NCBI RefSeq assembly: GCF_000725885.1
Contig: NZ_JODR01000007.1
Coordinates: 124,001 to 188,000, forward strand
Direction: 5' to 3'
DNA length: 64,000 bases
Source of the DNA: Streptomyces albus subsp. albus
GTDB lineage: Bacteria > Actinomycetota > Actinomycetes > Streptomycetales > Streptomycetaceae
A program made the translations under genes and the position numbers. Each line of letters starts with the position of its first letter. Within the stretch, counting starts at the first letter, position 1. This document shows, one piece after another, positions 1 to 64,000 of this stretch. The notes below the pieces were generated by a model. That model saw only the letters and a program-made list of their open reading frames with translations, was not told the origin of the DNA and ran no database searches.

Positions 1-478
1 CGTCCGCGGCCTGGACGGCCCACAGGTGGACGGCGACGCCGTGCTCCTTGGCGGACATCAGGCCCGGCAGCAGATCGCCGTCGCCGGTGACCAGCACGAT
101 GTCCGAGCAGGCGCGGTTGCGGGCGAGTTCGGTCAACTCGGCGTGCATGGCCGCGTCCACGCCCTTCTGCGCCCACCGCCCGTCACTGCGGGTGAGCGCC
201 CCCAGCCGTACCGTCACTCTCGGCATCACACGGAGCCGGCGGTGTTCGGGCTGCGGCACCCGGTCGGGGGCACCGTCGAACCAGTAGATCCGCAGCAGGT
301 CGCACTGGGTGTCGGCCTCCGCCTGGCGGCGCAGCGACTGGATCAGTCCGGCGTGGTCCACGCTGATCCGGGACCGGGTGGGGTCCCCCGCCAGCAGGCT
401 GGCGGCGGCGCCCAGCAGATAACCCGCGTCCACCAGGACGACGCAGCGGTCCACGACGTTCCACCCACTCTCGGTCAT
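1..478 (-). CDS. NYN-domain (PIN-like) protein, 3' end cut by window edge
   Basis: The reading frame starts with ATG at 478 and stays open to the left edge, so only about 159 N-terminal residues are present. Near the start is VVLVDAGYLLGAA, the first acidic metal-binding segment of NYN domains. Around residue 130 is DIVLVTGDGDLLPGL, the second acidic cluster, followed by HGVAVHLWA. NYN domains are PIN-like metal-dependent ribonuclease folds, and many Streptomyces copies have no assigned substrate. The gene is divergent from the small basic protein at 731. Domain assignment is confident; the RNA target and the C-terminal part are unknown. Confidence 0.75.
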   Translation of the reverse strand, partial: MTESGWNVVDRCVVLVDAGYLLGAAASLLAGDPTRSRISVDHAGLIQSLRRQAEADTQCDLLRIYWFDGAPDRVPQPEHRRLRVMPRVTVRLGALTRSDGRWAQKGVDAAMHAELTELARNRACSDIVLVTGDGDLLPGLMSAKEHGVAVHLWAVQAAD

Positions 479-730
479 GCTCTACAGCCGAGGCTGTGCC
501 TTCGCGTGCCTGCCGTTCCCCGTCCTTTCGCGTTGCTTCGAGTCTGCCCGAGCGTACCGGGGTTATCTGCCCGGTCTCGATCATCGGCGTGGCGCCGACG
601 ATACGGCCGCCGCTCGCGGATGCCCGCCGCCGAGCCGCATGTTTCACTTTTCGTAATTGTCCGACATGCAGAGCTTTTCCGGTCGTGCAAGGCTGAACGA
701 GGGGGCTACGCCCAGCCCCAGGAGGCAAGC
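479..730. promoter_or_regulatory. Divergent promoter interval between NYN gene and small basic protein
   Basis: These 252 bases hold no convincing gene. The stretch 640-680 is clearly less GC-rich than its surroundings, which fits a promoter for the plus-strand gene at 731. A strong ribosome-binding site (CAGGAGG) lies at 719-725. No certain -10/-35 pair was fixed. Confidence 0.35.
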
Positions 731-883
731 ATGGCCAAGAACAAGAACCGCCAACAGCCCCGCCGCCAGAACCGGACGGCGGAAGAGCAGCAGCAGGAGA
801 GGGAGCGGGCCCGCTCGGGAGAGCGGGTCACCTCCGAGGACACCCCCCGCAAGAACCGCGAGCGCCGCTTCGGCCACAACTAG
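731..883 (+). CDS. Small basic hypothetical protein, 50 aa
   Basis: A short frame starts with ATG at 731, six bases after a near-perfect Shine-Dalgarno sequence (AGGAGG), and ends at TAG 881-883. The 50-residue product begins MAKNKNRQQPRRQNR and is dominated by Arg, Gln, Glu and Asn, with no hydrophobic segment, so it should be soluble, disordered and basic. Small proteins of this composition occur next to dnaE in streptomycetes, but I know of no function. The strong ribosome-binding site and the terminator directly downstream support it as a real gene. Confidence 0.65.
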   Translation: MAKNKNRQQPRRQNRTAEEQQQERERARSGERVTSEDTPRKNRERRFGHN

Positions 884-932
884 CGGGCCCGGCCCCCTGT
901 CCGGTGACGGGGGTCCGCGCACGGCCCGCACC

Positions 933-965
933 GGAAGAGGGCGCCCGCGACGGGCGCCCTCTTCC
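933..965. terminator. Bidirectional hairpin between small CDS and dnaE
   Basis: A perfect 15-bp stem (GGAAGAGGGCGCCCG at 933-947 with its complement at 951-965) closes a 3-base loop. It lies between the convergent small gene (ends 883) and dnaE (ends 994), so it can serve both strands. There is no T-tract, as is common for terminators in streptomycetes. Confidence 0.85.
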
Positions 966-993
966 ACCGGCCGGCTGCCGGGCGGGCAGCGGG

Positions 994-3900
994 TCAGCCC
1001 GCCAGGCAGGACGGGCCCAGCAGTTCCTTGAGGTCGCCGAAGAGCGCCGGGTCGGGCGTCACCCGGTGCCGGTCCAGCCGCAGGACCGTCGTCTTGCGGG
1101 TGCCCTGCAGCCGCACCCGCACCTCGCTGGTGCCGCGGTGCTGGGTGAGGACGTCGCCCAGCTTCGCCACCAGCGGCGGTGTCACCTTGACGGTGGGGAT
1201 GGTGATGGTGACCGGCGCGGAGGAGGACGCCTCGCTCAGATCCGGCACCATCAGTTCCATCGCGACCAGCCGCGGCACGTCCTCCCGCTTGTCGAGGCGG
1301 CCCTTGACGAACACGATGGCGTCCTCCACCAGCTGCGTGGACACCAGCTGGTAGGTCGCGGGGAAGAACATGCAGTCGATGGAGCCGGCCAGGTCCTCCA
1401 CCGTGGCGATGGCCCAGGCGTTGCCCTGCTTGGTCATCTTGCGCTGGAGGCCGGAGATGATGCCGCCGATGGTGACGATCGACCCGTCGGAGTAGTCGCC
1501 GCCGGTCAGCTGGGAGATGGCCGCGTCGGCCTTGTCGTTGAGGACGTGCTCCAGACCGAAGAGCGGGTGGTCGGAGACGTACAGACCGAGCATCTCGCGC
1601 TCCTGGGCGAGGAGATAGGTCTTGTCCCACTCTTCGTCGGAGAACTGCACGTCGAGGCCGAAGCCGGGGCCGGAGTCCTCGGTGTCGCCGCCGAGGTCGC
1701 CGAAGAGGTCGAACTGGCCTTCGGCCTCCTTTCGCTTGACCTGCACCACGTTGTCGATCATCGGCTCGAACTGTGCGGTGAGCCCCTTGCGGGTGTGGCC
1801 CATCTCGTCGAACGCGCCGGCCTTGATCAGCGACTCGATGGTGCGCTTGTTGCAGACGACGGCCTCGACCTTGTCCAGGAAGTCCGGGAACGAGGTGTAC
1901 TTGCCCTTCGCCTTGCGGCACTTGACGATCGAGTCGACCACGTTCTGGCCGACGTTGCGGACCGCGGTGAGACCGAAGACGATCGTGGAGTCGTCCTTCG
2001 AGGTGAAGTTGGCCTCCGACTCGTTCACGTTCGGCGGCAGCACCTTGATGCCCATCTTGCGGCACTCGTTGAGGTAGACCGCCGACTTGTCCTTGTCGTC
2101 GCGCACCGAGGTGAGCAGCGCCGACATGTACTCGGCCGGGTAGTTCGCCTTCAGATAGGCGGTCCAGTAGGTGACCAGACCGTACGCGGAGGAGTGCGCC
2201 TTGTTGAAGGCGTAGCCGGCGAAGGGCACCAGCACGTCCCAGACGGCCTGGATGGCCTCGTCCGAGTAGCCGTTGTCCCGCATGCCCTTCTGGAAGTTCA
2301 CGAACTCCTTGTCGAGAACCTCCTTCTTCTTCTTGCCCATCGCCCGGCGGAGCAGGTCGGCCTGGCCCAGCGTGTAGCCGGCCAGCACCTGGGCCGCCTT
2401 CTGCACCTGCTCCTGGTAGACGATGAGGCCGTAGGTGATGTCGAGGACCTCCTTGAGGGGCTCCTCCAGCTCCGGGTGGATCGGAGTGATCTCCTGCTGG
2501 CCGTTCTTGCGCAGGGCGTAGTTGATGTGGCTGTTCATGCCCATCGGGCCCGGCCGGTACAGCGCGGAGACGGCGGAGATGTCCTCGAAGTGGTCGGGCT
2601 TCATCATGCGCAGCAGGGAGCGCATGGGGCCGCCGTCGAACTGGAAGACGCCCAGGGTGTCGCCGCGCTGGAGCAGCTCGAACGTCTTGGGATCGTCCAG
2701 CGGCAGATCCAGGAGCTTGAGGTCCACACCCTTGTTCTTGCGGATCATCTTGACCGCGTCGTCCATGATGGTGAGGTTGCGCAGCCCCAGGAAGTCCATC
2801 TTGAGCAGGCCGAGCGCCTCACAGCTGGGATAGTCCCACTGCGTGACGACCGTGCCGTCGTTCTTCGGGGAGAAGATCGGCGCGTGGTCGATGATCGGCT
2901 CGCTCGACATGATCACGCCCGCCGCGTGCATGCCCATCTGGCGGACCAGGCCCTCGATGCCCATGGCGGCGTCGATGACCTTCTTGACGTCCGGCTCGTT
3001 CTCGTACATCGACCGCACCTCGGCCGCCTCGCTGTAGCGGGGGTGGTTGGGGTCGGTGATGCCCGAGAGCGGGATGCCCTTGCCGAGCACGTCGGCGGGC
3101 ATCGCCTTGGTGATGCGGTCACCCATCGCGTACGGGTAGCCCAGCACGCGGGAGGCGTCCTTGATGGCGGCCTTCGCCTTGATGGTGCCGTACGTGCCGA
3201 TCATGGCGACCTTGTCGGCGCCGTACTTCTCCGTCACGTACCGGATCACATCGCCGCGCCTGCGCTCGTCGAAGTCGATGTCGACGTCCGGCATGGTGAT
3301 GCGCTCGGGGTTGAGGAACCGCTCGAAGATCAGCCCGTGGGTGACCGGGTCGAGGTCGGTGATGCCCATCGCGTAGGAGACGATCGAACCCGCCGCCGAA
3401 CCGCGGCCCGGGCCGACCGCGATGCCGTTGTCCTTGGCCCAGTTGATGAAGTCGGCGACCACGAGGAAGTACCCCGGGAAGCCCATGTCGATGATGACCT
3501 TCATCTCGTAGTCCGCCAGCTCCTGGCGGTCCTGGGGGACGCCGTCCGGGTAGCGGCGGGCCATGCCGCGGCGGACCTCCTCGCGGAACCAGGAGATCTC
3601 GTCGTACCCCTCGGGCACGTCGAACTTGGGCATCAGGTTCTTCGGCTCGAACATGCCCTCGGTCTCGATGCGCTCGGCGACCAGGAGCTGCGTGTTCCGG
3701 CAGCCCTCCTGCCAGGCGTCCGAGGAGTCGATGCCATACATCTCGGCGGCCGATTTGAGGTAGTAGCCGGCGCCGTCGAACTTGAAGCGGTCCGGGTCGG
3801 AGAGGTTGCTGCCCGTCTGGATGCACAGCAGCGTGTCGTGCGCCGCCGCCTCGCGCTCGTACGTGTAGTGCGAGTCGTTGGTGACGATGAAGGGCGCGTT

Positions 3901-4536
3901 GATCTTCCGCGCGATCCGCTCCAGGCCGTCCCGGGCCCGCTTGTCGATGTCGATGCCGTGGTCCATCAGCTCGACGAAGAAGTTCTCCTTGCCGAAGATG
4001 TCCTGGAACTCCCCCGCCGCCTTGAGGGCCTCGTCCTCCATGTCGAGGCGGATCTTGGTGCTCACCTCCCCGGAGGGGCAGCCGGTGGTGGCCATCAGGC
4101 CCTCGGCGTACTCGGCCAGCAGCTCGCGGTCCATCCGGGGCTTGCGGAAGAAACCCTCCAGGCTGGCCCGCGACTGGGCACGGAAGAGGTTGTGCAGCCC
4201 CGTCGCGTTCCGCGCCCACATCGTCATATGGGTGTAGGCGCCGTTGCCGGAGACGTCGTCGCGCTTCTGGTGGGGGGTGCCCCACTTGACCGGGCGGGCG
4301 TTCCTGCGGTGGTCGGGAGCCAGGTACGCCTCGATGCCGATGATCGGGGTGATGCCCGCGTCCTTCGCGGAGTGGAAGAAGTCGTAGGCCCCGTGCAGAT
4401 TGCCGTGGTCGGTCATCGCGATATGCGACATGCCCATCTCGTTGCACGCGGCGAACATGTCCTTGAGGCGGGCGGCGCCGTCCAGGAGCGAATACTGCGT
4501 GTGCACATGCAGATGCGTGAACGGCTGGTCACTCAC
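994..4536 (-). CDS. dnaE: DNA polymerase III alpha subunit
   Basis: This is the replicative polymerase that extends both strands at the fork. The N-terminal PHP domain opens with FTHLHVHTQYSLLDGA (residues 6-21) and MTDHGN. The polymerase core has VGPGRGSAAGS near residue 374 and the catalytic aspartates in MPDVDIDFDE (about D417 and D419). A helix-hairpin-helix region follows, and a C-terminal OB fold contains SIVTIGGIISG. The longest frame begins with GTG at 4548, but that codon lies inside the GGAGG ribosome-binding site. GTG at 4536, 11 bases after GGAGG, gives 1180 residues, close to the usual length for DnaE1 in this genus. The gene stands alone, divergent from the DUF2252 gene. Confidence 0.95.
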   Translation of the reverse strand: MSDQPFTHLHVHTQYSLLDGAARLKDMFAACNEMGMSHIAMTDHGNLHGAYDFFHSAKDAGITPIIGIEAYLAPDHRRNARPVKWGTPHQKRDDVSGNGAYTHMTMWARNATGLHNLFRAQSRASLEGFFRKPRMDRELLAEYAEGLMATTGCPSGEVSTKIRLDMEDEALKAAGEFQDIFGKENFFVELMDHGIDIDKRARDGLERIARKINAPFIVTNDSHYTYEREAAAHDTLLCIQTGSNLSDPDRFKFDGAGYYLKSAAEMYGIDSSDAWQEGCRNTQLLVAERIETEGMFEPKNLMPKFDVPEGYDEISWFREEVRRGMARRYPDGVPQDRQELADYEMKVIIDMGFPGYFLVVADFINWAKDNGIAVGPGRGSAAGSIVSYAMGITDLDPVTHGLIFERFLNPERITMPDVDIDFDERRRGDVIRYVTEKYGADKVAMIGTYGTIKAKAAIKDASRVLGYPYAMGDRITKAMPADVLGKGIPLSGITDPNHPRYSEAAEVRSMYENEPDVKKVIDAAMGIEGLVRQMGMHAAGVIMSSEPIIDHAPIFSPKNDGTVVTQWDYPSCEALGLLKMDFLGLRNLTIMDDAVKMIRKNKGVDLKLLDLPLDDPKTFELLQRGDTLGVFQFDGGPMRSLLRMMKPDHFEDISAVSALYRPGPMGMNSHINYALRKNGQQEITPIHPELEEPLKEVLDITYGLIVYQEQVQKAAQVLAGYTLGQADLLRRAMGKKKKEVLDKEFVNFQKGMRDNGYSDEAIQAVWDVLVPFAGYAFNKAHSSAYGLVTYWTAYLKANYPAEYMSALLTSVRDDKDKSAVYLNECRKMGIKVLPPNVNESEANFTSKDDSTIVFGLTAVRNVGQNVVDSIVKCRKAKGKYTSFPDFLDKVEAVVCNKRTIESLIKAGAFDEMGHTRKGLTAQFEPMIDNVVQVKRKEAEGQFDLFGDLGGDTEDSGPGFGLDVQFSDEEWDKTYLLAQEREMLGLYVSDHPLFGLEHVLNDKADAAISQLTGGDYSDGSIVTIGGIISGLQRKMTKQGNAWAIATVEDLAGSIDCMFFPATYQLVSTQLVEDAIVFVKGRLDKREDVPRLVAMELMVPDLSEASSSAPVTITIPTVKVTPPLVAKLGDVLTQHRGTSEVRVRLQGTRKTTVLRLDRHRVTPDPALFGDLKELLGPSCLAG

Positions 4537-4689
4537 GGCGAGAGCCACCTCCGGGGCGTGGGACTTGTGGGGCGGCCTAGGAGTCTACGACCCACCACTG
4601 TCACAGCAGGGGCGCACGGGCCGGTCCCACACCCCCGGGGCGTACGTTGAGCACGTCACCCGCCACCGAACACACGACGGAGCGCACAC

Positions 4690-6018
4690 ATGACCAAGGC
4701 AGGCCAGGCCGACGAGCGCGGCCGGACCATCCTGGAGGTCTTCGACACCGCGTTCGGCGACCTCCTCGCCGCCGACCCCGCGGCCTTCCAGACGAAGTTC
4801 CGCAAGATGGCCGCCTCCGCCTTCGCCTTCTACCGGGGCACCGCCTGCCTCTTCTACGCCGACCTGCACCACGAGAAGGACGGCGGTCCCTTCCTCGACG
4901 AGCGCACCAGCCGGGTGTGGATCCACGGCGACCTGCACGCCGAGAACTTCGGCACCTACATGAACTCCGAAGGCCGCCTGCTGTTCAACGTCAACGACTT
5001 CGACGAGGCGTACGTCGGCCCCTTCACCTGGGACCTCAAGCGGTTCGTGGCCTCCATCGCGCTGCTCGGCTACAGCAAGGCCCTCAGCGACGAGCAGATC
5101 ACCTCCCTGGTGACCACCTACGCCGACGCCTACCGCGACCGCATCCGCACCCTGGCCGCCGGCGCCGGACGCGGCGAGCCCGAGGCACTGGGCCTGGACA
5201 CCGCCCAGGGCCCCGTGCTGGACGCCCTGCGCGCCGCCCGCGCCAACACCCGGTTCGGGCTGCTGGGCACCATGACCGAGATCCGCGGCTGGGAGCGCCG
5301 ATTCACCCTGGGCGGCGGCTCCGTCGAACTGGACGCCGGGACGCGGGACGCCGTCCTGGAGGCCTTCGACGCCTATCTGGAGACCCTGCCGGCGGGCGAG
5401 GGCCGACGGCGCCCCGGCGCGCACCGCGTCAAGGACGTGGTGGGCCGGCGGGGCATCGGCATCGGCAGCGCGGGCCTGCCCTCGTACAACATCCTGCTGG
5501 AGGGGCACAGCGACGCGCTGGAGAACGACCTGGTCATCTACATGAAGCAGGCGCAGACCCCGGCGGTCTCCCGGCACATCACCGACCAGGCGGTCCGCGA
5601 CTACTTCCGGCACGAGGGCCACCGCACCGTCATCTCGCAGCGCGCCCTCCAGGCACACGCCGACCCGTGGCTGGGCTGGACCGAGCTGGCGGGCAGGGGC
5701 CAGCTGGTGGCGGAGGTCTCGCCGTACGCCGTGGACCTGGACTGGTCGGACCTGTCGGACCCGAAGGAGATCGCCCAGGTCACCGCCGACCTGGCCCGGG
5801 CGACGGCGACGATGCACGCGGCGGCGGACGAGGCGGAGAGCGGGCACAGCCTGGTGCCGTTCTCCACCGAGCGCGCCATCGACGAGGCGGTCTCGGCCGA
5901 CGAGGACGGCTTCCGCGAGATGCTGGTGGACTTCGCCCACAGCTACGGCGCCCGCGCCCGCCGCGACCACCAGATCTTCGTCGACCTGTTCCGCAACGGA
6001 GAGATCACCGGCGTGTGA
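4690..6018 (+). CDS. DUF2252 family protein
   Basis: A 442-residue soluble protein. Residues 77-106 carry WIHGDLHAENFG and FNVNDFDEA, followed by GPFTWDLKRF. This arrangement resembles the catalytic HGDLH...N and DFD elements of aminoglycoside-phosphotransferase-like small-molecule kinases. A second conserved stretch, GIGSAGLPSYNILLEG, lies near residue 257. The family is widespread in actinobacteria and its substrate is not established; phosphotransfer is inferred from the motif only. ATG at 4690 has GGAG about 8 bases upstream. It is a single-gene unit, divergent from dnaE, with a hairpin at 6041-6070 just after it. Confidence 0.85.
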   Translation: MTKAGQADERGRTILEVFDTAFGDLLAADPAAFQTKFRKMAASAFAFYRGTACLFYADLHHEKDGGPFLDERTSRVWIHGDLHAENFGTYMNSEGRLLFNVNDFDEAYVGPFTWDLKRFVASIALLGYSKALSDEQITSLVTTYADAYRDRIRTLAAGAGRGEPEALGLDTAQGPVLDALRAARANTRFGLLGTMTEIRGWERRFTLGGGSVELDAGTRDAVLEAFDAYLETLPAGEGRRRPGAHRVKDVVGRRGIGIGSAGLPSYNILLEGHSDALENDLVIYMKQAQTPAVSRHITDQAVRDYFRHEGHRTVISQRALQAHADPWLGWTELAGRGQLVAEVSPYAVDLDWSDLSDPKEIAQVTADLARATATMHAAADEAESGHSLVPFSTERAIDEAVSADEDGFREMLVDFAHSYGARARRDHQIFVDLFRNGEITGV

Positions 6019-6040
6019 ACCACCCCGGGCCGCACCGGCA

Positions 6041-6070
6041 CCGGCCCGCCCCCGCGGCGCGGCGGGCCGG
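6041..6070 (+). terminator. Hairpin terminator after DUF2252 gene
   Basis: A 10-bp stem (CCGGCCCGCC at 6041-6050 with GGCGGGCCGG at 6061-6070) and a 10-base loop lie 22 bases past the stop codon. There is no T-tract. Confidence 0.6.
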
Positions 6071-6083
6071 ACGACCGGGGAGC

Positions 6084-6344
6084 GGCGGGAGGACGGGCCG
6101 GGCAGCAGCTGGAGGACGGGCCGGGCAGCGGCTGGAGAGACGCGAGAGACAGGGCGGTGGGGCGGCCCGGACAGCCGGGCAGCGGCGGGGAGACGGTCCG
6201 GGGAGCGGCGGGAAGACGGGCCGGGCAGCAGCGGGAAGGCGAGCCGAGCAGCGACGGGAAGACGGGCCGGGCAGCGACGGGAAGACGGTCCGAGCAGCAG
6301 CGGGAAGGCGAGCCGGGCAGCGGCGGGGAGACGGGCCGGGGAGC
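6084..6344. repeat. 23-bp tandem repeat array (minisatellite)
   Basis: Units of exactly 23 bp run head to tail: two at 6084-6129, a disrupted 54-base segment at 6130-6183, then seven at 6184-6344. Shared cores are GACGGGCCGGGCAGC and GGCGGGAAGACGG, with a few substitutions per unit. Units at 6230 and 6299, and at 6184 and 6322, are nearly the same, which suggests segmental duplication. Because 23 is not a multiple of 3, the array keeps no constant reading frame and is read as noncoding. It fills most of the gap between the DUF2252 gene and the next membrane protein gene. Confidence 0.85.
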
Positions 6345-6392
6345 ACGGAAAGCCATCGTTCCGCTCCCTTTAGGGACCGCTTACCCGCTCTC

Positions 6393-7115
6393 ATGGCAGA
6401 CTCGGGGACGATGGGAGCAGCAGGCACACGAACGGCGAGGGCGGCGGTGTTCACCGCCCTCTGCGTCACGCTGTCCTGCGGCGCCCACGTCCTGCTGTCC
6501 GGCTCCCCCGTCCCGCTGCGCCCGCTGCTGGCGGTGACCGCCGTCGTCTTCTCACTGGCCTTCGCACTGGCCGGACAGGAGCGCGGTTTCGGGCGGATCG
6601 CCGCCCTGCTGATCCCACTGGAGCTGGCGGCCGACACCGTCTTCACCACCGGCCAGCACGCCTGCTACGGGCAGGCGGGCGGGCCGGTGACCGGCCCGCT
6701 GCGCTCGGTGGGCGTCGATCTGCTGTGCGGCGGCGGCAGCGTCGGCACGCCCCTGGCGCGGATGGCCGCGCACGGCGGCGGCGCCGGTGCCTACCCGCCC
6801 GGTCTGCACGGCATCCCCGGCCAGGCCGTCCCGTGGCTGCTGCTGGCCGCGCACGTGGGCGTCGGCCTGCTGGCGGCCCTGTGGCTGCGACGCGGCGAGG
6901 CCGCCGTCGCCCGGCTGCTGCGCGCCGTGGCGGCCACCGCCTTCCGTCCGCTGTGCCGCGCGGCGGCCGTCTGCCACACCGCCGCCGGCGGCAGCGGCCC
7001 GGCGCCGCTGCCGCGCGCCCCCGAAGCCTGGGCGCCGCCCGCCCTGCCGCTGCTGACCCACTCCGTGCCCCGTCGCGGACCGCCCGCGCTCCTGGCCGCC
7101 GCACCGGCGGCGTGA
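6393..7115 (+). CDS. Hypothetical multi-pass membrane protein
   Basis: The 240-residue frame begins with ATG at 6393; an alternative in-frame ATG lies at 6411. About four hydrophobic segments are visible: around AAVFTALCVTLSCGAHVLL, LLAVTAVVFSLAFALAG, IAALLIPLELAADTVF and VPWLLLAAHVGVGLLAALWL. Two cysteines sit in an extracellular-type loop (HACYG and LLCGGG). The C-terminal 60 residues are Ala/Pro-rich and not membrane-spanning. I do not recognise the family. It is followed by a DsbA-like protein at 7168, which may be co-transcribed across a 52-base gap. Confidence 0.6.
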   Translation: MADSGTMGAAGTRTARAAVFTALCVTLSCGAHVLLSGSPVPLRPLLAVTAVVFSLAFALAGQERGFGRIAALLIPLELAADTVFTTGQHACYGQAGGPVTGPLRSVGVDLLCGGGSVGTPLARMAAHGGGAGAYPPGLHGIPGQAVPWLLLAAHVGVGLLAALWLRRGEAAVARLLRAVAATAFRPLCRAAAVCHTAAGGSGPAPLPRAPEAWAPPALPLLTHSVPRRGPPALLAAAPAA

Positions 7116-7167
7116 GCGTTTTCGGTTACTCATCGCGCAACGGACACACGGAGAAGAGAAGACAGTC

Positions 7168-7932
7168 ATGAGCAAGCGCAACAGCCCGGAAGCCAAGCGT
7201 GCGGCCCGTGAGCGGCTGCGGATCGAGCGGGAGCGGCAGGCCAAGAAGGCCCGGACACGGCGGCAGCTGCTGGTCGCCCTGACCGTGGTCGGCGTCCTGG
7301 TCGTGGTGGCCGGTATCGGCATCGCCGTCGCGAAGCTGAACGACAAGGACTCCAGCGGCGACGACATGGCGGTGACCACCGGCGGCGCCAAGGCGGAGAA
7401 GACGATCGACGTCTACGAGGACCTGCGCTGCCCGGCCTGCGCCAGCTTCGAGCAGGCGATGGGCGAGTCCCTCCAGAAGGGCGCCGAGGACGGCAAGTAC
7501 AAGCTGCGCATCCACCTGGGCTCGATCATCGACGACAACATGGGCGGCTCCGGCTCGAAGAACGCCGCCCGTGCCCTGGGGGCCGCCAAGGCCGTGAGCG
7601 TGGACGCCTTCACCGCGTACAAGCAGCAGCTGTACTCGAAGAAGTGGCACCCGCAGGAGCAGGACGACAAGTTCGCCGACAACGACTACCTGCTCGAGGT
7701 CGCGAACACGGTTCCGGAGCTGAAGGACAACAAGAAGTTCGAGAAGGCCGTCAAGTCCAAGAAGTACAACAAGTGGGCGAAGGACATGATCGCCAGCTTC
7801 AACGGCGCGGAGATCCAGGGCACTCCGACCGTCAAGATCGACGGTGAGCAGGTGCAGCCGCAGGACCTGCCCGCCAAGCTGAAGGACATGGGCGTGGGCC
7901 TGAAGACGGGTGGCGACTCCACGAAGAAGTGA
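7168..7932 (+). CDS. Membrane-anchored DsbA-family thioredoxin-fold protein
   Basis: A 254-residue protein with a basic N-terminal tail (residues 1-33), one membrane segment (34-56, VALTVVGVLVVVAGIGIAV) and an extracytoplasmic thioredoxin-fold domain. The redox motif C88-P-A-C91 lies in YEDLRCPACASFE, and the cis-proline loop is GTPTVKIDG near residue 215. This matches actinobacterial DsbA-like oxidoreductases that form or isomerise disulfides in exported proteins. The hydrophobic segment is an uncleaved anchor rather than a clear signal peptide. It sits just upstream of the exported phosphatase gene phoD but is separated from it by a strong hairpin. Confidence 0.88.
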   Translation: MSKRNSPEAKRAARERLRIERERQAKKARTRRQLLVALTVVGVLVVVAGIGIAVAKLNDKDSSGDDMAVTTGGAKAEKTIDVYEDLRCPACASFEQAMGESLQKGAEDGKYKLRIHLGSIIDDNMGGSGSKNAARALGAAKAVSVDAFTAYKQQLYSKKWHPQEQDDKFADNDYLLEVANTVPELKDNKKFEKAVKSKKYNKWAKDMIASFNGAEIQGTPTVKIDGEQVQPQDLPAKLKDMGVGLKTGGDSTKK

Positions 7933-7940
7933 CTCCCGCC

Positions 7941-7995
7941 GGAAACGGGGCGGGCCCGGGCCGGAGGGATCCGGCCGCGGGCCTGCCCCGTTTCC
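7941..7995 (+). terminator. Terminator after DsbA-like gene
   Basis: GGAAACGGGGC (7941-7951) pairs with GCCCCGTTTCC (7985-7995). The interior contains a second GC-rich complementarity (GGCCCGGGCCGG with CCGGCCGCGGGCC). It ends only 26 bases before the phoD start. Confidence 0.75.
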
Positions 7996-8020
7996 TTACT
8001 CGCGCGTAGCATGACCGCCC

Positions 8021-9712
8021 GTGACGCCTACACACTCCGCGAGCACCCAACAGGCCCTGCCCGAAGGGGCGATACCCACGCCGCGCCGCCGTGCCGTCGT
8101 CGCCGCCGGAGCGGCCGGCGCCGCGCTGCTGCCGCTCACCGGCACGCTGCCGGGGACCGACAGCGCGAGCGCCGCCCCGGCCCGCCCCGCCTTCCTGCAT
8201 GGTGTCGCCTCCGGTGATCCGCTGCCCGACGGCGTACTGCTATGGACCCGTGTGACGCCCGAGCCCGACGCGGTGCCCGGCTCCGGCAAGGGGCTCCCCG
8301 TCGAGGTGGTCTGGGAGGTCGCCGAGGACCGGGAGTTCACCAGGACGGTGGCGCACGGCAGCAGCAAGGCGGAAGCGGCCGGCGACCACACCGTCAAGGC
8401 GGACGTACGGGGACTGCGCCCGGCCACCACCTACTACTTCCGGTTCACGGCGGGGGACGTCCACTCGCCCACCGGCCGCACCCGCACCGCCCCGGCCGAG
8501 GACACACAGGTGGCGGGGGTGCGCTTCGGCGTCGTCTCCTGCGCCAACTACGAGGGCGGCTACTTCGCCTCCTACCGGCACCTGGCGGCGCGCGGCGATC
8601 TGGACGCGGTGCTGCACCTGGGCGACTACATCTACGAGTACGGGCACGGCGAGTACCCGACCGGCGACGACGTGGTGCGCACGGTGCAGCCCACCCACGA
8701 GATCGTCTCGCTGGCCGACTACCGGGCCCGCCACGGCCACTACAAGACGGACCCCGATCTGCGGGCCCTGCACGCCGCGCACCCGCTCATCGCCATCTGG
8801 GACGACCACGAGTTCGCGGACAACGCCTGGTCGGGCGGGGCCGGCAACCACGACCCCGCCACCGAGGGCGACTGGGCGCAGCGGTCGGCGGCGGCCAAGC
8901 AGGCGTACTTCGAGTGGCTGCCGGTGCGGCCCTCCACGGCGGGCACCACCTTCAGACGGCTGGGCTTCGGACGGCTGGCCGAACTGCACCTGCTGGACCT
9001 GCGCTCCTTCCGGGACGCGCAGCCCCGCGTCGGTGACGGCGGCGCCATCGACGATCCGGACCGCACGCTGACCGGCCGGGCACAGCTGGACTGGCTCAAG
9101 AAGGGCCTGGCCGCCTCCACCGCCCGCTGGAAGCTGATCGGCAACTCGGTGATGATCTCCCCCGTGGCCTTCGGCTCGGTCCCCGCCAAGCTCCTCGGCC
9201 CCCTCGCCGAGTGCCTGGGCGTGCCCAGGGAGGGGCTGGCCGTCAACACCGACCAGTGGGACGGCTACACCGACGACCGCCGCGAACTCCTCGCCCATCT
9301 GCGGGACAAGGGCATCACCGACACCGTCTTCCTCACCGGCGACATCCATATGAACTGGGCCAGCGAGGTGCCGCTGCGCGCGGCCGACCATCCGCGCGTG
9401 CCGCCGGTGGCCACCGAGTTCGTCATCACCTCGGTCACCTCGGACAACCTCGACGACATCCTGCACGTCGCCCCCGACACCCTCTCCGGTGTCGCCGAGG
9501 CCGCCGTCCGCGCCGCGAACCGGCATGTGCGCTGGGTGGACATGGACTCGCACGGCTTCGGTGTGCTGGACGTCACCGCCGAGCGGGCCCAGATGGACTA
9601 CTACGTGCTGTCCGACAAGAGCGACCAGCACGCCACCGCGACGCACCGCCGCTCCTACCGCACCCTGGCGGGCACCCAGCGCATCGAGCGGGCCCCCGAT
9701 CCCGTGCGCTGA
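8021..9712 (+). CDS. phoD: Secreted alkaline phosphatase/phosphodiesterase, PhoD family
   Basis: A 563-residue enzyme that releases phosphate from phosphomonoesters or diesters outside the cell. The N-terminus has a Tat signal: twin arginines in [10 protein letters not shown] (residues 21-30), a hydrophobic stretch, then ASAAPA. Metal-site motifs of the PhoD metallophosphatase fold are visible: [26 protein letters not shown] and [11 protein letters not shown]. The GTG start at 8021 lacks a ribosome-binding site, but a TAGCAT -10-like hexamer ends 8 bases before it, so the message may be leaderless. No GTTCACC-type PHO-box repeats are seen in the 88 bases upstream, although this family is often controlled by PhoP. 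Confidence 0.92.
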
Positions 9713-9721
9713 CGCGACAGC

Positions 9722-9755
9722 GGGGAGCGTGCGCGCGCCGCCGCGGGCGCTCCCC
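9722..9755. terminator. Hairpin between convergent phoD and hydrolase genes
   Basis: GGGGAGCG (9722-9729) pairs with CGCTCCCC (9748-9755). It lies between phoD (ends 9712) and the hydrolase read from the other strand (ends 9770). Confidence 0.65.
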
Positions 9756-9769
9756 CCGGCGGGCGGGGC

Positions 9770-10357
9770 CTACAGGGTGTCGAGGAAGCCCAGGACGGTG
9801 CGCCAGGTGGCCTCCGCCGCGTCCTCGTCGTAGTCCTCCAGCCCCGCGTGCGTGTACAGGTGCCCCGCACCGGGGTAGCGGTGGACCTCCACATCGGCGC
9901 CGGCCCGCTGCATGCGCAGGTACCAGGCGGTCAGCCAGTCGTGCGGCTCGAACGCGTCGGGGTCGCCGACGTGCAGCTGGACGGGCAGCTCGTCCACGGC
10001 CGCCTCCTCCGGGATGTCGGAGGTCCCGGAGAACAGGACGAGGCCGCGTGCCTTCCCGTCGGCCAGGGCGAGGTTCTGGGCGACGGAGCCGCCCAGCGAG
10101 AAGCCCGCGTACACCAGCCCCTTGTCCAGGTGCGGCGCCGTCGCGGTGATGGCCCGCCTGAGAAGTTCGTCACGCGAGGGGCTCTCGTCCTTCTCCCGCA
10201 TCCGCATCCCCTCCTCGACGGAGGCCGCGGTGCGGCCCTCGAAGAGGTCGGGGGTGATCACCTCGTGCCCCGCGGCACGGAGCCGGTCCGCGGCGGCGTG
10301 CACATCCGCGGTGAGCCCGCACACGGAGTGGAAGAGGACGATCGATACGGGTGCCAC
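9770..10357 (-). CDS. Dienelactone hydrolase family protein
   Basis: A 195-residue alpha/beta hydrolase. The nucleophile elbow is GFSLGGS (S87), the likely acid is in HVGDPDAFEP (about D134), and the histidine is in YPGAGHLYTHAG (about residue 164). Classic dienelactone hydrolases carry a cysteine nucleophile; serine here suggests a broader esterase or lactonase role, and the substrate cannot be read from sequence. The gene is convergent with phoD and divergent from the MscS gene. Confidence 0.85.
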   Translation of the reverse strand: MAPVSIVLFHSVCGLTADVHAAADRLRAAGHEVITPDLFEGRTAASVEEGMRMREKDESPSRDELLRRAITATAPHLDKGLVYAGFSLGGSVAQNLALADGKARGLVLFSGTSDIPEEAAVDELPVQLHVGDPDAFEPHDWLTAWYLRMQRAGADVEVHRYPGAGHLYTHAGLEDYDEDAAEATWRTVLGFLDTL

Positions 10358-10445
10358 TGGATGTCACTTCCTTCACAGAGAGCCCTCGCTGAGAGCCCGG
10401 GGGCCGGGTACCTCACATGGTGCCAGGTACGGTCGTCCGTGGTCC

Positions 10446-10472
10446 TCGGACGGCCGCGGGCGCGGCCGTCCG
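10446..10472. other. Hairpin in the leader of the MscS-type gene
   Basis: CGGACGGCCGC (10447-10457) and its perfect complement GCGGCCGTCCG (10462-10472) form an 11-bp stem with a 4-base loop. It lies 45 bases before the channel start codon, in the 160-base interval between two divergent genes. It could be a leader structure or a terminator for upstream transcription; nothing decides between them. Confidence 0.4.
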
Positions 10473-10517
10473 CCCCCGGCGCGGAGACCGCGGGGATTCC
10501 CTAGGAGAAAGGCGACC

Positions 10518-11558
10518 ATGGAGAACGTGCTCCGGCCCGTCATCGTCTTCGGTGGCGCGGTCGTGCTCTCGTACGTGCTCGCCTGGGCCGTCGACCGCCT
10601 GATGGTACGCCTCGACGCCCGGCACCCGGAGACCCCGATGTGGGGGCTGCTGCGCAGCGGGCGGGTCCCGTTCCAGGCCGTGGTCTTCGTCGCGCTCGTC
10701 AGCGGATTCTTCGGCTCCACGCACCTGGCCAAGGACCACAGAGAAGTCGTCGACCTGTGGCTGACGATCATCCTCGTACTGGCCTCGGCCTGGCTGATCC
10801 TGCGGCTGGTGGCGGCGATAACGGAGACGATCGCCACCCGGTACGCCGGGGCCACCCACGATCCGGCACGGGGCCGGCGGGTGCGCACCCAGCTGACGTT
10901 GATCCGGCGGCTGATCACCGCGGTGGTGACGGTGATCGCGGTGGCCGCGGTACTGCTCCAGTTCCCCGGCATGAAGACCTTCGGCACCTCGATGCTCGCC
11001 TCCGCCGGTGTGCTGGGCATCGTCGCCGGTATCGCCGCCCAGTCGACACTGGGCAACCTGTTCGCGGGGCTGTCGATCGCCTTCGGCGACATGGTGCGGA
11101 TCGGCGACGAGGTCGTGGTCGAGGGCGGGATGGGCACCGTCGAGGAGATCACCGTCTCCTATCTGGTGATCCTCACCTGGGACGAGCGCCGCATCACGAT
11201 GCCCGTCTCCTACTTCACCAGCAAACCGTTCGAGAACTGGTCGCGCGGCGGCTCCCAGATGACCGGCACCGTCTACCTCCAGCTGGACCACTCGGCGCCG
11301 ATCGCCGAGCTGCGCGCCAAGACGGAGGAGCTGGTACGGGCGAGCGACGAGTGGGACGGCCGCAGCTGGAGCCTGGTGGTCACCGACAGCACGCCCTCCA
11401 CGATCGAGGTGCGGGTCGCGATGACGGCGCGCTCCTCGGACGACCTGTGGACGCTGCGCTGCTCGGTCCGCGAGAACCTGCTGACCTGGCTGCGGGAGAC
11501 CCACCCGGAGGCGCTGCCGGGCATCCGGCTGACCGGACAGCAGGAGAAAGCCCTCTGA
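10518..11558 (+). CDS. Mechanosensitive ion channel, MscS family
   Basis: A 346-residue inner-membrane channel that opens under membrane tension to release solutes after hypo-osmotic shock. Hydrophobic segments lie at about 5-25, 51-66, 77-102 and 130-148. The Gly/Ala-rich pore helix (ASAGVLGIVAGIAAQSTLGNL within residues 155-182) is the hallmark of the family. The beta domain follows with DMVRIGDEVVVEG and the RRITMPVSYF segment. ATG at 10518 follows AGGAGAAAGG, an excellent ribosome-binding site. A long open frame extends upstream but lacks any coding sense there. Confidence 0.93.
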   Translation: MENVLRPVIVFGGAVVLSYVLAWAVDRLMVRLDARHPETPMWGLLRSGRVPFQAVVFVALVSGFFGSTHLAKDHREVVDLWLTIILVLASAWLILRLVAAITETIATRYAGATHDPARGRRVRTQLTLIRRLITAVVTVIAVAAVLLQFPGMKTFGTSMLASAGVLGIVAGIAAQSTLGNLFAGLSIAFGDMVRIGDEVVVEGGMGTVEEITVSYLVILTWDERRITMPVSYFTSKPFENWSRGGSQMTGTVYLQLDHSAPIAELRAKTEELVRASDEWDGRSWSLVVTDSTPSTIEVRVAMTARSSDDLWTLRCSVRENLLTWLRETHPEALPGIRLTGQQEKAL

Positions 11559-11588
11559 GCCGGACCCGCCCACCGGGCCCGGCCCGCG

Positions 11589-11632
11589 CCCTCGCCGGGG
11601 CGTTCGCGTCCGGCCGGGCGCCCCGGCGAGGG
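11589..11632. terminator. Hairpin between convergent MscS and antiporter genes
   Basis: A perfect 14-bp stem (CCCTCGCCGGGGCG at 11589-11602 with its complement at 11619-11632) with a 16-base loop separates the two convergent genes, so it is probably bidirectional. Confidence 0.8.
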
Positions 11633-11658
11633 AGGCCGGGTGAGGGAGGGGCGGCGCG

Positions 11659-13263
11659 TCAGCCGACGCGGAAGCTGCGGACGTCCAGCTGGTGCAGGAT
11701 GCGGTCGACCACTTCCGGATCGATCCCGGCCTCGCTCCGCGCCGAGAGCACCTCGTGCCGGGCGGCGGAGAGCAGCTCGCCCTGGAGACGCCGCATCTTC
11801 TGGGCGCGGGCGACCCGCTTGCGGTGGGCGACGCGGCGTTCCTCGTCGACGATGTCGGGCGAGATGCGGGCACCCAGGTCGTAGGCCCGGCGGGCGAGTG
11901 CCTCGGAGACCTCCTCGGGCAGCTCCTCGACCTCCTCGATCTCGCGGAGGCGCTTGCGGGCCGCCTTGGCGACCCGCAGCGCGAGCTGCCGCTCCACCTC
12001 CCGCTCGGAGGCGCTGTCGGCCTGCACATTGAGCCGGTTGACCAGCCAGGGCAGGGTGAGCCCCTGGAAGACGAGGGTGACCAGCACCACCGCGAACGCG
12101 ATGAAGATGATCGCCTCCCGGCCGGGGAAGGCGCCGCCGCCGGCCTCGCCGGACACGCTCAGCGGTACGGCGAGCGCCAGTGCGACCGAGGCCACTCCGC
12201 GCATCCCGGACCACCACACGACGACGGTCTCCCGCCAGTTGCGGGGGATGTCCTCGTCCAGGTCCTTGCGCTGGTGGAGCCGCTGCGCCAGCCACGCGGT
12301 GGGCAGCAGCCACAGCAGCCGCAGGACGACCACGACCCCCACCACGGCCCCGGCGGCGGGCAGCAGCTGCCGCCACTCGTCCTGCACGGTGCCGAAGATG
12401 GTGTGCAGCTCCAGTCCGATCAGCCCGAAGGCGACCCCGGTGACGAGGGTGTCCACGATCTGCCAGAAGGTCTGCCCGGCCAGCCGCCCCTGCACGTCGT
12501 CCGCGTCCACGGCGCGTCCGGAGGCCAGGTACAAGGCCGTCATCAGCACGGCCAGCACGCCGGAGCCCATCAGCTCCTCGGCCAGCACGTAGGAGGCGAA
12601 CGGCACCAGCAGGGTGAGCCCGGTCTGGAGGGTCGCGTCACCGAGGTAGCTCATCAGCTTGCTGGCGACCCAGCCGAGGGCCAGGCCGACGACGACGGCG
12701 ACGACGCCGGAGAGCACCAGTTCACCGGCGGCGACGGGCAGCGAGAAGGTGCCGGTGACGGCGGCGGCGATGGCCACGTGGTAGAGGGTGATGGCCGTCA
12801 CGTCGTTGAAGAGGCCCTCGCCCTCCAGCGCGGAGACCAGCCGGCGGGGCAGCCCGACGGTGCCGGCCACGGCGGTGGCGGCGACCGGGTCGGGCGGGGC
12901 CACCAGGGCGCCCAGTGCCACGGCGCCCGCGAGGCCGAGTCCGGGCACCAGTGCGTTGGCGACGGCGGCGACCGCGGCGGTGGTCACGAACACCAGGGCG
13001 ACCGCCATCAGGAAGATGGGCCGTTTGTTCGCCGCGAACTGCCGCCAGGAGGTGCGCTGCGCCGCCGCGTAGATCAGTGGCGGCAGCACCAGCGGCAGGA
13101 TGAACTCGGGCGGCAGCGAGACGTTCGGGATGGACGGGATGAGCGCGAGCACCCCGCCGAAGATCGTCATCAGTACCGGCGAGGGCAGGTTGAGCTTGTC
13201 CCCCAGCGGGACCATGACGACGGCGGCGAGCAGCAGGGCGAAGAAGAGAGCGAGCTGGTCCAT
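11659..13263 (-). CDS. Na+/H+ antiporter, CPA1 (NhaP-like) family
   Basis: A 534-residue membrane protein with about 11-12 helices in the first 400 residues and a charged cytosolic tail of about 130 residues. Family motifs are GALVAPPDPVAATAV (D125-P126) and EGEGLFNDVTA (N153-D154, the ion-binding Asn-Asp pair of electroneutral CPA1 exchangers). It should exchange cytosolic Na+ or K+ for protons to control pH and salt. Its start codon lies 3 bases after the stop of the rluD-like gene, so the two are almost certainly co-transcribed. Confidence 0.92.
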   Translation of the reverse strand: MDQLALFFALLLAAVVMVPLGDKLNLPSPVLMTIFGGVLALIPSIPNVSLPPEFILPLVLPPLIYAAAQRTSWRQFAANKRPIFLMAVALVFVTTAAVAAVANALVPGLGLAGAVALGALVAPPDPVAATAVAGTVGLPRRLVSALEGEGLFNDVTAITLYHVAIAAAVTGTFSLPVAAGELVLSGVVAVVVGLALGWVASKLMSYLGDATLQTGLTLLVPFASYVLAEELMGSGVLAVLMTALYLASGRAVDADDVQGRLAGQTFWQIVDTLVTGVAFGLIGLELHTIFGTVQDEWRQLLPAAGAVVGVVVVLRLLWLLPTAWLAQRLHQRKDLDEDIPRNWRETVVVWWSGMRGVASVALALAVPLSVSGEAGGGAFPGREAIIFIAFAVVLVTLVFQGLTLPWLVNRLNVQADSASEREVERQLALRVAKAARKRLREIEEVEELPEEVSEALARRAYDLGARISPDIVDEERRVAHRKRVARAQKMRRLQGELLSAARHEVLSARSEAGIDPEVVDRILHQLDVRSFRVG

Positions 13264-13266
13264 GGA

Positions 13267-14208
13267 TCAGGAGCTCTCGGCCCGCACCTTGTCGAGGGCG
13301 GCCTGGAGGTCGGCCGGGTAGGCGCTCTCGTACTCGACCCAGCGGCCGTCGCCCGGGTGCTCGAAGCCGAGCCGCACCGCGTGCAGCCATTGGCGTTCGA
13401 GTTTCAGCCGCTTGGCCAGCGTCGGGTCGGCACCGTAGGTCAGGTCGCCGACGCAGGGGTGCCGGTGCGCGGCCATGTGCACCCGGATCTGGTGGGTGCG
13501 GCCCGTCTCCAGCTTGATGTCCAGCAGGCTGGCGGCGCGGAACGCCTCGATCAGGTCGTAGTGGGTCACCGAGGGCTTGCCGTCGGAGGTGACCGCCCAC
13601 TTGTAGTCGTGCTGCGGGTGCCGGCCGATGGGGGCGTCGATCGTGCCGCTGAGCGGGTCGGGGTGCCCCTGGACGAGCGCGTTGTACCGCTTGTCGACGG
13701 TGCGCTCCTTGAACTGCCGCTTGAGCAGGGTGTAGGCCCGCTCCGACTTGGCGACCACCATCAGCCCGGAGGTGCCCACGTCCAGCCGGTGCACGATGCC
13801 CTGGCGCTCGGCCGCACCGGAGGTCGCGATGGTGTAGCCGGCGGCGGCCAGCCCCCCGATGACGGTGGGACCGCTCCAGCCGGGGCTCGGGTGCGCGGCG
13901 ACACCGACCGGCTTGACGATCACCACGATGTCCTCGTCGTCGTGGACGATCTCCATGCCCTCGACCGGCTCGGCGACGATCTGCACCGGCTGCGCCTGCT
14001 GGGGCATCTCGACCTCCAGCCACGCACCGCCCTGCACCCGGTCCGACTTGCCCGCCGGGGCCCCGTCCAGCAGCACTTTCCCGCCCGCGGCCAGCTCCGC
14101 CGCCTTCGTCCGGGAGAAGCCGAACATCCGGGCGAGTGCGGCATCGACGCGCTCGCCTTCGAGGCCGTCGGGTACGGGCAGGGTGCGGGTCTCAGGAAGC
14201 GTGCTCAC
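13267..14208 (-). CDS. rluD: RluD-family 23S rRNA pseudouridine synthase
   Basis: A 313-residue enzyme that isomerises uridines in 23S rRNA. An S4 RNA-binding domain covers about residues 15-75 ([20 protein letters not shown]). The catalytic motif [16 protein letters not shown] carries D143. [11 protein letters not shown] follows near residue 230. It is the first gene of a two-gene unit with the antiporter. Assignment to the RluA/C/D superfamily is firm; the exact target uridines are inferred by analogy. Confidence 0.9.
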
Positions 14209-14381
14209 CTGATCGAGTATGCCGGACGCGCCCGTACGGCCCGCACGCCCACTCCTCCGCTCCGCTCACCCGCGCGGACCGCCCCGGAGTGCGGCGCCGG
14301 TGCGGGCTGCGGACCGTGTTACGAGGAAGACGCGCCGGACGCGCCTCGGGGGCCGGCCAGCGAATGCGGAGGAACCACCCG

Positions 14382-15725
14382 ATGACGCCGCGCAGGACAC
14401 CGAAGCACCCGGCACGCCGGTCGCGACCGGGGCAGGACGGCTCCGGCATATCCGGCGGCCCGCCCGGCGGCCCCGGCATACCCCGCCGACGGTCGGCCGA
14501 CGATCCGCAGGACCGGCCACCGCGCCGCCGCCCGGCACGCCACCGGGCGATGGCCCTGGCCACCGCCTTGGCCACGGCCTGTCTGTGCCTGGCACCGGTA
14601 CCGGCCGCGGCGGCGGAGGGGATCACCGGTCCGTGCGCCATAGCGCCCGGGGACGGCACCGACGAGGGCCCGCTGGCGCCGGGCTACGTCCGGCCGTGGG
14701 GCCACAAACGGGCCCTGATGCTGATGGTGGACTTCCCCGACCTTCCGGCGGCCACCCCCGCCCGGGAGCGCGCCCGGTTCTTCTCCGGCTACGGGGACCG
14801 CTACCTCGACCGCGCCTCCTTCGGCCAGTACCGGCTGGAGACCTCGCCCAGCGCCGACTGGATACGCATGCCGCGGCCGTGGTCCTCCTACGGGATCACC
14901 CGCGGCATCCCCACCAGTCTGATGCGCGGCTACGTCCAGGACGCGCTGGAGGCCGCGCACCGGCAGGGCACCGATGTGCACGGCGCCGATCTCGTCTTCG
15001 TCGTCGCCGACAGCAACGTCCCCGCCGCCCCGACGGTCTCGCAGGCCCACACCTTCGACGGCCTGGAGGCGGGCGGCACCCGGGTGCACGGAGCGGCGCT
15101 CATCTTCGGCCGGGCGGCCGACTCGGCGCTGTGGCAGCGCGGCAACTTCGTGCACGAGGCCAACCACCTCTACGGCCTGCCCGATCTGTACAACGTCGCC
15201 GAGAACGCCTCGGTGGAGTACGCCGGCGGCTGGGACACCATGAGCATGGCCGGCATCTCCGACCTGCTGGGCTGGCACAAGTGGAAGTTCGGCTGGCTGG
15301 ACCGCTCCCGGGTCGGCTGTGTCACCGCCGCCGGCACCACCGAGCACACGCTGGCGCCCCTCAGCTCCCGTGACGCGGCCATCACCGTCGTCCGCACCGG
15401 GACGCACCGGGCGATAGTCGCCGAGACCCGCACCCGTTCGGGGCTGGACCGGGACATCTGCGCGGAGGGCGTGCTGCTCTACACCGTCGACTCCCGCACG
15501 CCCACCGGGGAGGGCCCGGTGCGGGTGGTGGACGCCCGGCCGCACAGCGGCGGCGGCCCGGCCTGCGCCGACCGGCTCCCCACCGAACTGGCCGAACTGT
15601 CGGACGCGCCCTTCACCCCGGGCCGCGGCCACACGTTCCGCGACGGGGTGCGGATCACGGTCACCGGGGAGGCCGGCGACGGCTACCGGATACGCGTCCA
15701 CGTCCCGCGGGAGCCGGACCGGTAG
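14382..15725 (+). CDS. Secreted M6-like metalloprotease
   Basis: The protein has a zinc-binding HExxH in FVHEANHLYGLPDLYN, which matches the HExxHxxGxPDLY signature of M6 (immune-inhibitor-A-like) peptidases, plus GWDTMSM and LLGWHKWKFGW downstream. A hydrophobic export signal, MALATALATACLCLAPVPAAAA, starts about 56 residues into the chosen frame (written here as recognised segment only: ALATALATACLC). ATG at 14382 is preceded by GGAGG with 9-base spacing, giving 447 residues. ATG at 14550 would start right at the signal peptide but has no ribosome-binding site. The long Arg/Pro-rich n-region is unusual. Confidence 0.75.
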   Translation: MTPRRTPKHPARRSRPGQDGSGISGGPPGGPGIPRRRSADDPQDRPPRRRPARHRAMALATALATACLCLAPVPAAAAEGITGPCAIAPGDGTDEGPLAPGYVRPWGHKRALMLMVDFPDLPAATPARERARFFSGYGDRYLDRASFGQYRLETSPSADWIRMPRPWSSYGITRGIPTSLMRGYVQDALEAAHRQGTDVHGADLVFVVADSNVPAAPTVSQAHTFDGLEAGGTRVHGAALIFGRAADSALWQRGNFVHEANHLYGLPDLYNVAENASVEYAGGWDTMSMAGISDLLGWHKWKFGWLDRSRVGCVTAAGTTEHTLAPLSSRDAAITVVRTGTHRAIVAETRTRSGLDRDICAEGVLLYTVDSRTPTGEGPVRVVDARPHSGGGPACADRLPTELAELSDAPFTPGRGHTFRDGVRITVTGEAGDGYRIRVHVPREPDR

Positions 15726-15740
15726 CGCAGGACGGAAGGG

Positions 15741-16331
15741 TCAGTCCCGGTGGACGGTGCCGTCCGGGTCGAGCCCCCGGAAGGAGAGCAGCACGATCAG
15801 GATGCCGCCGCACACGATGGCCGAGTCGGCGAGGTTGAAGACCGCGAAGTGCTTGGGCGCGATGAAGTCGACCACGGCGCCCTGGAACACGCCCGGCGCC
15901 CGGAAGATGCGGTCGGCCAGGTTGCCGCAGGCGCCGCCGAGCAGCAGCCCCAGCGCGATGGCCCACGGCGTGCTGTAGAGCTTGCGCGCGATCCGGGCGA
16001 TCACCACGACGACGGCCACCGCGATGGCCGTCAGCACGATCGTCAGCGCCTCCCCCATGCCGAAGGCGGCACCGGGGTTGCGGATGACGCTGAGCTGGAG
16101 CCAGGTGCCGATCAGCTCGATCGGCTCGTGGTTCTCCAGCTCGGCGACCACCACCAGCTTGCTGACCAGGTCCAGCACGAAGGCGAACGCGGCCACCGAC
16201 ATCAGCACCAGGATCCGGCGCTTGCGGGCGGGAGCCGGCGGCCGGTCATGCGGGTCCGGGGCCTGCTCTTCGCCGACCGCACCGGCCGGGCCGTCGTCGG
16301 GGCTGCCCCCGGTCCGCTCCACCTCAGTCAC
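15741..16331 (-). CDS. lspA: Lipoprotein signal peptidase (signal peptidase II)
   Basis: This membrane aspartyl protease cleaves the signal peptide of prolipoproteins after lipidation. With the GTG start at 16331 it has 196 residues. Four membrane helices are visible (about 40-62, 92-112, 122-135 and 165-183). The two catalytic aspartates are in GNLADRIF (D140) and FNLADSAI (D169). The N-terminal 35 residues are charged and Pro-rich, as in other streptomycete LspA proteins. A longer open frame would overlap the zinc-finger gene, so the GTG is preferred. It lies 44 bases downstream of the DksA-like gene in the same direction. Confidence 0.92.
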
Positions 16332-16375
16332 GCCTTGAGGGTACGACACGCGGGGGCGGCGTGGTTCATCGCCGG

Positions 16376-17209
16376 TCAGCGGCGCTCCTGCTTCTGCTTG
16401 CACTCCACGCACAGCGTCGCCCGGGGGAAGGCCTGCATCCGGGCCTTGCCGATGGGCCGGCCGCAGTTCTCGCACAGCCCGTAGGTGCCCGCGTCCAGCC
16501 GCTCCATGGCCCGCTCGGTCTGGTAGAGCATCTCGCGGGCGTTGGCGGCCAGCGCCATCTCGTGCTCGCGGGTGATGTTCTTGGTGCCGGTGTCGGCCTC
16601 GTCGTCGCCCGCCCCGTCGCCCGAGTCGCGCATCAGCCCGCTGAGCGCCTCGTCGGCCGTGACGATTTCCGCCCGCAGCCGCTCGGCCTCGTCCCGCAGC
16701 ACCCGGCGGGCCTCCTCGACCTCCTCGGGGGACCAGGGGTCCTCACCGGGGCGTACGGGCAGTTCCCCGGGGGCCGCGCCCCCGCTGTTCCTGGCCGGCG
16801 GTACGGCCTCGGTCGTCGCCGCCGGAGTCTTCTTCGCAGCCACCGTCTCTGCTCCCGTCGTCGTTGGCGCGGCCTGCGCGGCGGGCGCCGCCTGGGCGTC
16901 CTGCCGGTCCTCGGCCGCGCCGGCCGCTGTCTCGTCAGCCGCGGCCTGTGGTGCCGCGGGCCGTTCCCCCGCGGCCTGGTCCGCCGCGGCTTTCTTCGCC
17001 GGAGCCTTCTTCGCCGGAGCCTTCGCCGGTGCCTTCTTCGCCCCCGCCTTCTTCGCCCCCGCCTTCTTCGCCGTCTTCTTCGCCGCCTTCTTCGCGGCGG
17101 TCTTCTTCGCCGGTGCCTCCTCCTCACCGGCCGGGTCGGTTGCCGCGGCCTTGCGTGTGGCCTTCTTCGACGCTGCCGTCTTCTTCGCGGCGCTCTCCTC
17201 CGCCACCAT
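16376..17209 (-). CDS. DksA/TraR-type zinc-finger protein with histone H1-like tail
   Basis: A 277-residue two-part protein. Residues 1-90 are a Lys/Ala/Pro repeat tail (many KKA, AKK and KKAPAK units) like the C-terminal tails of histone H1 and of actinobacterial nucleoid proteins. A low-complexity Ala/Pro linker follows. The C-terminal 100 residues form a DksA/TraR unit: a helical hairpin, then a C4 zinc finger with C246, C249, C267 and C270. The tail should bind DNA without sequence specificity, while the DksA part could act on RNA polymerase; both are inferred. ATG at 17209 follows AAGGGG. It is divergent from ileS and upstream of lspA. Confidence 0.85.
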
Positions 17210-17371
17210 GACCGCGGCCCCTTCACATTTTGTGATCTTGCTCGCGAAACGTGCCCGGAACGATAAATCGACCCCAAGGGCACGGCAACGGGGCACGCCG
17301 GTCTGCAACCGTTGTGCCCCGCCCGGCCGCTCGAAAACCGCTCCGCCGCCCGTCGCGGGGCCCCTTACACT
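17210..17371. promoter_or_regulatory. Divergent promoter interval, zinc-finger gene and ileS
   Basis: The segment separates two divergent transcription units and contains AT-richer patches near 17225-17270. TACACT at 17366-17371 is a plausible -10 element for the ileS leader, placing the RNA start near 17379. No clear -35 was seen. Confidence 0.4.
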
Positions 17372-17379
17372 GGGGGCAG

Positions 17380-17693
17380 CGAAAGGCGATGAAGGGGACG
17401 AGTAGCGTCCGTGAGCGGCCCAGAGCGATCCGGGGACGGTGGGAGCCCGGAGGCGAGCGCGGCGTGAAGATCACCCCGGAGCCGCCGGAAGAAACCCCCG
17501 CGGCACGGTCCGCGGGGCGAGTAGAACCGGCAGCGCTGCCCCAATGAGGGGGCGGGGGGCCGCACCGTGGCCCGCCGCCAAGGAGGGTGGTACCGCGGGC
17601 CCACCGCCGCACAGGCAGGCGGACTCGTCCCTCCGACGGTAGTGAAGGCGCGTGACGCCTTCCCGATGCCCGCCGGAGGAAGAAGACCCGACG
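17380..17693 (+). promoter_or_regulatory. T-box leader RNA of ileS (isoleucine specifier)
   Basis: A canonical T-box that senses uncharged tRNA-Ile. The 5' part has GATGAAGGGGACGAGTAGC and the AG-bulge/distal-loop type elements (CCAGAGCGATC, GGTGGGAGCCCGG). The specifier loop GTGAAGATCACC contains ATC at 17470-17472, followed by a purine. The conserved T-box sequence AGGGTGGTACCGCG is at 17584-17597. CCTCCG at 17630-17635 is complementary to CGGAGG at 17674-17679, the ileS ribosome-binding site, with a 7-bp hairpin (17644-17662) between them. This arrangement fits translational rather than transcriptional control, as known for actinobacterial ileS leaders. Confidence 0.9.
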
Positions 17694-20600
17694 ATGCAGT
17701 ACAACCAGGTGCCCGCCCAGGTCGATCTGCCCGCGATGGAACGCGCGGTGCTCGACTTCTGGCGTGAGAGCAAGGTGTTCGCCCGCAGCCTCCAGATGTC
17801 CGAGGGCCGCCCGGAGTGGGTCTTCTACGAGGGCCCGCCGACCGCCAACGGCATGCCCGGCGCCCACCACATCGAGGCCCGTGTCTTCAAGGACGTCTTC
17901 CCCCGGTTCCGCACCATGCGCGGCTACCACGTGGCCCGCAAGGCCGGCTGGGACTGCCACGGCCTGCCCGTCGAGCTGGCCGTGGAGAAGGAGCTGGGCT
18001 TCAACGGCAAGCAGGACATCGAGAACTTCGGCATCGCCGAGTTCAACGCCAAGTGCCGCGAGTCGGTGACCCGGCACACCGACGCGTTCGCCGAGCTGAC
18101 GACCCGCATGGGCTACTGGGTCGACATGGACGACGCCTACCGCACGATGAACCCCGAGTACATCGAGTCGGTGTGGTGGTCGCTCAAGCAGATCTTCGAG
18201 AAGGGCCTGCTGGTCCAGGACCACCGCGTGGCCCCCTGGTGCCCGCGCTGCGGAACCGGCCTGTCCGACCACGAGCTGGCGCAGGGCTACGAGACGGTCG
18301 TCGACCCGTCCGTCTACGTCACGATGCCGCTGACGTCCGGCCCGCTGGCCGGCGAGGCGTCGCTGATGGTGTGGACGACCACGCCCTGGACGCTGGTGTC
18401 GAACGTCGCGGTCGCCGCGCACCCCGACGTCACCTACGTCGTCGCCTCCAACGGCACCGACAAGGTCGTCGTCGCCGAACCGCTGCTGGCCTCCGCGCTC
18501 GGCGAGGAGTGGCACATCACCGGCCAGCGCTACACGGGCCGCGAGATGAACGGCTGGCACTACCAGCGCCCGTTCGAGCTGGTGGACATCCCGGGTGCCC
18601 ACTTCGTCGTCAACGACACCTACGTCACCACCGAGGACGGCACCGGCATGGTGCACCTGGCGCCCTTCGGTGAGGACGACTTCCGGGTGGCCCGCGCCAA
18701 CGGCATCGACCCGGTCGTCCCCGTCCGCGCCGACGGCACCTTCGACCCGGACCTGGACCTGGTCGGCGGCCAGTTCTTCAAGAAGGCCGACGAAGCCCTG
18801 GTCGCGGACATGGCGGAGCGCGGCATCCTCTTCCGGCACGTGGCCTATGAACACAGCTACCCCCACTGCTGGCGCTGCCACACGGCCCTCATCTACTACC
18901 CGCAGCCGTCGTGGTACATCCGCACGACGCGGATCAAGGACGCGCTGCTGCGGGAGAACGAGGCCACCAACTGGTTCCCCGAGTCCGTCAAGCACGGCCG
19001 CTTCGGCGACTGGCTGGACAACAACGTCGACTGGGCCCTCTCCCGCAACCGCTACTGGGGCACCCCGCTCCCCATCTGGCGCTGCGAGGAGGACCACCTC
19101 ACCTGCGTCGGCTCCCTCGCCGAGCTGAGCGAGCTGTCCGGCAGCGACCAGTCCGGCCTCGACCCGCACCGCCCCTACATCGACGCGGTCACCTTCCCCT
19201 GCCCCGCCGAGGGCTGCGGGCGCACCGCCACCCGCGTCCCGGAGGTCATCGACGCCTGGTACGACTCGGGCTCGATGCCCTTCGCGCAGTGGGGCTACCC
19301 GTACAAGAACAAGGAACTGTTCGAGAAGCGGTACCCGGCCCAGTTCATCTCCGAGGCCATCGACCAGACCCGCGGCTGGTTCTACACGCTGATGGCCGTC
19401 GGCACCCTCGTCTTCGACAAGTCCTCCTACGAGAACGTCGTCTGCCTCGGCCACATCCTCGCCGAGGACGGCCGCAAGATGTCCAAGCACCTGGGCAACA
19501 TCCTGGAGCCCATCCCGCTCATGGAGCAGCACGGCGCCGACGCGGTGCGCTGGTTCATGGCCGCCGGCGGCTCCCCCTGGGCCGCCCGCCGGGTGGGCCA
19601 CGGCACCATCCAGGAAGTCGTCCGCAAGACGCTGCTGACCTACTGGAACACCGTCGCCTTCCAGGCGCTGTACGCCCGCACCAGCGGCTGGGCCCCCTCC
19701 GAGACCGACCCGGCCCCGGAACAGCGCCCGCTGCTCGACCGCTGGCTGCTCAGCGAACTGCACGCCCTGGTCGACCAGGTCACCCTCGCCATGGACGCCT
19801 ACGACACCCAGCGCGCGGGCAAGCTGCTGTCCACCTTCGTCGACGACCTGTCCAACTGGTACGTCCGCCGCTCCCGCCGCCGCTTCTGGCAGGGCGACAC
19901 CGCCGCGCTGCGCACCCTGCACGAGGTGGTGGAGACGGTCACCAAGCTGATGGCGCCCATCACCCCGTTCATCACCGAACGGGTCTGGCAGGACCTCATC
20001 GTCCCCGTCACCCCGGGCGCGCCGGACTCGGTCCACCTGTCCGCCTGGCCCGAGGCCGATTTGACCCGCATCGACGCGGAGCTGTCCCAGGACATGCTGC
20101 TGGTGCGGCGTCTGGTGGAGCTGGGCCGCGCCTCGCGCGCCGAGTCCGGCGTCAAGACCCGCCAGCCGCTGTCCCGCGCGCTGATCGCCGCGCAGGGCTT
20201 CGAGACGCTGTCGCCGGAGATGCGCACCCAGATCACCGAGGAGCTGAACGTCGAGGAGCTGGCCTCGCTCTCCGAGGTCGGCGGCTCCCTCGTCGACACC
20301 TCGGCGAAGGCCAACTTCCGTGCGCTGGGCCGCCGCTTCGGCAAGGAGACCCAGAGCGTGGCCCGGGCCATCGCGGAGGCCGACGCCGCCGCCCTGGCCG
20401 TGGCCCTGCGCGAGGGCACCGCCTCGGTCGAGGTCAACGGCGAGACCGTCGCCCTCAGCCCCGAGGAGGTCATCATCACCGAAACCCCGCGCGAGGGCTG
20501 GTCGGTGGCCTCCGACGCGGGCGCCACGGTCGCGCTCGACCTGGAGATCACCCCGGAGCTGCGGCGCACGGGCCTGGCCCGGGACGCCATCCGGCTCATC

Positions 20601-20822
20601 CAGGAGGCCCGCAAGAACTCCGGCCTCGATGTCGCCGACCGGATCGAACTTCGCTGGCAGTCCACCGACGAGGACGTCTCCCGCGCCCTCGCCGAGCACA
20701 CCTTCCTCATCGCCGAGGAGGTTCTGGCCACCGAGTTCGCCCAGGGCGACCCGACCGAGCTGGAGGGTCCCTCCTTCGAGGACGAGGGCCTCGCCCTCAC
20801 CTTCCGTCTCCGCAAGGCGTGA
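17694..20822 (+). CDS. ileS: Isoleucyl-tRNA synthetase
   Basis: A 1042-residue class Ia synthetase that charges tRNA-Ile and edits misactivated valine. The HIGH-type motif is in PTANGMPGAHH (residues 49-59) and the KMSKS-type motif is GRKMSKHLGN (about 593-602). WTTTPWTL marks the CP1 editing domain, and the C-terminal third is the anticodon-binding helical domain. The length and motif forms match the actinobacterial/eukaryote-like IleS clade. ATG at 17694 follows GGAGG with rather long spacing (14 bases). Expression is controlled by the T-box leader directly upstream. Confidence 0.97.
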   Translation: MQYNQVPAQVDLPAMERAVLDFWRESKVFARSLQMSEGRPEWVFYEGPPTANGMPGAHHIEARVFKDVFPRFRTMRGYHVARKAGWDCHGLPVELAVEKELGFNGKQDIENFGIAEFNAKCRESVTRHTDAFAELTTRMGYWVDMDDAYRTMNPEYIESVWWSLKQIFEKGLLVQDHRVAPWCPRCGTGLSDHELAQGYETVVDPSVYVTMPLTSGPLAGEASLMVWTTTPWTLVSNVAVAAHPDVTYVVASNGTDKVVVAEPLLASALGEEWHITGQRYTGREMNGWHYQRPFELVDIPGAHFVVNDTYVTTEDGTGMVHLAPFGEDDFRVARANGIDPVVPVRADGTFDPDLDLVGGQFFKKADEALVADMAERGILFRHVAYEHSYPHCWRCHTALIYYPQPSWYIRTTRIKDALLRENEATNWFPESVKHGRFGDWLDNNVDWALSRNRYWGTPLPIWRCEEDHLTCVGSLAELSELSGSDQSGLDPHRPYIDAVTFPCPAEGCGRTATRVPEVIDAWYDSGSMPFAQWGYPYKNKELFEKRYPAQFISEAIDQTRGWFYTLMAVGTLVFDKSSYENVVCLGHILAEDGRKMSKHLGNILEPIPLMEQHGADAVRWFMAAGGSPWAARRVGHGTIQEVVRKTLLTYWNTVAFQALYARTSGWAPSETDPAPEQRPLLDRWLLSELHALVDQVTLAMDAYDTQRAGKLLSTFVDDLSNWYVRRSRRRFWQGDTAALRTLHEVVETVTKLMAPITPFITERVWQDLIVPVTPGAPDSVHLSAWPEADLTRIDAELSQDMLLVRRLVELGRASRAESGVKTRQPLSRALIAAQGFETLSPEMRTQITEELNVEELASLSEVGGSLVDTSAKANFRALGRRFGKETQSVARAIAEADAAALAVALREGTASVEVNGETVALSPEEVIITETPREGWSVASDAGATVALDLEITPELRRTGLARDAIRLIQEARKNSGLDVADRIELRWQSTDEDVSRALAEHTFLIAEEVLATEFAQGDPTELEGPSFEDEGLALTFRLRKA

Positions 20823-20850
20823 CGGACGGGGCGCCCCCCCGCACAACCCC

Positions 20851-20875
20851 GCCAGGGGGCCGCGCGCCCCCTGGC
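20851..20875 (+). terminator. First hairpin after ileS
   Basis: GCCAGGGGGC (20851-20860) pairs with GCCCCCTGGC (20866-20875) around a 5-base loop, 28 bases after the ileS stop. Confidence 0.7.
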
Positions 20876-20890
20876 ATCCCGGGCACCCCC

Positions 20891-20938
20891 CAGGCGCCGG
20901 ACGGACCGACACCGCAGGTCCGTCCGGCGCCTGAACTT
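20891..20938 (+). terminator. Second hairpin after ileS, with T-tract
   Basis: A perfect 17-bp stem (20891-20907 with 20917-20933) and 9-base loop is followed by AACTTTT. This is the most classical intrinsic terminator in the window. Confidence 0.9.
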
Positions 20939-20967
20939 TTCCGAGCCGGGCTCAACCCGACCGAAAC

Positions 20968-21008
20968 GGGCCGGGCCCGAGAGCTGGAATCGCTCTCGGG
21001 CCCGGCCC
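20968..21008. terminator. Third hairpin, between ileS and divIVA
   Basis: A perfect 16-bp stem (20968-20983 with 20993-21008) and 9-base loop lies 22 bases from the divIVA stop codon, read from the opposite strand. It probably ends divIVA transcription and insulates both directions. Confidence 0.85.
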
Positions 21009-21030
21009 GATGGTGAAAGGGTTCAGCGTG

Positions 21031-22176
21031 TCAGCTGTCGTCCTCGTCGATGAGGAAACCCCTCATGGGCGACGGCGCCTGCGCCGGCTGCGGCCCGCCC
21101 TGCGGTCGCACGGGAGCCATCGGCTGCGTCATCGCGGGCGACATCTGCTGCTGCCCGCCGTACGAGTGCCCGGCACCGCCCTGGGTGTGCGGGCCGCCCT
21201 GTCCGGCGTGGCCGCCCATGGAGTGCCCGTTGGCACCCATCGACTGGTGGCCGCCCATGGAGCCGCCACCACTGGTGGCCGCACCCGCGGGAGCACCGGC
21301 CGAGGCCATCGACGGCGCGGGCAGCGACGCGGCGGCCGGGGTGCGCGGCGGCGCCAGCGAGTCGTCCGCCTGGTTCTCCAGCTGGCGCAGCTGGCTCTCC
21401 AGGTACGACTTCAGACGCGTGCGGTACTCGCGCTCGAAGCCGCGCAGGTCCTCGACCTTGCGCTCCAGCGTGGCGCGGGCGGACTCCAGGGAGCCCATGG
21501 CGACACGGTGCTTCTCCTGCGCGTCCCGCTCCAGCGCGTCGGCCTTGGCGCGCGCGTCCCGCTCCAGACCCTCGGCGCGGCTGCGCGCCTCACCGACGAT
21601 CTTGTTGGCCTCGGAACGGGCCTCCGCGATCGCCTGGTCGGCGGTCTGCTGCGCCAGCGACAGCACGCGGGCGGCGCTGTCGTTGTTCTGACCGGGCATC
21701 TGCGGGCCGCCCTGCGGACCGCCGGGGCCCATCGGGCCGCCCTGCTGCGGGCCGGGGCCGCCGGGGCCCATCGGACCGCCCTGCGGGCCCGGGCCACCGG
21801 GACCGCCGGGCCCACCGGGGCCCGCGGGAAGCTGCGCCTGTGCGCCGGGAAGCTGCGGCGGACCGCCCATGCCCTGCTGCTGGGGCGGGACGGGCTGCGG
21901 TCCGGATATGGCGGCGGGCACGGGGGCCCCGCCTTGCTGCTGCTGACGGTCCTGAGGTTCGGGTGGCTTTCGCATGCCGCCCTGTTGTTGGTTCTGCGCC
22001 GCGGCACGCGTGGCGGCTGCCAGCTTGGCGCGCAGGTCCTCGTTCTCGCGCAGCAGTCGGGTCAGTTCGGCTTCGACCTCATCGAGGAAGGCGTCGACCT
22101 CGTCCTCGTCATAGCCTTCCCGCAGACGGACGGTCGTGAACTGCTTGTTCCGCACGTCCTCGGGGGTCAGGGGCAT
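21031..22176 (-). CDS. divIVA: Polar growth scaffold DivIVA
   Basis: A 381-residue coiled-coil scaffold that binds curved membrane at hyphal tips and directs apical wall growth. The conserved N-terminal membrane-binding segment is [13 protein letters not shown]...[21 protein letters not shown] (residues 1-37, quoted in parts). A coiled coil follows (about 38-57). Then comes a long Gln/Gly/Pro-rich insertion (about 58-170), a second long coiled coil (about 175-260), and a Gly/Ser/Met/Gln-rich disordered tail. Such an insertion is typical of streptomycete DivIVA. ATG at 22176 follows GAGGTGAAG. It is the last gene of the dcw cluster. Confidence 0.95.
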
Positions 22177-22227
22177 CTCTTCACCTCAACGTAAGTCGTC
22201 GGCATACCGGCAAGACCATGTGATCGT

Positions 22228-22512
22228 TCACACCCAGCCCACGACGGTGATCAGGATGTAGACGATGATCATGAGCACGAAGAAGGACAGGTCGAGCGCC
22301 ACGCCCCCGAAGCGCAGCGGTGGGATGAACCGCCGCAAAAGCTTGAGTGGCGGATCGGTGACAGTGTAGGCGGCCTCCAGGATGACCACCATCGCCTTGC
22401 CGGGTTGCCATGAGCGGGCGAACTGGAAGACATAGTCCATCACCAGCCGGAAGATCAGCACGAGCAGGAAGACATAGAGCGCGATTTGGACCACGTCCAA
22501 TGCGGTTCTCAT
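22228..22512 (-). CDS. sepG: SepG/YlmG (YggT family) membrane protein
   Basis: A 94-residue protein with two membrane helices (about 5-25 and 72-92) and the YggT-family core TDPPLKLLRRFIPPLRFGGVALD (central part RRFIPPLRFGG). In Streptomyces this dcw-linked protein is SepG, which helps position SsgB and FtsZ at sporulation septa and affects nucleoid compaction. It lies 65 bases downstream of sepF and 51 bases upstream of divIVA, in the same direction. Confidence 0.9.
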   Translation of the reverse strand: MRTALDVVQIALYVFLLVLIFRLVMDYVFQFARSWQPGKAMVVILEAAYTVTDPPLKLLRRFIPPLRFGGVALDLSFFVLMIIVYILITVVGWV

Positions 22513-22577
22513 CTACGCGTCCCTCTCCCCTGGGGTGCTCGTGCGGCCTGGCGGCCCGTTCCTGGATTCTGCCTGTC

Positions 22578-23216
22578 TCAGCTCTGGTTGAAGAACCCGC
22601 CCTCCGCGATGCGGGCCTTGTCCTCCGCCGTGACATCGACGTTAGCAGGAGACAGCAGGAACACCTTCTGCGTCACTCGCTCGATACTGCCGTGCAGACC
22701 GAAGACCAGACCAGCCGCAAAGTCGACAAGTCGCTTCGCGTCGGTGTCGTCCATCTCCGTCAGATTCATGATCACCGGAGTGCCCTCACGGAAGTGTTCC
22801 CCGATGGTACGGGCCTCGTTGTAGGTGCGTGGGTGCAGCGTGGTGATCCGGTACGGCTCACGTTCGGACACGACCTTGGGCATGATCACCGGGGCACTCT
22901 TCTCGACGTTCTGGCGTTCAGGTGTGATGGATGACACCGGAGCGATTCTTCCAGGTCGTCCACTTTCGGCAGCAACCGCCGGAGTTGGCTCCTGCTCCCG
23001 TTCCCGCTGCGCCGGCGGGTGAACGACCCGTACCGGTTCGTCCGGTTCGGCCTTCTGGAGGGAATGATGTGATTCTTCCGACTCGTACCGCCGACGGTCA
23101 CGTTCGGGCTCGGGCTCGGGCTCGAACTCGTCGTCGGGGTCGAACCCCCGGCCGTCGTACCCATCGTCCTCCACGAGGCCGAGGTAGACCGCCATCTTGC
23201 GCATCGCGCCGGCCAT
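22578..23216 (-). CDS. sepF: Cell division protein SepF
   Basis: A 212-residue membrane anchor and bundler of FtsZ. The N-terminal amphipathic helix is [14 protein letters not shown]. An acidic and Pro-rich linker follows (about 18-115), then the SepF core (about 120-205), which includes [19 protein letters not shown] and [16 protein letters not shown]. The 140-base gap upstream (23217-23356) contains an AT-rich TATATG element on this strand, so sepF may have its own promoter in addition to read-through from ftsZ-ylmD-ylmE. Confidence 0.94.
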
Positions 23217-23356
23217 TCTCTGCGTCCTCCGCTCTGTGGTGGATCGACTCCGCCCCCGTCACCGGTGGCCCTGGGATGATCCACGCGCCCTCTCCGACCG
23301 GCCTTTCCGGCGGAAATGACCATATATTCTGCTGTGGCCCAACTCGTTTGGCGACG

Positions 23357-24115
23357 TTACCGGAGCCGGGGTCGCTGACCGAGTATCGCGCTGCCGACGC
23401 GCACATGTGTCGCACCCGCGCGCACGGCTTCCTCCAGGTCCGCGCTCATCCCCGCCGAAACCATCGTGGCAGCAGGATGGGCCGCACGCAGGCTCGTTGA
23501 GATTTCCCTCAGCCGCTCGAAGGCGGCCTCCGGCTGCCCGGCGAGCGGCCCCGTCAACGGTGCGACGGTCATCACTCCGTCGAGCCGCAATCCCTGAGCC
23601 GCCGTCACCGCTTCCGCGAGATCGGTCACACCGTCGGGTGCCACTCCGCCCCGCTCGCCGACCGAGCCGGACTCCGCGTCGAACGCCACCTGGATCAGAC
23701 AGCCGATCTCACGTTCGGCACGGACGGCGGCACCGGAGAGCGCGGTCACCAGCCGGGCCCGGTCCACCGAGTGCACGCGGTCGGCGTAACCGGCAACGGA
23801 GCGGGCCTTGTTGGTCTGGAGCTGGCCGACGAAGTGCCAGGTGAGCGGGGCATCGGCGCAGGCGGCAGCCTTGGGCGCGGCTTCCTGGTCGCGGTTCTCG
23901 GCCACGTTCCGCACCCCCAGCCCGGCCAGCAGCCGCACGTCCGAGGCCGGGTAGGTCTTGGTGACGACGATGAGGGTGACGTCCTCCCGCTTACGCCCCG
24001 CCGCGACGCAAGCGCTCTCGATGCGCTCCTCCACCCGGGCGAGATTGGCGGCCAGCTCCGCCTTGCGCGCCGCCTCGTCGGCGCCGGAGGGCTCCGGGGA
24101 CATCTGTGCCGTCAC
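23357..24115 (-). CDS. ylmE: YggS/YlmE family PLP-binding protein
   Basis: A 252-residue single-domain protein of the YggS/PROSC family. It binds pyridoxal 5'-phosphate through the lysine in LIVVTKTYP and has the conserved WHFVGQLQTNKAR and SAGMSADLEEAV segments. The family buffers PLP and affects amino-acid homeostasis without known catalysis. The GTG start at 24115 is 3 bases after the ylmD stop, with GAGGCGAG upstream; ATG at 24103 is an alternative. The GQ in the C-terminal VGSAILGQR is typical of family ends. Confidence 0.92.
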   Translation of the reverse strand: MTAQMSPEPSGADEAARKAELAANLARVEERIESACVAAGRKREDVTLIVVTKTYPASDVRLLAGLGVRNVAENRDQEAAPKAAACADAPLTWHFVGQLQTNKARSVAGYADRVHSVDRARLVTALSGAAVRAEREIGCLIQVAFDAESGSVGERGGVAPDGVTDLAEAVTAAQGLRLDGVMTVAPLTGPLAGQPEAAFERLREISTSLRAAHPAATMVSAGMSADLEEAVRAGATHVRVGSAILGQRPRLR

Positions 24116-24118
24116 TGT

Positions 24119-24850
24119 TCAGCTCGCCTCGATCCAGACATAACTCGCAAGCCTTCCCGTGGTCTTCTCCCTGCGGTACGAGAAGTGATCACCCGATTCC
24201 AGGGTGCATACGGAAGACTGTTCCCATCTTGTGACACCCGCCCGGGCGAGCTGCGCCCGCACCGCGGCGGCCATGTCCACGGCCGGCGTGCCCCACCGGG
24301 TCGTCGCGTACGCCTCCGGCACGACGGCCGCCACCTCGTCCCGCATCCGCGCGGGTACCTCGTAGCACCGGCCGCACACCGCGGGCCCGGTGCGCGCGAC
24401 GATCCGCTCCGGAGCGGCCCCCAGCCGGCTCATCGCCTCGACGGTCGCCTCGGCCACCCCGGCCTGGACGCCCGGCCGTCCGGCGTGCGCCGCTCCGACG
24501 ACCCCGGCGACCGGGTCGGCCAGCAGCACGGGGGTGCAGTCGGCGGTGAGCACCGCCAGCGCGAGCCCCCGGCGCGCCGTCACCACACCGTCGAGCGGAG
24601 GCGCGTCCGCGCCGAACGGAGCGTCCACGACCGCGACGTCGCGCCCGTGCACCTGATGCATCCAGACCACCTTGTCGGGTGACAGGCCGAGCGCCCGCGC
24701 GGCCCGCTCCCGGTTGGTCCGCACCGCCTCGGGGTCGTCGCCCACCGCGCCGCCGAGATTGAGCTCCTCATACGGAGCGGCGCTCACCCCGCCCCACCTG
24801 TCGGTGAAGGCGAAGTGCGCGCCGCGGACCGTCTCTTGTGCGGTTATCAC
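24119..24850 (-). CDS. pgeF: Peptidoglycan editing factor PgeF (YlmD, laccase-domain protein)
   Basis: A 243-residue multicopper-oxidase-like domain protein. The family motifs are [31 protein letters not shown] and [11 protein letters not shown], which supply the Cys/His metal ligands. In other bacteria the family edits peptidoglycan precursors by removing misincorporated L-serine. The expected AGW(R/K)G sequence reads AHAGRPG here. The GTG start at 24850 overlaps the ftsZ stop (GTGA), so translation is coupled to ftsZ. Confidence 0.9.
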
Positions 24851-26091
24851 TTCAGGAAGTCCGGCACATCCAGCTCTTCCGCCTGACTGTCGTGGTACGG
24901 ACGGGCCGGCGGCACCTGCGGGGTGGTCGGCGGGGGCGGCGGCACCTCACCCACCGGGGAGGGCTCCGGACGGGCCGCCGGTACGTCGTCCTCGCGCGGC
25001 GTGACCGAGCCGAGGCCGCCGAAGGTGGGGCGCTCCGGCTCCGGATCGGCCGCCGAGGACGGCTCGTCCTTGTACGAGGAGGCGGAAGCCGGCGCGGGGA
25101 CCGAGGGGGAGCCCAGCGCCTTCTCCCCCTTCTTGGAGGGCGGCTGGCCGCCGTCGAACCCGGCGGCGATGACCGTCACCCGCACCTCGTCGCCGAGGGC
25201 GTCGTCGATAACGGCACCGAAGATGATGTTGGCCTCCGGGTGCGCGGCCTCGCTCACCAGCTGTGCGGCCTCGTTGATCTCGAACAGGCCCAGGTCCGAG
25301 CCACCGGAGATGGACAGCAGCACACCGCGCGCCCCGTCGATGGAGGCTTCCAGCAGCGGCGAGGAGATGGCCATCTCGGCGGCGGCCACCGCGCGGTCGT
25401 CGCCGCGCGCCGAGCCGATGCCCATGAGGGCCGAGCCCGCCTCCGACATCACGGACTTGACGTCCGCGAAGTCCAGGTTGATCAGGCCCGGGGTGGTGAT
25501 CAGGTCGGTGATGCCCTGGACGCCGGAGAGCAGCACCTGGTCCGCCGACTTGAAGGCGTCCAGCACACTGACCTGGCGGTCCGAGATGGACAGCAGCCGA
25601 TCGTTCGGAATGACGATCAGCGTGTCGACCTCGTCGCGGAGCCCCGCGATGCCGTCCTCGGCCTGGTTGGCCCGGCGGCGGCCCTCGAAGGTGAAGGGGC
25701 GGGTGACCACGCCGATGGTGAGCGCGCCGAGCGAGCGGGCGATGTTCGCCACGACGGGTGCGCCACCGGTGCCGGTGCCGCCGCCCTCGCCGGCGGTCAC
25801 GAAGACCATGTCGGCGCCCTTGAGGACCTCCTCGATCTCCTCGCGGTGGTCCTCGGCCGCCTTGCGGCCGACGTCCGGGTTGGCGCCGGCGCCGAGGCCG
25901 CGCGTCAGTTCGCGGCCCACATCGAGCTTGACGTCGGCGTCGCTCATCAACAGGGCTTGCGCGTCAGTGTTGATCGCGATGAACTCGACGCCCTTGAGAC
26001 CGACCTCGATCATCCGGTTGATGGCGTTCACGCCACCGCCGCCAATACCGACGACTTTGATGACTGCGAGGTAGTTCTGCGGTGCTGCCAC
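24847..26091 (-). CDS. ftsZ: Cell division GTPase FtsZ
   Basis: A 414-residue tubulin homologue that polymerises into the Z-ring and into the ladders of sporulation septa. The GTP-binding signature GGGTGTG is at residues 103-109. The catalytic T7 loop is in [14 protein letters not shown] near 207-220. A Pro/Ser-rich linker precedes the conserved C-terminal peptide ELDVPDFLK, which binds SepF and other partners. It is a little longer than usual for the genus (about 400 residues) because of the linker. A roughly 390-base upstream interval carries its own promoters. Confidence 0.97.
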
Positions 26092-26482
26092 GTCGAAGGC
26101 CTCTCGCCTCGAGTTACGTATCCCTGTGGGGCGGTTCGAACGCCGACCCGAACCCTAAGTGTGAAGTTTAGGGTTACCAGTGCCTGTCTTACTTGGACTC
26201 TTCGCAACGGACACTAAGTCGACAAGCGCTGGGTGTTCAACGAACACGCCGAACCTCCCGTTTTTCTTTTCACCCTATGTGATCAGCCTGAGCGGTAGCC
26301 ATCCAGGGTGCTCACCAGCCACGACGCCCGTCAACCGACGGGCGGGTGCCAACGGGCAGGCATCAGCGTGGTCACGCGAGACCCCGCGGGTCAACTGACG
26401 CGGCCCGGCACGGCGGGAGTCCAGCCGTTCGCCGCGCCCGGCCGGCGGTACGCGGGCCGGGCGGTGCGGCTCCGGCGCCGGG
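26092..26482 (-). promoter_or_regulatory. ftsZ promoter and leader interval
   Basis: A 391-base gene-free interval, AT-richer than the rest of the window between 26150 and 26290. In Streptomyces ftsZ is read from several promoters here, one developmentally controlled. An inverted repeat, AACCCTAA (26151-26158) and TTAGGGTT (26168-26175), lies 60 bases before the start codon. An 8-bp hairpin (CGCCCGTC 26325-26332 with GACGGGCG 26337-26344) could end or attenuate read-through from ftsQ. The 10-base sequence CGGGTCAACT occurs twice (near 26387 and 26479). Exact promoters could not be fixed. Confidence 0.65.
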
Positions 26483-27451
26483 TCAACTGTCCGAGGCGGC
26501 CGGTGCGCTGGGGGCGGAGACGTCGAAGTGGGTGGCGTCCTCGGCGGCTTTCATCAGGGCGGTGAGCGCGGTGGCCTTCGCCTCGGCTCGTTCGGAGCTG
26601 CCCCATCCGACGGTGCGTTTCCCGGTCAGTTCCAGAGTGATGTCGTCGTAGGAGCGCACCCGGACGACACGGGTGGCCCGGCGTACCGGTTCGGGCAGTG
26701 CCGCGGCGACCCGGGCGGCTTCGCGGCGCAACCGTGTGTCCGAGAAGTGCTCCCGGGCCGGTCGTGATCCGCCTTGCAGTACGAGAACCGGAACGCCTTT
26801 CGGCGGCTTGCCCACTGTGGCGAATCGCACGCCGTCGACGTCCACTTCCACATACTTGCCGGCGCTTTCCATGACCAGTTCAGGTCGTCTTTCGGTCACC
26901 GTGAGGGTGATGTCGTGCGGCCAGCTCCGTTCGACGGTGACATCACGCACCCGGGGCAGCGCCCGGCGCACACGCTCGCGCACGGCGCCTTTGTCGATGC
27001 TGATGAGCGGGTCGCCGAGCGGAACGGCCGCGGCGCGGGTGACGTCGTTCTCGCTCAGTACGCGGGTTCCCCCGACGGAGACGTTCTCGGCGCGCAGCCA
27101 CGAGGAGCCGTAGAGGGCCCACAGGCCGAATCCGCACAGTGGGACGAGGAGTGCCAGGACGAGCAGCAGCGTGCGGCGTTTCGGCAGCCACCGTCCCGGA
27201 CGGGTTTCGCCGTCACCGCTTCCGTTTCCCCGGCCGCCCCGGGAACCGGAACCCGAACCGGAGCCGCGGGACGGTGCCGCGGGGCGGGGCGTCGCGCGGC
27301 CGGCCGTCCCGGCCGCGCCCCGGGGCCGTACGGGACGGGCCGTGCCGGCCCCGCGGCCCGCCGCGGCCACTTTGCCGGCCGCGGCGCCCTTGCCCGTCCC
27401 GCCGGTCCTCTCACCCTTGTCGGACTTGGCCGTTCTGGCAGCTCTGACCAC
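26483..27451 (-). CDS. ftsQ: Cell division protein FtsQ
   Basis: A 322-residue bitopic divisome protein. The cytoplasmic tail (1-90) is Gly/Arg/Ala-rich and disordered. One membrane helix follows (about 94-114, LLLVLALLVPLCGFGLWAL). The extracytoplasmic POTRA domain (about 120-190, AENVSVGGTRVLSENDV) and a beta domain (WPHDITLTVTERRPELV) complete it. FtsQ links FtsL/FtsB to the rest of the divisome; in Streptomyces it is needed for sporulation septation but not for growth. GTG start at 27451, 60 bases after murG. Confidence 0.94.
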   Translation of the reverse strand: MVRAARTAKSDKGERTGGTGKGAAAGKVAAAGRGAGTARPVRPRGAAGTAGRATPRPAAPSRGSGSGSGSRGGRGNGSGDGETRPGRWLPKRRTLLLVLALLVPLCGFGLWALYGSSWLRAENVSVGGTRVLSENDVTRAAAVPLGDPLISIDKGAVRERVRRALPRVRDVTVERSWPHDITLTVTERRPELVMESAGKYVEVDVDGVRFATVGKPPKGVPVLVLQGGSRPAREHFSDTRLRREAARVAAALPEPVRRATRVVRVRSYDDITLELTGKRTVGWGSSERAEAKATALTALMKAAEDATHFDVSAPSAPAASDS

Positions 27452-27511
27452 GCCGGACCACCCTGCTTTCTGCGTTGTCGGCGAGCCGCCGGCTGCGGGC
27501 CCCGGTACGGC

Positions 27512-28606
27512 TCAGCGCCGGTGGCCCGCGGCGATCGCCTCGTGCACCATGCCGACGAGCAGTTCGTCGGCGTCCGGACGGCCGAACTCGGCAGCGGCGC
27601 GCGACATGGCGGTGAGCCGCTGCGGGTCGGTGAGGACCGGGAGCACGTTGCCCTGGATCCACTCCGGTGTCAGTTCGGCGTCGTCGACGAGGAGTCCGCC
27701 GCCCGCCTTGACGACCGGCTGGGCGTTGAGCCGCTGTTCGCCGTTGCCGATGGGCAGCGGCACATAGGCGGCGGGCAGCCCGACGGCCGAGAGTTCCGCC
27801 ACGGTCATCGCGCCGGCGCGGCAGAGCATCATGTCGGCCGCGGCGTATGCGAGGTCCATCCGGTCCACATACGGTACCGGCACATAGGGCGGCATACCGG
27901 GCATCTGGTCCACGTGGGGGAGCTCGTTCTTGGGGCCCACGGCGTGCAGGATCTGGACCCCGGCGCGCTGGAGGTGCGGAACGACCTGCTGGATGACCTC
28001 GTTGAGCCGGCGCGCGCCCTGTGAACCGCCGGAGACCAGCAGCGTGGGCAGGTTGGGGGCGAGCCCGAACGCGGCGCGGGCCTCCGGCCGGACGGCGGCC
28101 CGGTTGAGCGTCGCGATGGAGCGGCGCAGCGGGATGCCGACGTACCGCGCGTTGCGCAGCTTGCTGTCGGGCGTGGAGACGGCCACGGCGTGCGCGTACC
28201 GGGAGCCGATCTTGTTGGCGAGTCCGGGCCGGGCGTTGGCCTCGTGCACGACGATGGGCACCCCGGCACGCTTGGCCGCCAGATAGCCGGGCAGCGCCAC
28301 GTAGCCGCCGAAGCCGACGACGCAGTCGGCCTTGGTGCGCTCCAGGATCTGCTCGGCCGCCTTGATGGTGCCGCGCAGCCGGCCGGGCACGGTGATCAGT
28401 TCGGGCGTGGGTTTGCGCGGCAGCGGAACGGCCGGGATCAGCTCAAGCGCGTAGCCGCGCTCGGGCACGAGCCGCGTCTCCAGGCCGCGCTCCGTACCGA
28501 GGGCCGTAATCCCCACGGTCGGGTCCTGCCTCCGCAGGGCGTCCGCGAGGGCGAGCGCGGGCTCGATGTGGCCGGCGGTCCCCCCACCGGCGAGTACGAC
28601 GTGCAC
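27512..28606 (-). CDS. murG: Lipid II synthase MurG (GlcNAc transferase)
   Basis: A 364-residue GT28 glycosyltransferase that adds GlcNAc from UDP-GlcNAc to lipid I on the inner membrane face. The N-terminal glycine loop is [14 protein letters not shown]; a second is [13 protein letters not shown]. The donor-binding [11 protein letters not shown] segment lies near residue 265. It starts with GTG at 28606, 6 bases after the ftsW stop, so the two are in one operon. Confidence 0.97.
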
Positions 28607-28612
28607 GCTGTT

Positions 28613-30010
28613 TCACCGCTCTCCGGACGGCACACGCCTCGTGCGCCGTCTCATCGTCTTCTCTCTCTTCCGGCCGGAGGTGGTCCCCGGACGCAGCAGC
28701 CCTGCCAGCCCTCCCCGCGGCATGCGCTGCCACAGGCCGGGCTGCCGCACGGCCAGCGCTGCTCGTGCCGCCGGATCGCTGCGCGCGAAGGCGATCAGCA
28801 TTCCGACGGCGAACATCGTCGGCAGCAGGGCGGACCCACCGTAGGAGAACAGCGGGAGGGGGACACCGGCGATCGGCAGCAGACCGAGCACCGCACCGAT
28901 GTTGACCACCGCCTGCACGGTGATCCACGTCGTCACACCTCCCGCGGCATACCTCACGAACGGGTCCTCCGTGCGTCCGGCCACGCGGATACCCGCATAG
29001 CCTAGAGCCGCGAAGAGGGCGAGCACCGACAGCGTCCCCGCCAGACCGAGTTCCTCCCCGGTCACGGCGAAGATGAAGTCGGTGTGCGGTTCGGGGAGTT
29101 GACCCCATTTTTCCACACTCGCCCCGAGGCCGGAACCGAACCATCCGCCGGACGCCAGCGCGTAGATGCCGTGCACGGCCTGCCAGCACTGGTCCTGCGG
29201 CCCCGGATCGGTGGCGGCGATGCAGCCGAGCCGGGACATCCGGTTGGGGTTGGATGTGATGAGGAACGCACTCGCGACGACGGCGACCGCCAGCACGGTG
29301 CCGAACAGCCGGGTGGGGGCGCCGGCCAGCCACAGCAGCCCGAAGAGCACGGCGCCCAGGATGATGGCGGTGCCCATGTCGCCGCCGAGCATGATGAGGC
29401 CGAGCAGCAGCAGCGTGCCGGGCACCAGCGGCACCAGCAGGTGCTTCCACTGGGTGAGCATCTTCTTCTCGCCCTTGCGCGCCAGCAGGTCGGCGCCCCA
29501 CAGGACGAGCGCCAGCTTGGCGAACTCGCTGGGCTGGAGCTGGAAGGGGCCGCCGAGGGAGAGCCAGTTGCGGTTGCCGTTGACCTCCTGCCCCACGCCG
29601 GGGATTTGCACCAGGCACATCAGGAAGACGGAGACGGTCAGCAGCGGGTAGGCCAGCCCCCGGTGCACCCGCGTCGGCATCCGGGTGGCCGCCAGCAGCA
29701 GTACGGCGCCCAGGAGGGCGGCCACCAGTTGTTTGCGGAAGTAGTAGGTGGAGGGGAGGCCGGACTGGAGGGCCTGGATCTGGGAGGCGGAGAAGACCAT
29801 CACCAGTCCGAGCACGGTGATGAGCGCGCTGCCGCCCAGGATCAGGTAGTAGGCGGTCAGCGGCCGGTCCCAGGCGCGTTTGGCGCGCAGGAAGAGCCGT
29901 TGCGGGGCGGACGTGCCCTGGGGTGTACGGGGGCGCCCCGGCGGGCGCGCGGGCGCGGGGCGTGTGCCCGCGCGCCGGGCCGTGGGCGGTTTGGCGGATC
30001 GCGCCGTCAT
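28613..30010 (-). CDS. ftsW: Septal peptidoglycan polymerase FtsW (SEDS family)
   Basis: A 465-residue SEDS glycosyltransferase with about 10 membrane helices; it polymerises lipid II at division septa with its partner FtsI. Family features include QPSEFAKLALVLWGADLLA, the GGDMGTA loop, and FIFAVTGEELGL. The N-terminal 60 residues are Arg/Pro-rich and cytoplasmic. The open frame extends far upstream antiparallel to murD coding sense. ATG at 30010, preceded by GGAGGGG, is the natural start. Confidence 0.95.
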   Translation of the reverse strand: MTARSAKPPTARRAGTRPAPARPPGRPRTPQGTSAPQRLFLRAKRAWDRPLTAYYLILGGSALITVLGLVMVFSASQIQALQSGLPSTYYFRKQLVAALLGAVLLLAATRMPTRVHRGLAYPLLTVSVFLMCLVQIPGVGQEVNGNRNWLSLGGPFQLQPSEFAKLALVLWGADLLARKGEKKMLTQWKHLLVPLVPGTLLLLGLIMLGGDMGTAIILGAVLFGLLWLAGAPTRLFGTVLAVAVVASAFLITSNPNRMSRLGCIAATDPGPQDQCWQAVHGIYALASGGWFGSGLGASVEKWGQLPEPHTDFIFAVTGEELGLAGTLSVLALFAALGYAGIRVAGRTEDPFVRYAAGGVTTWITVQAVVNIGAVLGLLPIAGVPLPLFSYGGSALLPTMFAVGMLIAFARSDPAARAALAVRQPGLWQRMPRGGLAGLLRPGTTSGRKREKTMRRRTRRVPSGER

Positions 30011-30060
30011 CCGTATCCCCTCCGTCTCGCCCGCGCCCTGGGCCGGCCGGGACCGCGGGG

Positions 30061-31557
30061 TTACTGCTCGCTGTGGCCTTCGGCGGCGGCGAGGGCCCGG
30101 ACCGCCTCGGCGAACGCGTCGCCGCGCGCGTTGTAGTTGACGAACATGTCCATCGAGGCGCACGCGGGGGCCAGCAGTACGGTATCTCCCGGCCGGGCCA
30201 GCGCGGTCGCTTCCCGGACCGCCTCCGCCATCGCCCCAGTGTCGGTGCGTGCGAGGTCCACCACCGGCACATCGGGGGCGTGTCGCGCCAGGGCGTCGGC
30301 GATCAGCTGCCGGTCGGCGCCCAGCAGCACGGCGCCGCGCAGCCGGGAGGCCGCGGCGGCGGCCAGCTCGTCGAACGTGGCGCCCTTGGCCAGTCCCCCG
30401 GCGATCCACACGATCTTCTCGTAGGCGGCCAGCGAGGCCGCAGCCGCGTGGGTGTTGGTCGCCTTGGAGTCGTCCACGTAACCGACACCGCCGACCTCGG
30501 CGACCCTGGTGATGCGGTGGGCGTCCGGACGGAAGGCGCGCAGCCCCTCGCGTACCGCGGTGGGCGGCACCCCGAAGGCGCGGGCCAGGGCCGCGGCGGC
30601 GAGCGCGTTGGCGATGTTGTGCGGCGCGGGCGGGTCGATGTCGCTCACCTCGGCGAGCTCCTGCGCCTGGCGCTGCCGGTTCTCGACGAAGGCCCGGTCG
30701 ACCAGCACACCCTCGACCACACCCAGTTGGGAGGGCGCCGGGGCGCCCAGGGTGAAGCCGATGGCGCGGGCGCCCTCGACCACGTCGGCCTCCCGCACCA
30801 GGTCCTCGGTGCGGGGCGCCCCGGCGGCGGCTGCGCTCTCGGCGTCGTCGGCGTTGTAGACGCAGGCGACCTGGTTGCCCTCGTAGATGCGCCCCTTGGC
30901 GGCGGCGTACTCCGTCATGGAGCCGTGCCAGTCGAGGTGGTCGGGGGCCAGGTTGAGGACGGCGCCGGAGTGCGGGCGCAGGCTGGGCGCCCAGTGCAGC
31001 TGGTAGCTGGACAGCTCCACCGCGAGCACGTCCAGACCGCTGTACGGCTCCTCCTCCAGCACGACGTCGATGAGGGAGACGCCGATGTTGCCGACGGCGG
31101 CCGTGCGCAGCCCGGCGGCGCGCAGGATCCCGGCGAGCATCTGGACGGTGGTGGTCTTGCCGTTGGTGCCGGTGACCGCGAGCCAGGGCGGACTGTCCGG
31201 CCCGCGCAGCCGCCAGGCCAGCTCCACGTCGCCCCACACCGGCACCCCGGCCTCGGCCGCCGCCGCGAAGAGCGGCGCGGACGGCCGGAAGCCGGGGGTG
31301 GTGACGACCAGCCCGGTGCCCTCGGGCAGGGTGCGGTCGTCACCGAGCCGCACGGTGACGCCCAGCTCCTCCAGTTCGGCGGCCTGGCGGCGCGGCCCCT
31401 CGCCGTCGCCGCCGTTGACGACCGTGACCCGGGCACCGAGACGGTGCAGGACGCGGGCGGCGGGCATACCGCTGACGCCGAGCCCGGCGACCGTCACGTG
31501 CGTGCCGGACAGCTGCGCGGTCAGGTCCGCGAGGTTCGCCCTGCTGCCGGTGCTCAC
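30061..31557 (-). CDS. murD: UDP-N-acetylmuramoylalanine--D-glutamate ligase
   Basis: A 498-residue cytoplasmic ATP-dependent ligase that adds D-Glu to UDP-MurNAc-L-Ala. It has a Rossmann-like substrate domain ([10 protein letters not shown], residues 21-30), the ATP loop [11 protein letters not shown] (127-137), and HNIANALAA and [11 protein letters not shown] in the C-terminal domains. The GTG start at 31557 shares the sequence GTGA with the mraY stop. The longer frame from 31656 would run through mraY without coding sense. Confidence 0.96.
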
Positions 31558-32618
31558 TTGCTCGCCGCCCAGCCCGCGTAGAAGATGCCGACGCCGACGA
31601 TGGCGCACATGCCCTGGATGATCCAGAACCGGACCACCACAAGGACTTCGGACCACCCCTTCAGTTCGAAGTGGTGCTGGAGCGGTGCCATCTTGAAGAC
31701 GCGCTTCCCGGTGAGCCGGAAGGAGCCGACCTGGATGACCACGGACATGGTGATGAGCACGAACAGGCCGCCGAGGATGGCCAGCAGCAGTTCGGTGCGG
31801 GAGCAGATGGCCAGGCCGGCCAGCGCGCCACCGAGGGCGAGGGAGCCGGTGTCACCCATGAAGATCTTGGCCGGCGAGGTGTTCCACCACAGGAAGCCGA
31901 AACAGGCGCCCATCAGGGCCGCCGCGACGATGGCCAGGTCGAGCGGATCGCGTACCTCGTAACAGCTGGCTCCCGCGGTGGCCCGGTTGGCGCAGGACTC
32001 CTGGTACTCCCATACGCAGATGAACACATAAGCGCCGAAGACCATCACCGAGGCGCCGGTCGCCAGACCGTCCAGGCCGTCGGTGAGGTTCACGCCGTTG
32101 GACATCGCCAGGATCATGAACAGCGCCCAGACGACGAACAGCACGGGCGGCAGGGCCCAGCCGAAGTCCTGGGTGAAGGACAGCTTGGTGGAGGCCGGGG
32201 TGAGCTGCCGCGCGTCCTCGAAGCTGAGCGCCAGCAGCGCGAAGGCGATACCGACGATGAGCTGGCCGGCCATCTTGGCCTTGGCCCGCAGACCGAGGCT
32301 GCGCTGCTTGACGATCTTGATGTAGTCGTCCAGGAAGCCGACCAGGCCCATCCCCGCGAACAGGAAGAGCACCAGCACGCCGGAGAAGGACGGCTCCTCC
32401 CCGGTGATCAGCTTGGTGAGCACATAGGCGAGCAGTGTCGCCAGGATGAAGGCGATACCACCCATGGTGGGGGTGCCGCGCTTGCTGTGGTGGTTCTGCG
32501 GGCCGTCGTCCCGGATGAACTGGCCGTAGCCCCGCGAGGCGAGCAGCTTGATCAGCAGCGGGGTTCCGATCAGGGACAGAAAGAGTCCGATGACCCCGGA
32601 CAGGAGGATCTGCCTCAT
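31554..32618 (-). CDS. mraY: Phospho-N-acetylmuramoyl-pentapeptide transferase
   Basis: A 354-residue ten-helix enzyme that joins UDP-MurNAc-pentapeptide to undecaprenyl phosphate to give lipid I. The catalytic motif [12 protein letters not shown] lies near residue 175, and the family segments [18 protein letters not shown] and FLDDYIKI are intact. Its ATG at 32618 overlaps the murF stop (ATGA) and its own stop overlaps murD, so it is translationally coupled at both ends. Confidence 0.97.
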
Positions 32619-34057
32619 CGGGCGGCGCCTCCGGCCTCGTGCGCCGAGGTGGTCCCGCCCTCCAGCAGGGCAGCCGCCACCTTCTCCAGGCCGACCGACC
32701 GGGACGCCTTCACCAGCACGACGTCCCCCGCGCGCAGTTGACTGCGCAACAGGTCGACGGCCGCCTCAGTGTCGGACACGTGCACCGACTCCTCACCCCA
32801 CGAACCCTCGTTCTTGGCACCCATGTCGAGCCAGGCGGCCTCCCGGCCTCCGACTGCCACGAGCTTGCTGACGTTGAGCCGGACGGCGAGCCGTCCGATC
32901 GCGTCGTGCTCGGCGAGCGAATCGTCACCGAGCTCGGCCATCTCGCCCAGCACCGCCCAGGTCCGGCCCCCCCGGGCCTTGACCGCCTGTCCCATGGCGG
33001 ACAGGGCACGGAGCGCGGCCCGCATGGAGTCGGGGTTGGCGTTGTAGGCGTCGTTGACGACCGTGACGCCGTCGGCGCGCTCGGTGACCTCCATCCGCCA
33101 CCGGGAGAGCGTGCTCGCCGAGGAGAGCGCGTCAGCGATGTCCCCAGCGGGCATGCCCAGTTGGTGGGCGACGGCCGCCGCGGCGAGCGCGTTCGACACG
33201 TGGTGCTCACCGTACAGGCGCATCGTCACATCACCGCACCCGGTGGGTGTGTGAAGGGTGAAAGCCGGGGTACCGCGGTCCGAGAGCCGTACGTTTTCAG
33301 CCCTTACGTCCGCTTCGGGGTCCTCGCCGAAGAAGACGACGCGGGCCCGGGTACGGCTCGCCATGGCCCGTACGTACGGGTCGTCCGCGTTGAGGACCGC
33401 CACTCCGCCGTCGTCCGCGGCCGGCAGGTTCTCCACCAGTTCGCCCTTGGCCTGGGCGATCTGCTCACGTCCGCCGAACTCGCCCAGGTGCGCGGTGCCG
33501 ACGTTGAGGACGACACCGATGCGGGGCGGCGTCAGTTCGGTGAGGTAGCGGATGTGACCGATGCCGCGGGCGCCCATCTCCAGCACCAGGTGCCGGGTGG
33601 ACTCGTCGGCGCGCAGCGCCGTCAGCGGCAGACCGATCTCGTTGTTCTGGGAGCCCTCCGGCCACACCGTGGGCCCCAGTCGCTGGAGCAGCTGGGCGAT
33701 CAGGTCCTTGGTGCTGGTCTTGCCACTGGACCCGGTCATCGCGACCACATGGGTGCCGAGGGTCTGCACCAGGTGCCGGGCCAGCGCGCCCAGGGCGCGG
33801 GTGACGTCGTCGACGACGACGGCGGGGACGCCGACGGGCCGGGAGGCGAGCACGGCGACGGCGCCGGCCTCGACGGCGGCGGCGGCGAAGTCGTGTCCGT
33901 CGGCGCGCTCACCGGCGAACGCCGCGAAGAGGGCACCGGGGCCCACCTGGCGGGAGTCGATCACCACCGGCCCGGTGACCCGCGCGTCCGGGTCCGTTAT
34001 GTCGTGCTGCCGTCCGCCGGTGAGAGCGGCGATCTCTGCGAGGGAGAGGGGGATCAT
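32615..34057 (-). CDS. murF: UDP-MurNAc-tripeptide--D-Ala-D-Ala ligase
   Basis: A 480-residue Mur ligase that completes the pentapeptide by adding D-Ala-D-Ala. The ATP loop is [12 protein letters not shown] (108-119). Other family segments are [25 protein letters not shown] and [13 protein letters not shown]. Its ATG overlaps the murE stop by four bases (ATGA) and its stop overlaps mraY. Confidence 0.97.
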
Positions 34058-35898
34058 CGGTTCTGGTCGTCTGTCCGGTGATTCTCGGTGGGAAGGTCGG
34101 GGTGGGGAGGGGGAGACGAAGGGACGGGGGACGAGGGGGTGGCGGGCGGCGGGGAGGCCGCCGGGGCCGGCACGGCGGAGTGCGTCCGCTCGCGGATGGC
34201 CTCGCGCAGCACCTCCACGTCGTCGAACGGCCGTACGACGCCGGCGATGTCCTGGCCCTGCTCGTGGCCCTTGCCCAGCACCAGCACGCTGTCGCCGGGC
34301 TCGGCACGGGCGACGGCGGCGCGGATGGCGGCGGCCCGGTCCTCCTCCAGCAGCACGGTGCCGCGCTCATGGGCCGGGACCTCGGCGGCGCCGCCGAGCA
34401 TGGCCGCGAGGATCGCCAGCGGGTCCTCGGAGCGGGGGTTGTCGGAGGTGAGCACCGCCGTGTCGGACAGCCGCGCCAGGGCCGCGCCCATCGCGGGGCG
34501 CTTGTGCGGGTCGCGGTCGCCGCCGCAGCCGAGGACGGCGTGCACGGCGCCGTCGGTGACCTTGCGCACGGCGTAGAGCACGGATTCGACGGCGTCGGGC
34601 TTGTGCGCGTAGTCGACGATGGCCAGATAGTCCTGGCCGGCGTCCACCCGCTGGAGGCGGCCGGGGACGCCGGGCACCGAGGCGATGCCCTCGGCGGCCG
34701 TGTGCGGGTCGATCCCGGCGGACACCAGCGCGGTGAGCGCGGCCAGCGCGTTGGACACGTTGAACGGCCCGGCCAGCGGCACCCCGCCGGGCACCCGCTG
34801 ACCGTCGGGTCCCACGGCCGTGAAGGTCGAGCCCAGCGGGCCCAGCTCCACGTCCTCGGCCCGCCAGTCGGCGTCGGGGTGGCCCTCCGCGGAGAAGGAG
34901 ACGACGGGAAAGCCCTCCTCCTTCAGCTCGGTCAGCAGCCGGAAGCCGTACTCGTCGTCGAAGTTGACGACCGCGGCCCGCGAGCGCCGCGGGGTGAACA
35001 GCTGCCGCTTGGCCTGGAAGTAGTCTTCCATGTCCGGGTGGAAGTCCAGGTGCTCGGGGCTGAGGTTGTTGAACACCCCGATGTCGAAGACGCAGCCGTC
35101 CACCCGGCCCAGGACCAGCGCGTGGCTGGAGACCTCCATGGCGAGGGAGCCGACCCCGCGCTCGCGCATCACCGCGAACAGCGCCTGGAGATCCGTGGCC
35201 TCCGGGGTGGTGCGCTCGGACTTGATCCGCTCGTCACCGATCCGCGATTCGACGGTGCCGATCAGCCCGGTCAGCCCGCCCTCCTTCTCGGCGGCCTTGC
35301 GCAGCCCGCCTTCCACCAGGTAGGCGGTCGTCGTCTTGCCGGAGGTACCGGTGATGCCGATCTGGAGCAGGTCCTCGCCCGGCCTGCCGTAGATGGCGGC
35401 GGCCAGCTCCCCCATCCGGCCGCGCGGGTCCGGCACGGTGAGCACCGGCAGCCCGGTGGCGCGGGCCCGCTCGGTGCCGCCCGGGTCGGTCAGCACGGCG
35501 GCGGCACCCAGCGTGCGGGCCTGCTCCACGAAGTCGGCGCCGTGCAGCCGGGCGCCGGGCAGCGCCGCGTAGACGTCGCCGGGGCGGACGGCACGGGAGT
35601 CATGGGTGATACCGGTGACGGACACCGCCTTCACATCGCCCGCCTCGGCCAGTGCGCCGCCCACCGGCGCGCCGGGGTCGTCGGCATCCAGCAGTCGGGC
35701 CAGCTCCGCGAGCGGGACGGGCGTGACCCGCGCGGGGCGGGGCGGCCCGGGGAAGGACTCGGGGGAGGTCTGATCAGCTTGTGGCACGGCGGTGAGCGTA
35801 CCGGGCGGGGCGGCCGTGCCGCGAAGCGAGGGGCTCGCCGGGCCTTCCCCCGCCTGGCGGTTGCAGTCGTTCTCAGTGATCGTTCTCACGTGGCGCAT
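34054..35898 (-). CDS. murE: UDP-MurNAc-L-Ala-D-Glu--diaminopimelate ligase
   Basis: Adds diaminopimelate to the stem peptide. The ATP loop is GITGTSGKTTT (181-191), and the diaminopimelate-selecting motif DNPRSEDP lies near residue 484, as expected for an organism with LL-DAP walls. From ATG at 35898 (3 bases after ftsI) the product has 614 residues, of which the first 57 are a nonconserved leader. GTG at 35787 would trim 37 of these but has no ribosome-binding site. The last 40 residues are a Pro/Ser-rich extension not needed for the fold. The start is the least certain point. Confidence 0.93.
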   Translation of the reverse strand: MRHVRTITENDCNRQAGEGPASPSLRGTAAPPGTLTAVPQADQTSPESFPGPPRPARVTPVPLAELARLLDADDPGAPVGGALAEAGDVKAVSVTGITHDSRAVRPGDVYAALPGARLHGADFVEQARTLGAAAVLTDPGGTERARATGLPVLTVPDPRGRMGELAAAIYGRPGEDLLQIGITGTSGKTTTAYLVEGGLRKAAEKEGGLTGLIGTVESRIGDERIKSERTTPEATDLQALFAVMRERGVGSLAMEVSSHALVLGRVDGCVFDIGVFNNLSPEHLDFHPDMEDYFQAKRQLFTPRRSRAAVVNFDDEYGFRLLTELKEEGFPVVSFSAEGHPDADWRAEDVELGPLGSTFTAVGPDGQRVPGGVPLAGPFNVSNALAALTALVSAGIDPHTAAEGIASVPGVPGRLQRVDAGQDYLAIVDYAHKPDAVESVLYAVRKVTDGAVHAVLGCGGDRDPHKRPAMGAALARLSDTAVLTSDNPRSEDPLAILAAMLGGAAEVPAHERGTVLLEEDRAAAIRAAVARAEPGDSVLVLGKGHEQGQDIAGVVRPFDDVEVLREAIRERTHSAVPAPAASPPPATPSSPVPSSPPPHPDLPTENHRTDDQNR

Positions 35899-35901
35899 GG
35901 C

Positions 35902-37926
35902 TCAGTGCTTCCGGTCCTTCCCGGCCGATACGGGGAGCCGCGCGGGCTTGTTCCCCGTCGGGGGGATCTGGAGGGTCTTGAGGGAGAACTTCATGACCTT
36001 CTTGTAGACGGGGCCGCAGACGTCGCTGCCGAAGTAGCTGCCCTTCTTCGGGTTCTGGACGGCGCAGTAGACGGTCACCCGGGGCTTGTCGGCGGGCGCG
36101 AAACCGGCGAAGGAGGCGGTGTAGCCGTGGTAGCGGCCCGTCTTGGGATCCACCCGGTTGGCCGTACCCGTCTTCCCGGCGACCCGGTAGCCGGGGATCT
36201 TGGCGGTGGTGCCGGTGCCCTCCATGTCGGAGACGACGGATTCCAGCATCCGGGCGAGTGTCCTGGCCGTCTTCTCGCTGACGACCCGGCGCTTGCCGGG
36301 CGGGTCGGCGGGCTGGTAGCGCCCGTCGGGCCCGGTGGTGCCGCGCACCAGGGTGGGGTCGATGCGCTCACCGCCGTTGGCGATCGTCGAGTAGATGGAG
36401 GCGGCCTGGACGGCGTTGAGGGACAGGCCCTGCCCGAAGGGGATCGTGTACTGCTGGGACGCGCTCCACTTCTCCGGCTTCTCCAGCAGGCCGTCGGTCT
36501 CGCCGGGGAAGCCCAGGCCGGTGGGGCGGCCGATGCCGAACTCGCGCAGATAGTGGTAGAGGACCTTGTTGGCCTGCTTGCGGGTGCTGCCCAGCTGTTC
36601 GGTGGCCAGGATGGTGCCGATGTTGCTCGACTTGGCCAGGACGCCGTTGAGGGTCAGGTGCCAGGTGGGGTGGTCGACGTCGTCGGCGAAGTAGCGGTCG
36701 GCGCGCTTGAGCCGGTTGGGGACGGTCACCGCCGTCCTGGGGGTCGCCCGGCCCTCCTCCAGCACGGCGGCCATCGACATGACCTTGCTGGTGGACCCCG
36801 GCTCGTAGGCGTCCTGCACCGCCGCCGCGCCGAAGGAGTCCACCTTGGCCCGGCCGATGTCGTTCGGGTCGAACCCCGGTGCGCTCGCCATGGCGAGGAG
36901 CTGCCCGGTGCGGGTGTCCTGGACGACGACGTACCCGCTGTCGGCGTGCGAGTCGCGCACCTGGTCGCCGATGGCCCGCTGGGCCGCCCACTGGATGTCC
37001 CGGTCCAGGGTCAGCTCGATGTCGGAGCCCGGCCGGGCCGCCTGTTCGCGGACGCCCGCGGTGGGGACCTGGCGGCCCCCGGACTGGGCGTAGGTGATCT
37101 TCCCGTTCTCGCCGGCCAGCTTCTTGTCGAGCATCACCTCGATGCCGGCGCCGCCCTTGCCCTCGGCGTTGACGAAGCCGAGGACGGGCGCGGCCAGCTC
37201 CTTGTTCGGGTAGACGCGCTTGGCGTGCTTCTCCTGGTAGACCCCCGCCAGCACATTGGGCCGCTCACCCTCCGGGCTGCGCGCGGCGCGGGCGGCGAGC
37301 TGCTGCTTGAGCTTCTTGATCTTGCGCCAGGTCTGCGGGGTCTGCTGGCGGGCGAGCAGCACGTAGCGGGTGTCGGGCCGGGAGAGCTTCTCGGCCAGCT
37401 CGGCACGCTCCTCGCCCAGCAGCGGGGCGAGGATGCGGGCGGCCCGCTCGGGCGCGTCCTTGATCTTCGTCTGCTCGGGCGTGAACAGATACGGGTCGGC
37501 CGTGATGTCGTAGGCGTCCACCGTGGTCGCCAGCGCCGAGCCGTCCCGCGCGGTGATGGTGCCGCGCTCGGCGGCCAGCGGGACGGTGATGTAGCGGTTG
37601 ACGGCCGCCTTGCTCGCGTAGGCGCTCGCGTCCACGGCCTGCACCTGGAGCAGCCGGACGGTGAAGACCAGCATCACCAGCGTCAGGCCGACCGCGACCA
37701 GCCGCAGCCGGGGTCTGGGGCGGGCCAGCCGCAGCGCGCCGCCCTGCGGCGGACGCTGCCCCGCACCGCGCGCCGGCCGGCCGCCCGGTGCCGGACGTCC
37801 GCCGCCGGACCTGCCCGCCGCGGAGCCGCCCGTACGGGCGGTACGGCCCGGCTGTGCGGGACGCGGCACACGGCGCGGGTCACGCCGGCCGCCGCCCTCC
37901 CCCTGTCCGCGGGAACGTTCGCTCAC
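35902..37926 (-). CDS. ftsI: Septal transpeptidase FtsI (PBP3, class B)
   Basis: A 674-residue class B penicillin-binding protein that cross-links septal peptidoglycan. A disordered Arg/Gly/Pro-rich tail covers residues 1-72, one membrane anchor about 75-95, a pedestal domain (AERGTITARDGSALA), and the transpeptidase domain. Active-site motifs are STSK (378-381), SSN (433-435) and KTG in VAGKTGTANR near 580. The GTG start shares GTGA with the ftsL stop. Confidence 0.96.
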   Translation of the reverse strand: MSERSRGQGEGGGRRDPRRVPRPAQPGRTARTGGSAAGRSGGGRPAPGGRPARGAGQRPPQGGALRLARPRPRLRLVAVGLTLVMLVFTVRLLQVQAVDASAYASKAAVNRYITVPLAAERGTITARDGSALATTVDAYDITADPYLFTPEQTKIKDAPERAARILAPLLGEERAELAEKLSRPDTRYVLLARQQTPQTWRKIKKLKQQLAARAARSPEGERPNVLAGVYQEKHAKRVYPNKELAAPVLGFVNAEGKGGAGIEVMLDKKLAGENGKITYAQSGGRQVPTAGVREQAARPGSDIELTLDRDIQWAAQRAIGDQVRDSHADSGYVVVQDTRTGQLLAMASAPGFDPNDIGRAKVDSFGAAAVQDAYEPGSTSKVMSMAAVLEEGRATPRTAVTVPNRLKRADRYFADDVDHPTWHLTLNGVLAKSSNIGTILATEQLGSTRKQANKVLYHYLREFGIGRPTGLGFPGETDGLLEKPEKWSASQQYTIPFGQGLSLNAVQAASIYSTIANGGERIDPTLVRGTTGPDGRYQPADPPGKRRVVSEKTARTLARMLESVVSDMEGTGTTAKIPGYRVAGKTGTANRVDPKTGRYHGYTASFAGFAPADKPRVTVYCAVQNPKKGSYFGSDVCGPVYKKVMKFSLKTLQIPPTGNKPARLPVSAGKDRKH

Positions 37927-38309
37927 GGGCCCACCCTCCCGCTGTCCGGTGCGCTGTCGGGGATGCCCCGCACGGTTCCGTCCGGGCGGAGGAAGACGGG
38001 GTTGCCGCTGGGGACCATGCCCAGCTCACGGGCGCGCTTCTCCAGCCTGTCGGGGGCCGAGTAGCCGTCCACCTCCTGCTGGAGCGCCTGCTGCCGGTCC
38101 GTCAGCTCCTCGGTCTCCCGCTCCAGCTTGCTCAGCTGGAACGAGCCCTTGTTGAGCGCGGCGTTCAGCAGCAGCAGGGCGAGCAGCCCGACGCCCAGCA
38201 GCAGGACGATCAGCAGCACGAAGGGGGTGCGCCGCGCCACGCGGGCGTTCCTGGCCGGGACCAGCCCGGTCAGGCGGGCGAGACGCTGCTGCGCGGACGT
38301 CGGGGTCAA
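37923..38309 (-). CDS. ftsL: Cell division protein FtsL
   Basis: A 128-residue bitopic protein: basic cytoplasmic tail, one membrane helix (about 28-50, rich in Leu), then a leucine-zipper-like coiled coil (about 55-95) and a short extracytoplasmic tail. It activates FtsW/FtsI as part of FtsQLB. The frame is open far upstream, but a TTG at 38309 fits best: GGAGG lies 4-5 bases before it, and TTGA overlaps the rsmH stop just as ATGA and GTGA do elsewhere in the cluster. No nearby ATG or GTG has comparable support. Confidence 0.87.
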
Positions 38310-39277
38310 CCCGCCTCCCGGATGCGCTGGGCGGCCCGCAGCCTGACCGGCGCGGCCCGGCGGTTCTGGGCGATCTCCTCCTCGGACGCCTGCTCCGCAC
38401 CGCGGGTCAGCAGCTTGAGCCGCGGCTGGTACTGCTCGGGCACCACGGGCAGCCCGGGCGGCGCCGTGCTGCTGGCGCCGCCCGCGAAGACCTGCTTGAC
38501 CAGCCGGTCCTCCAGCGAGTGGTAGGCCAGCACCACCATGCGCCCGCCGACGGCCAGCGCGTCCAGCGCCGCCGGGAGCGCCCGCTCCAGCACCGCCAGC
38601 TCCCCGTTGACCTCGATCCGCAGCGCCTGGAAGGTGCGCTTGGCGGGGTTGCCGCCGGTGCGTTTGGCGGCCTGCGGCAGCGCCTCGCGGATCACCTCGA
38701 CCAGCCGGGCGCTGCGGGTGAACGGTTCCTTCTCGCGCTCCCGCACCACGGCCGCCACGATGCGGCGGGCCTGCTTCTCCTCCCCGTAGGCCCGCAGGAT
38801 GCGTACGAGGTCGCCCGGCGCGTAGGTGTTGAGGACCTCGGCGGCGCTGAGCCCCTTCGTCTGGTCCATCCGCATGTCCAGCGGTGCGTCCTGCGCGTAG
38901 GCGAAGCCCCGGTCGGCCTCGTCGAGCTGGAGGGAGGAGACGCCGAGGTCGAAGAGGACGCCCTGGACCGTGGGGACGCCCAGCCGCGCCAGGACGTCGG
39001 GCAGCTCGTCGTAGACGGCGTGCACGAGGCTGGTCCGGTCGGCGTAGGGGGCCAGGCGTTCGCCCGCGAGTTCGAGTGCGGCCGGGTCCCGGTCGAGGCC
39101 GATCAGGCGGACGGCGGGGAAGGCGGACAGCAGGGCCTCGCTGTGACCGCCCATGCCCAGGGTGCAGTCCACGACGGTGGCGCCGGGTGTTTCGAGCGCG
39201 GGGGCGAGCAGGTCCAGGGTGCGCCGGAGCATGACCGGGGTGTGCAGTTCGCCGACGGGCCGCTCGTTGGTGGTCAC
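38306..39277 (-). CDS. rsmH: 16S rRNA (cytosine-1402-N4)-methyltransferase
   Basis: A 323-residue SAM-dependent methyltransferase (MraW) that modifies C1402 in the ribosomal P site. SAM-binding segments are [16 protein letters not shown] and [33 protein letters not shown] (central part LGVSSLQLD) is family-specific. GTG start at 39277. It is the first gene of the dcw operon here; no mraZ precedes it. Confidence 0.96.
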
Positions 39278-39705
39278 TGTGCCCTCTCAGATCTGGCGGG
39301 CACCGTGCACATGCTCCTTGGTCCCCGCCCGCTCGAAGGGGAGTGGCCCGCCCGCGCCGGTGAGCGCCGGAGGCCGGGAGCGGGAGGAGGCCGAGCCGCA
39401 CGTGCGCGCCCGCGCACGCGAGGGGATTCGGGGGTCCTGGGGGAGAGATGTCGCCTCCCACTTCGCGCCACTTTAGTCCACTCGTCCCCTCGGTCAACTA
39501 CGGGACCAGGCGCGTCCTGACCGCGGCTGACACACGATCCGCCGAAGATCGCGGCGAACGGCCAGCGGCCCGGTCCGCCCGGTGGTGCCGTACGGACGGA
39601 CGAGCTCCGGGTGACCCCTGTGGGTTACCTCACACCCTTCCGGCCGCTCCACTTCCACCCCCTCCGCGCGGGCCGGGCCGCCGGGGTGCGTCTACCGTCG
39701 TATCC
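39278..39705. promoter_or_regulatory. Divergent interval: dcw promoter and carbonic anhydrase upstream region
   Basis: A 428-base interval without a gene. On the minus strand TTGACC (39492-39497) and TAAAGT (39470-39475), 16 bases apart, form a good housekeeping-type promoter for rsmH onward, with an untranslated leader of about 185 bases. On the plus strand TACCGT at 39693-39698 ends 7 bases before the carbonic anhydrase ATG. Confidence 0.65.
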
Positions 39706-40227
39706 ATGTCCACAACAGCGCCCCGGCCCGAGTCCACCGGCTCCGTGACCGACGAGCTCGTCACCGCCAACCAGGAGTACGCGCGGAAGTTCACCGACCC
39801 CGGTATGGACGCCCGGCCGGTGCGCCGCGTCGCCGTCGTCGCCTGCATGGACGCCCGGCTCGACCTGCACGCCGCCCTCGGTCTGCGGCTGGGCGACTGC
39901 CACACCATCCGCAACGCCGGTGGCGTGATCACCGACGACACCATCCGGTCCCTCACCATCAGCCAGCGGGCCCTGGGCACCCGCTCGGTGGTGCTCATCC
40001 ACCACACCGGCTGCGGGCTGCTCGACCTGACCGAGGACTTCCGCCACGAGCTGGAGCTGGAGGTGGGGCAGCGCCCGTCCTGGGCCGTGGAGTCCTTCAA
40101 GGACATCGACCAGGACGTGCGGCAGTCCCTCGCACGCGTGCGGACCTCGCCGTTCCTGCCGCACCGGGACGATGTGCGCGGCTTCGTCTTCGACGTGACG
40201 ACGGGCCTGCTCCGCGAGGTCGGCTGA
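39706..40227 (+). CDS. Beta-carbonic anhydrase
   Basis: A 173-residue enzyme that interconverts CO2 and bicarbonate. Zinc ligands are C47, H100 and C103, in VVACMDARLD and IHHTGCGLL; the D49-R51 dyad is present. NAGGVITDD and the C-terminal GFVFDVTTGLL fit the family. ATG at 39706 has no recognisable ribosome-binding site and a -10-like TACCGT lies 7 bases upstream, so the transcript may be leaderless. Confidence 0.92.
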   Translation: MSTTAPRPESTGSVTDELVTANQEYARKFTDPGMDARPVRRVAVVACMDARLDLHAALGLRLGDCHTIRNAGGVITDDTIRSLTISQRALGTRSVVLIHHTGCGLLDLTEDFRHELELEVGQRPSWAVESFKDIDQDVRQSLARVRTSPFLPHRDDVRGFVFDVTTGLLREVG

Positions 40228-40371
40228 CCCCGCGGGATAACCCGGGAGAGTGACGGGAGGCCCCCTCGCCGTGAAGAATGAGCAACAGCGCACAATGCGG
40301 GGCCCGGTGGTGCGGACGCGCCGGCGTACGCGGCGGGCCGGTATGAACGGGGACGGGGCCGAGGAGGGCCG

Positions 40372-41414
<1,043 letters not shown>

Positions 41415-41415
<1 letters not shown>

Positions 41416-42920
41416 TGCCCGCCCAGTCCCCTCCCCCGCCTCCGCCCGGCAGACCCCCCGGCACCGCCGAGGGCCCGCAGCCCGGCCCGGCCCCGGCCCC
41501 GCACGGGCACGGTGCTCCGGCCGGGGTGTCCGGCACACCCGGCGCCCCCGGGCAGGGCGCGGGCGGCGCGCAGGGGACGCGGCGCGGATCGCTGCGCGCG
41601 GCGCTCGGCGGGCTCACCACCCGGGGGCGGTCGTTCCTGGCGGCGGGCCTCGCGGCGGTCGTCTGCGCCTACGCGCTGGGCCAGCAGGAACTGCTGCGGG
41701 TGGGCGCCCTGCTGGCGGCGCTGCCCCTGGTGTGCGTCCTGGTACTGCACCGCACCCGCTACCGGGTCGCCGCCTACCGCAGACTGTCGCCCGCGCGGGT
41801 GCCGGCCCGGAGCGAGGCACGGGTGAGGCTGCGGATCGAGAACGTCTCCCGGCTGCCCACCGGACTGCTGATGCTCCAGGACCGGGTGCCCTACGTGCTG
41901 GGCCCGCGCCCCCGCTTCATGCTGGACCGCATCGAGCCGGGCGGGCGGCGCGAGGTGTCCTACCGGGTGCGCTCCGACATGCGGGGCCGCTACCCGCTGG
42001 GGCCGCTCCAGCTCCGGCTGACCGACCCGTTCGGCATGTGCGAGCTGACCTCGTCGTTCTCCACCTACGACACCCTCACCGTGGTGCCGCCGACCGAGAC
42101 GCTCCCGGCCGGCCGGACGGCCGGGGAGACCAGCGGCCTGGGCGAGGGACGCAGCCGCGCGCCGGCGCTGGCCGGTGACGACGACGTGATCCCGCGCGGC
42201 TACCGGCACGGCGACGACCTGCGCCGCGTCCACTGGCGCTCGACGGCCCGCTACGGCGAGCTGATGGTGCGCCGCGAGGAGCAGCCGCAGCAGCCCCGCT
42301 GCACCGTGCTGCTGGACACCCGCCGCACCGCCTACCCGGGGGCCGGACCCGACTCGCCCTTCGAATGGGCGGTGGCCGGCGCCGCCTCGGTCTGCCTCCA
42401 TCTGCTGGAGCGCGGCTACTCGGTGCGGCTGCTGACCGACACAGGTGCCGCAGCGCCAGGCCCGGACGGCGGAGGTTTCTCGGCGGACCGCGCCGGCATC
42501 GCCGACACCGCGAACACCGCGGGGCTGCTGCTGGAGACGCTCGCCGTGGTCGCGCACTCCGAACGCCCGGACCTGTCCGGCGCCTGGGAGATGCTGCGCG
42601 GCGGGGCGGCGGGACGCGAGGGGCTGCTCGTCGCGTTCCTCGGCGGACTGGACGAGGAGCAGACGCTCGCCGTGGCCCGGATGCGGCAGCGCGCCGGACG
42701 GGCGGTGGCCTTCCTGGCGGCCCCCGGGCCCCCGGAAGCGGCCGGCCCCGGCGGCACCTCAGCGGGCCTGGGCTCCGGCGGCGCGGCGGACCCGGGCGCC
42801 GACGGGCCGCTGCGGGCGCTGAGCGAGGCCGGATGGACGGCGCTGCCGGGCGGCCCCGGCATCTCGGTGGCCGCGCTGTGGCAGGAGGCCGGCCGCACCG
42901 GCGGAGCCGGACGGGAGTGA
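41415..42920 (+). CDS. DUF58 domain protein
   Basis: A 501-residue protein with a Pro/Gly-rich N-terminal tail (1-60), two membrane helices (about 72-88 and 94-112), and a cytoplasmic DUF58 domain. The signature is RGYRHGDDLRRVHWRSTAR near residues 258-276, inside a von-Willebrand-A-like fold. DUF58 proteins are typically encoded with MoxR ATPases and transglutaminase-like proteins, as here, and probably form one complex with them. The client is unknown. The last 80 residues are Gly/Ala-rich and low in complexity. Confidence 0.9.
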
Positions 42921-42938
42921 CATGAGGGGGCGGGAGTG

Positions 42939-45410
42939 ATGAGCGGACGGGCACGGCTCGCGGTCTGCGCCGCGCTGGCGACCCTGGCCGCGGCCTGCGC
43001 GCTGCTGCCACTGGTGGACCCGGCCACCTGGCTGCTCCAGGCGGCGATGCTGGTCGGCATCCAGGCGGGGGTGGGCGCGGCGGCCCGCCGGGTGCCGCTG
43101 CCCGGAGCGGTCACGGTGGCGGCCCAGGCCGTCGTCTCCCTGCTGCTGCTCACACTCGTCTTCGCCCGGCAGTACGCGCCGGGCGGCTTCGTGCCCGTCC
43201 CGGGAGTCTTCGTACGGTTCGGGGAGCTGCTGCGGCAGGGCGCCGACGATGTGAGCCAGTACGCCATACCGGCGCCCGTCACCGACGGCATCCGGCTGAT
43301 GCTGGTGGGCGGTGTCCTGGTCATCGCGCTGCTGGTGGACATGCTGGCCGTCACCTTCCGCAGCGCGGCCCCCGCCGGACTGCCGCTGCTGGCGCTCTAC
43401 TCGGTGGCCGCGGGCCTGTCCGAGTCGGGCGCCCGCTGGCTGTGGTTCCTGTGCGCCGCGGGCGGCTACTTGCTGCTCCTGCTGGCGGAGGGCCGGGAGC
43501 GGCTGTCCCAGTGGGGCCGCGTCTTCACCGACAGGTCCCGGCCCGGCTCCGCCCCGTACCAGCCCGGCTCCGTCCGCGGGGCGGCCACAGTGCCCGTGCG
43601 GACCGGACGCCGTATCGGAGTGCTCGCACTGGGGCTGTCGCTGCTGGTGCCGGCGGCGCTGCCCTCGCTCGGCGGGGGGCTGCTGGAGGCGGCCCGTGAC
43701 TCGGGCGGCCAGGGCGGGAAGGGCGGCGGGACGATCTCGGCCGTCAATCCGCTGGTGGCCCTCCAGGACAGCCTCAACCAGCCGGAGAACCGCACCGCCC
43801 TGGTGTACTCGACCGACAGCGAGGAGACCCAGGACCTCTACATGCGGATCGTCGCCCTCGACAAGTTCGACGGCTCCGCGTGGAAGCCCTCGGAGCGGCG
43901 CATCGGCGAGGTGCCCGACCCGATGCCCACCCCCCGCGGGCTGGCCCCGGGCGTGCGGACCGACAAGGTGCGCAGCACCGTCAAGGCCGGCGAGTGGTAC
44001 GCGCAGGACTGGCTGCCCATGCCGTACCCGGCGAACCGGGTACGGATCGAGGGCAAGTGGCGCTTCGAGCCCGAGGGCCGCACCCTGGTCGGCTACGACG
44101 GACAGACCACCCGCGGGGTGCGCTACGACGTGGAGAGCATCCAGGTGCGGCCCACCGCCGAGCAGTTGCGGAACGCACCCGAGCCGCCCGCGGCGCTGCG
44201 CCGCGAGTACACGGCCGTACCCGACTCGCTGCCCGATGTCGTACGGGAGACCGCCCGCCGGGTCACGCGGGGCGCGGAGGACGACTACGACAGGGCGGTA
44301 CTGCTCCAGGACTGGTTCGCCGTCAAGGGCGGCTTCAGCTACGACACCCAGGTGCAGGCCGGCAGCGGCACCGCCGCGATCACCAAGTTCCTCCAGGAGA
44401 AGGAGGGCTTCTGCATCCACTTCTCCTTCGCCATGGCCTCCATGGCGCGCACCCTGGGCATCCCGGCGCGGGTCGCCGTCGGTTTCACGCCCGGCACGGC
44501 GCGGGGCGACGGCAAGATGGAGATCGGCCTCCAGGACGCGCACGCCTGGCCGGAGCTGTACTTCGAGGGCGTGGGCTGGACCCGTTTCGAGCCGACCCCG
44601 ACCCGGGGCACCACCCCCTCCTACGCCCAGCCGAACACCCCGGACTCCGACGGCGACACCGGCGAGCAGCTGCCCGACCGGGGCCAGGCCGACCGGCCCG
44701 CGCCGAGCCCGTCGGACGACGACCGGTGCACCGCACAGGAGAAGCGGTCCGACCCCGAGTGCGGACTGGCGAACCCGCTGCCCGGCTCCGGCGGCTCCGA
44801 GAAGGGATTCCCCCTCCCGGCCGCCGTGGGCATCGCCGCGGGGGCGCTGGTGCTGCTCCTGCTGCTGGTACTGCCGATGCTGCTGCGGCTGCGCAGCCGG
44901 GCCCGGCGGCTGCGGCCCGCAGCCCGGCCGGCACGTGGGGCGTCCGCCGCCGGGGAGAAACCGCCGCCGGGCCGCATGTCCCCGGCCGACGGGTCCCCGG
45001 CCGGCACGCACGACGACGAGATCGCCGCCGCCACCGCTCAGGTCCGCGACGCCTGGCAGGAGATGATCGACACGGCCTGGGACTACGGCGTGGTCCCGCA
45101 GGAGGCGGCCACCCCGCGGAACGCCGCCGCCCGGATCGCCCGGATCGGTGAACTGGGCCCGGAGGAGACGGCCGCGGCGCACCGGGTGGCGCTCGCGGTG
45201 GAGCAGGTGCTCTACGCCCCGGTACCCCGCGCCACTCCCGGACTGGCCGACGAGGTACGGCGCGTGCACGCCGGGCTGCGGGCCGCGGCGCCCCGCCGGG
45301 TACGGCTCCGCGCCCTGCTGCTGCCGCCGTCCACGGCCCGGCTGCGCTGGGCCGCCGCCGGCCGGCTGCGGGCGGTCCGGTCCCGGCTGACACCCCGCTT
45401 CGCGAAATGA
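42939..45410 (+). CDS. TgpA-like transmembrane transglutaminase
   Basis: An 823-residue membrane protein. About six helices lie in the first 240 residues. The extracytoplasmic transglutaminase-like domain has the catalytic cysteine in GFCIHFSFAM (about residue 491) and histidine in DAHAWPELYF (about 534). A disordered linker is followed by another helix (PAAVGIAAGALVLLLLLVL) and a DUF4129-like cytosolic C-terminus. It completes the MoxR-DUF58-transglutaminase operon. ATG at 42939 is chosen; GTG at 42936 immediately before it is equally possible. The natural substrate is not known. Confidence 0.9.
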   Translation: MSGRARLAVCAALATLAAACALLPLVDPATWLLQAAMLVGIQAGVGAAARRVPLPGAVTVAAQAVVSLLLLTLVFARQYAPGGFVPVPGVFVRFGELLRQGADDVSQYAIPAPVTDGIRLMLVGGVLVIALLVDMLAVTFRSAAPAGLPLLALYSVAAGLSESGARWLWFLCAAGGYLLLLLAEGRERLSQWGRVFTDRSRPGSAPYQPGSVRGAATVPVRTGRRIGVLALGLSLLVPAALPSLGGGLLEAARDSGGQGGKGGGTISAVNPLVALQDSLNQPENRTALVYSTDSEETQDLYMRIVALDKFDGSAWKPSERRIGEVPDPMPTPRGLAPGVRTDKVRSTVKAGEWYAQDWLPMPYPANRVRIEGKWRFEPEGRTLVGYDGQTTRGVRYDVESIQVRPTAEQLRNAPEPPAALRREYTAVPDSLPDVVRETARRVTRGAEDDYDRAVLLQDWFAVKGGFSYDTQVQAGSGTAAITKFLQEKEGFCIHFSFAMASMARTLGIPARVAVGFTPGTARGDGKMEIGLQDAHAWPELYFEGVGWTRFEPTPTRGTTPSYAQPNTPDSDGDTGEQLPDRGQADRPAPSPSDDDRCTAQEKRSDPECGLANPLPGSGGSEKGFPLPAAVGIAAGALVLLLLLVLPMLLRLRSRARRLRPAARPARGASAAGEKPPPGRMSPADGSPAGTHDDEIAAATAQVRDAWQEMIDTAWDYGVVPQEAATPRNAAARIARIGELGPEETAAAHRVALAVEQVLYAPVPRATPGLADEVRRVHAGLRAAAPRRVRLRALLLPPSTARLRWAAAGRLRAVRSRLTPRFAK

Positions 45411-45416
45411 GGAAAC

Positions 45417-45453
45417 GAGACAGCCCCCGGTCGTGGTGACCGGGGGCTGTCTC
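45417..45453 (+). terminator. Terminator of the MoxR-DUF58-transglutaminase operon
   Basis: A perfect 16-bp stem (45417-45432 with 45438-45453) closes a 5-base loop, 7 bases after the transglutaminase stop codon. Confidence 0.88.
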
Positions 45454-45680
45454 AAACCGGCCGGGGCCGGTGAACGCTGTTCCCTCCGCCGGGGCCCTCC
45501 CTGCGAGACCGTGAACCGGGCGCCGGTGGACTCCGGAATCCGGCGCCTTCGGTCACGGGACGGGAGGGGACGTCAGCGGAAAGTCAACGAGGAAGGGAAA
45601 GCCGTCCCGCCGTACGGCGGGAAGCGTGCCGGGCGCGACGGGTGTGACGCCACCGGGCTCGGCGGTGACTCAGCGGCGTC

Positions 45681-46079
45681 TCAGTGGTGCCCCTCGTCAC
45701 GGCGGCGCTGCCAGCGCTCCTCGATGCGGGTCATCATCGACCTGCGGGCCCGTGGCTGCTGCCGGCGGCCCGAGGCCGGACCCGGGCTGCCCGCGCCCTC
45801 GCCCTGCTTAGGCGCCTTCCGCCAGCTCGTCACGGCGAGGACGGCGCACCCCAGCATCACGAGGAAGCCGACGACGCTGATCCAGGGCTGCTGGGCGACC
45901 ATGCCGGCCATGAGGAGGGCGATACCCACCAGAAAGCCCGCCGCCGCTTGGTAGACCCGCTTGCGGGTGTACCGGCGCAGCTCACTTCCCTCGAGCGCTG
46001 TCGCGAACTTGGGATCTTCGGCGTACAGCGCTCGCTCCATCTGCTCGAGCATCCGCTGCTCGTGCTCAGAGAGCGGCAC
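45681..46079 (-). CDS. DUF3040 membrane protein
   Basis: A 132-residue protein starting MPLSEHEQRMLEQMERAL, the DUF3040 signature, followed by DPKFA. Two membrane helices (about 43-62 and 66-86) are followed by a basic, Arg/Gln-rich cytoplasmic tail. The family is restricted to actinobacteria and has no assigned function. It is convergent with the transglutaminase operon. Confidence 0.88.
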   Translation of the reverse strand: MPLSEHEQRMLEQMERALYAEDPKFATALEGSELRRYTRKRVYQAAAGFLVGIALLMAGMVAQQPWISVVGFLVMLGCAVLAVTSWRKAPKQGEGAGSPGPASGRRQQPRARRSMMTRIEERWQRRRDEGHH

Positions 46080-46450
46080 GGAGTCCTCCTACTCGTCGGT
46101 CGCGGGGGCGACCGGATGCGACCCTTCAAGGATAGGCAGGGAATCGCCCCCGTGAAACCCGCCCCTCTCCGCCAGTTCCTCCCACCACACCCGACATGCC
46201 GGACGGGGGTGGCGAAGGCGTGTTCCGTACATTCCCGCGCCCCCTTTCCGCCATGCCGGACGGTGTACCTCGATCATACGGGGCGTAGCCACGGAACGGG
46301 CCGGCGAAGAAAGGCCCCTGCCACGACGGTCCTCCCCGGCGCGCGGCGGTGGCACCCCGCCCGCGGAAACGGCCGGCGGCCCGGCGTCGCGCGCGACGGA
46401 CGGGACCGGGCCCACTGCCCCGGCGGGCGGGGACGGTGGCCCGGCGGCCG
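46080..46450. other. Gene-free interval between DUF3040 and methyltransferase genes
   Basis: A 371-base stretch between two minus-strand genes. It should hold the DUF3040 promoter. A 62-codon frame on the minus strand (46089-46277) has no clear ribosome-binding site or family features, so no gene is called. No other structure stands out. Confidence 0.4.
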
Positions 46451-47227
46451 TCAGGCGGCGGGGCCGGCGGTGGGCCGGGGCGGGACCTCCGCGAGGACGT
46501 GGAGCTGGCTGGCGACGGACTGGAAGTCGGGCAGCTCCGCGGCAGCCGCCTCCAGCCGGGCCAGGGCTTCCAGCGCGTCCGGTTCGGTGTCCACCAGGGC
46601 GCCGGGCACCAGGTCGGCGAAGACCCGCACCCCGTGCAGGGAGATCACCTCCAGCCCGGTGCTGGTGATCAGCGCGGTGAGCTGTTCCGGGGTGAAGCGG
46701 CGGGGCATGGGGTCGCCCTCGCCCCACCGGCCGCCGGGCGAGGTGAGGGCGTGCCGTGCCTCGGTGAAGTGGCCGGCCAGCGCCCGGGCCAGCACGGCGC
46801 CGCCCAGCCCGGAGGTGAGCACGCTGAGGGTGCCGCCCTCGGGCCGCAGGGCGGCGACGGTGTTGCGCAGCCCGTCGGCCGGGTCCTCGACGTACTCCAG
46901 GAGGCCGTGGCAGAGCACCACGTCGTAGGCGCCGCGCTCGACCACGTCGAAGAGGCCGCGCACATCGCCCTGCACGCCGCGTACCCGTTCGGCGACGCCG
47001 GATTCGGCGGCGCGGCGCTCCAGGCCGAAGAGGGCGTTGGGGCTGGGGTCCACCACGGTGACGCGGTGGCCGAGACGGGCCACGGGCACGGCGAAGTTGC
47101 CGGTGCCGCCTCCGGTGTCGAGGACGGACAGCTCGGCGCGGTCCGACAGCTTGGCGCGCTGGTCGAGGGCTCCTCGCAGGACGTCCCAGACCACTGCTGT
47201 ACGGAGGGATGCGCTCGGGCGGGACAT
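46451..47227 (-). CDS. Class I SAM-dependent methyltransferase
   Basis: A 258-residue Rossmann-fold methyltransferase. Motif I is LDTGGGTGNFAVPVA (36-50), motif II is VTVVDPSPNAL, and the post-motif segment is YDVVLCHGLLEYVEDP, an arrangement of methyltransferase domain 11 (UbiE/COQ5-like) type. ATG at 47227 follows GAGGAG with good spacing; the longer frame is not supported. The acceptor cannot be read from sequence. It lies 125 bases downstream of the HEPN-domain gene in the same direction. Confidence 0.87.
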   Translation of the reverse strand: MSRPSASLRTAVVWDVLRGALDQRAKLSDRAELSVLDTGGGTGNFAVPVARLGHRVTVVDPSPNALFGLERRAAESGVAERVRGVQGDVRGLFDVVERGAYDVVLCHGLLEYVEDPADGLRNTVAALRPEGGTLSVLTSGLGGAVLARALAGHFTEARHALTSPGGRWGEGDPMPRRFTPEQLTALITSTGLEVISLHGVRVFADLVPGALVDTEPDALEALARLEAAAAELPDFQSVASQLHVLAEVPPRPTAGPAA

Positions 47228-47352
47228 GCGGCTGCTCCTCGGCTCAGTGACGGGCGGATCCCAGCCTATTGCCTCCTCGCCCGCGCACTCGCCCGGCGGG
47301 GCCCCAGGGCGGGGCCCGGTCCCGGCCGGTGCGCCGGCCGGGCCGCTCCGGC

Positions 47353-48054
47353 TCACCCGGCACGGCGGTCACCGGGGTGCGGGGCGCGGGCCGCGGGCTC
47401 GTCACCGGGCGCGGTGCGTGGGTGGGGGAAGGCGGGCTGGGTGACGAGCATGCGCTCCACCAGGCGGTGGAACATGCCCGCGTGGTGGAGGAGCTCGTCG
47501 GCCTGGGCCCAGGTGGCGGCGCCCGTGATACCGGCTTCGGCGCGGGCCCTGCGGGCGGCGCCGGCCGCGAACAGAGCGCTCCATTCGGCGAGTTCGGGGG
47601 CGACTTCGGGGAGAAGTTCCCAGGCGCTGCGGATGGCGGGGCGGCGGGGACGGCGGGCGGGGGCGCCGCGCCGGGGGGCGGTCCGCGCCTCGGGCCTGCC
47701 GCGGACGGCGAGGACGGCGGCGGCGGTGCGGAGCGCCGCGAGGTGTGCCGTGGCGTACCGCTCGTTGGCGGTTTCCATGGCGGCGGCCTCGTCGAGACCG
47801 TGCTGGGCCTGGGCGAGCAGGTCGAGGGCGGCCGGCGGTGCGCTCGCGCGGCGGAGCACGGGGTGGATGTCGTGGGGGTCGCGGGGCCGGCCGGGGGCAC
47901 CCGGGGGCGGTGTCGTGGGCTGCGGGGTGGACGCGGGACCGGACGAGGGGACGGGTGCGGGGGTGGGCGCGGGGACGGGTGCGGGGTTGGACGGCGTCAT
48001 GGGCTGCGGGGCCGCGTGGCGGGCTCCCGCGGTGGGTCGCGTCGAAGGTCGCAT
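47353..48054 (-). CDS. SAV_6107-type HEPN domain protein
   Basis: A 233-residue protein. The first 55 residues are an Ala/Pro/Thr-rich, disordered leader. The rest is helical and matches the HEPN fold known from the S. avermitilis SAV_6107 family. The segment METANERYATAHLAALR contains R99-X4-H104, the form of the HEPN ribonuclease active site. HEPN proteins are often RNases in toxin-antitoxin or defence systems, but many are housekeeping RNA-binding proteins, and no paired nucleotidyltransferase (MNT) antitoxin lies next to it. ATG at 48054 follows GGGAGG by 10 bases; an in-frame ATG lies 18 codons later. Confidence 0.75.
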   Translation of the reverse strand: MRPSTRPTAGARHAAPQPMTPSNPAPVPAPTPAPVPSSGPASTPQPTTPPPGAPGRPRDPHDIHPVLRRASAPPAALDLLAQAQHGLDEAAAMETANERYATAHLAALRTAAAVLAVRGRPEARTAPRRGAPARRPRRPAIRSAWELLPEVAPELAEWSALFAAGAARRARAEAGITGAATWAQADELLHHAGMFHRLVERMLVTQPAFPHPRTAPGDEPAARAPHPGDRRAG

Positions 48055-48342
48055 CGCTGCATCAACCTCCCGTCGGCGGTTGCCGGTTCGGCGCCGTACG
48101 GCCGAACCGGTCGTATGCACACATCGTGGAGCATGCCACTGACAATCCGCGCTGACCTGCGCAAAGGCCACCGGCGGCCAGACGGGGCGGGGGCGATTGG
48201 CGGCCGGGGCCGGGACTGCGGCATACTTTGAACTGACCGGTCAGTTCAAAGACTGGCCGGGCACGCCGCAGCACGCACGATGCGGCGCGCACGAACACCA
48301 CGAGCACCACGAGACACCTCGACCACGCAGCGAAGGGACGCC
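48055..48342 (+). promoter_or_regulatory. Upstream region of the ABC/YhgE operon
   Basis: A 288-base divergent interval between the HEPN gene and the ABC ATPase gene. A CATACT -10-like hexamer (48222-48227) with TTGGCG (48197-48202) upstream (19-base spacing) directly abuts the palindrome at 48227-48250. Repressor binding there would block the promoter. The leader to the ATG at 48343 is about 110 bases. Confidence 0.6.
48227..48250. promoter_or_regulatory. Perfect 24-bp palindromic operator
   Basis: TTTGAACTGACC (48227-48238) is followed directly by its exact complement GGTCAGTTCAAA (48239-48250). A 24-bp perfect palindrome with an AT-rich edge in a 72% GC genome is not expected by chance. 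It overlaps the putative promoter of an operon whose third gene encodes a TetR-type repressor, so autoregulation by that protein is the simplest reading. Confidence 0.85.
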
Positions 48343-49167
48343 ATGCCACAGCCGCGCGGAGCCGCCGTCTCGGCGGACGACTTCGGGCTCGACGGACCAC
48401 GAGGACCCGTTTTCGAGGGGGTCGGCTTCACCGCGGAAGCGGGTTCCCTGATCGCCCTGACCGGACCCTCCGGATCCGGACGGACCTGTGCGCTGCTGGC
48501 ACTGACCGGCCGGATGAAGGCCGGCCGCGGCCACGCCAAGGTCGCCGGGCACCCGCTGCCCAAACGGCTGGCGGCGGTACGCCGGATCAGCGCGCTCGGC
48601 CCGGTGCCCGGCGTCAACGATCTCGACCCGGCCCTGACCGTCACCGAGCAGCTGCGGGAACGGGTGCTGCTCCAGCGGCGGTTCGACGGTCCGCTGCGCT
48701 CTCTGATGAGGTCCCGCCGCGAACGGGCAGCCGCCAGCCGGGCTCGGCTGGAGCAGGCGCTGGAGACGGCGGGCCTCGACCTGGACGCGCTGCCGAAGGG
48801 CGGCCGTACGGCGGTGCGCGACCTGGGACGGCTGGAGGAACTGCGGCTGTCGGTGGCGCTGGCGCTGCTGGGCGAGCCGCGGCTGCTGGGCGTGGACGAC
48901 GTGGACCTGAAGCTGTCCGAGGCCGAACGGGAGGCGGCCTGGGAGATGCTGCGCGCGGTCGCCGCCACCGGCACCACGGTGCTGGCGGTGTGCAGCGAAC
49001 CGCCCCAGGACGGCGACGCCGTGGTGGTCCGTACCCGTACGGACGCGGCGCGCGCCTCCCGCGACGGGGCGCCCGGGGAGGGCACAAAGGACACCGGGGA
49101 GACCGGCGAGGCCGAGACGGAGAAGGAGGGGGCGGCCGATGCGCTCGCCGAGGCTAGCCGCGCTTGA
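48343..49167 (+). CDS. ABC-transporter-like ATPase with degenerate motifs
   Basis: A 274-residue nucleotide-binding-domain protein. The P-loop is ALTGPSGSGRT (38-48): arginine replaces the usual Walker A lysine. The signature region reads RDLGRLEELRLSVALALL instead of LSGGQ, and Walker B is PRLLGVDDVD rather than the usual LLLLDEP. ATP may bind weakly or not be hydrolysed. A charged, disordered tail follows from about residue 230. Its 3' end overlaps the YhgE gene by 29 bases, so the two are translated together and probably form one complex. Confidence 0.85.
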   Translation: MPQPRGAAVSADDFGLDGPRGPVFEGVGFTAEAGSLIALTGPSGSGRTCALLALTGRMKAGRGHAKVAGHPLPKRLAAVRRISALGPVPGVNDLDPALTVTEQLRERVLLQRRFDGPLRSLMRSRRERAAASRARLEQALETAGLDLDALPKGGRTAVRDLGRLEELRLSVALALLGEPRLLGVDDVDLKLSEAEREAAWEMLRAVAATGTTVLAVCSEPPQDGDAVVVRTRTDAARASRDGAPGEGTKDTGETGEAETEKEGAADALAEASRA

Positions 49168-51364
49168 GCTGAAGCGGTTCGGCAGGGGACGGCTGCCGCG
49201 GGCGGCGATGGCCGCGATGCTGCTGCTGCCCCTGCTGTACGGCGCGCTGTACCTGTGGTCCTTCTGGGACCCCTACGACCGGCTGGACAAAGTGCCGGTC
49301 GCGCTGGTGAACGAGGACAAGGGCGCCACCGTCAAGGGCGAGAAGATCACCGCGGGCGACGACATCGTCAAGGGCCTGCACGACAGCGACTCCTTCGACT
49401 GGCACGAGACCAGCGCCGAGGACGCGCGCAAGGGCGTCGAGGACGGGCGCTACTACCTGTCGCTGACGGTCCCCGCCGACTTCAGCAAGCGCGTCTCCTC
49501 CAGTTCGGGCGACTCCCCCGAGACCGGCGCCCTCAAGGTGCGCGCCAACGACGCCAACAACTACATCGTCGGGCAGATCTCGCGCACGGTCTTCTCCGAG
49601 GTCCGCGCCAGCGCCTCCAGCAAGGTCTCCCGCGGCTTCTACGACAAGATCTACGTCTCGTTCTCCACGCTGCACCACAAGACGGCGCAGGCCGCCAAGG
49701 GCGCCGACGACCTCGGCGACGGCATCGGCAAGGCCAAGGAGGGCGCGGGCAAGCTCAAGAAGGGGCTCGGCGACGCCGAGGAGGGCTCGGGCAGCCTCAA
49801 GAGCGGCACCGCCACCCTGCACAAGGGCGCCGGTGATCTCGCCTCGGGCGCCGGCCAGGTGGCCGAGGGCACCCAGAAGCTCGCCGACAAGGTGAACGGC
49901 GCCGCCTCCACCGTGCGGCCCTTCCTGACCGAGCACAGCGGCGACATCGCCAAGGCCGCCCGCGGGGTGTCCCGTACCAGCAAGACGCTCAAGGAGAACC
50001 TCGGCAAGCTGCCGGGCGCCGCACAGCGTGCGCAGAGCGACGCACGCCAGGCGGCCGACACCCTCTCGACGCTGTACGAGGCCCGCTGCGGCAAGAACAG
50101 GCCCTCCCCGCAGGGCGGTACCGCACCCGGTGGCGGCACCCCGGCGCCGGGCGGCTCGTCGTCGTCCTCGTCGTCCCCCTCCTCCCCCGAGGGGAACTCG
50201 GCGGGCGGGAGCTCCTCCGGGGACGGCACCAAGGGCACGCCCAGCGTCTTCCCGGACTCCTGCCCCGACCTGAAGAAGGCCGTGGACGCCGCCGAACGCT
50301 CCGCGTCCGTGGCCGGGAAGGTCAACGGCTACGTCAAGAACGAGAAGAACCTCGACGAGCTGGGCCGGCACCTCGACGACCTCGACAAGACCGCCACCGC
50401 CCTCGCCGAACGCGCCCCGCACCTCAAGCAGGACGTGGACAGCGCCGTACGCCAGATCAACAAGCTCAACAAGGGCGCACACGCCGTCTCCTCGGGCGCG
50501 GGCGAGCTGCACACCGGGCTGGGCACCGCCAAGAGCGGGGCCGCCGCGCTCGACACCGGTCTGGGCAAGCTCTCCAGCGGCGCAGGCAGCCTCGACGGCG
50601 GCCTGTTCAAGCTGGCCGACGGCTCCGGCAAGCTGGCGAGCGGGCTGCACGACGGCACCGAGCAGATACCGGACTACGGCAAGAAGGAGCGGGACGAGCG
50701 CACCGGTGTCATGTCCGACCCGGTCGGACTCGCCTCCCACAAGGCGCACGAGGCACCCAACTACGGCACGGGCTTCGCCCCGTACTTCATCCCGCTCTCC
50801 CTGTGGGTGGGCGCGATGATCGCCTACATGCTGCTCCAGCCGCTGAACAAGCGGGCGCTGGCCGCCGGGGCCCCGGCCTGGCGGATCGCGCTGGCCGGCT
50901 GGCTGCCCGTCGCGGCGATCGGGGTGGCACAGGTCGCCGCCCTGATGAGCGTGCTGCACTGGGGCCTCGGGCTCCAGATGGCGCGGGGGCTGGGCACGAT
51001 CGGGTTCCTGCTGCTGGTGGCCGCGTGCTTCACCGCGATCGTCCAGTTCCTCAACGCGCGCTTCGGCCCGGCCGGGCGGATCCTGGTCCTGGCGATGCTG
51101 ATGCTCCAGCTGACCTCGGCGGGCGGCACGTACCCGATCCAGACCAGCCCCGGCTTCTTCAACGCGCTGCACCCGTTCCTGCCCATGAGCTACGTCGTCG
51201 AGGGGCTGCGCCATCTGATCACCGGCGGTGAGCTGTGGCCGGTGTGGCGGGCGTGCCTGGTGCTGCTGGCGTTCACCGCGGGCGCCGTCGCCCTGACGGC
51301 CGTCACCGCACGCCGCAAGCAGGTGTGGACGCTCGACCGGCTCCACCCGGAGATCTCGCTGTGA
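49139..51364 (+). CDS. YhgE/Pip family membrane protein
   Basis: A 741-residue protein with one N-terminal helix (about 20-42), a large extracytoplasmic domain, and about six C-terminal helices (about 545-735) resembling ABC-2-type exporters. The extracytoplasmic part starts with VPVALVNEDKGA, the family signature. It has long heptad-like stretches rich in GAGxL, GSGxL and SGAG repeats (about 185-270 and 440-510), interrupted by a Ser/Gly/Pro linker. The family includes phage infection protein Pip and proteins linked to lipid or toxin export. With the upstream ATPase and the downstream TetR regulator it forms an inducible export module. Confidence 0.9.
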   Translation: MRSPRLAALELKRFGRGRLPRAAMAAMLLLPLLYGALYLWSFWDPYDRLDKVPVALVNEDKGATVKGEKITAGDDIVKGLHDSDSFDWHETSAEDARKGVEDGRYYLSLTVPADFSKRVSSSSGDSPETGALKVRANDANNYIVGQISRTVFSEVRASASSKVSRGFYDKIYVSFSTLHHKTAQAAKGADDLGDGIGKAKEGAGKLKKGLGDAEEGSGSLKSGTATLHKGAGDLASGAGQVAEGTQKLADKVNGAASTVRPFLTEHSGDIAKAARGVSRTSKTLKENLGKLPGAAQRAQSDARQAADTLSTLYEARCGKNRPSPQGGTAPGGGTPAPGGSSSSSSSPSSPEGNSAGGSSSGDGTKGTPSVFPDSCPDLKKAVDAAERSASVAGKVNGYVKNEKNLDELGRHLDDLDKTATALAERAPHLKQDVDSAVRQINKLNKGAHAVSSGAGELHTGLGTAKSGAAALDTGLGKLSSGAGSLDGGLFKLADGSGKLASGLHDGTEQIPDYGKKERDERTGVMSDPVGLASHKAHEAPNYGTGFAPYFIPLSLWVGAMIAYMLLQPLNKRALAAGAPAWRIALAGWLPVAAIGVAQVAALMSVLHWGLGLQMARGLGTIGFLLLVAACFTAIVQFLNARFGPAGRILVLAMLMLQLTSAGGTYPIQTSPGFFNALHPFLPMSYVVEGLRHLITGGELWPVWRACLVLLAFTAGAVALTAVTARRKQVWTLDRLHPEISL

Positions 51365-51426
51365 GCGCGGGCACGCTGCGCGCGGGCTCCGCACGGCCGG
51401 GCCGCGGACGAGGGGAGAATGGCCGC

Positions 51427-52059
51427 ATGACGAGTGCCCGTACCACCAGCCCGCGCAGCCGCAGCGCCACCAGGGACAAGCTCTTCCAGGCAGCCGTGAC
51501 CCTCATCGCGGAGCAGGGGTTCTCCTCCACCACCGTGGAGGAGATCGCCGAGCGGGCCGGCGTGGCCAAGGGCACCGTCTACTACAACTTCGCCAGCAAG
51601 ACGGAACTGTTCGAGGAACTGCTGCGGCACGGGGTGGCGCTGCTCACCGCCGATCTGCGGAAAGCGGCCGACGAGACCGCCGGGCGCGGCGGCAGCCGGG
51701 TGGACGCGCTGGACGCGATGGTCCGCGCCGGACTGCTCTTCATCGACCGCTACCCGGCTTTCACCCAGCTGTACGTCGCCGAACTGTGGCGCACCGGACG
51801 GGCCTGGAACGAGACCCTGCTCATGGTGCGGCAGGAGGCCGTCGCCGTCGTCGAGGACGTCCTGCGGGCCGGGGTCGCCGAGGGCGAGCTGAGCGAGGAG
51901 ATCGACATCCAGCTCACCGCCGCCGCGCTGGTCGGCATGGTGCTGGTCGCCGCGCTCGACTGGAAGGCGTTCCAGCCCGAGCGCTCCTTGGAGGACGTGC
52001 ACGGCGCGCTGTCCCTGCTGCTCCAGGGCCGCGTCGGCGGACGCGAGCGCACCCGCTGA
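51427..52059 (+). CDS. TetR-family transcriptional regulator
   Basis: A 210-residue repressor. The helix-turn-helix lies at about 18-65 (LIAEQGFSSTTVEEIAERAG, then KGTVYYNFASKTELF). The C-terminal ligand domain is helical. It lies 62 bases after the YhgE gene in the same direction and is the best candidate to bind the 24-bp palindrome upstream of the operon. The effector is unknown. The Arg/Ser/Thr-rich first 15 residues are typical of streptomycete TetR proteins. Confidence 0.92.
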   Translation: MTSARTTSPRSRSATRDKLFQAAVTLIAEQGFSSTTVEEIAERAGVAKGTVYYNFASKTELFEELLRHGVALLTADLRKAADETAGRGGSRVDALDAMVRAGLLFIDRYPAFTQLYVAELWRTGRAWNETLLMVRQEAVAVVEDVLRAGVAEGELSEEIDIQLTAAALVGMVLVAALDWKAFQPERSLEDVHGALSLLLQGRVGGRERTR

Positions 52060-52390
52060 GAGCGGCGCCGCTCACGGGAGGGCGACCGGCTCCGTTCCGC
52101 GGCCCCGTGTCAGCGGTCCGTGCCCCGCCCTCCCGTGGACCTCACTCTGCCGTCCGCGCCGGGGGCACCCATCGGCGCGGCTACTCAAGACCTCTTCTGA
52201 GTACCGGTACCTAGCCCCTGGGTACGCCCCGCCTTCCCCCGCGGTGCCGCGGTACCCCGCGGGGTACCCCGGGTGCCGCTCCGTGCCCCCGGCTCCGCCC
52301 CGGGGAGCAGCGTCCTGCCCGCTCCCGGCCGGGTCAAGGGGTGAGGGGGCGCCTCCCGGCGGGCGGCCGGGCGCGGGCTAAGGTCACGGC
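52060..52390. promoter_or_regulatory. Interval between tetR and oxidoreductase with palindromes
   Basis: This 331-base gene-free stretch starts with a 12-bp stem with a 41-base loop (CACGGGAGGGCG at 52073-52084 with its complement at 52126-52137), a likely terminator for tetR. It then carries a 10-bp palindrome, GTACCGGTAC (52201-52210), and an 18-bp perfect palindrome, GGTACCCCG plus its complement (52251-52268). The GGTACC sequence recurs through 52200-52270. These may be hairpins or protein sites for the oxidoreductase gene at 52391. Confidence 0.5.
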
Positions 52391-53821
52391 ATGGCACGGA
52401 TCGTGGTGATCGGCGCGGGAACGGGCGGGATGGCCGCCGCGGCTCGACTGGCCGTGGCGGGCCACCGGGTGACGGTGCACGAGCGCACCGAGACCTACGG
52501 CGGCGCGCTGCGCAGGTACACGCGCGACGGCTTCGCCTTCGACACCGGGCCGGGCCTGCTGCACCTGCCGGCCGTCCACCGCGACCTGTTCGTCAAGACC
52601 GGACGCGAGCGCCTGGAGGACCGGGTCGATCTGGTGCGGGTCGCCGCTACGGCACGGCACGTCTTCCCGGACGGCAGCGCCGTGACACTGCCCAACGCCT
52701 CCCGCGGCAAGGTGATCGCCGCGCTCGACGACGCGTTCGGCGCGGGCGCGGGCGACCGGTGGGCCCGGATGCTGACCCGGGCCCGCGAGGCGTGGGAGGC
52801 CACCCGGCGTCCGCTGCTGGAGGAGCCGCTGCGCGACGAGCCCGCCTCGCGGGGCGCCCTGGTGCGGGACGGGGCCTACCCGGCCCTGCGCCGGAAGGGC
52901 CTGCTGCGCCGCCGCCCGCCGACCCTGGCCGAGGCCGCGCGGGACGAGCTGGGCGACCCCCGGCTGGCCGCGATGCTGTGCGGCTGCGTGTGGGGGTACG
53001 GCCTGGATCCAAAGACCGCTCCGGCGACCGCCGCCCTGCTCGCGTACGTCGAGGACGCGTTCGGCACCTGGTACGTGCGCGGCGGCGGCCTGCGGGCCCT
53101 GGCCGACGCGCTGTACGACAGGTGCCGCGAGCGGCGGGTCGCCTTCGTGTTCGGCAGCGAGGTGACCGCCGTACGGGAGAAGGACGGACGGGCGGCCGGG
53201 GTGGAGCTGGCCGACGGTTCCGTCGAGGAAGCGGACGTGGTGGTGACCGGCGGCGGGCCCGCGGCGCCCGGCAGCCCCGGCGCCGGGCCCGCCGGCACGG
53301 CACGGCTGACGGTGCTGCTGGCCCTGCGCGGCGCCCGCCCCCAGGGCACCCCGCACCGCACGCTGGTGCACCGCGCCGAGGCGCCGGGCCGCCCGCTGAC
53401 GGTGCTGCGGCCCGACGATCCGGCGCTGCGCCCCGACGACGCGCACGAGACGGCGGTGCTCAGCCTGCCCGTACCGGCCGGCACGGTGGAGGGGACGGCC
53501 GAGGCGGAGCGGCTGGCCGAGGAACTGCTGGCGGCGGCCGACGGGGCCGGGCTGGGCCTGCGCGAGCGGCTGCTGTGGCACGCGGTGCGCACCCCCGCCG
53601 ACAACGAGGCGGAGACCGGCGCCCCGGGCGGCCTGGTGCCGCCGCCGGCCCTCCCGGGCGCGGGCGGCGCCTTCCTGCACCCGGCGAACACGACACCGCT
53701 GCCGGGGCTGTACGCGGTGGGCGGCTGGTCCCATCCCGGCGGCGGACTGGCCGCTGCCGGGATGACGGGCGCGATGGCCGCCGGTCTCATCCAGGACCCG
53801 GACTGGCGCGGCTCCACCTGA
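52391..53821 (+). CDS. FAD-dependent oxidoreductase, phytoene desaturase-like
   Basis: A 476-residue flavoprotein. The FAD-binding motif is VVIGAGTGGMAAAARL (5-20), followed by the conserved E in VHERTETYGG and the downstream FDTGPGLLHLP, typical of carotenoid-desaturase/amine-oxidase-like enzymes. The C-terminal FAD contact is LYAVGGWSHPGGGLAAAGMTG. There is no carotenoid gene cluster around it, so carotenoid desaturation is only one possibility. It is convergent with the Tyr/Gly-tail membrane protein, with a 49-base gap. Confidence 0.85.
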   Translation: MARIVVIGAGTGGMAAAARLAVAGHRVTVHERTETYGGALRRYTRDGFAFDTGPGLLHLPAVHRDLFVKTGRERLEDRVDLVRVAATARHVFPDGSAVTLPNASRGKVIAALDDAFGAGAGDRWARMLTRAREAWEATRRPLLEEPLRDEPASRGALVRDGAYPALRRKGLLRRRPPTLAEAARDELGDPRLAAMLCGCVWGYGLDPKTAPATAALLAYVEDAFGTWYVRGGGLRALADALYDRCRERRVAFVFGSEVTAVREKDGRAAGVELADGSVEEADVVVTGGGPAAPGSPGAGPAGTARLTVLLALRGARPQGTPHRTLVHRAEAPGRPLTVLRPDDPALRPDDAHETAVLSLPVPAGTVEGTAEAERLAEELLAAADGAGLGLRERLLWHAVRTPADNEAETGAPGGLVPPPALPGAGGAFLHPANTTPLPGLYAVGGWSHPGGGLAAAGMTGAMAAGLIQDPDWRGST

Positions 53822-53870
53822 CCGCCGCCCCGCATGCGGGCGGGTACGACACCTGGCGCGCCGCGCCCCG

Positions 53871-54971
53871 TCAGTAGCCGCCGTAGTAGCCCTGGGGGTA
53901 CTGGGGCTGGTGCGGCGGCTGCGCGTGCGGGTCCGGCGTCTCGCCGCCTGCCGCGTACGGATCGTCGTAGCCGGTGCCGTACCCGTACCCGGACGGGACC
54001 TGCCCCGGCAGTGCCCCCGGGCCGGCGGGCGGCAGCGTCCCGGCGCCGTCCCGTTGCTGGGGCACCCACACGCCACCGGGCGGCGTCTCCGGCACGTCCG
54101 GGTAGTAGGGCTGCTGCGCCGGGTAGTCCTCGTGCCCGGGCTGCTCGCCGTAGGAGCCGGCGTACTGCGCCGGGTAGGCGGCGGCGTGGTTCTGGTAGTC
54201 GTACTCGGCGTACTGGGGCTGCTGTTCCGGATACCCGGCGTAACCGGACTGGTCGCCGTAGCCGGCGTACTGGTCGTCGCCCTGCGCGCCGTACGGGTAG
54301 GGCTGCGGCTGCGCGCCGGGCGCCTGCCCGAAGACGGAGGTCTCCTCCTCCAGCCCGTCGTAGCCCCCGTGACCCCCGTAGCCCCCGTAGCCGGGCTGCG
54401 GCGCCCCGCCCTCGTAGCCGGGGACACCGGGGACGCCTTCGTGGCCCGTGGTGCCGTACTCGTGCCCGGTGCCGTGCTCCGGTCCCGCGCCGGTCCCGTC
54501 GAGGGGGGCCGTGCCGTCGTCGGGCCGGCCGTACCCGGCGTGGCCGTAGTCGTCGACCGGGTCCGGCACGGGGAGGGTCTCGGGAGCGGCGGGGACCGGA
54601 CCGGTGTCGGGGTCGTGCGACTCCAGACCGCTGACCTCCAGCGACGGCGAAGCGGCGGCGGCCTTGCCCGCACCGCGGCGGCGCTGGCCGGCGCCGGGAC
54701 CGCGGCCGGCGCCGGGGACCCCGCGGATCGCCCAGCCGCCGGTGAACCCGCTGCGGACGGACAGCGTCACGAACGTCTGCCCGACCGCGAACGCCGCGAT
54801 GCCCAGGCCGATCACGACGACGGACGGCAGCACGGTGCCCACCACGACGCCGAGGAAGCCGGCGAAGGCCAGCAGGCGCCAGCGCAGCCGCGCCTTGTAC
54901 TGGATCAGGACCTCGGCCAGCAGCCACAGCGCCACGATCCCGAACGCGATATAGAGGACCGTCCAGCCCAT
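53871..54971 (-). CDS. Membrane protein with long Tyr/Gly/Gln/Pro-rich disordered tail
   Basis: A 366-residue protein. The first 80 residues contain three hydrophobic segments (about 2-24, 32-49 and 50-70). From about residue 130 to the end it is a low-complexity tail dominated by Gly, Tyr, Gln, Pro and acidic residues, with repeats such as YGGYGGHGGYDG, QYAGYGDQSGYAGY and AAYPAQYAGSYGEQ. Such tails resemble prion-like or condensate-forming regions and mussel/spidroin-like sequences. The family and function are unknown to me. The tail should be cytoplasmic if the N-terminus is outside and there are three helices. Confidence 0.8.
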   Translation of the reverse strand: MGWTVLYIAFGIVALWLLAEVLIQYKARLRWRLLAFAGFLGVVVGTVLPSVVVIGLGIAAFAVGQTFVTLSVRSGFTGGWAIRGVPGAGRGPGAGQRRRGAGKAAAASPSLEVSGLESHDPDTGPVPAAPETLPVPDPVDDYGHAGYGRPDDGTAPLDGTGAGPEHGTGHEYGTTGHEGVPGVPGYEGGAPQPGYGGYGGHGGYDGLEEETSVFGQAPGAQPQPYPYGAQGDDQYAGYGDQSGYAGYPEQQPQYAEYDYQNHAAAYPAQYAGSYGEQPGHEDYPAQQPYYPDVPETPPGGVWVPQQRDGAGTLPPAGPGALPGQVPSGYGYGTGYDDPYAAGGETPDPHAQPPHQPQYPQGYYGGY

Positions 54972-55019
54972 CTACGCCCCTCTTCCCGCTCCCCGCCGCC
55001 CGGTGGACGGCCGCCTGGC

Positions 55020-55937
55020 TCAGGCCCTCTCGCGAAGGCCCAGGTTCTGGTGGATCTCCAGCGTCGCCGTGGAATGGTTGAGCGTGATGAAGTGCAATCC
55101 CGGGACGCCCTCGGCCATGAGACGCGCACACATCTGGGTGGCGTACTCGATACCGACAGAGCGTACCGCCGCCGGATCGTCCTCGACCGCGCGGAGTCGC
55201 TCGATCATCTCGTCGGGGAGCGTGGCGTTGCTCAGCTGCGCGAAGCGCTCGATCTGCTTCACGTTCGTGACCGGCATGATCTCCGGGATGATGGGGGTGT
55301 CGCAGCCGGCCGCGGTGACCCGGTCGCGCAGCCGCAGATAGTCCTCGGCGCGGAAGAACATCTGCGTGATGGCGTAGTCGGCCCCGGCCCGGCACTTGTT
55401 GACGAAGTGCCGGATGTCGGTGTCCCAGTCCGTGGAGCGCGGATGCATCTCGGGGAAGGCCGCGACGCCGACGCAGAAGTCACCGGACTCCTTGATCAGC
55501 TCCACCAGCTCGGAGGCGTAGTCGATGCCCTCCGGATGCCTGACCCACTCCCCCAGCGGGTCGCCCGGCGGGTCGCCGCGCAGGGCGAGCACGTTGCGGA
55601 TGCCCGCGTTCGCGTACTGTCCGATGACGTTGCGCAGCTCGGCCCGCGAGTGGTTGACGGCGGTCAGGTGCGCCACGGGGGTCAGCGTCGTCTCGTTGGC
55701 GATGCGTTCGGTGTTGCGGACGGTGCCCTCGCGCGAGGAGCCGCCGGCGCCGTAGGTGACGGACACGAAGGTCGGCGACACCGCCTCGATCCGGCGCAGC
55801 GCGTCCCACAGCGTCCGCTCTCCCTTGGGGGTCTTCGGTGCGAAGAACTCGAAGGAGAAGGACTTCTCGCCGCTCGCGAGCTTGTCGCGCACGGTCGGCG
55901 GACGTTCTGTCCTGGGAGCTGAGATACCGATGGCCAT
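55020..55937 (-). CDS. metF: Methylenetetrahydrofolate reductase
   Basis: A 305-residue FAD-dependent TIM-barrel enzyme that reduces 5,10-methylene-THF to 5-methyl-THF for methionine synthesis. Family segments: [18 protein letters not shown] (start FEFFAPKT), [22 protein letters not shown], and [12 protein letters not shown] at 55937. It is downstream of thiE on the same strand with 200 bases between, and upstream of the Tyr/Gly-tail protein. No recognisable riboswitch was seen in its leader. Confidence 0.96.
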
Positions 55938-56137
55938 GCATGCAGGCTAGCTGCCTGGCCTGCAGAGCGGCTCGACAACGAGAGGTTAAGGACTGTTCTG
56001 TCCGGTTCCCGGATGGCCGATGTCCACCCTGTGGACACCGGGGCGACCGTCTGTTACGGCCCCCTGCCACGGCGGGCGAGGGCGCGGCGTGGCCGGGAGG
56101 CCACGGAACAGCCCCCGTCCCCTGCGCCGCAGCCGTC

Positions 56138-56812
56138 CTATCCGGCCGCCTCCCGCAGCCGGGCCGCCAGCGAGGCGGCAGCCGCCCCCGGATCATCGGC
56201 CTGCGTCAGTGCGCGGACCACCACCACACGGCGGGCACCCGCGTCGAGCACCTGGCCGAGGTTGCCCTCGTCGATGCCGCCGATCGCGAACCACGGCCGC
56301 GCGGCGGGATCACCGGCCGTCCGCGCCGCGGTATGACGGACCAGATCCAGCCCCGGTGCCGGACGCCCCGGCTTCGTCGGCGTCGGCCAGCACGGTCCGG
56401 TGCAGAAGTAGTCCACACCGCGCTCCACGAGTGCCGCGTCCGCCTCGGCCGCCGAGTGGGTGGAGCGGCCGATCAGCACCCCCTCCCCCAGCAGCGCACG
56501 GGCGGCGGGGACCGGCAGATCGCCCTGGCCCAGGTGCAGGACCTGGGAGGCGGCGGCGTGCGCCACATCGGCGCGGTCGTTGACGGCCAGCAGCGCGCCG
56601 TGGCGGCGGCACGCGTCGGCGAACACCGCCAGGTGCTCCAGCTCCTCGGCCGCCTCCATGCCCTTGTCGCGGAGCTGGACGATGTCCACCCCGCCCGCCA
56701 GCACCGCGTCGAGGAACTCGGGCAGATCGCCCTGCTCCTTCCGGGCGTCGGTGCACAGGTACAGCCGGGCGTCGGCGAGCCGCGCGCGGGCGGCCTCGGG
56801 CGTGGTGGTCAT
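56138..56812 (-). CDS. thiE: Thiamine-phosphate synthase
   Basis: A 224-residue TIM-barrel enzyme that joins HMP-diphosphate and thiazole phosphate to give thiamine phosphate. Segments: [68 protein letters not shown], and [19 protein letters not shown] at 56812 is preferred over an upstream in-frame start at 56866 that would add an Arg/Pro-rich leader. No TPP aptamer is visible upstream, in contrast to thiO. Confidence 0.94.
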
Positions 56813-56836
56813 GGTGCGGTGTTCCCCCCCATGAGG

Positions 56837-56868
56837 GGGTGTGCGGGCCGGCGCGGGCCCGCACACCC
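56837..56868 (-). terminator. Hairpin between Rv2175c-like gene and thiE
   Basis: A 13-bp stem (56837-56849 with 56856-56868) and 6-base loop, 50 bases after the stop of the DNA-binding protein gene read from this strand and 25 bases before the thiE start. Confidence 0.7.
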
Positions 56869-56917
56869 GGTGCTGGTGCTGATGCTGATTACTGATGGTC
56901 CCGGGCGGAGACCCGGA

Positions 56918-57292
56918 TCAGACGGCGAGGGCCTGGGCGCGGCGCTTGACCTCCGTGCCCCGGTTCTCCCGCAAGGCGGTCACGGGCGAGCCCGGCAGCG
57001 ACTCGTCCTCCGTGAACAGCCATTCGAGCATCTCCTCGTCGCTGAACCCGTCGTCCTTGAGCAGCGTGATGGTGCCGGACAGGCCCTTCACGATCCGGCC
57101 CTCCCCGATGAAGGCGGCCGGGACCTGGAGCACCTTGTTCCCGGACTCGGCCTCGCGGCGGACCGCGATCAGCTGGCCCTCCTTCACGAGCTGCCGCACA
57201 CGGGTCACTTCGACATCGAGCTTCTCGGCGACCTCGGGCAGGGTGAGCCAGGCGGGCACGAGAGCATCGGTCTTTGCGTCAATCTCGGTCAC
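56918..57292 (-). CDS. Rv2175c-like DNA-binding protein
   Basis: A 124-residue protein whose helix-turn-helix is in WLTLPEVAEKLDVEVTRVRQL (start LTLPEVAEKLDV), followed by a wing and the C-terminal VKGLSGTITLLKDDGFSDEE of the Rv2175c family. In M. tuberculosis Rv2175c is a DNA-binding substrate of the adjacent kinase PknL. Here a PknB-type kinase lies about 4 kb away. GTG at 57292 has only a short-spaced GGGAG upstream, so the start is somewhat uncertain. It is divergent from nothing close; the flavoprotein gene lies just upstream on the same strand. Confidence 0.85.
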   Translation of the reverse strand: MTEIDAKTDALVPAWLTLPEVAEKLDVEVTRVRQLVKEGQLIAVRREAESGNKVLQVPAAFIGEGRIVKGLSGTITLLKDDGFSDEEMLEWLFTEDESLPGSPVTALRENRGTEVKRRAQALAV

Positions 57293-57324
57293 GCTCCCAG
57301 CCTGCCATCCGGAACCGACAGTCA

Positions 57325-58575
57325 CTACCGCGCGGCCTTCTTCAGGGCGACGGCCGCGTCGGCCAGCACCGCCCCGTCCACGGCCGTACCCTGCTGGATC
57401 AGCTTGCGGCCCTGCGCCAGATCGCGCGGACGGCCGACGGCCAGCAGCGCCGTCAGCCGGTCGTCGCGCAGCCAGCACACGCTCCACGCGGCGGTGGCCG
57501 GATCACCGCGCCACACCAACTCGTCACCGTCCCGGTGGTGGCCCGCGTACTGCACGAAACGGCCGAACTGCTCCGACCAGAAGTACGGCACCGGGTCGTA
57601 GCCGACGCTGTCGGCGGCGGCGTCCGCGTGCCCCTCCGCCACCAGGTTGGCGGCGACCGTACGGGGACCCTGCAGGGCGTTGTCCCAGTGGTGGACCAGC
57701 AGCCGCTCCCCGAAGCGGGCCGACGGGAAGGAAGCGCAGTCGCCCACCGCGTACACCCCGGGCACTGACGCCCGCAGCCCGGCGTCGGCGAGCACCGCGC
57801 CGTCCGCACCCAGCTCCACCCCGCAGCCGCGCAGCCAGCCGGTCGCCGGACGGGCCCCGATGCCCACCAGCACCGCGTCCGCGGCCAGCCGCGTCCCGTC
57901 GGCGAGCAGCACCCCGCCCGCCTCGACCGCGGCCACCGCCACCCCGGTGCGCAGCAGCGCCCCGGCATCCGCGTACCAGGCCCGCATCGGCTCCGTCACC
58001 TGCGCCGGCAGCGCACCCGGCAGGGGTGTGGCCGCCGCCTCCACGACGGTGACCTCGCACTCGCGCTCCCGCGCGGCCGTCGCGAACTCGGCTCCGATCC
58101 AGCCCGCGCCGACCACCACGATCCGGCCGCGCGCCGCCAGCACCGGCCGCAGCCGCCGCGCATCGTCCAGGGTGCGCAGCAGATGCACCCCCGGTACGCC
58201 CTCGCTGCCCGGCAGCGTCACCGGTTCGGCGCCGGTCGCCACCACCAGCCGGTCGTAGTGGACGGGGCCCGCGTCGGTCTCCAGCAGCCGCTCGGCGGGG
58301 TGCAGCCCCGTCACGGTGCGGCCCAGCTCCAGCTCGATGTCCAGGGCGGCGAAGTCGATGTCGAACAGCGGCGGCGCGTCGCCCTCCGGCTCCTCCCCCT
58401 TGGCCAGCAGTACGGCCTTCGACAGCGGCGGCCTGTCGTACGGCGGATGCGGCTCGGCCCCGATCAGCCGCACCGGCCCGGGCCAGCCCTGTTCGCGCAG
58501 GGCCACGGCGGTCTGCACCCCCGCCATCCCGGCGCCCACGATCACGACGCGCTGCTGCTTCCCGCTGTCACTCAC
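57325..58575 (-). CDS. NAD(P)/FAD-dependent oxidoreductase, ferredoxin-reductase-like
   Basis: A 416-residue flavoprotein with two Rossmann folds: FAD motif VVIVGAGMAGVQTA (10-23) and NAD motif IVVVGAGWIGAEFA (about 151-164). YDRPPLSKAVL and GVYAVGDCASF are typical of the rubredoxin/ferredoxin reductase class. The C-terminal domain (about 320-416) is of the reductase type found with Rieske or P450 partners, but no such partner is adjacent. GTG start at 58575. It is divergent from thiO. Confidence 0.88.
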   Translation of the reverse strand: MSDSGKQQRVVIVGAGMAGVQTAVALREQGWPGPVRLIGAEPHPPYDRPPLSKAVLLAKGEEPEGDAPPLFDIDFAALDIELELGRTVTGLHPAERLLETDAGPVHYDRLVVATGAEPVTLPGSEGVPGVHLLRTLDDARRLRPVLAARGRIVVVGAGWIGAEFATAARERECEVTVVEAAATPLPGALPAQVTEPMRAWYADAGALLRTGVAVAAVEAGGVLLADGTRLAADAVLVGIGARPATGWLRGCGVELGADGAVLADAGLRASVPGVYAVGDCASFPSARFGERLLVHHWDNALQGPRTVAANLVAEGHADAAADSVGYDPVPYFWSEQFGRFVQYAGHHRDGDELVWRGDPATAAWSVCWLRDDRLTALLAVGRPRDLAQGRKLIQQGTAVDGAVLADAAVALKKAAR

Positions 58576-58747
58576 CCGCTCACTGTATGCCGGGGCTCCC
58601 CCGCTCCCCCTCGGCCACCGGACGGAGAAGCGGGGCGGGCGGCGGACGTAGGACGGCCCCGGCCCGTACGCACGTCACCGGAGCTCGGCCGGGAGGCCCT
58701 TACCCGCGCCGCGAACAGCGCAGTAGGCTGGTGCCGGTACTCACGGC

Positions 58748-58842
58748 ACACGCGGGAGCCCGGGCGCACCGGGCTGAGAGGGAGGCTGAGACGGCCTCCG
58801 ACCGTCCGAACCTGATCCGGGTCATTCCGGCGAAGGGAGCAG
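58748..58842 (+). promoter_or_regulatory. TPP riboswitch (THI element) upstream of thiO
   Basis: The leader has the conserved core of the thiamine pyrophosphate aptamer: GCGGGAGCCCGGGCGCACC, CTGAGA at 58774-58779, and AACCTGATCCGGGTCATTCC (58809 onward) followed by GGCGAAGGGAG. The GGGAG ribosome-binding region (58835-58839) lies in the 3' strand of the closing helix. TPP binding would therefore hide it directly and lower translation of thiO, thiS and thiG. Confidence 0.95.
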
Positions 58843-58852
58843 CGGCAAACCC

Positions 58853-60075
58853 ATGCGCGGCACGACGACCACCCCGGGCCGCACCGGCAGCCCCGACGTC
58901 CTCGTCCTCGGCGGCGGCATCATCGGCCTCGTCACCGCCTGGCGGGCCGCCCAGCGCGGCCTGTCCGTCACCGTCGCCGACCCCGAACCCGGCGGCGGCG
59001 CCGCCCAGGTCGCGGCGGGCATGCTCGCCGCCGTCACCGAACTCCACTACGGCGAGGAAGCGCTGCTCGACCTCAACCTCGCCTCCGCCGCCCGGTACCC
59101 GGACTTCGTCGCCGAACTCGAAGACGCCGCCGGCACCGGCGTCGGCTACCGCACCTGCGGCACCCTCGCCGTCGCCCTCGACGCCGACGACCGCGCCCAC
59201 CTGCGGGAACTCCACGCCCTCCAGCAGCGGTGCGGACTGGAGAGCAGCTGGCTGACCGGACGCGAATGCCGCCGCCTCGAACCCATGCTCGCCCCCTCCG
59301 TACGCGGCGGCGCCCGCGTGGACGGCGACCACCAGATCGACCCGCGCCGACTGGCCGCCGCACTGCTGCGGGCCTGCGAACGCGAAGGCGTCACCTTCCA
59401 CCGCGCCCTTGCCGCCCGCCTCCTGGTCGCCGGGGACCGTGCCGTCGGGGCCGCGCTCGACGACGGTGACGAGGTGCGGGCCGGGCAGACGGTGCTCGCC
59501 CTCGGCTCCCGCAGCGGCACCCTCCCCGGCCTCCCCGACCAAGCCGTCCCCCCGGTACGCCCCGTCAAAGGACAGGTGCTGCGGCTGCGGATGCCGCCCG
59601 CCGCGACGGTCGGGCCCTTCCTCTCCCGCACCGTCCGCGCCGTCGTCCGCGGCGGCGCCCTCTACCTCGTGCCCCGCGAGAACGGGGAGCTGGTCGTCGG
59701 CGCCACCAGCGAGGAACTCGGCTGGGACACCACCGTCACCGCCGGCGGCGTCTACGAACTGCTGCGCGACGCCCACGAACTGCTGCCCGGCATCACCGAA
59801 CTGCCGCTGGCCGAGACCCGCGCCGGGCTGCGGCCCGGCTCCCCCGACAACGCGCCGCTGCTCGGGCCCGGCCCGCTGCCCGGCCTCCAGCTGGCCACCG
59901 GCCACTACCGGAACGGAGTGCTGCTGACGCCCCTCACCGGGGACGTCATGGGCGAAGTGCTCACCGGCGGCGAGCTGCCGCCGGTCGCCAAGGCGTTCGC
60001 GGCCACCCGCTTCGGCCCCTCCGGGCCCGGTTCCCGGCCCGGCCCCCGCCCCACCGACCCACAGGAGCAGAACGT

Positions 60076-60079
<4 letters not shown>
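58853..60079 (+). CDS. thiO: Glycine oxidase ThiO
   Basis: A 408-residue FAD enzyme that oxidises glycine to dehydroglycine for thiazole synthesis. The dinucleotide-binding motif is VLVLGGGIIGLVTAWRA (16-32). Further segments are DGDHQIDPRRLAAALLRA and the C-terminal RAGLRPGSPDNAPLLG. ATG at 58853 follows the TPP riboswitch. Its stop overlaps the thiS start (ATGA). Confidence 0.95.
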
Positions 60080-61103
<1,024 letters not shown>

Positions 61104-61126
61104 GGGCCCAGCCGCCGGGCAGCGCC

Positions 61127-61285
61127 TTGGGCTGGGGCCTCCGCCCCCTGCTGCCCCCTGTGGTGGGGCCCTCGCCCCTTTGGCTGGGGCCTCAGCCCCT
61201 GTGCTCCCCCTTTGGGTGGGGCCCTTATCCCTGTGGCTGGGGCCTCGGCCCCTTGCTCCCCCATTGACTGGGGGCTCCGCCCCCA
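61127..61285. repeat. Three 53-bp imperfect repeats downstream of thiG
   Basis: Three head-to-tail units of exactly 53 bp (61127-61179, 61180-61232, 61233-61285). Each contains GGCTGGGGCCTC(A/C/G)GCCCC, a self-complementary block, and a second GTGGGG(G)C... block about 26 bases later; the third unit has diverged most. The array begins 23 bases after the thiG stop and has no constant frame in thiG. It probably works as, or derives from, tandem hairpins. Confidence 0.75.
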
Positions 61286-61390
61286 GACCCCCGGTCCTCG
61301 CCGGACGGGCGTTGGGGCGGCTCCTCCCCCAGACTCCGTCCGGGGGGACCCCCACCCAACAGCCCCCCGCTAGGGGGCTTCGCCCCCTAG
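61268..61390. terminator. Two short hairpins after thiG
   Basis: CTGGGGGC-TCC-GCCCCCAG (61268-61286, 8-bp stem) and CTAGGGGGC-TTC-GCCCCCTAG (61370-61390, 9-bp stem) are compact GC hairpins with 3-base loops, of the type seen at the ends of streptomycete operons. No T-tract follows. Confidence 0.65.
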
Positions 61391-61640
61391 GACCCCCGGC
61401 CGAAAGAGCACAAGCCCGTGGACGTGAAAGAGACCCGCCTTGCGGCGGGAGCCCTTGGCGGGGTTGTGACTCCGTTGATGTTCGTTGTTGCTTTCCGTTG
61501 GGGTACCAAGCGGTAGGCACCATCGTCGCGAGGGTGGCTGTTTCGTGTCGGGGGGGCCGTGTCACTGTTCGGCTTCAGTGTGGGGGGTCGGGTCCACCGT
61601 GGGGGGATGGGGGGACGCGGGCCCTCGTACACTCTGCGCA
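61391..61640 (+). promoter_or_regulatory. Upstream region of the PASTA kinase gene
   Basis: A 250-base stretch with lower GC in 61470-61510. TACACT at 61628-61633 ends 7 bases before the ATG at 61641 and no ribosome-binding site precedes the start, so transcription may begin at or near the ATG. A small hairpin (CCCGCC-TTGC-GGCGGG near 61434-61449) lies earlier. No gene is supported here. Confidence 0.5.
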
Positions 61641-63629
61641 ATGGACACCACCCTCAAGGACCCGCTGGTCGGCCAGGTTCTCGACGGCCGGTACCGCGTC
61701 GACGCCCGCATAGCCGTCGGCGGCATGGCGACGGTGTACCGCGCCATGGATCTGCGTCTGGACCGGGTGCTGGCCTTGAAGGTGATGCACACCTCGCTGT
61801 CCGCGGACGACTCGTTCGTGACCCGGTTCATCAGGGAGGCGAAGTCCGCCGCCCGGCTGGCCCACCAGAACGTGGTGGGGGTCTTCGACCAGGGCACGGA
61901 CGGTACGTATGTCTATCTGGCGATGGAGTACGTGGAGGGCTGCACCCTCCGTGACGTCCTGCGGGAGCGCGGCGCGCTCCCGCCCCGCGCCGCGCTGGAC
62001 ATCCTGGAGCCGGTGCTGGCCGCGCTGGGCGCCGCGCACCGCGCGGGCCTGGTGCACCGGGACGTGAAGCCGGAGAACGTGCTGATCGGGGACGACGGCC
62101 GGGTGAAGGTCGCCGATTTCGGTCTGGTGCGGGCGGTGGACTCGCAGACGTCGGCGACGACGGACTCCATTCTGGGCACCGTCTCGTATCTGGCCCCGGA
62201 GCAGATCGAGGACGGTACGGCGACTCCGCGTACGGATCTGTACGCGTGCGGTGTGATGCTCCACGAGATGCTGACCGGTGCCAAGCCGTATGCGGGCTCG
62301 TCGCCGGCGCAGGTGCTCTACCAGCATCTGCACAAGGACGTGCCGGCTCCGTCGGAGTCGGTGCCGGGCATGGCGGCGGCGCTGGACGGGCTGGTGGCTC
62401 GGGCGGCGGCGCGCTCCGCCGGGGAGCGCCCGGCGGACGCGGTGGCGCTGCTCGCGGAGGTCCGCGCGGCGCGGGCGCAGCTGACGGACGAGGACCTGGA
62501 CGCGGTTCCGCCGCGGGCGAAGGACGGCGGCGAGCCGATGGCGGTGTCCCCGGCGGCGGAGGAGGACGCCGGGTCCGTCTCGTCGGTGGCGGTCGCGCCG
62601 GGTGCCGCGGAGGCGGAGACGTATGTGATGTCCCGTGCGGCGGTGGCGCCGGAGGGGGATCCGGTGGAGCGGACGGCGGTACTGCCGGGCCCGGTGGCCC
62701 CCGGAGACGGCCCGGACCCGGCGGCGCGGCGGGCTGCCGCTCCCCGTCGGAGGGGGCTCCAGCCCCGCTGGGTGCTGGCGGTGCTGGGTGTGGTGCTGGT
62801 GGCGCTGCTGGGGACGGGGGTCTGGTACGTCAGCTCGGGGCAGTTCACGACGACGCCCGCGGTGCTGGACCTGACGCAGGCGAAGGCGACCGCGAAGCTG
62901 AGGGACGCGGGCCTCGATGTGAAGGTGGAGCGGGAGTACAGCGAGCGGGTCGAGCGCGGCCATGTGATCGGCACCGATCCGAAGCCGGGTGAGCGGGTCC
63001 GCAAGACGGGTTCGGTCACGCTGACGGTCTCGCGGGGTCCGAACGTGGTGAAGGTGCCGGATCTTTCGGGGACGCCGCTGGCGGACGCCCGCCGGAAACT
63101 GAAGGACGCGGGGCTCAAGCCGGGTCAGGTGAACCGGCGGTTCGACGAGGAGACCGCACAGGGTTCGGTGGTGACGACCGACCCCGGGGCGGGCAGCCGG
63201 CGCAGGCCGGGCGCGGCGGTGGCGCTGACCGTGTCCAAGGGTGCGCCCGTGGAGGTGCCCGACGTGGTGGGTGAGGCGCAGGGCGACGCGGTGTCCGAGC
63301 TGGAGGACGAGGGGCTGAAGGTGCGGATCGCCGCGCAACGTGTCCACTCGGAGGAGGACAAGGGCGCGGTGGCCCGCCAGTCCCCGACGGACGGTGCGCG
63401 GCTGGCGAAGGGCGACACGGTGACGCTGACGCTGTCGAAGGGGCCCGAGGTGGTCGAGGTGCCCGATGTGGAGGGCGGCAGCGAGGACGAGGCCCGCGAG
63501 AAGCTGGAGCGGGCCGGGTTCGAGGTCACGGTGCGCAGGATCTTCTTCGGCGACACCGTCTTCAACCAGTCCCCGGGCTCGGGGAAGAAGGCCCCCAAGG
63601 GGTCGGAGGTCACCATCTGGCTCCGCTGA
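61641..63629 (+). CDS. Ser/Thr protein kinase, PknB type, with four PASTA domains
   Basis: A 662-residue membrane kinase. The kinase domain (about 18-270) has G-loop AVGGMATVYRA, catalytic K47 in LALKVM, HRDVKPEN (D141), DFG (159-161) and APE in YLAPEQ. A Pro/Ala/Glu-rich juxtamembrane stretch leads to one helix (about 377-397). Four extracytoplasmic PASTA domains follow (about 400-662), each starting with a VPDV or LDLT-like segment. PASTA domains bind peptidoglycan fragments or lipid II, so the kinase can couple wall state to division. ATG at 61641 has no ribosome-binding site and may be leaderless. Confidence 0.94.
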   Translation: MDTTLKDPLVGQVLDGRYRVDARIAVGGMATVYRAMDLRLDRVLALKVMHTSLSADDSFVTRFIREAKSAARLAHQNVVGVFDQGTDGTYVYLAMEYVEGCTLRDVLRERGALPPRAALDILEPVLAALGAAHRAGLVHRDVKPENVLIGDDGRVKVADFGLVRAVDSQTSATTDSILGTVSYLAPEQIEDGTATPRTDLYACGVMLHEMLTGAKPYAGSSPAQVLYQHLHKDVPAPSESVPGMAAALDGLVARAAARSAGERPADAVALLAEVRAARAQLTDEDLDAVPPRAKDGGEPMAVSPAAEEDAGSVSSVAVAPGAAEAETYVMSRAAVAPEGDPVERTAVLPGPVAPGDGPDPAARRAAAPRRRGLQPRWVLAVLGVVLVALLGTGVWYVSSGQFTTTPAVLDLTQAKATAKLRDAGLDVKVEREYSERVERGHVIGTDPKPGERVRKTGSVTLTVSRGPNVVKVPDLSGTPLADARRKLKDAGLKPGQVNRRFDEETAQGSVVTTDPGAGSRRRPGAAVALTVSKGAPVEVPDVVGEAQGDAVSELEDEGLKVRIAAQRVHSEEDKGAVARQSPTDGARLAKGDTVTLTLSKGPEVVEVPDVEGGSEDEAREKLERAGFEVTVRRIFFGDTVFNQSPGSGKKAPKGSEVTIWLR

Positions 63630-63647
63630 GTCATCCGCACGGACGCC

Positions 63648-63674
63648 AAGGCCCCCGGCAGTGCCGGGGGCCTT
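63648..63674 (+). terminator. Terminator after the PASTA kinase
   Basis: AAGGCCCCCGGC (63648-63659) pairs with GCCGGGGGCCTT (63663-63674) around a 3-base loop, 18 bases after the stop, followed by TCGCG. Confidence 0.88.
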
Positions 63675-64000
63675 TCGCGTGCCGGGCGTGGGTGGCCGAG
63701 GCGTCTCGCTGTGACCTGGGGTTTCCCGTCGTCGCATCCGACATGACCGTTATGCCCGGTAAGTCGGGAAAAACAGCCGCCGTTCGTACATGAGGGGTGA
63801 CGAGGCGTGACGCGAAGCCCGCCCCCGTGTGAGCCCACCCATAGGACGCACATCACCTACGAAACGGGGTAGTGGGGTCGCCGCTCCCGCTTCGACCTGG
63901 AATGCAGTGGGCTTTGCGCCCTGCACTCCGGAGCCCTTTCAACGAATTCGGGTAGTACGTCACATCGTTGATTTCCCAAAACGGGGCCTTTAACAATTAC
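63675..64000. other. Gene-free right end of window
   Basis: The last 326 bases drop noticeably in GC from about 63730 and again from 63920 to the edge, and contain no convincing gene on either strand. An imperfect inverted repeat, GCAGTGGGC-TTT-GCGCCCTGC near 63905-63926, lies in it. It is probably the promoter region of a gene beyond the window. Confidence 0.4.

What the first reader, a model, noticed from the sequence alone, without database searches (positions are those of the whole stretch)
48227..52059. Self-contained TetR/ABC/YhgE module with a perfect 24-bp palindromic operator
Seen: a perfect 24-bp palindrome (two 12-base arms, TTTGAACTGACC and its complement) abutting a CATACT -10-like hexamer, then an ABC-type ATPase, a YhgE/Pip membrane protein overlapping it by 29 bases, and a TetR regulator in one direction. 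Known: TetR repressors bind palindromes and often control efflux genes; YhgE/Pip proteins are large membrane proteins with export-like C-terminal helices. Inferred: the TetR protein binds the palindrome, and an effector releases export. The substrate of such modules in streptomycetes is not established.
Basis: partly seen in the sequence, partly recalled or inferred. Interest (0 to 1): 0.7.

Follow-up and report, generated by a model that had tools for sequence, protein, structure and literature searches.

The report
TetR-controlled ABC–YhgE membrane operon
A Streptomyces operon for a lipid-exporter-like membrane complex sits behind a switch sequence that is conserved across several actinobacterial families, but the complex's motor subunit lacks the usual ATP-burning residues and its repressor is kept even in species that have lost the operon.

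Summary
The palindrome is 26 bp (48226-48251), overlaps a CATACT -10 by two bases, and precedes ABC (48343-49167), YhgE/Pip (49139-51364, 29-nt overlap) and TetR (51427-52059). It is a conserved operator. In a 150-genome genus panel, 113 of 123 genomes with the ABC gene have the site (up to 3 mismatches) and 0 of 27 without it do; of the other ten, six carry a weaker copy and four are cut by contig ends. Outside the genus, 15 of 16 loci whose TetR has the same recognition helix carry it, against 0 of 11 loci without such a TetR.

(1) The ATPase is degenerate: Walker A Lys is Arg in 41 of 41 genus loci, and LSGGQ, catalytic Glu and switch His are missing in all relatives aligned. ATP-driven export cannot be assumed, although YhgE's membrane domain has the type V (ABCA/ABCG/ABCH) fold. 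(2) The module is not self-contained: 17 of the 27 genomes without the ABC gene keep the TetR gene with an intact recognition helix and signs of purifying selection, through at least 4 losses. What the orphan TetR does is unknown.

The parts
48197..48202 (+). -35-like TTGGCG of the ABC-YhgE operon promoter (19-nt spacer to CATACT)
   Evidence: A TTG-type hexamer at 16-19 nt spacing in 29 of 40 upstream regions (window plus 39 genus loci). No transcription start was measured.
48222..48227 (+). -10-like CATACT, overlapping the operator by 2 bases
   Evidence: A -10-like hexamer overlapping or within 3 nt of the upstream edge of the operator in 36 of 40 upstream regions.
48226..48251 (.). 26-bp perfect palindrome, inferred TetR operator covering the probable transcription start
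   Evidence: Mean pairwise identity 0.85 in the operator against 0.31-0.36 in flanks over 40 rows (sites were picked by best match, which inflates the first number).
48343..49167 (+). ABC-type nucleotide-binding subunit, 274 aa, with Walker A GPSGSGRT (Arg for Lys), RDLGRLEELR in place of LSGGQ, VDD in place of DE, no H-loop His
   Evidence: model of pLDDT 87 with ABC folds as best PDB matches.
49139..49167 (+). 29-nt overlap of the ABC and YhgE genes (likely translational coupling)
   Evidence: Exact 29-nt overlap in 62 of 75 named loci.
49139..51364 (+). YhgE/Pip membrane protein, 741 aa: N-terminal TM helix, small alpha/beta domain, two very long helices joined at the tip by a disordered loop flanked by invariant Cys317 and Cys375, C-terminal TM domain
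   Evidence: TIGR03061 and TIGR03062 above cut-off; model (mean pLDDT 68.7, pTM 0.38); TM part matches ABCH/ABCG/ABCA; cysteines invariant in 60 aligned proteins including this one.
51415..51420 (+). GAGAAT, -10-like element 6 nt upstream of the TetR ATG, possible separate (near-leaderless) TetR promoter; in this window GAGGGGAG can also be read as a ribosome-binding site
   Evidence: GA[GCA]AAT-N4-14-[AG]TG in 20 of 20 orphan TetR rows (19 distinct) and 23 of 39 operon loci.
51427..52059 (+). TetR-family regulator, 210 aa, recognition region ERAGVAKGTVYYNF
   Evidence: PF00440 67.2 bits; recognition helix conserved in operon loci, non-genus loci with the operator and all orphan rows.
47353..48054 (-). 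Divergent neighbour, SAV_6107-like HEPN protein; not part of the operon but part of the conserved neighbourhood
   Evidence: PF18726 109 bits; found in 32 of 40 genus loci.
52391..53821 (+). Downstream CrtI/CrtD-like FAD oxidoreductase, conserved neighbour, not shown to be co-regulated

Best explanation
TetR (51427-52059) binds the 26-bp palindrome at 48226-48251 as a dimer or pair of dimers and blocks RNA polymerase at the overlapping -10/+1 region, shutting off a translationally coupled ABC-YhgE pair. A ligand (unknown, probably hydrophobic) releases it. The ABC and YhgE products form a half-transporter pair of the type V (ABCA/ABCG/ABCH-like) kind, with a long extracellular helical hairpin, probably acting on a lipid or lipophilic compound in the envelope. 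The nucleotide-binding subunit has lost the canonical hydrolysis residues, so it more likely binds nucleotide weakly or acts as a structural or regulatory clamp than as a standard motor. TetR is also expressed from its own promoter and has at least one further role, because it survives loss of the operon and operator. Shown by sequence: anatomy, conservation, co-inheritance, degenerate motifs, losses. Inferred: binding, repression, ligand, substrate, lack of hydrolysis, second role.
Against: No binding or expression data. In the order, 0 of 16 non-genus genomes had the site (whether they have the ABC gene was not tested). The lipid substrate rests on fold resemblance only. Some ABC proteins with one degenerate site still hydrolyse ATP through a partner site (recalled), and a partner NBD encoded elsewhere was not excluded. 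The YhgE model is of modest confidence (pTM 0.38), only one Foldseek match had E below 0.001, and helical folds give high Z easily. Orphan TetRs argue against a purely local regulator, and no alternative target was found.
Confidence: 0.7

Rival explanations
1. Ordinary drug-efflux operon: TetR senses a toxic compound and de-represses a conventional ATP-driven ABC exporter.
For: TetR next to ABC and ABC-2 membrane genes; membrane domain of exporter fold; P-loop otherwise intact; seven distant relatives keep the Walker A lysine.
Against: Signature motif, catalytic Glu and switch His are missing in the relatives aligned; in the genus Walker A Lys is Arg in all read. Of 30 top-scoring ABC domains of the same genome, 29 show GxxGxGK[ST] by regex, 25 an LSGGQ-like motif and 27 a DE (the one with Arg had no other motif in that frame, so a wrong frame is likely; these 30 are the best of 134 matches and so favour canonical ones).
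Confidence: 0.2
2. The palindrome is bound by another regulator (for example one serving the divergent HEPN gene) or is a transcription terminator.
For: It lies between divergent genes.
Against: It is 15-206 nt (median 41) from the matched ABC start in 76 named loci, has no T-run, is lost with ABC-YhgE while HEPN and its promoter stay, occurs at paralogous operons without HEPN (L067-L071), and tracks the TetR recognition helix.
Confidence: 0.06
3. YhgE works mainly as a surface protein (phage-receptor-like, as for Pip) or as a secretion accessory like EsaA, with the ABC subunit only as scaffold.
For: TIGR03061/03062 membership and a sub-threshold EsaA match of 57.4 bits; published role of PIP_EF in phage DNA entry (PMC4999554, passages seen).
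Against: ABC and YhgE are adjacent in all 29 non-genus loci read and 77 of 77 named loci with the ABC gene also have YhgE; a phage-receptor role is a by-product, not a cell function.
Confidence: 0.15
4. Orphan TetRs are only leftovers that have not yet decayed, so TetR has no second role.
For: Many losses lie near the tips; some orphans are diverged (L359, L362), and median pairwise dN/dS is somewhat higher in orphans (0.14, 11 pairs, up to 0.31) than in operon pairs (0.09, 11 pairs).
Against: No stop and an unchanged recognition helix in all 20 orphan rows, 19 distinct; within one orphan clade (L192, L253, L347, L349, L351) dN/dS is 0.05-0.12 at dS up to 0.44.
Confidence: 0.3

Closest known systems
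TetR-family local repressors of efflux operons (TetR, AcrR, MtrR type; recalled)
   Same: TetR_N domain, palindromic operator over the promoter, adjacent membrane-export-type genes.
   Different: Below the cut-off of each NCBIfam model reported. The regulator persists without operator and operon, with at least 4 changes forced on the tree.
YhgE/Pip family (L. lactis Pip, E. faecalis PIP_EF, B. subtilis YhgE)
   Same: Both family domains above the curated cut-offs.
   Different: Here the protein is paired with an ABC-type subunit in the loci read. Whether Bacillota members stand alone was not tested here (recalled).
Type V ABC exporters (ABCA, ABCG, ABCH)
   Same: TM-domain fold; NBD sequence nearest to ABCA7 NBD1 among solved structures.
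   Different: Separate NBD gene with Arg in Walker A, no LSGGQ, no catalytic Glu, no switch His; very long extracellular helical hairpin in the model.
EsaA/YueB of type VIIb secretion
   Same: N-terminal domain resembles TIGR03929 (57.4 bits).
   Different: Below the curated cut-off of 122 bits; ABC partner; type VII genes were not searched for.

Membership tests
TetR/AcrR regulators | TetR_N DNA-binding domain above gathering score | tested here: met
   PF00440 67.2 bits against 24
TetR/AcrR regulators | Binds a palindromic operator in its own operon | not testable with these tools
   Comparative evidence only
YhgE/Pip | TIGR03061 and TIGR03062 above cut-off | tested here: met
   198.3 against 96.15 and 233.7 against 102.2 bits
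ABC ATPase | ABC_tran fold and profile | tested here: met
   PF00005 44 bits against 25; PDB ABC folds with Foldseek probability 1.00
ABC ATPase (catalytic) | Walker A lysine | tested here: not met
   Arg47, invariant in 55 aligned proteins including this one
ABC ATPase (catalytic) | LSGGQ signature | tested here: not met
   LGRLEELR aligned with LSGGMQRK of ABCA7; absent in 41 of 41 genus loci
ABC ATPase (catalytic) | Glu after Walker B Asp | tested here: not met
   D185-D186 invariant; no Glu in 21 non-genus genes
ABC ATPase (catalytic) | H-loop histidine | tested here: not met
   VLAVCSEPP at that place
Type V ABC exporter membrane domain | ABC-2 type TM fold | tested here: met
EsaA (T7SSb) | TIGR03929 above cut-off | tested here: not met
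   57.4 against 122 bits
Anti-phage defence systems (PADLOC) | Convincing match of module proteins to a defence model | tested here: inconclusive
   Only weak matches, best E 1.7e-4

The most novel reading that the evidence does not exclude
Two linked novelties: (a) a whole actinobacterial family of type V ABC complexes built on YhgE runs on a nucleotide-binding subunit that cannot hydrolyse ATP in the canonical way and acts as a nucleotide-sensing or structural clamp; (b) its TetR repressor has a second, conserved job, so that it is kept under purifying selection after repeated independent loss of its only recognisable operator and both target genes.
Probability: 0.3. Interest if true: 0.7.

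Novelty: new variant of a known kind. Interest (0 to 1): 0.52.

Why it matters
YhgE/Pip proteins are widespread and their cell function is open. This gives a conserved operator that predicts their regulation in at least four actinobacterial families, natural losses of the whole pair in many Streptomyces, and a clear test of whether an ABC complex with a degenerate NBD works without canonical ATP hydrolysis. It also offers a case of a regulator that outlives its target.

Tried and rejected
Fusion of ABC and YhgE: open frames of 1000-1300 aa in some non-genus hits looked like fusions, but they are long stop-free frames in GC-rich DNA; ABC and YhgE fall in separate, overlapping open frames.

Second operator in genome G206: two perfect copies 177 bp apart flank what looks like an inverted duplication, possibly an assembly artefact (sequence); not counted as a regulon member. 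One extra 3-mismatch site in G064 and three in G068 were taken as chance; one of the seven genomes of that call also had a hit of the reversed control.

Duplicate found on re-check: the named orphan L246 (contig of 5776 bp) and the panel orphan L350 (G102, contig of 5776 bp) have identical TetR rows and are evidently the same contig, so the 20 orphan rows are 19 distinct ones. In L349 the contig ends about 110 bp upstream of TetR, so what lies in front of it there was not seen.

Defence system: PADLOC gave only weak matches. Rfam: 0 matches at 46500-53000. YhgE by sequence against PDB: no match up to E 0.1.

Published work: five 14-15-mers of the operator searched as text in PMC, 0 papers. YhgE with Walker A: 0. 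YhgE, Pip and Streptomyces: 3, listing and abstract starts seen. YhgE and TetR: 34, 20 listed. 'Phage infection protein', TetR and ABC transporter: 13 listed. YhgE, ABC transporter, Actinobacteria, TetR family (3 of 4 terms): 105, 20 listed. None of the listings pointed to this module, but most of these papers were not opened and only CC-licensed PMC texts are covered.

Target of the orphan TetR: no operator-like site in any orphan stretch (best score -8.6, against 36.7-56.2 for the operators found in non-genus loci). A half-site resemblance (GTCAGT) in the HEPN promoter was considered and not pursued: two orphans (L357, L358) have neither a HEPN hit nor that motif in the stretch seen.

Script crashed and was corrected. 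The first full filing of this report was returned for a re-check and one search failed on the report's format.

Full report
What is there. Between a divergent HEPN gene (47353-48054, minus strand) and a CrtD-like oxidoreductase (52391-53821) lie three genes on the + strand: an ABC-type nucleotide-binding subunit (48343-49167), a YhgE/Pip membrane protein (49139-51364) and a TetR regulator (51427-52059). In front of them is a perfect palindrome of 26 bp, two more than reported (48226-48251). No sequence among 100 order-1 Markov versions of the window had an arm of 13, and the genome has no second match to its 22-bp core at up to 3 mismatches. The nearest database proteins are from Streptomyces (YhgE 98% to a protein named S. 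albus).

The palindrome is a conserved operator. In 150 genomes of the genus, 123 have an ABC orthologue (best E below 1e-30) and 27 do not (my count). The site (up to 3 mismatches) is in 113 of the 123 and 0 of the 27; the reversed-pattern control had 0 hits. Of the ten exceptions, six carry a weaker copy at the right place (L061-L066: 4-6 mismatches to the 26-mer); in the other four the contig starts or ends inside the gene (G017 and G099, G116 and G147). In 80 named Streptomyces loci, 77 have the ABC gene and 76 of these the operator; the 77th (L184) is cut at the contig start; this set is not independent of the panel. Over the window and 39 genus loci the operator is 85% identical pairwise, its 14-bp core 92%, and flanking blocks 31-36%. 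Each site was chosen as the best match within 700 bp, which inflates the first two numbers; but a score matrix trained on genus sites gave 37-55 for the operators of seven non-genus loci, against at most 6 in 200 shuffles of any upstream stretch.

It follows the TetR, not the ABC gene. In the order, 153 of 197 genomes have the site, but 0 of the 16 that lie outside the genus (their ABC genes were not searched). A sample of 296 genomes of the class gave 27 non-genus genomes with an ABC relative at E<=1e-22. All 27 were read, as 29 loci. ABC and YhgE are adjacent in all 29. In 16 loci the TetR has the same recognition helix (GVAKG[TS][VL][YF]YNF); 15 of these have the operator, mostly 15-30 bp before the matched part of ABC, in three families besides the window's own. 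In 11 loci the TetR is of another kind (5) or not found (6); 0 have the operator. In one more locus (L257) the TetR would lie beyond the contig end and the operator is present. The one exception, L162, shares its genome (G514) with L262, which has operator, ABC and YhgE but no TetR in the stretch; that genome has exactly one operator and one close TetR. That is what trans-regulation would look like. Paralogous operons in five Streptomyces (L067-L071) carry a variant operator and a TetR with the same helix.

Promoter. In 36 of 40 upstream regions a -10-like hexamer overlaps or lies within 3 nt of the upstream edge of the operator, and 29 of 40 have a TTG-type -35 at 16-19 nt (in two rows, L078 and L088, the scan missed an evident TAGTTT). 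A repressor there would block the start site. This is inference; no start was mapped.

The ATPase is not a normal one. Aligned to ABCA7, Walker A GAGKT corresponds to GSGRT, LSGGMQRK to LGRLEELR, LDEPT to VDDVD, and the H-loop His is replaced. Arg for Lys holds in 41 of 41 genus loci and 55 of 55 aligned database proteins, this one included, where D185 and D186 are invariant. In 21 non-genus genes 14 have Arg and 7 Lys, none has LSGGQ, none has a Glu in the catalytic place (two lack the Walker B Asp too), and none shows the His. The model (pLDDT 87) has an ABC fold. Of 30 top-scoring ABC domains of the same genome, 29 show a Lys, 25 an LSGGQ-like motif and 27 a DE by regex; these are the best-scoring of 134 matches, so they favour canonical ones. 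This subunit's own PF00005 match is near the bottom of that list at 45 bits.

The regulator outlives the operon. Two named loci (L192 S. ardesiacus, L253) and a third (L246, the same contig as panel locus L350) keep TetR without ABC, YhgE or operator; no YhgE at E<=1e-10 and no operator within 2 mismatches was found in their genomes (the tool warns that an empty answer there had no positive control). Of the 27 panel genomes without the ABC gene and the site, 17 keep a TetR orthologue (53-81% identity), three of them in one-contig assemblies (G044, G118, G136). In these 17 stretches no ABC or YhgE matched at E 1e-8, HEPN is present in 12 and the CrtD-like gene in 16; no operator-like site was found. 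YhgE was not searched in the rest of these genomes, some stretches end at contig ends, and in L349 only about 110 bp upstream are held. L348 holds a scar of the ABC gene next to TetR (29 aa at 72%, E 1.5e-6), which shows loss rather than primary absence there. On a quick TetR tree (33 of 62 inner branches weak) the orphan state needs 9 changes, at least 4 forced by well supported branches. All 20 orphan rows (19 distinct) are free of stops in the matched part, with an unchanged recognition helix. Within one orphan clade dN/dS is 0.05-0.12; over 11 orphan pairs the median is 0.14 (up to 0.31), over 11 operon pairs 0.09. TetR has a promoter-like GA[GCA]AAT just before its start codon in 20 of 20 orphan rows and 23 of 39 operon loci; of the other 16, the 11 non-paralogous ones show near variants by eye and the five paralogues do not. 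So TetR can probably be made without the operon and seems to be needed without it. This goes against the 'self-contained' reading.

Prior knowledge. In papers I saw only passages: PMC3924187 assigns a Streptomyces coelicolor protein to the PIP family and notes ABC-2 superfamily homologues; PMC4999554 shows PIP_EF needed for phage DNA entry in E. faecalis and says the YhgE/PIP domain lacks a known function; PMC3701619 names YhgE a YueB paralogue with the same predicted domains. No text with the operator was found.

Verdict. A real, conserved TetR operator on a known kind of operon, with two unexpected traits: a non-canonical ATPase in all relatives read and a repressor retained after loss of its target.

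Noticed in passing
window 48145-48123 (minus strand), upstream of HEPN gene 47353-48054: TTGTCAGTG-N8-CACGAT resembles the PafBC/RecA-NDp DNA-damage promoter (consensus TTGTCRGTG-N8-TANNNT is recalled; the passages seen name the motif but do not spell it out). TTGTCRGTG is found in 31 of 41 upstream regions, none of them in the six HEPN-less paralogous or third-copy loci L067-L072. A search for HEPN with SAV 6107 gave 0 papers. A HEPN protein under a DNA-damage promoter would be worth a look.
   Followed up: partly
L072 (genome G137): A third, more distant ABC-YhgE pair (about 38% and 33% identity) with the same degenerate Walker A (GPAGSGRT) but no TetR hit and no operator.
   Followed up: no
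L161 (genome G438): Five-gene array operator-ABC-YhgE-TetR-ABC-YhgE: a second pair downstream of TetR with only one operator in the genome.
   Followed up: no
window 52170-52270: GGTACC-rich intergenic stretch between TetR and the CrtD-like gene, with the palindrome GGTACCCCGCGGGGTACC (52251-52268) and a TACTCA...TGAGTA inverted repeat.
   Followed up: no
window 53834-54634: ORF of 266 aa after the CrtD-like gene with no Pfam match at E up to 0.001.
   Followed up: no
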